A stretch of 25,986 nt of DNA from a virus. Positions within the stretch are counted from its first letter, which is position 1. Each line of letters opens with the position of its first letter. The DNA lies in the IMG/VR virus record IMGVR_UViG_3300022745_000133, positions 1-25,986 of that record, one strand, 5' to 3'. A program made the position numbers and the translations under genes. The notes below the pieces were generated by a model that searched no databases, was not told the DNA's origin, and saw only the letters and a list, made by a program, of their open reading frames with translations. This document shows, one piece after another, positions 1-25,986 of the stretch.

Positions 1-3000
1 ATGCTGGGATAGATTGCCCACGTATTGCGGCTATGACTGCATAGAGGCCGTCAGCAGTCCTGTCCTTACCTGCATTGACTGCATTAACAATAAGGTCAGT
101 GCCACTACCAAGAACTTCAAGAGCACCGTCAATACCAGCTAGCAGCGTGAGGCTTTCTTCTTGATAGTTTTTAGGGGCAGTGGTTTCAAGTTTTGTTGCC
201 ACAGACTCAGCTCGTGCAATCAGCGTTGCAATCTCGTTCTGCTTACCCACAGTTCCTGCCAACTCAATCAGATTCGGCAGTATGGAGTTCATCTTATCTG
301 CATATGAGACAAGAGTTTCACCTGTAGTGCTGCTGGCAAGAGAATACGCAGTGGAGTATTCAGACACCAATTTTGCATACTTCTGGTCGTCAGTCAGTAG
401 ACTATACCTGTAGTCCTCAACAGTTTTACGCAGGGCTACCGCAGACTTACCCATCAAGTCTGCAAGTTCCTTCTGTTGATTGTAATACTTTACAGTCTCT
501 TCACGTAGTCTGCTAAGTCTGTCAGTTGCTGCTGCAGCATTAACAGAGTACTTCTGCACTGCGGCTGCGTAGTTAAGCGCCTCCTGCTTAGCTGCTTCTT
601 GTGCTACACTCAGGGCAGTAACAGCAGACTTCTGCTCTGTAAGTGCAGCCATGTAGTCGGAATTTGCTGTAGTCTGTTCAGCCGAGGCAGTCCACGAAGC
701 TTTGGTGGCGTCGTTTGCCGATAGGATTGCACTGGCAAGTGTTGTGCGGGTAGCATTGTTGTTCAAAAAATTCTGCCAAGCTGTTGCCTGTGTTTCGTAG
801 CTATTGGCACTATACGAAGGCGTGCCAGCAGCATCATTGTACTTAAACGCACTAGGGTAGGTGAACCAGTCGTATGTCTGGAACAGACCACTACCTCGCT
901 GCTGACCTGCAGTGTTGCCGAAGGAATCAGAAACAGGGTTACTTTCAGCAGTTGAAAGTTTAATTCCAGCAGCATTAGCTATACGATAAGCTGCGTCCCG
1001 TTTGGTATATACATCAGCCTGCTTGGCAATTGCGTTATTGTAAGCAGACACGGAAGCTTGAGATTTAATATCAGCAATTGACTTGGTAGAAAGTACGTTG
1101 GCATCTGCAGCAGACCTGCGAGACAAAGCATCAGACAGGCGTGTCTGAGCTGCAGCCAATAAACCTGCACCTGGAACGTTCACTTTCTGATTAGAAATAG
1201 ATTGCTTCAACTGCTCATAGTTGTACGTTTTAGGCCCAACAATATCAACAGCAGCCTGACGTACAGCAACTCTCTGATCTGCAATTGAGGAAAGTGTATC
1301 CTGTAACTTTTTAGCAATTTCACCAAAGACTGTGGACAGTGTTTGGCTAAACACAGTCGTATCGACGGTTGCCAAGGCTTTCTGCAGATTCTCGATACCG
1401 ATACGAGCAAGGTCAGACTTGTCCTGGAGTTTGAATATCTCGTCTTTCAGTTTGGTTGCTGCGAGTTGGGCAGGGTCAAGTTTACCTGTAAGGTCTGCTA
1501 CTCGATCACCGAAGTACAGTACGGTTCCACCACCAGAGCTAAGAGAGGTGCTTACAGTGCTTACAGCACCTACAAAGTATTTAGCAGAGTCAACTGCAGG
1601 AGTTGCCGCAGTATTAAACAATGCAACAACACTTGCAAAGTTTGACATTGTAGGCACTACACCACCGGTACCAATAAGTGACTTCAGCAACTTGTCAGAA
1701 TTGACTTTAGCAAGGTCGTCAATTGCTACAGCGTTGTCCTTGAACTCACCGTTGAGCTTGAGCAAGCCTGCATAAGTCTCTTGACCTGACTTTGTGGTAA
1801 GGTCAAGAGACTCGATAATAGAGCGAAAACCGGCAGTAGTCGTAGGCAGTGTGTAACCAAGTCGCTTGAACTTATCAGTCAACAGTGACGTGCCAAGTCT
1901 TGCCTTTTCTTCGCTTGTATAGTAGTTGTCATAGTAAGACTTTGACACACTAACTAACTCAGACAGATTGCCAAACTTATCAGCAAGGTCTGAAGCCATA
2001 GCAGCACCAGCAAGTGAGCTGTCATAGAGCGAATAGCCGAGCAACTCAAAAGTTGCATTTGCGTCATTCAGGCTATTAGTTAGACGTACAAGTGCATCAC
2101 TACTTTTCTCACCAGCTTTATTGTACTGGTAAGTACCAAGCACAAGTTGAGCAAGTTCGTCGTTCATGACGCTGAACTCTTCAGAAAGCCTTTGAGCAAT
2201 CTGCTCCTTAGTCATGCTCGCTGTACTGAACTCAATACGCTTTGTGTAATTATTTAACGAGTCAGCGCTAAGATTGAGGGTTTTTCCGAGGTTTGCATTA
2301 AAAAGTTTCAGGTTGTTAAAGCCTTCACTCAGGCCTGCAGACATGCTACTGTCAAGCGTCTGCAGGTCACGAGAATTGCTGCGAAACCACCCACCCTTGT
2401 AGTCTGTGTACGTATTGCCTGTAAACCCGGCAGTACCCCCGAATGTACCTTCGATACCTTGCCCAGAGACCCTCTTGCCGAACGCCCGGTTCACAAGTCC
2501 GCCAATAGCGCCGTAGAGGGGGCCAAATAGAGAGGCTACCTTACCGATGGCGTCAAGAGCACTATTGGTTTTGTAACCACCAGATAGCCCTGTGTAAAGG
2601 CCGTAGCCTGCCATTGCGTTACCAGCAGTACCTGTGTAACCTGCCCAGGTATTCCCCGACTCTGTTAATGAGTAGCCCGCACCACTGCCGGTTGTGTAAG
2701 TGCCATTTGGTGTAGCAAAACCGAGTTTCTCTCCGAAGCCATTGGAGAACAATTTTCCAAAACCTTCCGTCACAGAACCAGAGACCCCATTCGTCACACT
2801 CTTGTAAAGACCAGACACAGAGGCTTTGCCATCACTTGCTGCTGCAGTGCCAGGCATACTACCCAACAAGGCACCGACAATCGGAGTGATCAGTGCATTG
2901 ATTACAAGGTTAAAAGGCTTTTTGAGTTCTGCGACCAGCAAGTCGCGCAGAGATTTTTTACCTGCAACTCCTCCGTCGAACAGGGCCGTACTGACAGAAT

Positions 3001-6000
3001 CAGCCAGACTACGCTGCAGGCGTGCTGAGTCATCACGCATTACCTTTTCATAAGCTTTAGCGGCTGACTGCTCTACTTCAACAGCACCTTCTTCAGCAAC
3101 ACTACGCTTGAGGTTTACTATGCGTGCAAGTGCTTTTTCCTGGGCGGTGAGGTTATCCAGCATGGCTTTGGACACTATACCGCCTGCGTCTAGTACAGAG
3201 AATACTGCATCTTCTGCACCTAGGAACGCATCTTCAGTCTGCTGAACAATGAGATCAAGGTTCCTCAAGGTCTCCTCAAGTTTTGCTGAGGCATTGACAG
3301 ACGCTTCTGCAGCAGCTTTCTCAGCGATAGCTGTGGCAGTCGAGGACTCGGTTATATGTGCATAAGCCTCAGCAACCTGCAGTAACTTTGCTTCTTTCTG
3401 ATTCTCAATATCACGTGTCTGACGAGCTTTTCTAATATCTTCCTCAGCTTTTACAATAACCTCAGTAGACTTGAGTGCGTTAAGCTGAAGGCGATGCTCA
3501 ACGTCTTCAAGCGCCTTAGCCTTGTCTTTCGCAAGCCGCTCACGATCTGCAGCAGCCTTCTCACCAAGTGACTGCATCTGGTCATAGAACTCTGTGTATG
3601 CTGCGGTGATCTTCTGATTATCACCTTTTGCCGCAGATACTCGCTGACCTAGTGTGCCTATATCACGCTTAACGACTCGCTCAAGTTCTGCTTCAATGGC
3701 AGCTTCACTGGACACGATTAACTTCAAGCGTTCCTGCTCAAGGTCATATGTGTTGAGTGTGGACTGTCGTACATACTCACGCTCACTTACCAGCTTGGCT
3801 GTATGCATGGCATCCAGAATTTCACGCTGGCGCGTGGAAGACTCATTCAGTTTTGCCAGTTTCTGCTGCTCACCAGACGTGATTGAAGCCAGGTTATCTT
3901 TAGCCCACTTTTCAAGTTTCTCTGCTTTGCCTATTGCTGGTCCCGACTTAGTACCGGCAAGTTTCTCACGTGCAGTCTTAGATTGCTCAAGTGCATACTC
4001 CTGCTCTGCTACCTTCAGTTTAAGAAGGTAAGCAATATTTTCAGAGTTTTTAGCTTTTTCAGCTTTACGAAGGTCATTGATGCTTTTGACCTCTGTATCA
4101 TACTTACTTGTTATGTCATACTCACCCAATGGAGAGTAGTTTTCGAGTTTTCTATAACTGAGTAGTTCTGACTCTCTGTTGAGGTTAGCCAAAGCTACTT
4201 TTTCATCATGGAGCTTATCTATTCTAGCGTCAGTAGCAGCATTAAGATTTCTAGTGGAGTCTCTATCGTTTACGGCTATATTATTGCGATTATCAGCAGC
4301 TTCTTTCAGCCTAGCGATTTCATCGCTTATAACATCACCCTGCATGTCTCGCTGACGCTTCAACATGTCTATGTTGTCTTTCGCTGCGGCAGTTTTCTTA
4401 TTTATGGCTTCTCTCTCACCGGAGGAAAACAAGCTGGCAATCCCGACTGAGGCAGTGAAGGCCGCAGCCGCTGCCATGCCAAGCAATCCTGCACGCAAGC
4501 CCCACACAGCCGAAGTAAATAGCATGGTCGGGTTGACAGCCGAAGCGTTACCAAGGGCTACTGCAGCCACTGAAGACCCGTAGAGGCTAAGGGTAGACCC
4601 AGCACTGGCAACGCCAGCCGTGACACCCGCAAACGCTGTACTAAGGGGCAGCAGCCCGATAGAGGCTGAGGCTGCTGCAGCGGTTATACCTATCAGCCCA
4701 GTGGAGACACCGCCAAGAATACCTGCGACAGCCTTAAGGGGACCAAACCCAAGGTATAGGGCAAGTACACCCGCCACTGCTGTCTTATGCTCATACAGAT
4801 ACTTTGTAACGTCAAGCAGGCCTCTACCAAAATTAGCCACTGAAGTGACAATCGAAGTTACATCTTCTCTGAATGATTTACTATTAAAAACTTCGCGAAG
4901 TGACAGACCAAAGTCTATGAGATAGGGCCTTGCGCCTTCAAATGCCTCAAGCAGGCTTCTCTGCAGAGACGCTATAACACCGTCATAAGTACCTAGACTG
5001 GTCATCTGACGATCAAGGTCCGCAAAAAACGTAATACCTGCGGCAGACTTGAACTGTTGCTCGTAGGTGTCTTTAAGCTCCAGATAAGCATTATTGACTG
5101 CTTTTACTCGCAGTTCATTGGCTTCTGCAGCTCTACCCGCTTTGGCATGAGCCTCAGCTTCATCAAGAAGAGTCTTCTGCGAACTCTTCATTACTTCTTG
5201 CAACTTTGCTGTTGCTGCTGCCAAGAGTTTATGACCACGCTCATTAGAGACTACAGACGCAATGCGAACTTGCTCCTTGCCTGTCAGATTTATTGTGGCT
5301 TCAGTAAACTCCTTCATTATGTCAAGCAGTGGTTTTGCAGCGCCTGTAGAATCAAGTAAATTAACTTTCAGTTTTTTCAGTATATCACCAACCTTGCCCT
5401 CACCCTTGGCAAGTTCTGTGTACGTATTCCTAGTAGCTGTTCCTGCTGCAGACCCTTTAATGCCGATCTGAGCAAGCATCTCAAGTGCAATAGACGTATC
5501 AGTGAGAGATACACCATAAGTCTGAGCAAGCACAGAGGCTGTCTTGAAGGCTTCGCTCATATCCTTCACAGATGCCAGAGAGTCAGAAGATGCTTTGGTG
5601 ATAATGTCAGCAACAACACTGTACTGGCCTGCCGTGAATTTGTAAGCCTCACCGACTGAGGTTAGCACCTGAGCAGATTCTTCTAGGGACGTACCGCCTG
5701 CAGTAGCAAACTGGAGTGTAGGTCGGAGTGCGGCAGCTACTTCAGTGCCTTTAAGACCGGCAAGTGACAAAATTTTTGCGGCTTTAGCTGCTTCGTTTGC
5801 CGAATACATGCTGCTACCGGCCAAGTCAAGTATCGTCTTAGACAACTTGGCTGCTTCACCCTGTGCCATGCCTGCCAGGCTGGTTATCTCAAACATGCTT
5901 TGCTCAAACTCAGACCCAAGTTTGAACGACTTTACTGTACCGAAGGACAGAGCACTACCTGCCATCAACGGCACAAGGTTTCCCCAGGTCAACCACAAGA

Positions 6001-6949
6001 GGTTGAAGCCTGACGCAAGGCCGCGTGCCATCGAGTGAACATCATTGCCATCAAGAGTCAGGCGACGGAAAGCCTGAGACAGGTCAGTGACGTGTTTAAC
6101 ATCTGAAGGTTTGACAGGAGAGACAAACTTTGGTTCAGGTTTTGATAGGTCGAAGTCAACTTTGCCGGTTGTCTGGTAACGGAACTTTGCTCTGGCAGTT
6201 GCTACATCAGCCTCCTGGTTTTGCTTACGTATACCTAACTCTCGGTTAACTGCCTCGTTAAGTGCAATTGCCTGTGCTTCTTGTATGCCTTTCTTCACTT
6301 CAATGATTTTCTTGCCATGCAACTTTTCTTGTTGTATTTCGTCATCATGTTGTTTTTTGAGGGCAAGCATAGGCCCTAGGACATTACGTGTGTCTGACTC
6401 CCAGTCTGCTGCAACTCTTGCACGCTGTCTACGATTAACTTCGCTCATAGGCGTGAATGCACTGGAAACAACACGTGAAACTTCTTGACGTTGGTTGAAC
6501 CTATTTAAAATATTTACTCTACGGTCTTCCATGTCAAGTTTCAAAGACTCATCCCTGGCTTTTTGCTTAGCCGCTAAAGACTTACGAGAAAATTCATCTT
6601 CAAGCTTAACTACATTCAAAAAATGGGACTCTATCAACTTAAGCTCAGTGTCCTGGGCAGACTTCAGACTTGCACGACGACGCACAAGTTCGTCCTCATA
6701 GCCACGTCCACGTCCACCCTTCATGTTGTCAATACGCTTCATTTCCCGCTCTACAGCATCACCAGCAGTCCTGATAGACTCTGCCATATGTAGACCACCC
6801 TTGCCGAGTTTTTCGAGTTCTGCAACAAGGTTCCTGGCGCTGGCGCGGTCAAGCTGGCGCAGCTTGTTCTCAAGCTGGCTCAACAGTGAGAGTGTGCTCT
6901 CGACTGGTCGCTGGACACCGCTTAGGTCAAATTCTGCTTCTTGGGACAT
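1..6949 (-). CDS. Tail tape measure protein (partial, C-terminus beyond window)
   Basis: The minus-strand frame stays open for about 2316 codons from ATG at 6949 (SD GGAAAG, 7 nt upstream) to the window edge. Protein begins MSQEAEFDLSGVQRP. Residues about 1-280 are charged and helical. About 285-535 resemble the conserved TP901/PhageMin_Tail tape-measure core (contains GSEFEQSMFEITSLAGMA and SANEAAKAAKILSLAGL). About 715-845 is a long hydrophobic, alanine/glycine-rich block suited to membrane insertion during DNA ejection. About 850-1290 is charged coiled coil. A second hydrophobic stretch lies near 1345-1375, then a Gly/Tyr/Ser-rich part and more helix. Family role: sets tail length as the tube polymerises around it, then is ejected and helps DNA cross the envelope. 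It lies just after the G/GT chaperones, as in lambda (G-GT-H). Codons are not optimised, as expected for a low-copy protein. Identification is secure; the true C-terminus is not visible. Confidence 0.95.
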   Translation of the reverse strand, partial: MSQEAEFDLSGVQRPVESTLSLLSQLENKLRQLDRASARNLVAELEKLGKGGLHMAESIRTAGDAVEREMKRIDNMKGGRGRGYEDELVRRRASLKSAQDTELKLIESHFLNVVKLEDEFSRKSLAAKQKARDESLKLDMEDRRVNILNRFNQRQEVSRVVSSAFTPMSEVNRRQRARVAADWESDTRNVLGPMLALKKQHDDEIQQEKLHGKKIIEVKKGIQEAQAIALNEAVNRELGIRKQNQEADVATARAKFRYQTTGKVDFDLSKPEPKFVSPVKPSDVKHVTDLSQAFRRLTLDGNDVHSMARGLASGFNLLWLTWGNLVPLMAGSALSFGTVKSFKLGSEFEQSMFEITSLAGMAQGEAAKLSKTILDLAGSSMYSANEAAKAAKILSLAGLKGTEVAAALRPTLQFATAGGTSLEESAQVLTSVGEAYKFTAGQYSVVADIITKASSDSLASVKDMSEAFKTASVLAQTYGVSLTDTSIALEMLAQIGIKGSAAGTATRNTYTELAKGEGKVGDILKKLKVNLLDSTGAAKPLLDIMKEFTEATINLTGKEQVRIASVVSNERGHKLLAAATAKLQEVMKSSQKTLLDEAEAHAKAGRAAEANELRVKAVNNAYLELKDTYEQQFKSAAGITFFADLDRQMTSLGTYDGVIASLQRSLLEAFEGARPYLIDFGLSLREVFNSKSFREDVTSIVTSVANFGRGLLDVTKYLYEHKTAVAGVLALYLGFGPLKAVAGILGGVSTGLIGITAAAASASIGLLPLSTAFAGVTAGVASAGSTLSLYGSSVAAVALGNASAVNPTMLFTSAVWGLRAGLLGMAAAAAFTASVGIASLFSSGEREAINKKTAAAKDNIDMLKRQRDMQGDVISDEIARLKEAADNRNNIAVNDRDSTRNLNAATDARIDKLHDEKVALANLNRESELLSYRKLENYSPLGEYDITSKYDTEVKSINDLRKAEKAKNSENIAYLLKLKVAEQEYALEQSKTAREKLAGTKSGPAIGKAEKLEKWAKDNLASITSGEQQKLAKLNESSTRQREILDAMHTAKLVSEREYVRQSTLNTYDLEQERLKLIVSSEAAIEAELERVVKRDIGTLGQRVSAAKGDNQKITAAYTEFYDQMQSLGEKAAADRERLAKDKAKALEDVEHRLQLNALKSTEVIVKAEEDIRKARQTRDIENQKEAKLLQVAEAYAHITESSTATAIAEKAAAEASVNASAKLEETLRNLDLIVQQTEDAFLGAEDAVFSVLDAGGIVSKAMLDNLTAQEKALARIVNLKRSVAEEGAVEVEQSAAKAYEKVMRDDSARLQRSLADSVSTALFDGGVAGKKSLRDLLVAELKKPFNLVINALITPIVGALLGSMPGTAAASDGKASVSGLYKSVTNGVSGSVTEGFGKLFSNGFGEKLGFATPNGTYTTGSGAGYSLTESGNTWAGYTGTAGNAMAGYGLYTGLSGGYKTNSALDAIGKVASLFGPLYGAIGGLVNRAFGKRVSGQGIEGTFGGTAGFTGNTYTDYKGGWFRSNSRDLQTLDSSMSAGLSEGFNNLKLFNANLGKTLNLSADSLNNYTKRIEFSTASMTKEQIAQRLSEEFSVMNDELAQLVLGTYQYNKAGEKSSDALVRLTNSLNDANATFELLGYSLYDSSLAGAAMASDLADKFGNLSELVSVSKSYYDNYYTSEEKARLGTSLLTDKFKRLGYTLPTTTAGFRSIIESLDLTTKSGQETYAGLLKLNGEFKDNAVAIDDLAKVNSDKLLKSLIGTGGVVPTMSNFASVVALFNTAATPAVDSAKYFVGAVSTVSTSLSSGGGTVLYFGDRVADLTGKLDPAQLAATKLKDEIFKLQDKSDLARIGIENLQKALATVDTTVFSQTLSTVFGEIAKKLQDTLSSIADQRVAVRQAAVDIVGPKTYNYEQLKQSISNQKVNVPGAGLLAAAQTRLSDALSRRSAADANVLSTKSIADIKSQASVSAYNNAIAKQADVYTKRDAAYRIANAAGIKLSTAESNPVSDSFGNTAGQQRGSGLFQTYDWFTYPSAFKYNDAAGTPSYSANSYETQATAWQNFLNNNATRTTLASAILSANDATKASWTASAEQTTANSDYMAALTEQKSAVTALSVAQEAAKQEALNYAAAVQKYSVNAAAATDRLSRLREETVKYYNQQKELADLMGKSAVALRKTVEDYRYSLLTDDQKYAKLVSEYSTAYSLASSTTGETLVSYADKMNSILPNLIELAGTVGKQNEIATLIARAESVATKLETTAPKNYQEESLTLLAGIDGALEVLGSGTDLIVNAVNAGKDRTADGLYAVIAAIRGQSIPA

Positions 6950-6962
6950 GCTGAGCTTTCCG

Positions 6963-6985
6963 TAAAATCGCTGTAAGCGATTTTA
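6963..6985 (-). promoter_or_regulatory. Leader hairpin upstream of the tape measure gene
   Basis: A perfect 10-bp inverted repeat (TAAAATCGCT / AGCGATTTTA, 3-nt loop) ends a few bases before the ribosome binding site of the tape measure gene and lies just after a terminator. It would form at or near the 5' end of any transcript starting or processed there. It could stabilise the mRNA or tune initiation; this is inference from structure only. Confidence 0.45.
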
Positions 6986-7002
6986 AAGCGCAGCAAGCAT
7001 GA

Positions 7003-7027
7003 AAAAGCCCGGTTAGACCGGGCTTTT
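7003..7027 (-). terminator. Rho-independent terminator between tail chaperones and tape measure
   Basis: An 11-bp perfect stem (AAAAGCCCGGT with its complement, 3-nt loop), starting 11 bp after the stop of the frameshifted chaperone. Minus-strand transcription gives CTTTTT after the stem; the plus strand also ends in TTTT, so it may work in both directions. Its place inside the tail operon suggests partial termination, lowering tape measure mRNA relative to tube and chaperones. Confidence 0.8.
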
Positions 7028-7037
7028 ATTGGACACT

Positions 7038-7400
7038 TCACTTTTTGGCTGGCTGGCTTTCTGTATTTCGCTTTGCCTCTGCATATCGGTTACTTTCACT
7101 TAACCAGACCTTATCTACTGTATGTACATCTTCCCACATACTGACAAGTTCTGCCTTTGTGTAGTTGTGTGCATTTGCCCAAAAGTAGAACTCAGAAAAT
7201 GGAATCTCTGCAGCACCTGCTGCTGTGTAATTCCTACTTCCTGATAATTCCAACCATACTACATGAGGTATTTCCCAACGATTAGCTAGGACTGGCCTAT
7301 TGACAAGTGTAGAAGGCTTTATTCCAGTTTCCTCCCACATATCCATAAGCATCTTAAGCGAGTCACCCCAGGTGATCTGCCAGTTCAGCCATTCTGTTAG
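7038..7400 (-). CDS. Tail assembly chaperone T domain, made by -1 frameshift (GT-like)
   Basis: This frame is entered from the G-like gene by a -1 slip at 7400-7406, adding 120 residues (starting LTEWLNWQITWGD) to give a G-T fusion of about 255 residues. Its own first ATG (7352) has no clear SD and skips the conserved start of the domain, so a separate gene is unlikely. The middle (WEETGIKPSTLVNRPVLANR, then a VVWLELSGSRNY-like stretch) looks like the T domain of lambda-type GT proteins. In lambda, GT binds the tube protein through T and the tape measure through G, and leaves the finished tail. It ends 11 bp before a terminator. The role is inferred from position, frameshift geometry and sequence look. 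Confidence 0.8.
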   Translation of the reverse strand, partial: LTEWLNWQITWGDSLKMLMDMWEETGIKPSTLVNRPVLANRWEIPHVVWLELSGSRNYTAAGAAEIPFSEFYFWANAHNYTKAELVSMWEDVHTVDKVWLSESNRYAEAKRNTESQPAKK

Positions 7401-7804
7401 TTTTTTGTGTCTTCTTCGTCTTTCACAACTTTGAAAGTCTCCATGTTGGTAGACATATCAATCACAGCCACACGGAAGTCTTTATGAGCAAGCAGCATTT
7501 TAGCAGCGTCAATACTGTGTTTGTACATCTTACCCTTGTAGGAAATCTCACCTTCCCAGCCAATCAGGATGGTCTTCGACATGACTTCAATCAAGATTTC
7601 GTCAGACTTGGCCTCTGCTGCAGGACCCTTGCTATCAAGCACTGCCCGGTTTTGCTTCACGAGCTTCTGCAGTAACTTGCTGTAGTTCTTATTGCCTTCA
7701 CGAGCGATACGCCACTTGGTATCGCCACAACCGGGCAATTCGGTCAAGGTACCTTCTTGTTCTTGGGCAGCGTCTACGGCAAAAGCGGAAAACAGGTCGA
7801 TCAT
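7397..7804 (-). CDS. Tail assembly chaperone (lambda G-like)
   Basis: 135 residues from ATG at 7804 (GGAG, 8 nt upstream); an upstream in-frame ATG at 7837 overlaps a TATAAT and lacks an SD. Protein starts MIDLFSAFAVDAAQEQEGT and contains WRIAREGNKNYSKLLQKLVK and ILIGWEGEISYKGKMYKHS. The W-x-G followed by Y(K)GK, then an alpha-helical 'LL...DFRVAVIDMS' segment, is typical of phage tail assembly chaperones. The product is expected to coat the tape measure and recruit tube subunits. It ends at TAA directly after the slippery heptamer. A TnpB element separates it from the tube gene, its usual neighbour. The assignment rests on family look plus the conserved gene order tube - G/GT - tape measure. 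Confidence 0.85.
   Translation of the reverse strand: MIDLFSAFAVDAAQEQEGTLTELPGCGDTKWRIAREGNKNYSKLLQKLVKQNRAVLDSKGPAAEAKSDEILIEVMSKTILIGWEGEISYKGKMYKHSIDAAKMLLAHKDFRVAVIDMSTNMETFKVVKDEEDTKN
7400..7406 (-). promoter_or_regulatory. Programmed -1 ribosomal frameshift site A AAA AAC
   Basis: In the G frame the codons read ACA AAA AAC TAA, giving the canonical X XXY YYZ heptamer A AAA AAC directly before the stop. After simultaneous slippage the next codon is CTA and the -1 frame is open for 120 codons through the T domain. Downstream only a weak 5-bp stem (TCACC/GGTGA) is seen within 35 nt. Confidence 0.88.
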
Positions 7805-7835
7805 GTGGATTACTCCGTTGGTTGTTGAGACCTGC

Positions 7836-7841
7836 ATTATA
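7836..7841 (-). promoter_or_regulatory. Possible -10 box for the tail chaperone gene
   Basis: An exact TATAAT on the minus strand would start transcription roughly 20-25 nt before the SD of the chaperone gene. No recognisable -35 is found at 16-18 bp (hexamers there read like CTCTGC), and there is no TG extension. A small palindrome (CGGTCAACCG) abuts it. It might restore transcription downstream of the TnpB insertion, but could be chance. Confidence 0.3.
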
Positions 7842-7912
7842 CGGTTGACCGAACCTCCGCAGAGCAGACTGCGCAGAGAAAATATAACAGTGGCGCTTGG
7901 ACCTAAGAAACA

Positions 7913-7934
7913 CTCAAGATCGCAGGACCTTGAG
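7913..7934 (-). terminator. Stem-loop between TnpB element and chaperone gene, terminator-like
   Basis: A 9-bp stem with one mismatch (CTCAAGATC against GACCTTGAG, loop GCAG), followed on the minus strand by TGTTTCTT. The pyrimidine tail is imperfect, so this is a weak terminator or an mRNA-stabilising hairpin. It lies outside the transposon end and was probably part of the ancestral tube-chaperone intergenic region. Confidence 0.4.
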
Positions 7935-7940
7935 GGTTAA

Positions 7941-8080
7941 TCGACGCCCAACAACCAAGCTTGACATCCTCCTCACTCTAAAGGGTGAGGATTCCCTCTG
8001 CAGGAAGGCCATGTCCGACCTCGGCTTGCGCCTTATTCAAGACAGGTTCACCGGCTTCCACCTCTGCTGCCTTGGAGATT
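7941..8080 (-). ncRNA. Candidate TnpB guide RNA (omegaRNA/reRNA), boundaries approximate
   Basis: TnpB nucleases use an RNA from the 3' end of their own gene through the right transposon end, with a guide copied from the flanking DNA. Here that scaffold would run from inside the last codons of tnpB through the right-end hairpin to 7961. The guide would be about 16-20 nt of phage sequence at 7941-7960. The interval is placed by analogy; no RNA boundary can be seen directly. Confidence 0.4.
7961..7994 (-). repeat. Right end of the tnpB element
   Basis: On the minus strand: GAAT (7991-7994), a stem-loop of six pairs (CCTCAC/GTGAGG) extended by an imperfect and a C-G pair with a TTTA loop, six more bases, then TCAA (7961-7964). 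The tnpB stop codon (7978-7980) lies inside the hairpin. The GAAT guide and TCAA cleavage tetranucleotides match those described for IS608 right ends. Confidence 0.7.
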
Positions 8081-9129
8081 GCTAACTGAGCGAGACCCTT
8101 TGCGCAGATATTGGTTGCGGCGTTGACATCCCGATCGTGGTGCGCTCCACATGAGCACGTCCATGAACGGACATACAACTCTTTGCGGCCTTTCGGCCCC
8201 TCAATACTCCCACAAGCCGAGCACTTTTGAGTGCTCCAAGCCTCGTTCACTTCCTCAAAGACGACACCAGCCGCTTGGGCTTTGTATTCCAACATCGTCT
8301 TGAACATAGACCAGCCCGCATCAAGTGTGGACTTGGCCATGTTGGTCTTGACCAACTTCGCGCTGGCCACGTTGCCGACAAAGATGGCAGCATTCTCTTT
8401 CACCAACTTGGTGGACAGTTTGTGCATCGCATCTTTTCGGCGGTTCGCTATCTTGGCGTGTATTGCCTTGGTGCGCATCTTCTTTCCAGATCGCTGCGCT
8501 GTTGCCAGCGCCTGTTCCATTTCACGGAACCAGCGGCTTTTGAGAACCTGACCGTCCGAGCAGGAAGCAGCCTCCTTGAGGCCCAGGTCGATACCCAAGA
8601 TCGACGTACCGTTGCCATTGGTGGATTCCACCTGCACGACCACGTTCAAGTACCAGCGGCCCCGGCTGTCCTCCGTGATTGACCCTGCACGCAATTCAAA
8701 TTGTCCCAGACTGTAGCTGTCCCACAAGGAGAGCAGCTTGCCAGCATAGCGAATCTGACCGTTCTTGTAGACCACAGTGCCCTTCTTGAATGGCAGCCAG
8801 CCCAAGCTGTACTTGCTGGACTTTGGGTTGCTGACGCGCCAGCGCAGTTTGTGCTTCTTGAACTGCTTACGGCGGGAGGCGTACTCCTCGCAGACCTGCT
8901 GCAAGGTCTGGCTCGGAATACTCAGCGCATCTTCACCTTTGGTAGAACCTGCGACCAACTTTTGCAAGTCGTACCCAGACAACCACCGGGGCTTGCTGTT
9001 GTACGGGCTGCTGGCCTTGGCTGATACCTCATTGCAGAAGTTGAACACCTGATTAACTTCACGCGCCAATCCGCGAAGCCAAGCTGCGTGCTTGTCTTTA
9101 ATTCGGAGCTTGAGCGTTTTAGTCTGCAT
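7978..9129 (-). CDS. tnpB: TnpB RNA-guided nuclease with altered RuvC-II site
   Basis: 383 residues from ATG 9129 (MQTKTLKLRIKDKHAAW), chosen because the earlier in-frame ATG at 9141 falls inside the -10 box. It has the N-terminal OrfB/TnpB region (RGLAREVNQVFNFCNE), RuvC-I GIDLGLK with D181, a four-residue zinc-finger set (C303, C306, C325, C327) and RuvC-III DRDVNAA with D334. At the place where TnpBs carry the RuvC-II glutamate, this protein reads IFVGNVASAKL: the expected Glu is G252. A nearby FEEVNEAWSTQ (E292, E293, E296) precedes the zinc finger and could supply a relocated acid. The second zinc pair is C-x-C rather than the usual C-x2-C. TnpBs cut DNA matching a transposon-derived guide and help keep the element in place. 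It has no tnpA partner and looks more GC-rich in codon use than adjacent tail genes. The family is certain; nuclease activity is open. Confidence 0.95.
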   Translation of the reverse strand: MQTKTLKLRIKDKHAAWLRGLAREVNQVFNFCNEVSAKASSPYNSKPRWLSGYDLQKLVAGSTKGEDALSIPSQTLQQVCEEYASRRKQFKKHKLRWRVSNPKSSKYSLGWLPFKKGTVVYKNGQIRYAGKLLSLWDSYSLGQFELRAGSITEDSRGRWYLNVVVQVESTNGNGTSILGIDLGLKEAASCSDGQVLKSRWFREMEQALATAQRSGKKMRTKAIHAKIANRRKDAMHKLSTKLVKENAAIFVGNVASAKLVKTNMAKSTLDAGWSMFKTMLEYKAQAAGVVFEEVNEAWSTQKCSACGSIEGPKGRKELYVRSWTCSCGAHHDRDVNAATNICAKGLAQLAISKAAEVEAGEPVLNKAQAEVGHGLPAEGILTL

Positions 9130-9136
9130 GGGTATT

Positions 9137-9142
9137 ATCATA
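9137..9142 (-). promoter_or_regulatory. tnpB promoter, extended -10, leaderless geometry
   Basis: TATGAT preceded by TGC (extended -10) ends 7 nt before the ATG at 9129, so transcription should begin at or within one or two bases of the start codon. There is no SD. The -35 region falls in the left-end palindrome and is not consensus. Confidence 0.5.
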
Positions 9143-9152
9143 GCACATCTTC

Positions 9153-9187
9153 AACTTCACATAATTGGTCTGCAATTATGTGAAGTT
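9153..9187. repeat. Left-end palindrome of the tnpB element
   Basis: A perfect inverted repeat: 14 bp (AACTTCACATAATT and complement) plus a further G-C pair closing a 5-nt loop. It is just upstream of the tnpB promoter, where IS200/IS605 elements hold the subterminal hairpin bound by TnpA. A matching AAAG/TTAC guide-cleavage pair is not visible beside it, so the exact left boundary is unresolved. Confidence 0.6.
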
Positions 9188-9225
9188 AACCAGGAGGAAC
9201 TTGATCTACTCACTCACGGCGCACG

Positions 9226-10440
9226 TTACACGACTGCGGCACCCAGACGATCAATGAAGATCAGGCGACGCAAGGTGGGGTCAGTGTTTGCTGCATCAAT
9301 CAAGGCGGTCAGCGACACATCGACCATCATGTCAGCATCTTTGCCGCCAGCATTCGACTTCCAGGTGCTGATATTTGCCACGGGCACTGTAATCACGTAG
9401 GTATTGCCTGCATAATCAGAGCTGTGGAAGATCAACGAAGTGTTGGTATTTGCCTTGAACTTGTTGAACAGGTCTTTGTTGGCAAAGTAAATCTGGGTGG
9501 AGGCAGAGCAGTTGATGGTACCAGAACCGATAGCTACAGCACCAAGAGAGCCAATAGCACCCTGGTTACGTAATGCATTATCAAAGTCCAGAGACACACT
9601 CTTAACAAATGTACCAGTCACTGGAGAGCCATCAAGCCATACAGAGTTAGTAGCACCAGACACGCCGGAGTGAATATCATACGCAGGAGCAGCAACTGGA
9701 GTGCCTGGCAGGTAAGTTGCATCACTCTGGTCAGCGTTCTTGCCCATGAAGTCAAACGACAAGGTGGACAGTGCCCCAGACTGGATGCTAATGTTCATCT
9801 TGCTAGGTGTTTGACCACGGAACACTGTATGCACGTCGATGTCAAAGTTCTCACGCTCGATAGAGAACGAGGTCTGAGTATTACCATGGGTCAGGCGGCT
9901 GGACTGAATCTGGATAGACTCAGCGGTGCTGGCTGCGGCAGGTGTGTTGGTATCCAGGGTGATGACAGTGGTTGTTGGTGCAGTCACAGACGACACACGC
10001 AGAATCTTGCCGTTGTTTGCACCAGCGCTGGAGACTCGGAACCATTGACCCTTCTTCAGCAAGGTGAAGGCATTGCTGCCCGTAGTGGCTGCAGAGGCCG
10101 TGATGGTGGTCGCGGTGATGGTAGAAGTTGCGGTAGCAGCGCCAACGCCAGCCGTACCAAACACGCTCCAGGTGGACTGCATCGCAGACTCCATGAAATC
10201 ATCTGGACCGTTGTAATGCATTTCCATCTGCAAGCCGCCGCTGGTGCTGGCATCGACAGGCACCATGCTGGACACGCCACGCGAAGCGTTGATCTCTTTG
10301 CTTGACTCTTTGCTGATCGCAAAGTCAAGACTTTCTCCAGTTACTCGAACTTCTTTGGAGTTTCCGGTTACGGGGGTGACACCAAAGGTTGCTTCCTTGA
10401 TGTAACGAACTACGATAGAACTGGATGATGCAAGTGCCAT
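9226..10440 (-). CDS. Major tail tube protein (downstream paralog)
   Basis: 404 residues starting MALASSSSIVVRYIKEATFGV; GGAG lies 9 nt before the ATG. Shares with its upstream neighbour the N-terminal block VRVTGESLDFAISKESSKE, a GGLQMEMHYNGPD motif, SSRLTHGNTQTSFSIERE, SVDFDNALRNQ-type and SWKSNAGGKDADMMVDV stretches and the C-terminal FIDRLG. This is the look of the beta-sandwich siphophage tube family (Phage_tube_2-like), whose hexamers stack to form the tail tube. It lies between the tail terminator side and the G/GT chaperones, the expected place for lambda V. Codons favour C/G-ending, optimal choices (ACC, GGC, CTG, AAC) far more than the paralog, suggesting it is the abundant subunit. 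It ends FIDRLGAAVV, shorter than the paralog. Confidence 0.85.
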   Translation of the reverse strand: MALASSSSIVVRYIKEATFGVTPVTGNSKEVRVTGESLDFAISKESSKEINASRGVSSMVPVDASTSGGLQMEMHYNGPDDFMESAMQSTWSVFGTAGVGAATATSTITATTITASAATTGSNAFTLLKKGQWFRVSSAGANNGKILRVSSVTAPTTTVITLDTNTPAAASTAESIQIQSSRLTHGNTQTSFSIERENFDIDVHTVFRGQTPSKMNISIQSGALSTLSFDFMGKNADQSDATYLPGTPVAAPAYDIHSGVSGATNSVWLDGSPVTGTFVKSVSLDFDNALRNQGAIGSLGAVAIGSGTINCSASTQIYFANKDLFNKFKANTNTSLIFHSSDYAGNTYVITVPVANISTWKSNAGGKDADMMVDVSLTALIDAANTDPTLRRLIFIDRLGAAVV

Positions 10441-10470
10441 GATTGATTGCTCCGGTTAGTGGGACTTTGC

Positions 10471-10541
10471 AGCAGTCTAAGACGATGCACACGACTGCTA
10501 CCTTACACTTCAGGTTAATGGGTTATGAAATGTTACACTTC
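10471..10541 (-). repeat. Intergenic region between tube paralogs: stem-loop and direct repeat
   Basis: The 106-bp gap holds a 7-bp stem (AGCAGTC at 10471-10477 with GACTGCT at 10493-10499) and two direct copies of TTACACTTC (10503-10511 and 10533-10541) 30 bp apart. It carries the leader of the highly expressed tube gene. No consensus promoter is seen; the stem-loop has no U tract and is more likely a leader structure than a terminator. Confidence 0.35.
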
Positions 10542-10546
10542 TTTCG

Positions 10547-11797
10547 TTAGGCAGCGGGCCTGAAGAAGTAGTTGTACCAAGTTGTTGACTGGTAGTTAGG
10601 TCCAAGCCTGTCAATAAACAGCAACTTCTGCTGTGACACATCAGTAGTAGTTGAGTCAAGCAGTGCTGTACATTGCAGGTCTACCAGCATATCGTTGTCT
10701 TTTCCTCCTGCATTCGACTTCCACGAGGCTATATTGAGTGCTGGGAATGTAAAGATGTAACCATTACCTTGATCATCAAGTGACCTAAACGCTACTGAGC
10801 TACGTCCATTAGACCTAAATGAGTTAAACAGTGCTTTATCTGCAAAGTAGACCTGCATGTTTACAGTACAGCTAATCGTACCACTGCCGATTGCAACAGA
10901 TTCAAGATAGCCTACAGCATTTTGGGCACGCAGAGCATTGTCAAAATCTACACTTATAGACTTAACATAAGTATTTGTTGTTGGTGCTTCATTGAACCAG
11001 ATAGCATTCTCTTCACCTAGCACACCTGAGTGAATGTCAAAGGTAGCTGCGTCTGCCACCGGGTCTGGTAAACTTGTTACTTCAGTCTGCTCTGCAGACT
11101 TACCAACAAAGTCAAAGCCAAGTGTAGTAATCTGTGACGACTCGACCTTCAACGAAAGCTTACTAGGTGTCTGTCCAGTGAATAGTGTGAAAACACCAAT
11201 GTCCGGGCTGATTCGCTCAATAGAGAATGACGACTGCAGCGTGCCATGAGTCAAGCGGCTTGATTCAATTTGCACAGACTCTGCAAGATTTGGTGCTGCA
11301 GGTGTGTTAGGGTCGAGTGTCAGAACACTCGCCGTAGGCAGGCTAACCTTGCTGACCCGCAAGATTTTTCCGTTATTCGGCCCTGCGCTGACAAGCCTAA
11401 ACCATTGTCCAGGTTTCAGTACAGAGAAGTTGCTGGAGCCACTTGTCGGCACTGCCGCTGTGATAGTTGTGGCCGTAACATTAACCAACGTAGCCTCACC
11501 CAAGCCTCCTGAGCCGAAACCTACCCAGTTGTCCTGCAGGGTTGAAGCCAGAAGCATATCAGGGCCTCGGTAGTGCATCTCCATCTGGATGCCACCTGAA
11601 GTACCCGCAGACAGAGACACTGCGCTTGAAGACCCGCGTGTCGTGCTGAGTTCTTTGCTAGACTCTTTGTTTATTGCGTAGTCCAGACTCTCACCAGTAA
11701 CCCGTATTTTGACAGGATTACCAAGTTGTGAGACTGCACCGAAAGTCTGCTCTCTATGAAGTACAAGTTCCGTGCTTGAAGATGAAGCGAATGTCAT
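10547..11797 (-). CDS. Tail tube protein paralog (upstream copy)
   Basis: 416 residues starting MTFASSSSTELVLHREQTFGA, SD AGGA 7 nt before ATG. It aligns with the downstream tube protein along its whole length, including VRVTGESLDYAINKESSKE, GGIQMEMHYRGPD, NNGKILRVSKV, SSRLTHGTLQSSFSIER, TGQTPSKLSLKVES, SWKSNAGGKDNDML and FIDRLG, then adds an aromatic tail, NYQSTTWYNYFFRPAA. It is clearly a tandem duplicate, now well diverged. Codons are less optimised and more A/T-ending than in the other copy. It may form a minor ring at one end of the tube (near the terminator or baseplate), mix into the tube, or be a spare copy. The fold assignment is firm; the distinct role is unknown. Confidence 0.8.
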   Translation of the reverse strand: MTFASSSSTELVLHREQTFGAVSQLGNPVKIRVTGESLDYAINKESSKELSTTRGSSSAVSLSAGTSGGIQMEMHYRGPDMLLASTLQDNWVGFGSGGLGEATLVNVTATTITAAVPTSGSSNFSVLKPGQWFRLVSAGPNNGKILRVSKVSLPTASVLTLDPNTPAAPNLAESVQIESSRLTHGTLQSSFSIERISPDIGVFTLFTGQTPSKLSLKVESSQITTLGFDFVGKSAEQTEVTSLPDPVADAATFDIHSGVLGEENAIWFNEAPTTNTYVKSISVDFDNALRAQNAVGYLESVAIGSGTISCTVNMQVYFADKALFNSFRSNGRSSVAFRSLDDQGNGYIFTFPALNIASWKSNAGGKDNDMLVDLQCTALLDSTTTDVSQQKLLFIDRLGPNYQSTTWYNYFFRPAA

Positions 11798-11810
11798 TTT
11801 ATATTCCTAG

Positions 11811-12227
11811 TTACGCTGGTTGATCTGACCAAAACGGTACAAGCATCGCTACGTAAACCCAACCGAGGTGGGTCTTGTCTCCACCAGGTGTGGACATAAA
11901 CGTGCGTACCTTACCAAATGAATTCCTGTGAAGACCTTTATAGAAGTGCTCTAAAAGCTTATTGGCCTTTGACTTTCCACTACCTTCAGGAACACAGGCA
12001 AGCAATGTGATCACACCACGAAACCTATGATCAGAGTGCTGTGTAAGTGAAGCCTGTTCAGCTTCCATCACGTCAACTGACACCTGAAGGTATGGGTCAC
12101 GCTGAGTTGTGTAGTCAACCACATCTCTATTGTCGTACTCAATAACCAGCGAGTAACCACCTGCGAAAGAAGCTTTCAGTTGTTCAACCTTAGTGACAAC
12201 ATCTACTCTTATATTCTCTATGCTCAT
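11811..12227 (-). CDS. Tail terminator-like protein (gpU / DUF4128 type)
   Basis: 138 residues, start MSIENIRVDVVTKVEQLKASF, SD AAGGTGA close upstream of ATG. An N-terminal helix is followed by VIEYDNRDVVDYTTQRDPYLQVSVDV, resembling the 'YxNR' and beta-strand pattern of tail terminator proteins, which form a ring that caps tube growth and docks with the head. It sits directly before the tube genes and after the gp10-like gene, the usual order. Assignment rests mainly on position and size with modest sequence support. Confidence 0.6.
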   Translation of the reverse strand: MSIENIRVDVVTKVEQLKASFAGGYSLVIEYDNRDVVDYTTQRDPYLQVSVDVMEAEQASLTQHSDHRFRGVITLLACVPEGSGKSKANKLLEHFYKGLHRNSFGKVRTFMSTPGGDKTHLGWVYVAMLVPFWSDQPA

Positions 12228-12231
12228 ATTG

Positions 12232-12714
12232 TCACCTTATGAAAGAATACTTTGACTGAAGGTATGCTATAACACCAGAGTTACCTGGGATTACATTTAC
12301 CTTACGTAACTTTACGGTACCAGCTTCTATCATATCAGCCACAGGTGCGTGGTTGACGAGTCGAATCTTAGTGTTCCACTGTATCTTTCCAAGTCGCTTG
12401 GCATTGACAACTTCCCAGTTCTTCTTTACTATTTCTGGGTCACCCTGCTCACGGACTCTCCAAGGTTTTGCAAGGTTCTGCCAAGGTTCGACCTTGTAGT
12501 CTGTCAAGTACGAGGTACGTCCTGATGTGCTGGTTTCTACCTGCCAGTTATAGGCGTAATTACCAGACCACATAGGAGATGTAAGTGTCGCAGACTTCAG
12601 TACTTGACGTACCTTATAACGAATAAAGTCTACTGCTTTTTTCTTTACAAGTCGTCTCTGTCCTTCTGTTTTTGCAGAAAAGGCATTGATATTCTTCGCA
12701 CCTATAAGCCCCAT
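12232..12714 (-). CDS. HK97 gp10-like head-tail joining / tail completion protein
   Basis: 160 residues from the second of two adjacent ATGs (12714), chosen because GGAGG is 5 nt before it but only 2 nt before the first ATG (12717). It has a lysine/arginine-rich N-terminal helix, then a WSGNYAYNWQV stretch, and near the C-terminus IRLVNHAPVADMIEAGTVKLR. That last part matches the 'xLxNxxxYAxxIExG' signature of the HK97-gp10/gpZ-like family, which acts where the tail meets the head. It overlaps the end of the preceding gene (ATGA type) and ends 4 bp before the terminator-like gene, so the three are translated as a unit. Confidence 0.7.
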   Translation of the reverse strand: MGLIGAKNINAFSAKTEGQRRLVKKKAVDFIRYKVRQVLKSATLTSPMWSGNYAYNWQVETSTSGRTSYLTDYKVEPWQNLAKPWRVREQGDPEIVKKNWEVVNAKRLGKIQWNTKIRLVNHAPVADMIEAGTVKLRKVNVIPGNSGVIAYLQSKYSFIR

Positions 12715-13550
12715 CATGACCTCCGAATATGATGAGCCCAGGCGTCATGTTCCTGCTGGTGACCCAGCACACGCCACATCACGGAGTCGAATAAAACCTC
12801 TGTGCCAATTTCAATGCTTTGCGTCGTTACAAGAGTCTGATCACCGGCATTGAATTTAGGGTCGGTCTGTGTGTGATACCTGTAGAACTTGCTAGGCTCA
12901 AGTGTGACCGCTGGCAAGGTTGTGACCGTGCCGGTGTATCTGTCTGTGATGGGGTCATAGCTTGACGCCGCCTGGAATGCCACAGGTGTTGACTGCATAT
13001 CGAGCTGGTCGCACTGAGCCAGGATGAACCCTCCAGACTCTCGGTGAAACCCTCGGATGCGGTAAAGGTCAGTTCCTCTGCGAATGAATTTTCCTGCCAC
13101 AATGGGTTCGTTGATAGCTACAAATACATCCCAGAATGGGTCATATTCTGTATCTGACACGGTATTTACTGTGTCTTTAAGATACTCTACTGCTGCGTGT
13201 AACTGCAACCCAACTGCAGAAGTCAATAACTGACTAGGAGTCAGCAATTCAAGCAGACCTACAGACTTTTTCATCCAGTAGGCTGTTCTGATCGACCTGT
13301 TAAATATGCCGTCGGTGTTTCCATCACCAACAATCCAGGTCTCATCAAAGAAGCTGATAGCTCTACGAGCCGGAATAACTGTGCCAGGCTTCACTGATAG
13401 CGTTCGCTTTTTGGCTACGCTGCCATCAGGACTTGACTCTTCAAAACTTGAAAACTGACCTTTAAATACAAACGTAGCTGCATAAGCATCATTTATGCTT
13501 ATGTCATCAAAGTGGTTGGCTACGTCGAACAGTTCAGGCATCTCATACAC
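12714..13550 (-). CDS. Structural protein in the head-closure position, unknown family
   Basis: 278 residues if GTG 13550 is used; an in-frame ATG at 13541 (MPELFDVANHF) is an equally good candidate and no strong SD decides. Not recognised as a named family. Three places show a similar beta-rich pattern of a glycine-led strand followed by an aromatic/W-x-V-x-G turn: PGTVIPARRAISFFDETWIVGDG (residues about 55-76), AGKFIRRGTDLYRIRGFHRE (about 152-171) and IGTEVLFDSVMWRVLGHQQE (near the C-terminus). This suggests three small beta-barrel units. Head-closure proteins (SPP1 gp16 type) are small beta-barrels in this gene position, so a head-closure or neck role is inferred. It overlaps both neighbours by a few bases. 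Confidence 0.5.
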   Translation of the reverse strand: MYEMPELFDVANHFDDISINDAYAATFVFKGQFSSFEESSPDGSVAKKRTLSVKPGTVIPARRAISFFDETWIVGDGNTDGIFNRSIRTAYWMKKSVGLLELLTPSQLLTSAVGLQLHAAVEYLKDTVNTVSDTEYDPFWDVFVAINEPIVAGKFIRRGTDLYRIRGFHRESGGFILAQCDQLDMQSTPVAFQAASSYDPITDRYTGTVTTLPAVTLEPSKFYRYHTQTDPKFNAGDQTLVTTQSIEIGTEVLFDSVMWRVLGHQQEHDAWAHHIRRS

Positions 13551-14037
13551 CAGTGATAGGGTTTACTGCAAGTCCTGCCGCACGGACTGAGCTAAACGTT
13601 GCTGTTGGTGTGTTGACTATAACTGCCGGATACATCGAAGCATAGGTAGCCGACAGTCTGAATTTCAGGCTGTTGAGGGCCGCATCCACCCCATCTCTCA
13701 AGTCGTTGAATACGTCAGCTTGCCGCTGAAACTCAGCCCTACCGTCAGACAGTTGTTTGACAGCAAACAGTGGGAGTGACGTGAGAAGCTCTTTTGCGAT
13801 TTTATATGGAACATAGAGCTTCACAAGGTCTACAAACCGCTGTTGCTGACTCGTCTTGACCGGCAGGGCTGAGACAGTGGAAAACTCAGTTGGCAGGTTC
13901 TTGTGAATGTCCTCCAGACCCAGTGTAGCTAAGGTCCCGTACATACTGAGGGCAAGTGTTTCGTCTGTCAGTTCTGTGGAGCTGACACCGAGAACAGCAC
14001 GGATTTCTTGAGGGGTGGTGTAGTCTGAAAGGGCCAT
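13543..14037 (-). CDS. Head-tail adaptor (connector) protein
   Basis: 164 residues, start MALSDYTTPQEIRAVLGVSS. The opening 'YTTPQEIRAVLGVSSTELTDETL' with following helices (FVDLVKLYVPYKIAKELL) is typical of the alpha-helical adaptor ring bound under the portal (HK97 gp6 / SPP1 gp15 type). No purine-rich SD precedes the ATG: the upstream bases read CCCTCCCT. That is odd next to the good SDs elsewhere and may be because the plus-strand RHH/HNH cassette was inserted just upstream. The stop overlaps the start of the next gene. Confidence 0.7.
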   Translation of the reverse strand: MALSDYTTPQEIRAVLGVSSTELTDETLALSMYGTLATLGLEDIHKNLPTEFSTVSALPVKTSQQQRFVDLVKLYVPYKIAKELLTSLPLFAVKQLSDGRAEFQRQADVFNDLRDGVDAALNSLKFRLSATYASMYPAVIVNTPTATFSSVRAAGLAVNPITGV

Positions 14038-14090
14038 AGGGAGGGATTATGGCTGCGGTGGGCTTGGGGTTAGCTGAGCCTTTTTATTTT

Positions 14091-14120
14091 TTGGGGAGTG
14101 GTAGTTTTTCATGCTATACT
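14091..14120 (+). promoter_or_regulatory. Promoter of the RHH/HNH cassette
   Basis: Extended -10 TGC-TATACT (TATACT at 14115-14120) with a weak -35 TTGGGG at 14091-14096, 18-bp spacer. Expected transcription start is at about 14127, the A of the RHH start codon, so the mRNA would be leaderless. It is the only convincing plus-strand promoter seen in the window. Confidence 0.65.
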
Positions 14121-14138
14121 ACCTGTATGAAAACTACC
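14100..14138 (+). promoter_or_regulatory. Probable autoregulatory operator of the RHH gene
   Basis: An inverted repeat with one extra T in one arm (GGTAGTTTTTCAT at 14100-14112, ATGAAAACTACC at 14127-14138) brackets the -10 box and reaches into the first codons. The core ACTACC occurs three times: inverted at 14100-14105, direct at 14118-14123 and 14133-14138, the direct pair 15 bp apart. Such arrayed short sites are typical for RHH dimers of the Arc/MetJ/CopG type. Confidence 0.6.
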
Positions 14139-14282
14139 TACCGCCCCATCTCCGTCCGAATCCCTCTTGAACTTCACGCCCAGCTTCTGGCTGAGGCTGA
14201 AAGAGATTCTCGTCCAATAAGCACTGTGTTACTGCTTGCGCTCAAGCAGTATTTGGCTGAGAAGCAGAAGGGTGGGGTATGA
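14127..14282 (+). CDS. Ribbon-helix-helix (Arc/CopG-like) DNA-binding protein
   Basis: 51 residues from ATG 14127. The frame is open upstream to 14049, but those codons cross the promoter and give an unlikely peptide, so the later ATG is preferred. The sequence has the complete RHH layout: beta strand YRPISVRIP (5-13), helix A to about residue 26, a turn at DSRP, and helix B STVLLLALKQYLAEKQ (32-47). RHH proteins bind DNA as dimers with the strand pair in the major groove. The promoter with ACTACC repeats immediately upstream suggests autorepression. It overlaps the HNH gene by ATGA. It lies on the strand opposite all virion genes, so it is a moron or cargo gene rather than a structural gene. 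Confidence 0.8.
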   Translation: MKTTYRPISVRIPLELHAQLLAEAERDSRPISTVLLLALKQYLAEKQKGGV

Positions 14283-14593
14283 ATCTAGACTTTGACGGTA
14301 GAGTTTTCTTGACAGAAGCCGAACATCAGACATACCTACGGCGTATGCCTGTTAGGTTCACAAAGTTCGATAGGTCGCAGAACTGTTGTATTTGTGGTTT
14401 ACCTGGCACACCTGAAAACCCAATTCAGGCTGCGCATGTAATAGGCTTCAACTACGGTGTTAAGTTATTGAGGCTGACACCTGACTACCTAGACAGCCCT
14501 GAAAATCTGAAGCCTGTGCATAGGTCAACATGCAACAAGTCTGTCGAACTTTCGATTGAAGCCGCGATAGAGCTTGTCAAAAACCTCACTTGA
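14279..14593 (+). CDS. HNH nuclease-like protein
   Basis: 104 residues, start overlapping the RHH stop (ATGA). The central part has the order of an HNH site with zinc ligands: C36-x2-C39 (NCCICGLPG), H53 in IQAAHVIGF, N76 in SPENLKPVH, then H81 and C85-N86 in HRSTCNKS. So H53, N76 and N86 are the likely catalytic set (HNN variant) and C36/C39 with H81/C85 the likely zinc ligands. HNH proteins in phages include free-standing homing endonucleases, packaging nucleases and toxins. Coupling to an autoregulated RHH protein rather than to terminase argues for a mobile or defence-type cassette. The 3' end overlaps the end of the converging small gene by 8 bp. No function beyond HNH nuclease is claimed. 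Confidence 0.65.
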   Translation: MNLDFDGRVFLTEAEHQTYLRRMPVRFTKFDRSQNCCICGLPGTPENPIQAAHVIGFNYGVKLLRLTPDYLDSPENLKPVHRSTCNKSVELSIEAAIELVKNLT

Positions 14594-14792
14594 CTTTCTT
14601 CGGAGTACTTTCTGACTGTTGTGCTGTCTTCTGCTCTTCCTGCTTTACCAGCGTAACCTGTCCAGCTATCCAAGGATTACTGTCAACCTTCACAAGTGAG
14701 CCAGGTTGGTAAACGTGACCTGAAATAGGGTCATGTATAGGATACACACTGGTGCAAAGGTATACAGAGCCTGTTTTGTCAATTACTTGCAT
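14586..14792 (-). CDS. Small phage protein downstream of the capsid gene
   Basis: 68 residues, SD AAGGA 7 nt before ATG. The middle reads HVYQPGSLVKVDSNPWIAGQV, a pattern seen in small proteins encoded next to capsid genes in many phages. The C-terminus is Gln/Ser/Lys-rich and likely disordered. It follows the capsid terminator, so it is probably made at low level. It converges with the HNH gene, overlapping by 8 bp. Function unknown; a head-completion role is possible. Confidence 0.65.
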   Translation of the reverse strand: MQVIDKTGSVYLCTSVYPIHDPISGHVYQPGSLVKVDSNPWIAGQVTLVKQEEQKTAQQSESTPKKVK

Positions 14793-14810
14793 GTTAAGTC
14801 CTTAAAAGAA

Positions 14811-14834
14811 GAAAAGGGGCCTAGGCCCCTTTTC
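14811..14834 (-). terminator. Rho-independent terminator after the major capsid gene
   Basis: A perfect 24-bp palindrome with GAAAAGGGGCC arms, followed on the minus strand by TTCTTTT. Very strong by eye. It lies 17 bp after the capsid stop and just before the SD of the next gene, so it should cap capsid mRNA while some read-through feeds the tail genes. Confidence 0.88.
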
Positions 14835-14851
14835 TATTTGCTAAGCCTTGA

Positions 14852-16075
14852 TTAGGCAATAGTCAGTACATCAAATGCACGCAGGTCTGTATCACCAGTC
14901 CTACGGTAGACAGCCTCCGACCAATCCCAACGCATTGCAGTGCTTCGACGGAGAGCGAATGCTTCAGTAGCGCTGTATGCTGCTGAGGTATTGGTCACCT
15001 TGGTAACTGCCTTGCTAGCGTCTAAGGCCCACACAGTACTGGCAGGAATTGGGCCACCGTCTGCAGCAGAGTCAACAATCATGAACTTCACATTGTTGCC
15101 AAAGCCGATTTGAGCCATATTGGCTGCAACAGCCTGTGGGTCAATACGAGACAGGGTTGGGTCGTAGTTGTTGGAGCCTGGGCGACCAGTGCGACCTTCG
15201 ACCTTCAAGTAAGTGTCAATGTCCATAGCCACGTGGGTGATGCCACGGTACTTGCGGTTGCGAGCCAGGAACTTCACCCAAGCTTTATGGGTCAGCACTC
15301 CACCAGTGGCAGCGGAGTCCAAGGACGTAGAAGTCACAGCAGGAATTGCGCCAACCACCAAGTCATTGTCACCGCTAAACAAAGCGCTCAGGTAGGTGTA
15401 CACGCGCTGGTCGCGTTCAACTTCCACATAACGAGCGATAGACATTGCTACCGTGTCAATGGTCAAAGACCGTTGGGCTTTGTCGCTGAATTCGATACCC
15501 ATGCTGAAGGTGGGCAGCGAACGGATGCGCTCTGCAGTACTCAAACGCAACATCGAACCAGGCTCAGAGAACTCAGTTGTACGTTGTGCTTTTGCCTGCT
15601 CAGGGCCACCAACTGTTTGATAAGAAATAACCGGCTGAATGAAGTTGTCACCGTCAATCGAGATGACTTGCGACACCATCTGGTTGAACGTAACCTCATC
15701 GGTAACCCGATCTTTTGCAATCAAGTCTTCAACCATGTCGATCAAAGCCACAGGAGCCAAGCTTCGGGCAGCGGAACCGAATGGGCTACCTTTGGTATTG
15801 GAGTTGGTCACGCCAGCAGCCATCATACCAGCCTTGCCGTCCAGAATGTCAGCCATCGTAGCGGCACGGATACCGAAGTCGTTGGCACCAGGCAGCACCA
15901 AGCCTTCAGAAGCGCACAGTTGCTTGAAAGCAGAGCCATGCTTGGTATCAGCGTTGGCATACTGACGGTTCAGGTATGTCGAAACAGGCATACCAGCGTC
16001 AAGAGCTGCTTTGTGGATTTCGGGGCCAATCTCAACGTGTTGAGCGTTGCCGGAGTTGTCAATGAAAAATGCCAT
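14852..16075 (-). CDS. Major capsid protein
   Basis: 407 residues, start MAFFIDNSGNAQHVEIGPEI, SD AGGAG 8-9 nt upstream. It follows protease/scaffold and decoration protein genes in the lambda order (C/Nu3 - D - E). The helical, charged N-terminal 100 residues could be a delta-like domain removed by the S49 protease. The rest alternates beta and helix as expected of an HK97-type shell protein, with an IARYVEVERDQRVYTYL spine-helix-like segment near residue 215. Codons are strongly optimised and a strong terminator follows, both fitting the most abundant virion protein. Identified by position, size and expression signs; the fold is inferred. Confidence 0.85.
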   Translation of the reverse strand: MAFFIDNSGNAQHVEIGPEIHKAALDAGMPVSTYLNRQYANADTKHGSAFKQLCASEGLVLPGANDFGIRAATMADILDGKAGMMAAGVTNSNTKGSPFGSAARSLAPVALIDMVEDLIAKDRVTDEVTFNQMVSQVISIDGDNFIQPVISYQTVGGPEQAKAQRTTEFSEPGSMLRLSTAERIRSLPTFSMGIEFSDKAQRSLTIDTVAMSIARYVEVERDQRVYTYLSALFSGDNDLVVGAIPAVTSTSLDSAATGGVLTHKAWVKFLARNRKYRGITHVAMDIDTYLKVEGRTGRPGSNNYDPTLSRIDPQAVAANMAQIGFGNNVKFMIVDSAADGGPIPASTVWALDASKAVTKVTNTSAAYSATEAFALRRSTAMRWDWSEAVYRRTGDTDLRAFDVLTIA

Positions 16076-16088
16076 GATTAGGCTCCTA

Positions 16089-16565
16089 TTACAGTTCTTC
16101 GATCACGATGGTAGTACCGACAGCGCCGGTACCGGCTTGACCCAAGCTGACCACTCGCCATGCGAATGCGCCGTAAGTCTGGGAGGTAGCTTTGCAAACC
16201 TTGGGGTAAGCAGTCAGTGCGGTGCCCTTGGCGGTCACGCTACCGGCAACCACATAGTCACCCACAGCGATAGAACCTACACCGGGGGTTGCCTGCAGAC
16301 CATCTGCGGTTGCAAACACCTTGCCGTCAGCAACAATCGAGCCCACAGAATAACCGTTGGAAGTTGCGCTTTCGACGCTGACAACCAAGGCTTCAATGGG
16401 GTTGCCTACAGTAGCCAAGTCGTATCGTGACTCGCCCACCAACTTGACAATCTTGCCTTCGTCAACGTCGCTATAACGATCACCGACTGCATTGCCAGCG
16501 CCGAGTCGCACTGCAGTGGTCTTGCCCAGTGGCAAGGTGGGGACAATGAAATGATTAGCTGCCAT
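16089..16565 (-). CDS. Capsid decoration protein (gpD-like)
   Basis: 158 residues, start MAANHFIVPTLPLGKTTAVRLG, SD AAGGAG. Beta-rich, Ala/Gly/Val-rich sequence with no Trp before the C-terminal AFAWRVVSL. It lies between the protease/scaffold gene and the capsid gene, the position of lambda gpD, whose trimers stabilise the expanded shell. Codons are optimised like the capsid gene. Lambda gpD is shorter (about 110 residues), so an extra segment or a different decoration family is possible. Confidence 0.65.
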   Translation of the reverse strand: MAANHFIVPTLPLGKTTAVRLGAGNAVGDRYSDVDEGKIVKLVGESRYDLATVGNPIEALVVSVESATSNGYSVGSIVADGKVFATADGLQATPGVGSIAVGDYVVAGSVTAKGTALTAYPKVCKATSQTYGAFAWRVVSLGQAGTGAVGTTIVIEEL

Positions 16566-16577
16566 TTTGGATGCTCC

Positions 16578-17102
16578 TTATTTGGCGGTGGACCTGAGAA
16601 CTGCTGCGAACATGGGATTCACAATCGCTTTTGGCTTTTGTGTCTCTTCAGGTGTGGAGGCAGCGACTCCACCCACCTTGAACTTTTCTTTGAACAGTGC
16701 CGCCAAGCGGCTGTGCTCTGCCAGTACTTCTGCAGGTTGCATAGCGGCAACTGCGTCAGCCTTTACACCGAAATGTAGACCCATAGTCTTCACGGATGCT
16801 CGTGCAATTTCAGTAAATGCAGCCAAGTACTCGGCATTGACTTCTTTTTCAGCCAACTCAGCCTTCAAGCTGGAGACTTCAGCAGAAGCTGCCAACAACT
16901 TGTCAAGCAAAACAGAAGTAGTGTCCGCAGAAGCGCTGGCTTCTGGTGCCGCAGGATTGGTATCAGCAGTTGGTTTGTCAGCGGCAGGCTCGCCTGCTTC
17001 AGGCTGCTCGGGTTGTTCTGAGGAGGCATTCGTGGCTTCAGGTTCAAGCATAACACCAGCAGCCATTGCAGCCAGTTGCTCTTGAGTCAGGGGTTTTAGC
17101 AT
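16578..17102 (-). CDS. Nested scaffold protein (Nu3-like) from internal start
   Basis: An in-frame ATG at codon 321 of the protease gene has its own SD (AAGGA, 6 nt upstream) and would yield a 174-residue protein (MLKPLTQEQLAAMAAG...) with an acidic disordered part and a coiled-coil core. This is the same arrangement as lambda Nu3 within C, where the short product is the actual shell scaffold. The frame is shared with the protease, so no extra protein sequence is needed to support it. Confidence 0.75.
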   Translation of the reverse strand: MLKPLTQEQLAAMAAGVMLEPEATNASSEQPEQPEAGEPAADKPTADTNPAAPEASASADTTSVLLDKLLAASAEVSSLKAELAEKEVNAEYLAAFTEIARASVKTMGLHFGVKADAVAAMQPAEVLAEHSRLAALFKEKFKVGGVAASTPEETQKPKAIVNPMFAAVLRSTAK

Positions 17103-18062
17103 GTCTGTTCCTTGTGGGTTTTCTGCGTCTTTCGATGCAGTTGCCTGATTATGTACGTCAGAAACCACAGGTGTGCCGGACGATGCTTGAACATTCAATG
17201 AATTGGGAGTCTCTGCACGAGGCCCAGGGCGTTTTGCTGGCTTCGCTTCTGCACCAAGTTTTGCAGCCTTGGCAAATGCATCTTCATAAGTTCCAACCTT
17301 GTCCACAAGTCCTGCAGCCACTGCAGCTTTTCCGAGGAACTCTTTACCTTGACCAAACTTGGCGTCAGCCATCGTCACAGAGACTCCGCGAGACTCTGCA
17401 ACGTGCTTGATAAACACATCATACAGCTCCGCAGCTTGTGCTTCCATATTAGACTTGGCTTTATCTGATAGAGGTTCGTATGGGGAAGCAAGTGCTTTCT
17501 CTGCACCCGCACGAATCACAGTGGCTTTGATACCCATGTCAGCAAGTTGTTTACTACGCTCCATGTGAACCATAATGATACCAATAGACCCTACAATTGC
17601 TGTCTCAGATGTAAACACGTAAGAACCTGAAATTCCAGTCCAAACTGCAGCACTTCCCATCACTGAGCCAGTGTAGGTTACAACAGGCTTCACTTTATTA
17701 ACACGTGCAATTAACTGTGCAGTCTCATGAACACCAGCTACGTGACCACCACCAGAACTTACATCAAGCAAAATTGCACTGACGTTTGGATTTGACACCG
17801 CGAGCGCAAGTGCATTGCGAATATCGTCGTATCCGGTGACTCCGTAATAGATGCCATAGCCTGCTGTACCGTTGATAAGACTTCCATTGATTCGGATAGC
17901 GGCTACTCCATCTTGAATATCAAGAATTTGACGCATAACGTCTTCGGAGTAATTACCAGCAGCCTGAAACTTGCTATCGGCTAGCATTAAAGTACGAGCC
18001 TCTACTGCAGACTCATATGTAGCTTGTGTACCAAGCCAGAGTTGTGTTTGTTCAATTTTCAT
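16578..18062 (-). CDS. Head maturation protease (S49/SppA type) fused to scaffold domain
   Basis: 494 residues, ATG overlapping the stop of the preceding gene. Residues about 45-265 match S49 peptidases: ILLDVSSGGGHVAG, the nucleophile region GSVMGSAAVWTG with S137 as the likely catalytic serine, TAIVGSIGI, and RAGAEKALASPYEPLSD with K189 as the likely general base. A Pro/Ala/Glu-rich linker follows, then from about residue 321 a helical scaffold-like domain (LLDKLLAASAEVSSLKAELAEKE). This mirrors lambda C with Nu3 inside it: the long form brings the protease into the procapsid. It sits directly before decoration and capsid genes. The catalytic residues are assigned by comparison with SppA motifs. 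Confidence 0.92.
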   Translation of the reverse strand: MKIEQTQLWLGTQATYESAVEARTLMLADSKFQAAGNYSEDVMRQILDIQDGVAAIRINGSLINGTAGYGIYYGVTGYDDIRNALALAVSNPNVSAILLDVSSGGGHVAGVHETAQLIARVNKVKPVVTYTGSVMGSAAVWTGISGSYVFTSETAIVGSIGIIMVHMERSKQLADMGIKATVIRAGAEKALASPYEPLSDKAKSNMEAQAAELYDVFIKHVAESRGVSVTMADAKFGQGKEFLGKAAVAAGLVDKVGTYEDAFAKAAKLGAEAKPAKRPGPRAETPNSLNVQASSGTPVVSDVHNQATASKDAENPQGTDMLKPLTQEQLAAMAAGVMLEPEATNASSEQPEQPEAGEPAADKPTADTNPAAPEASASADTTSVLLDKLLAASAEVSSLKAELAEKEVNAEYLAAFTEIARASVKTMGLHFGVKADAVAAMQPAEVLAEHSRLAALFKEKFKVGGVAASTPEETQKPKAIVNPMFAAVLRSTAK

Positions 18063-18582
18063 TCAGTAGCTCCAGCAGCATCGCCGCAAGTTCCTCGTCT
18101 GACAGGTCGGTCTTTCCAGTTGCTTCGATCTTAGCAGACAGCAACTCAAGTTCTGCTGGTGACAGTGGGGTGAAGGCTGCAGCCCGTACTTGAACTTCCG
18201 CTGTTTTGGCCGTGAGGCTATCATTTGCAAGTTGGACACTGCTGGACGCCTTCGGCTGCAGCAGGTAAGACTCTATCTGCAGCGTGTCTGTGTCAAGTGT
18301 CCATTTCAGTGGCCTGATCGGGTCACTGAGTTCTTTTCTGAAGAATGGATTTAATGGATATGTGCCTGCTGGAGCTACAACTTCTGCTTCACAAAGACAG
18401 ACAAGGCCTTGAACAGCTAACGTAGACGGACAATAACCTACACCTTGTACAGCGATTGTCTGAGGCCCACATAAATCCTCTTGCACAGAAACTTCAGCTT
18501 CAGACATAGGTAAAAACCCTTGCAATGCAATTGCAAGGGTTCCTATGCCAGTGACTAGAGCTTGTGTGGTAAGCTGTAACAT
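18052..18582 (-). CDS. Unknown 176-residue protein upstream of the head protease
   Basis: ATG at 18582 overlaps the previous stop (TAATG), implying coupling. Not recognised. The N-terminal third contains three similar short units (TLAIALQGF, TIAVQGVGYC, TLAVQGLVCLC) with several cysteines. The C-terminus is a helical acidic tail (DLSDEELAAMLLELLNEN). A second ATG at codon 26 (18507) has AAGGG upstream, but this SD is buried in a 12-bp hairpin, and the first repeat unit lies before it, so the first ATG is preferred. The next gene (protease) starts within its last codons. It is probably a virion protein of the appendage block. Confidence 0.65.
   Translation of the reverse strand: MLQLTTQALVTGIGTLAIALQGFLPMSEAEVSVQEDLCGPQTIAVQGVGYCPSTLAVQGLVCLCEAEVVAPAGTYPLNPFFRKELSDPIRPLKWTLDTDTLQIESYLLQPKASSSVQLANDSLTAKTAEVQVRAAAFTPLSPAELELLSAKIEATGKTDLSDEELAAMLLELLNEN
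18515..18541 (-). terminator. Terminator-like hairpin inside the 176-residue gene
   Basis: A perfect 12-bp stem (AACCCTTGCAAT with its complement, 3-nt loop) followed on the minus strand by TTTTTACC. It has the form of an intrinsic terminator or attenuator, lies in coding sequence, and covers the possible SD of an internal ATG at 18507. Confidence 0.5.
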
Positions 18583-19163
18583 TACACCGCAGATACTGTA
18601 GTGACGGCTGAAGTACCAGTCCCTATCGTAGAGATTGTTTGAGTTACACTGCCTGCAACTCTGCTTGTCGCAGATACCACAAGATCAGCACCTACACCGT
18701 GAATAAGTCCAACCTTAGTCAATGTTGCTAGTTCAGCAAGCAACTCTGTACGAACTGCTAAAGCTATGTCTTGTGCTGTCGGTACGGTAGCTGAACCCTT
18801 GTCAACTATCATTACCTGCAATGGTTGCTGATAGCTAAGTTGAACAGTGAAACCACCGAGTGTAGGTAGAAATGGATTTCCACCACCTTCTACTAGCAGA
18901 ACGCCTTCGGTGACGTTTAGGTTGTGGTCTTCTTCACGTGGTCGGATACGCCAGCCATTTTGCAGGTAAGCGTAAAAGGGCACAGAAGTGCCCTGCACTG
19001 GGTCAATAATATCCCCGCCTAGCAGTCTGAACGCCAGCAGGTACTTGCTGTTGTCACTCAAGGCGTGCCAACGTACCCATTCGCTCCAAGCATCTCGGAC
19101 GCTCAGGGTATCCCTGCCGTCCAAGATGATTAGCTTGGCGGCACCGTCGAAAGTCAGTGCCAT
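18582..19163 (-). CDS. Conserved-type phage structural protein, unknown function (193 aa)
   Basis: Start MALTFDGAAKLIILDGRDTLSVRDAWSEWVRWHALSDN (quoted in part), SD AAGGA. The N-terminal strand/helix pattern with SVRDAWSEWVRW and YLQNGWRIRPREEDHNLNVTEGVLLVEGG resembles uncharacterised proteins I know from phage late regions, often next to large fiber-like genes. The C-terminal third is Thr/Val/Ser-rich and beta-like. It sits between the 463-residue protein and the 176-residue protein and is coupled to the latter. It is probably part of the same virion appendage as the two large proteins upstream. Confidence 0.7.
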   Translation of the reverse strand: MALTFDGAAKLIILDGRDTLSVRDAWSEWVRWHALSDNSKYLLAFRLLGGDIIDPVQGTSVPFYAYLQNGWRIRPREEDHNLNVTEGVLLVEGGGNPFLPTLGGFTVQLSYQQPLQVMIVDKGSATVPTAQDIALAVRTELLAELATLTKVGLIHGVGADLVVSATSRVAGSVTQTISTIGTGTSAVTTVSAV

Positions 19164-19172
19164 AGTCAGTCC

Positions 19173-20564
19173 TTATTGGTATGCGCGGTCTGTCTCCGCA
19201 ATCAGCGCGATTGAGATTCCTTTTGCGCGGCTGATTGTACCGCCAAACAACACAGGTTTTGCAAACCCAGGCCGTCCAGCAATCACGATGACTTCTGCAT
19301 CAGTACCTGGTGTGCGACCACCTTGGGTGTTGCTATCATAGGCAAAAGTGAATGAAGTGGAAGCGGTGGTCAAGGTTCCTTGGATGGGGTTTCCAAGCGA
19401 GTCTTCTACAGTAATCGCGCCGGATTCACCGAAGTCGTTAGTAAGGCCTGGTGCAGTTGCATAGAACATACGGTAATAACCACCAACCAGTGTTGAGTTA
19501 GCCGTAATATAACCGCCGCTGGTGTAGGGGTAACTACGCCCAACGTTGTTCTGGTCAGTGAATGTTACTCGGTTAGAGTCATTTCCATCAAGGTTGTCAA
19601 TAAAGACACCTTGTGCTGTGATCAAAGTTTCACCTTCAAACCGCAGCAACAGGCCTGCGGTTTTGCCTATAACAGTTCCAGTACCGCTGTCAATGTCAGC
19701 ATTCTTACGCAGCATGTACTGAATCTTGGCGTAGATTTGCTCTGCGGAGGCACCGTTACCATCAATAATCACGCGAAATGGGTAAGAACCAGCCCCGACT
19801 GTACGGTTTTGGTTTGTGGTGTAATACGTTACAGTGATACCGCTGTAGGGTGCGTTTGCCATTGCAGCATCAGCAGTCGTCTTGTTTGACCCAAGCAAGT
19901 TAGTGATCTTGAAGTCCTGCTGGTTTGCAAGCAACAAGTTAACCTTGAATGCGCCGGTGCCGGTTTCACCGGTGTCTGACAGGGTGGAGTCGTCATAGGT
20001 GTAGCCGTACTCACGCAAGTAGCCTTTCAAGTACAGGCGTGTATCGAATCCACCGTTGTTGGCGTCACCAAACACCTGAATACCTTGGTTTGCTGCATCC
20101 GTGAATGTGAAGTCTATGGCTGGGCCACCAGCAACCTTTTGATAATACTCTTGAGCACCACTATTGACTTCACCCAGGGAAACAGCACCAACGTACACGC
20201 TGTTCAGGGTTCCGGTATCGGTAAATGCAGGTAGAGGTGCAGTTGCACTCCACTCCTCCCAGCCGCCGTCGCGGAGCATGTTGCGGGTAGTGTCGTTCTT
20301 TGGTTTCCACGAGTTGTACTTACGGCCATCCGTGCCGAATTGCCACTGACCAGACTTGGCGTCCAGCGCATAAATGGGGAATGGGCTGTCCTGATATGGT
20401 GCGGTTGTCCACAAGTCAACCAGCTTTGAGTACAGTGCTTGAATTGTTACACCATCCTTGGCAACTAGGTTGCCAGTTGCAATGAGTTCAAATTCGCGGG
20501 ACACTTCGTTAATAACCAGCTCTGTACCGACGTTGAGCAAGGTCTTTGACGTGATTTTTGCCAT
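19173..20564 (-). CDS. Putative virion appendage protein (463 aa)
   Basis: Start MAKITSKTLLNVGTELVINE, SD GGAGA. The N-terminal part (LVAKDGVTIQALYSKLVDLW, ..FPIYALDAKSGQWQFGTDG) and the rest, rich in Tyr, Thr, Gly and Asn with alternating strands, suggest a beta-rich virion protein. It resembles uncharacterised phage structural proteins that accompany the 860-residue type. Codons are fairly optimised, consistent with a multi-copy particle component. It lies between portal and protease rather than in a tail-tip module, so a head- or neck-attached appendage is as likely as a tail fiber. No enzymatic motif seen. Confidence 0.7.
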   Translation of the reverse strand: MAKITSKTLLNVGTELVINEVSREFELIATGNLVAKDGVTIQALYSKLVDLWTTAPYQDSPFPIYALDAKSGQWQFGTDGRKYNSWKPKNDTTRNMLRDGGWEEWSATAPLPAFTDTGTLNSVYVGAVSLGEVNSGAQEYYQKVAGGPAIDFTFTDAANQGIQVFGDANNGGFDTRLYLKGYLREYGYTYDDSTLSDTGETGTGAFKVNLLLANQQDFKITNLLGSNKTTADAAMANAPYSGITVTYYTTNQNRTVGAGSYPFRVIIDGNGASAEQIYAKIQYMLRKNADIDSGTGTVIGKTAGLLLRFEGETLITAQGVFIDNLDGNDSNRVTFTDQNNVGRSYPYTSGGYITANSTLVGGYYRMFYATAPGLTNDFGESGAITVEDSLGNPIQGTLTTASTSFTFAYDSNTQGGRTPGTDAEVIVIAGRPGFAKPVLFGGTISRAKGISIALIAETDRAYQ

Positions 20565-20577
20565 TTAGATTCTCCAG

Positions 20578-23160
20578 TTAAGCAAATGAAAAGTTGCGGT
20601 CAACCCGCTGTGTGATCGGTAGTGATACAGGCTCACCCGTAAGTACGTAGTCCCTGATATATACAGGTTCATACCCTGATAGGTAAACAGCAATGTCGAT
20701 GGCCTGAATAACAGAATACGAGTAGGTATAGCTTGTGCTACCTATAGCGTTTCCTGTGTCAAGTACAGTCGTAGTCCCTGCAAGCAGCACCACAATATCT
20801 GACCCTGGTACGATACCGTCGAGTATAAGTCCTACACCCTCGATAGGGTAAATCGCAGCATTCTGTAGAGCAAGCGTGGTGGTACCGTCCACTCGCAGTG
20901 AGTCGATTCTGTTTGTGGTGCTGGTCACTGTGCAGGTAATGCGTAGCTTCAACCCAAGTCCGACCACGGGGTCAATGCCTGTTTCTGCAGCAAGGTTGGC
21001 GTTACTCAGGGTTTTCCACGCACCGATCCCGCTACCGTCTTTGTCAAGTTTGTATTCGTAGGTGTGATTTGCTGTGTTGGAGCCAGTCACTGCAAATGAG
21101 GTCAAACCATTCCAACCCAAGATTTTCCAAGGCCACGTCCACTCTATTTGGTCACCAGCGTTAAAGAACACTGCACGACCTGCCCCAGTGAACTTCGGTG
21201 AACCCCCTGTAATCGTATAAGCTGATATGTTTGCTTCAGTCTTCTCAACAAGAATCAGCGCTGCACGTGTTGTGGTATCACCTGTAAATCCATCCCACAT
21301 AGCACTACCATATACTGCTGAATAACTGCTAGGCACACCACCACTGTTGAACCTATTTCCATGAACAATAGAATCACCTTGCTGTGGTCCAATTGTTTTG
21401 GATGCGTCAGCTTGATAGTTATTTACACTAAGAAACCTCTTAGTGGTATTAGTGCCACCATGAATACCTTGACGCAGAGCTGTTGTCCAATTGCGCTGGA
21501 CTGTGATCTTATCATTGTTACCTGCATCATCCCAAATGTATCCCATCAAGTTGACTGTACCTGCATTGAAAGGCGCTGCCGCAGTTCCACAGTTACGCAG
21601 GTTAACCTTCTTGCTTGTGTTACTCATCATAATGGCAAGGTAAGGATGACAGTTTGCCACACCAGGCCAGTTCTCTACGTTTTCAACAGTCACACCCACA
21701 CACTGACCGACTGTTTCTATTGCTCTACTTTGAGCTATTGTAGTAGTCGTACCTATACAATTGTCTGCGTAAACAAGTTTTGATACAACTAGGTTTTCTG
21801 CAGCCTGTATAAGTAGGCGCTTTGTGAAGCTCTCAGCCAGCGAAATTGTCGTAGTACCACACGTATTGTAGTATAGCCATCCGCTTACAGCAGACGCTTC
21901 TCCAACAGAACCACCGCGAAGTCGGCCAATAGACCAACCTCCGTACAGGTTTACAAGGATTGCTGCATACGTGCTTGTTGATGCTGCTGAGGCTCTAAGC
22001 CATGACATATAACCTATAGTACCACCACTGTATGACTGCTGTATTACAATGGCGTTTGAGGTAAATTCTGTAGCCGAAGTTGACAAGCCTGCATGCAGGC
22101 AGTCAATATCAACTTTGGTGGCACTCTCACCTATCAAGATCGAATCACAGACATGTACATCTCTAATGTATACACTGTATGGTTGTAGAATGTTCCAATA
22201 CCAAGCTCCTGTTACTTTCTGCAAATCGCAAATACCGGCGTTGGTGTAGGCTGATTCGTACCTGTTGCCTATTGTCCGATTTGGTTCTACGTTTATAACC
22301 CTATTCGTAGATGTGCAGTTCTGCAAAATAATAGATGGAATCCTAACTTTACAGCCTGAAACAGGTACATAGCCACATGTAGAGGCATCTGCACCCTTAC
22401 CGAAGTAAACAAGTCCAGTTGACGAAATGTAAACAAAGCTGGAACGAGTATCAGAGCTACTATTTACCGATGTATGTCTAGTACCTGCGTTAGGGAAGAA
22501 CTGGTAAGTATTAGAACCCGGAGCAGTTTCAACGTCAACCCCAGGGTACCATGTACCTACATCTGCAGTGAAGTGTGGCAATTGTAGGGTCTGGCCGATG
22601 GTCCCGTTCGTCGTGCCAACGTCAATCCAGTCTCCACGCATCTGCATGGTACCAAGCCGAGAATGTGAGTGCAGGCCGATCTCTTGCCCAACAAGAACAA
22701 TCCAACCTTGGAAGACCGTCGGATTAGATACACCTGCATTGATGCCTGTCAGAGGCCCAGTGGTAAAGCCTGTTGTAGTAACGCGCACTTTCATAAAGCC
22801 TGTCGAAGGCATGCCAGCGCCTGCTGCGTAGACAGTACCGCCTGTTTTTGTGGACATAACACACAACAAGACTGCAGACGCACCTCCCTGCGTGATGACA
22901 GTCCCATAGGCAGGCACAGAGCCGGAACCTCCACTGAACTCCAGGATTTTCGTGTTCTCTGTCGTGACTTGCCAGCGCCCACCTGTTGCAGAGTCAACAG
23001 TTAGGTTTCCAATGGGGCCTGTGGACTCCGTTGCATTTGGTGCATAGCGGCTATCACAGTCCGTTATTAACGTACCACCATTAATGTTATACGTATCTCC
23101 ACCTGTCTTGCCTATCAGTTCAGAGATGTACTGTGAGGTTGTTATTGTGAAAGTTGCCAT
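20578..23160 (-). CDS. Large beta-rich putative spike/fiber protein (860 aa)
   Basis: Start MATFTITTSQYISELIGKTG, SD GAGG. The N-terminus (GGDTYNINGGTLITDCDSRY) and the following several hundred residues have short Val/Ile/Thr strands separated by Gly/Asn turns, with runs such as IVIQQSYSGGTIGYMSWLRA and AILVNLYGGWSIGRLRGG, suggestive of a parallel beta-helix. Many small residues, scattered Cys and Trp, no signal peptide. The last 250 residues look like one or two Ig-like or fibronectin-like beta domains. This is the usual composition of receptor-binding or surface appendage proteins. A specific substrate, enzyme activity or attachment point cannot be read from the sequence. Confidence 0.7.
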   Translation of the reverse strand: MATFTITTSQYISELIGKTGGDTYNINGGTLITDCDSRYAPNATESTGPIGNLTVDSATGGRWQVTTENTKILEFSGGSGSVPAYGTVITQGGASAVLLCVMSTKTGGTVYAAGAGMPSTGFMKVRVTTTGFTTGPLTGINAGVSNPTVFQGWIVLVGQEIGLHSHSRLGTMQMRGDWIDVGTTNGTIGQTLQLPHFTADVGTWYPGVDVETAPGSNTYQFFPNAGTRHTSVNSSSDTRSSFVYISSTGLVYFGKGADASTCGYVPVSGCKVRIPSIILQNCTSTNRVINVEPNRTIGNRYESAYTNAGICDLQKVTGAWYWNILQPYSVYIRDVHVCDSILIGESATKVDIDCLHAGLSTSATEFTSNAIVIQQSYSGGTIGYMSWLRASAASTSTYAAILVNLYGGWSIGRLRGGSVGEASAVSGWLYYNTCGTTTISLAESFTKRLLIQAAENLVVSKLVYADNCIGTTTTIAQSRAIETVGQCVGVTVENVENWPGVANCHPYLAIMMSNTSKKVNLRNCGTAAAPFNAGTVNLMGYIWDDAGNNDKITVQRNWTTALRQGIHGGTNTTKRFLSVNNYQADASKTIGPQQGDSIVHGNRFNSGGVPSSYSAVYGSAMWDGFTGDTTTRAALILVEKTEANISAYTITGGSPKFTGAGRAVFFNAGDQIEWTWPWKILGWNGLTSFAVTGSNTANHTYEYKLDKDGSGIGAWKTLSNANLAAETGIDPVVGLGLKLRITCTVTSTTNRIDSLRVDGTTTLALQNAAIYPIEGVGLILDGIVPGSDIVVLLAGTTTVLDTGNAIGSTSYTYSYSVIQAIDIAVYLSGYEPVYIRDYVLTGEPVSLPITQRVDRNFSFA

Positions 23161-23174
23161 TTAACAACCTCAGA

Positions 23175-23369
23175 TCAAGCCAACCACAGGTTCTTAGGGC
23201 ATGGGCCAGTCACGCATTTTGAGCGCACAGGACAATTACAAGCCCCGCAGACCTTCACATCCCAACCAAGTACAGAGCGGTTTTTGGCATATTGGCAGAC
23301 ATTGCACACTTCCATCCTAGCTTTGTAGATTGGTGTGTTAGGCAAAGAGATTTGTGGCAGTGTGATCAT
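23175..23369 (-). CDS. Small cysteine-rich, zinc-ribbon-like phage protein
   Basis: 64 residues from ATG 23369 (MITLPQISLPNTPIYKAR). An earlier ATG at 23408 lies within the stem of a terminator, so it is rejected. Cysteines are arranged VCNVC ... VCGACNCPVRSKC ... GPCPKNLW, i.e. a C-x2-C pair, a C-x2-C-x-C cluster and a final CP..W. This resembles small phage proteins with 'C-x2-CGC...K...CP.GKW' ends found near fiber genes. It probably binds zinc or iron; partner and role unknown. It is followed by the 860-residue gene after 14 bp. Confidence 0.65.
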   Translation of the reverse strand: MITLPQISLPNTPIYKARMEVCNVCQYAKNRSVLGWDVKVCGACNCPVRSKCVTGPCPKNLWLA

Positions 23370-23389
23370 GTTCTGGTCCAAAAATGAAA

Positions 23390-23409
23390 AATGGCGCTTA
23401 CGCGCCATT
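23390..23409 (-). terminator. Rho-independent terminator after the coiled-coil protein gene
   Basis: Eight-base-pair stem (AATGGCGC/GCGCCATT, 4-nt loop) followed on the minus strand by TTTTCATTTTT. It is the third hairpin in the 90-bp gap after the coiled-coil gene and should end most of its mRNA before the cysteine-rich gene. Confidence 0.8.
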
Positions 23410-23430
23410 ATCTTAACCTGAGTCAGTCGA

Positions 23431-23481
23431 AGTAGGCAAGTTTTGGGTTTCTTGCCTACTCCACTTACACTTTTGGTGTAA
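23431..23481 (-). repeat. Two further stem-loops in the gap after the coiled-coil gene
   Basis: A 10-bp perfect stem (AGTAGGCAAG at 23431-23440, complement at 23451-23460, 10-nt loop) and a 6-bp stem (TTACAC 23465-23470, GTGTAA 23476-23481). Neither has a U tract. With the terminator they form a row of three hairpins at the 3' end of a highly expressed gene, suited to blocking 3' exonucleases. Confidence 0.5.
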
Positions 23482-23498
23482 TGGGACTAACTCAAAGA

Positions 23499-24323
23499 TC
23501 AAGCACCTGCCAAGCCAGCAGAGATGCCGGTGCGGAAGCGGGCCACCAAGGCGGTGCAATCCAGAGCCTCAACACCAGCTTTGAAAGCTTCCAAGTCGTT
23601 AAGGCGGTTGCCGTGACCCTGGTGACGACCATTCTCGCGCTCGTCCAGGGCGCTGACTGCGGTTTGCAGAGCGCTGACTGCAGTGGCAGTGCCTTGAGCA
23701 GTAGTCAGAGCAGCAGCAGCATCTGCAGCAGCGGCAGCAGCAGCGGCAACCACACCAGCCAGTTGACCCGACAGGGTGGCGACTTGGCCTTGCAGGGTGG
23801 CGATCTGAGCAGCTTGAGCAGCGTCGGTACCGCTCAGGTTAGTCAGACTGGTTTCCAGGGCGGTGATCTGCGCAGCGATGGCAGCACAATCACAACCTTG
23901 GCCGGTACTGATCGACACGGTTGCCAGTTGCTGGCTCAGGGTGTCAACTTGGGCAGACAGGGTGTTGATGCTGGCTTGCAGGGCATCGTCGGCTTCTTGA
24001 CGAGCAACGACTTCAGCAGCCAAACCAGCTTGCACTTGACCCAGCAAGGTTTGCAGGGTAGCAACAACGGTGCTGTTCTCCAGAGCATCCAGACGGTTGC
24101 CGAGGGCAATCAACTGGGTGATGATGTTTTGGCCGGTCTGGAAGCCTGCGGTGCTGGGGTCGGAATCCAACAGTGCTTGCAAAGCAGCAACAGCGGAGTT
24201 GATTGCTTGCAGGTCTACGTTGGGCATACCCAACAGGTTATTGATCTCGGTCTTGATCGCTTCGCCAGTGGCTGCGCCAATACCGTCCAACAAGCATTCA
24301 AGGGTTTGATTCAGGGTGGTCAT
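23499..24323 (-). CDS. Alanine-rich coiled-coil protein, probable abundant virion fiber or scaffold-like component
   Basis: 274 residues, SD AAGGA 9 nt before ATG. Residues about 30-220 show long heptad-like stretches with Leu/Ile/Val and Ala spacing, e.g. LRxx-like ALQASINTLSAQVDTLSQQL, TLQGQVATLSGQLAGV, and a poly-Ala run around residue 190, interrupted by a CDC near the centre. The C-terminus (NRLNDLEAFKAGVEALDCTALVARF) is a small helical cap. Codons are among the most optimised in the window, with little A/T in third positions, and a terminator plus two hairpins follow. No family recognised. A trimeric coiled-coil appendage (head fiber or fiber stalk) fits best; an internal core protein is the main alternative. 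It is located soon after the portal gene. Confidence 0.65.
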   Translation of the reverse strand: MTTLNQTLECLLDGIGAATGEAIKTEINNLLGMPNVDLQAINSAVAALQALLDSDPSTAGFQTGQNIITQLIALGNRLDALENSTVVATLQTLLGQVQAGLAAEVVARQEADDALQASINTLSAQVDTLSQQLATVSISTGQGCDCAAIAAQITALETSLTNLSGTDAAQAAQIATLQGQVATLSGQLAGVVAAAAAAAADAAAALTTAQGTATAVSALQTAVSALDERENGRHQGHGNRLNDLEAFKAGVEALDCTALVARFRTGISAGLAGA

Positions 24324-24411
24324 GAGAGAGTATCCTTACGGGAGGGTTTTCTGCGGAATTGCAGTCTTTTAACTACTGTGAGTTATTTAGTGGAGCCTAG
24401 TAGTCTATGCA

Positions 24412-24603
24412 CTACAGCAAGTTATTCGGCTGAGGTTGAGTTGCAGGTGGCTCAATACAAGTTCCACCACTCAACAACTCCGTCAGCGCCTGCAATCTGG
24501 CTGTATGCATCGCCATTTCCTGCGCCACAAGGCACCGGACAAGGTTCCCCACCTCGCGCCCGATGCCGTCAAAGGCACACTGCAATTCGTCTGACTGGCT
24601 CAT
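24412..24603 (-). CDS. Small unknown protein (63 aa) coupled to upstream gene
   Basis: Start MSQSDELQCAFDGIGREVGN overlaps the previous stop as ATGA. One predicted helix (residues about 10-45) with two cysteines, then a Pro/Gln-rich tail (IEPPATQPQPNNLL). Not recognised. The helix resembles the N-terminal part of the coiled-coil protein that follows (compare ECLLDGIGAATGEAIKTEINNLL there with CAFDGIGREVGNLVRCLV here), hinting at related interaction segments. The 88-bp gap after it (24324-24411) holds only short ACTAC/GTAGT repeats and the leader of the next gene. Confidence 0.6.
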   Translation of the reverse strand: MSQSDELQCAFDGIGREVGNLVRCLVAQEMAMHTARLQALTELLSGGTCIEPPATQPQPNNLL

Positions 24604-24971
24604 ACTGCAATTTTAGCCAATGGGTTTGGAATCGGAAGGGCAAACTCGGCGTTGGTGGACGAGACTGTTTTGCCAAAGTCAGAGATGTGTAGCACCTCAA
24701 GTGTTTTCGCACAGTAGATCACTGCACAGCGAGCTGAAACCGTCGCTGTTTTCCAGGCCACAGACGGCACGTCAGGAAACCCTATGTTGACGGTGCGGCT
24801 TGTATAAGACGCTGTAGGTGACCCAAGTGAGCGGTTCTTGTAACCTACACCCTTCGACTCATTTTCAGGGTCAAAGATTTCTTGGTCTTTAGGAATAGCC
24901 TTATACAAGGCTATCCTGTACTCAGAAAATCCTGCATTTAGGACTGATGCCAAGTGGCATGGCTTAATCAT
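24600..24971 (-). CDS. Unknown small virion-region protein (123 aa)
   Basis: ATG 24971 is chosen because GGAGGA stands 6 nt before it and it overlaps the portal stop by a few bases (ATGATTAA). An ATG 15 bp upstream lacks an SD. Sequence MIKPCHLASVLNAGFSEYRI..., then VSARCAVIYCAKTLEVLHISDFGKTVSS, a strand pattern ('xAVIYxxxxxxxLxxxDFG') I associate with uncharacterised small phage structural proteins. Probably a component of the appendage block between portal and protease. Function unknown. Confidence 0.65.
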   Translation of the reverse strand: MIKPCHLASVLNAGFSEYRIALYKAIPKDQEIFDPENESKGVGYKNRSLGSPTASYTSRTVNIGFPDVPSVAWKTATVSARCAVIYCAKTLEVLHISDFGKTVSSTNAEFALPIPNPLAKIAV

Positions 24972-25986
24972 GGCTTTCCTCCACAACCTCCATGTGACTC
25001 ACACGCCCTTCTTCATCTCTCACGATCTTCACTCGCTTATTCGGCGCTTTCTTTTCCTGCTCCATCTGTAGAGAAATCGTCACAGGCTGAGCCTCTACCG
25101 ACACCTGCACAGGCTTCTGAGCCTGTTGACTCATTGCATAAGCCATATCAGACAAGACACTGGCATTACGCTCCGCTGCTGAAATCGCTGCGTTCGCTGT
25201 GCTTGCTGCTGAAGCAAGGTTTGAGGCATGTACTTCTGCAAGTTTTGCTGACTGTGCAGCGAATGCCGTTTCAATCTCTGCACCGGCATTTCCACCATTG
25301 GAGGACTTGGCGTTTTTGGGTGTCTTTGGAGTCGAAGACTGCTCAACCGCGCTCGTGTTTGATGTGGGATTCTGGATGTTTGCCGAACCAGCCTTGAACC
25401 CAGTGCCTGATAGTGGTTTCATCCCAGGCGGTGGCAAGTTCCCTGTCAACTGGACACATGCCTCAGCATCCGTCAGCAAGCCAAGGCTCAGCAGCTCAAG
25501 AATGCGCGACTGCTCCATTGCCTTGAACGCTTCCAACTCTTTTTCAGGCCGTAGATCAAGACTCTCAAACTTGAACTCAGCGTAACCGTCAACACCCATG
25601 AGACGAATAGCCACTGTGAATGCGCGGCTATAAATTTCATTCAGCTTTACACGCAAGATGTTCGCCTGTTTCAGGTAAAGCACAGCCTCGGTTGAACTTG
25701 CATTAGAGCTGGCCCCATGTCCAAGTACAACAGGCAGTGTCTTTGCTCCTGACGATAACTTTGCGTTGAGTGCGTCTTGAATCTTTGTTATGATCGAGCC
25801 TGGGTCTTTGCCACCATCAATGTAGGAGTATGTGATACTGTCATAAGACACAAGGGCATCTTCAGGCCCTAGACTGTTAATCGTAGACTCTACCTCTTCG
25901 ATCAAGGCTTGCTTATATGCAGCAAACTTCTCTGCGTCCGACAAAATCTCAGGCGGCACGAACCTCTTGACCTTCTCGCTGTCAAT
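24964..25986 (-). CDS. Portal protein (partial, N-terminus beyond window)
   Basis: The frame is open to the right edge; the visible 340 residues begin IDSEKVKRFVPPEILSD. The GTG at 25959 is not a likely start. The segment TLPVVLGHGASSNASSTEAV, then LYLKQANILRVKLNEIYSRAF and FESLDLRPEKELEAFKAMEQ with RILELLSLGLLTDAEA, is typical of portal C-terminal halves: the clip/stem region followed by the crown helix and 'dLrp..E...' block. After residue about 190 comes a Ser/Thr/Pro linker, an Ala-rich helix and a charged tail (KRVKIVRDEEGRVSHMEV). Portals are dodecameric rings through which DNA enters and leaves the head. The assignment agrees with the following head genes. Confidence 0.85.
   Translation of the reverse strand: MDSEKVKRFVPPEILSDAEKFAAYKQALIEEVESTINSLGPEDALVSYDSITYSYIDGGKDPGSIITKIQDALNAKLSSGAKTLPVVLGHGASSNASSTEAVLYLKQANILRVKLNEIYSRAFTVAIRLMGVDGYAEFKFESLDLRPEKELEAFKAMEQSRILELLSLGLLTDAEACVQLTGNLPPPGMKPLSGTGFKAGSANIQNPTSNTSAVEQSSTPKTPKNAKSSNGGNAGAEIETAFAAQSAKLAEVHASNLASAASTANAAISAAERNASVLSDMAYAMSQQAQKPVQVSVEAQPVTISLQMEQEKKAPNKRVKIVRDEEGRVSHMEVVEESHD

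What the first reader, a model, noticed from the sequence alone, without database searches (positions are those of the whole stretch)
8200..8400. TnpB lacks the standard RuvC-II glutamate but has an acidic cluster nearby
RuvC-I (D181 in GIDLGLK) and RuvC-III (D334 in DRDVNAA) are intact, yet the RuvC-II site reads IFVGNVASAKL, with G252 where TnpBs have Glu. Forty residues on, FEEVNEAW carries E292, E293 and E296. Published censuses of TnpB describe both rearranged catalytic sites and nuclease-dead, guide-directed regulators. Either would be notable inside a phage tail operon: a nuclease with a moved glutamate, or an RNA-guided repressor aimed at a phage or host gene.
Basis: partly seen in the sequence, partly recalled or inferred. 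Interest (0 to 1): 0.72.

Follow-up and report, generated by a model that had tools for sequence, protein, structure and literature searches.

The report
Phage TnpB with a relocated glutamate
The DNA-cutting protein TnpB in this phage has its usual catalytic glutamate replaced by glycine, but a different, fully conserved glutamate (E296) takes over at a second position already known from a published branch of TnpBs and from eukaryotic Fanzors, so this is most likely an ordinary working RNA-guided nuclease in a small mobile element inserted in a phage tail operon.

Summary
Window 7978-9141 (-) encodes a TnpB with D181 and D334 intact and G252 aligned to the catalytic Glu of ISDra2 TnpB (E278). 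The RuvC-II glutamate is not lost: in 94 relatives position 252 is Gly in 92, and the same 92 have Glu at 296; the other two (Streptomyces) have Glu at 252 and Arg at 296. E292 and E293 are variable (49 and 52 of 94). E296 lies six residues before the first zinc-ribbon Cys, which is the published 'Ealt' position of Fanzors and a D-Phi-G clade of TnpBs; in SpuFz1 that Glu coordinates the catalytic metal. The gene is under purifying selection and ends in a covarying IS605-type right-end hairpin. The hairpin ends exactly at TCAA (window 7961); every copy then has a different flank, its own guide. Related phage operons (L028, L036) lack the element at the same place, and relatives sit elsewhere, some next to a Y1 tnpA. 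So it is a tnpB-only IS605-type insertion encoding a probably active Ealt nuclease whose guide addresses its own insertion site. The nuclease-dead regulator reading is not supported. New member of a known kind; no cleavage was tested.

The parts
7978..9141 (-). tnpB ORF (387 aa; probable start at the second Met, 9129)
   Evidence: PF07282 82.9 bits, PF01385 43 bits; NCBIfam guided_TnpB NF040570 218.6 bits against cut-off 100; PHROG 506 transposase
8587..8589 (-). RuvC-I Asp D181 (GIDLGLK, a D-Phi-G motif)
   Evidence: Asp in 94 of 94 relatives; DLG in all
8374..8376 (-). G252, at the canonical RuvC-II Glu position (Ecan lost)
   Evidence: aligned with ISDra2 RuvC-II Glu; Gly in 92 of 94 relatives
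8242..8244 (-). E296, relocated RuvC-II Glu (Ealt), six residues before the first zinc-ribbon Cys
   Evidence: Glu in 92 of 94; the two exceptions have Ecan; directly follows a strand of the model; matches the published Ealt position
8128..8130 (-). RuvC-III Asp D334 (DRDVNAA)
   Evidence: Asp in 91 of 91 relatives with a residue there
7961..7995 (-). right end (RE): hairpin GGAATCCTCACCCTTTAGAGTGAGGAGGATGTCAA, 3' part of the guide-RNA scaffold
   Evidence: covariation: 7 of 8 pairs with changes on both sides, 0/500 shuffles reach the observed values; information content 2 bits at TCAA, about 0 from the next base, over 47 right ends
7941..7960 (-). inferred native guide (16-20 nt): GCTTGGTTGTTGGGCGTCGA, phage DNA flanking the RE
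   Evidence: position next to RE; best match in relative L028 (13 of 16) is the orthologous empty site
9153..9187 (-). perfect 15-bp inverted repeat upstream of tnpB, possible left-end hairpin
   Evidence: DNA fold z -5.9; left boundary not resolved to the base
9226..10440 (-). tail tube gene upstream of the insertion
   Evidence: Phage_tube_2, 105.7 bits
7397..7837 (-). tail assembly chaperone gene downstream of the insertion
   Evidence: PHROG 8233 / 313

Best explanation
The locus is a tnpB-only (IS1341-like) relative of IS200/IS605 elements, inserted between the tail tube and tail assembly chaperone genes of an uncultured tailed phage. Its TnpB is an Ealt enzyme: the RuvC site is D181-E296-D334, with E296 reaching the site from the end of the last RuvC strand next to the zinc ribbon instead of from the strand carrying G252. 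Shown: sequence, reciprocal conservation, fold, RE hairpin covariation, guide boundary, and relatives of the operon without the element. Inferred: TnpB binds the RNA made from the 3' end of its own gene plus RE; the flank after TCAA acts as guide; the complex cuts copies of the site that lack the element, so that repair or selective loss keeps and spreads the element among phage genomes. Mobilisation needs a Y1 TnpA from elsewhere.
For: Reciprocal Ecan/Ealt pattern: 92 of 94 relatives Gly252+Glu296, 2 of 94 Glu252+Arg296; E292/E293 not conserved. E296 fits the published Ealt definition, six residues before the zinc finger, with a D-Phi-G RuvC1 (PMC10711439). In SpuFz1 E541 (with D383 and D606) coordinates Mg in an active enzyme and the Glu sits between the fifth strand and the TNB domain. 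In the model, a strand covering reader residues 290-295 ends just before E296, and the fold matches ISDra2 TnpB 8h1j at Z 23.4 over 323 residues. dN/dS 0.09-0.21. RE covariation and sharp guide boundary. Same operon without the element in L028 and L036. Relatives at other sites, two of them with divergent Y1 tnpA; exact empty site of the Salmonella phage LPSTLL relative.
Against: No cleavage was measured, and no activity of a D-Phi-G Ealt TnpB was found in the papers read. Coordinates of the model were not available, so no distance from E296 to D181/D334 was computed; model confidence is moderate (pLDDT 78.5, pTM 0.50). The left boundary and hence the TAM are unresolved. The element has no tnpA of its own. 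dS is near saturation. L028 matches the guide at only 13 of 16 positions and no exact empty site of this phage was found.
Confidence: 0.88

Rival explanations
1. Nuclease-dead, guide-directed regulator (TldR-like) that represses a phage or host gene.
For: The canonical RuvC-II Glu is missing and the gene sits in a phage; TldRs are known in prophages (PMC13418256).
Against: D181, E296 and D334 are all retained across the family; zinc ribbon kept; every copy carries a different guide equal to its flank; no linked cargo gene; the closest relative sits at an unrelated site.
Confidence: 0.04
2. The catalytic glutamate is E292 or E293, not E296.
For: Both are acidic, close by, and lie in the strand before E296.
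Against: E292 is Glu in 49 and E293 in 52 of 94 relatives, whereas E296 is Glu in 92; neither fits the published Ealt spacing.
Confidence: 0.03
3. A decaying passenger: an inactive, immobile remnant of an IS605 element in the phage.
For: No tnpA in the window; left end unresolved; some distant viral relatives lack a recognisable RE.
Against: Full-length open frame, dN/dS 0.09 against L002, intact RE hairpin with covariation in the family.
Confidence: 0.08

Closest known systems
Ealt D-Phi-G TnpBs (Yoon et al., NAR 2023, PMC10711439)
   Same: RuvC1 D-L-G, no Glu at the canonical position, Glu six residues before the zinc ribbon.
   Different: 112 residues between DLG and the Glu (published search pattern, as read, 120-160) and a CxC second knuckle, so the strict pattern misses it; it also misses all 94 relatives.
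ISDra2 TnpB (PDB 8h1j, 8exa, 8bf8; PMC8612924)
   Same: Fold, zinc ribbon, RuvC-I and -III Asp, guide taken from the RE flank.
   Different: ISDra2 has Ecan (E278) and no Glu at the Ealt position; it has a tnpA partner.
Fanzor (SpuFz1; mimivirus Fanzor2, PDB 9b0l)
   Same: Glutamate moved to the junction of the last RuvC strand and the TNB domain.
   Different: Fanzors have DPG in RuvC1; this protein has DLG and is in a bacterial virus.
Salmonella phage LPSTLL transposase YP_010657405.1 and Acinetobacter phage HFM1 WNA15560.1
   Same: 51-53% identical Ealt TnpBs in tailed phages with the same type of RE.
   Different: Inserted at other genes: lysis region and a nucleotide-metabolism region.
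TldR nuclease-dead repressors
   Same: TnpB descendants found in phages.
   Different: RuvC inactivated and a fixed target; here the site is complete and the guide is the local flank.

Membership tests
TnpB (RNA-guided endonuclease of IS200/IS605-type elements) | Family profile match above curated cut-off | tested here: met
   NF040570 218.6 against 100 bits; PF07282 82.9 against 26.3, PF01385 43 against 30.5
TnpB (RNA-guided endonuclease of IS200/IS605-type elements) | TnpB fold | tested here: met
   8h1j Z 23.4, rmsd 3.8, 323 aligned; moderate-confidence model
TnpB (RNA-guided endonuclease of IS200/IS605-type elements) | Conserved RE hairpin followed by a copy-specific guide | tested here: met
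TnpB (RNA-guided endonuclease of IS200/IS605-type elements) | RNA-guided DNA cleavage | not testable with these tools
   needs biochemistry
Ealt D-Phi-G TnpB clade | D-Phi-G in RuvC1, no Ecan, Glu six residues before the first zinc Cys | tested here: met
   DLG; G252; E296-AWSTQK-C
Ealt D-Phi-G TnpB clade | Published search pattern in full (spacing 120-160, CxxC second knuckle) | tested here: not met
   spacing 112 and CxC; 0 of 94 relatives pass; the pattern is a search device, not the clade's definition
Ealt D-Phi-G TnpB clade | Position in the published tree | not tested
   the published alignment was not available
Fanzor / pro-Fanzor | DPG in RuvC1 | tested here: not met
   DLG in this protein; no DPG in 94 relatives
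TldR | Inactivated RuvC triad | tested here: not met
   D181, E296, D334 retained
TldR | Fixed guide against a host or phage gene, with linked cargo | tested here: not met
   the sequence after the RE differs in every copy compared
Autonomous IS605 element | Y1 tnpA in the same element | tested here: not met
   none between the tail tube gene and RE; present in relatives L003 and L008

The most novel reading that the evidence does not exclude
An Ealt TnpB acts as an RNA-guided homing nuclease between co-infecting phages: its guide records the tail-operon site and the enzyme cuts phages lacking the element, with the relocated glutamate giving cutting without the collateral single-strand activity of Ecan TnpBs, as was found for SpuFz1.
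Probability: 0.25. Interest if true: 0.5.

Novelty: new member of a known kind. Interest (0 to 1): 0.25.

Why it matters
It settles, as far as sequence can, that the missing glutamate is not a dead site, and gives a clean reciprocal Ecan/Ealt data set in phage and bacterial elements. These elements have short RuvC spacing, so the published search pattern overlooks them; Ealt TnpBs may be commoner than that pattern suggests. The family offers small, native phage-borne Ealt enzymes with defined right ends and guides for testing whether a moved glutamate changes collateral cutting.

Tried and rejected
Nuclease-dead regulator: rejected on the conserved E296 and flank-derived guides. E292/E293 as catalytic: rejected on conservation. 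CxC second knuckle as damage: rejected, since 9 of 94 proteins have it, among them L004, L016 and the Ecan Streptomyces proteins. Exact empty site of this phage: two pattern scans of IMG/VR found only unrelated contigs. Left boundary: GTTAAC|TTCAC (9184) fits L028 by eye, but a 15-bp hairpin spans it, L002 (82%) lacks that hairpin, and relatives have TGAC/TGAT flanks; left open. Rfam found nothing. Single-sequence fold of the last 165 nt was no better than shuffles (z -0.47). The papers Altae-Tran 2023 and Wiegand 2024 are not held in the library, so what is said of them rests on memory or on citing papers. A first tabulation of the alignment used a numbering shifted by four and was discarded.

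Full report
Observation. The ORF at window 7978-9141 (-) is a TnpB (PF07282, PF01385, NCBIfam guided_TnpB well above cut-off). Alignment to ISDra2 TnpB places G252 on the RuvC-II glutamate, the residue whose mutation (E278A) inactivates ISDra2 (PMC8612924).

The glutamate has moved. Relatives were collected from IMG/VR, GTDB genomes and named phages. In 94 aligned proteins, position 181 is Asp in 94; position 252 is Gly in 92 and Glu in 2; position 296 is Glu in 92 and Arg in 2; position 334 is Asp in all 91 with a residue there. The two proteins with Glu at 252 are exactly the two with Arg at 296 (Streptomyces L023, L024). E292 and E293 are Glu in only 49 and 52. The two exceptions come from one lineage, so the reciprocity counts as one event in this set, but ISDra2 and LaTranC in the PDB alignments show the same state: Glu at 252, none at 296.

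This state is published. Yoon et al. (PMC10711439) define Ecan about 50 residues before the zinc finger and Ealt six residues before it. They find Ealt in Fanzors (with DPG) and in a TnpB clade with D-Phi-G. Here the sequence is D-L-G and E296-AWSTQK-C, an exact fit. In SpuFz1, E541 coordinates Mg together with D383 and D606 in an active nuclease (PMC10432273), and the catalytic Glu of Fanzors is described as lying between the fifth strand and the TNB domain (PMC11423790). In the AlphaFold2 model made here (19 sequences, pLDDT 78.5, pTM 0.50) a strand spans reader residues 290-295 and E296 follows it directly; the fold matches ISDra2 TnpB 8h1j at Z 23.4 over 323 residues, and mimivirus Fanzor2 9b0l at Z 19.5.

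One difference from the published search pattern: the spacing from DLG to Ealt is 112 residues here and 112-114 in most relatives, outside the 120-160 of that pattern as I read it. The second zinc knuckle is CxC in this protein and in 8 others. None of the 94 passes the strict pattern.

The element. The 3' end of tnpB runs into a right-end hairpin that ends in GATGTCAA. Over 47 right ends the information content is 2 bits through TCAA and about zero from the next base on; a few of the 47 are false motif hits inside the gene, which does not affect the boundary. The hairpin covaries in 26 hand-picked right ends: 92% of cells paired, 7 of 8 pairs with changes on both sides, 0 of 500 shuffles as high. 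So each copy takes its own flank as guide, as in ISDra2 (PMC8612924). For this copy the guide is GCTTGGTTGTTGGGCG..., starting at window 7960.

The insertion. Two related phage contigs have the tail tube and tail chaperone genes adjacent without tnpB (L028 at 66-69% protein identity, L036 at 54%). The best match of the 16-nt guide in the L028 locus, 13 of 16, is in that intergenic region. The closest TnpB (L002, 82%) shares no detectable DNA with the window outside the gene and RE. L003 and L008 carry a divergent Y1-type tnpA next to tnpB, again in phage structural operons (the tnpA was recognised by its sequence, not by a profile search). A Salmonella phage LPSTLL relative has an exact empty site in phage VSt472, CATTGTGAT|AGAATTAAT, with RE ending TCAA. 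One bacterial genome (Malikia, G002) holds 41 matches to the query, about 15 of them at 57% identity or more. These facts make it a mobile element, not a resident phage regulator.

Mechanism. Best supported: an Ealt TnpB with triad D181-E296-D334, guided by its own RE-derived RNA to the element-free version of its insertion site. Cutting there would retain the element after excision and bias inheritance, as shown for IS200/605 TnpB in plasmids (PMC11870625). Cutting, the TAM and spread between phages are inferred, not shown. The gene is under purifying selection (dN/dS 0.09-0.21, dS near saturation).

Verdict. The repressor half is not supported. It is a new member of a known kind.

Noticed in passing
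window 9226-10440 and 10547-11797 (-): Two tandem paralogous tail tube genes (both Phage_tube_2, about 56% identical in a three-way alignment); the related locus L028 has only one between the tail terminator and the chaperone.
   Followed up: partly
window 7818-7827 and 7949-7958: TTGGTTGTTG occurs as an inverted pair flanking the intergenic terminator; the pair is also in L028 and, changed on both sides, in L036 (GGTTGGTTGGTGG / CCACTAACCAAC). The element sits directly beside one arm.
   Followed up: partly
L055, L062, L064, L070, L073, L079, L080, L082, L086: Distant viral Ealt TnpBs without a recognisable right end after the gene: possible domesticated copies worth a separate look.
   Followed up: no
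G002 (Malikia genome, e.g. L010-L013, L017, L018, L020): 41 tblastn matches to this TnpB in one 3.2 Mb genome: a strong expansion of TnpB elements, several with an in-frame stop.
   Followed up: no
L031 (Salmonella phage LPSTLL) 2921-2929 and 4111-4119: AGAATTAAT is present at both ends of the insertion and once in the empty site, looking like a 9-bp target duplication although IS605-type elements make none; may be chance in AT-rich DNA.
   Followed up: no
L004 4548-4620: A second, inverted right-end-like sequence (78% over 73 bases) near the tnpB element: possible solitary guide-RNA relic.
   Followed up: no
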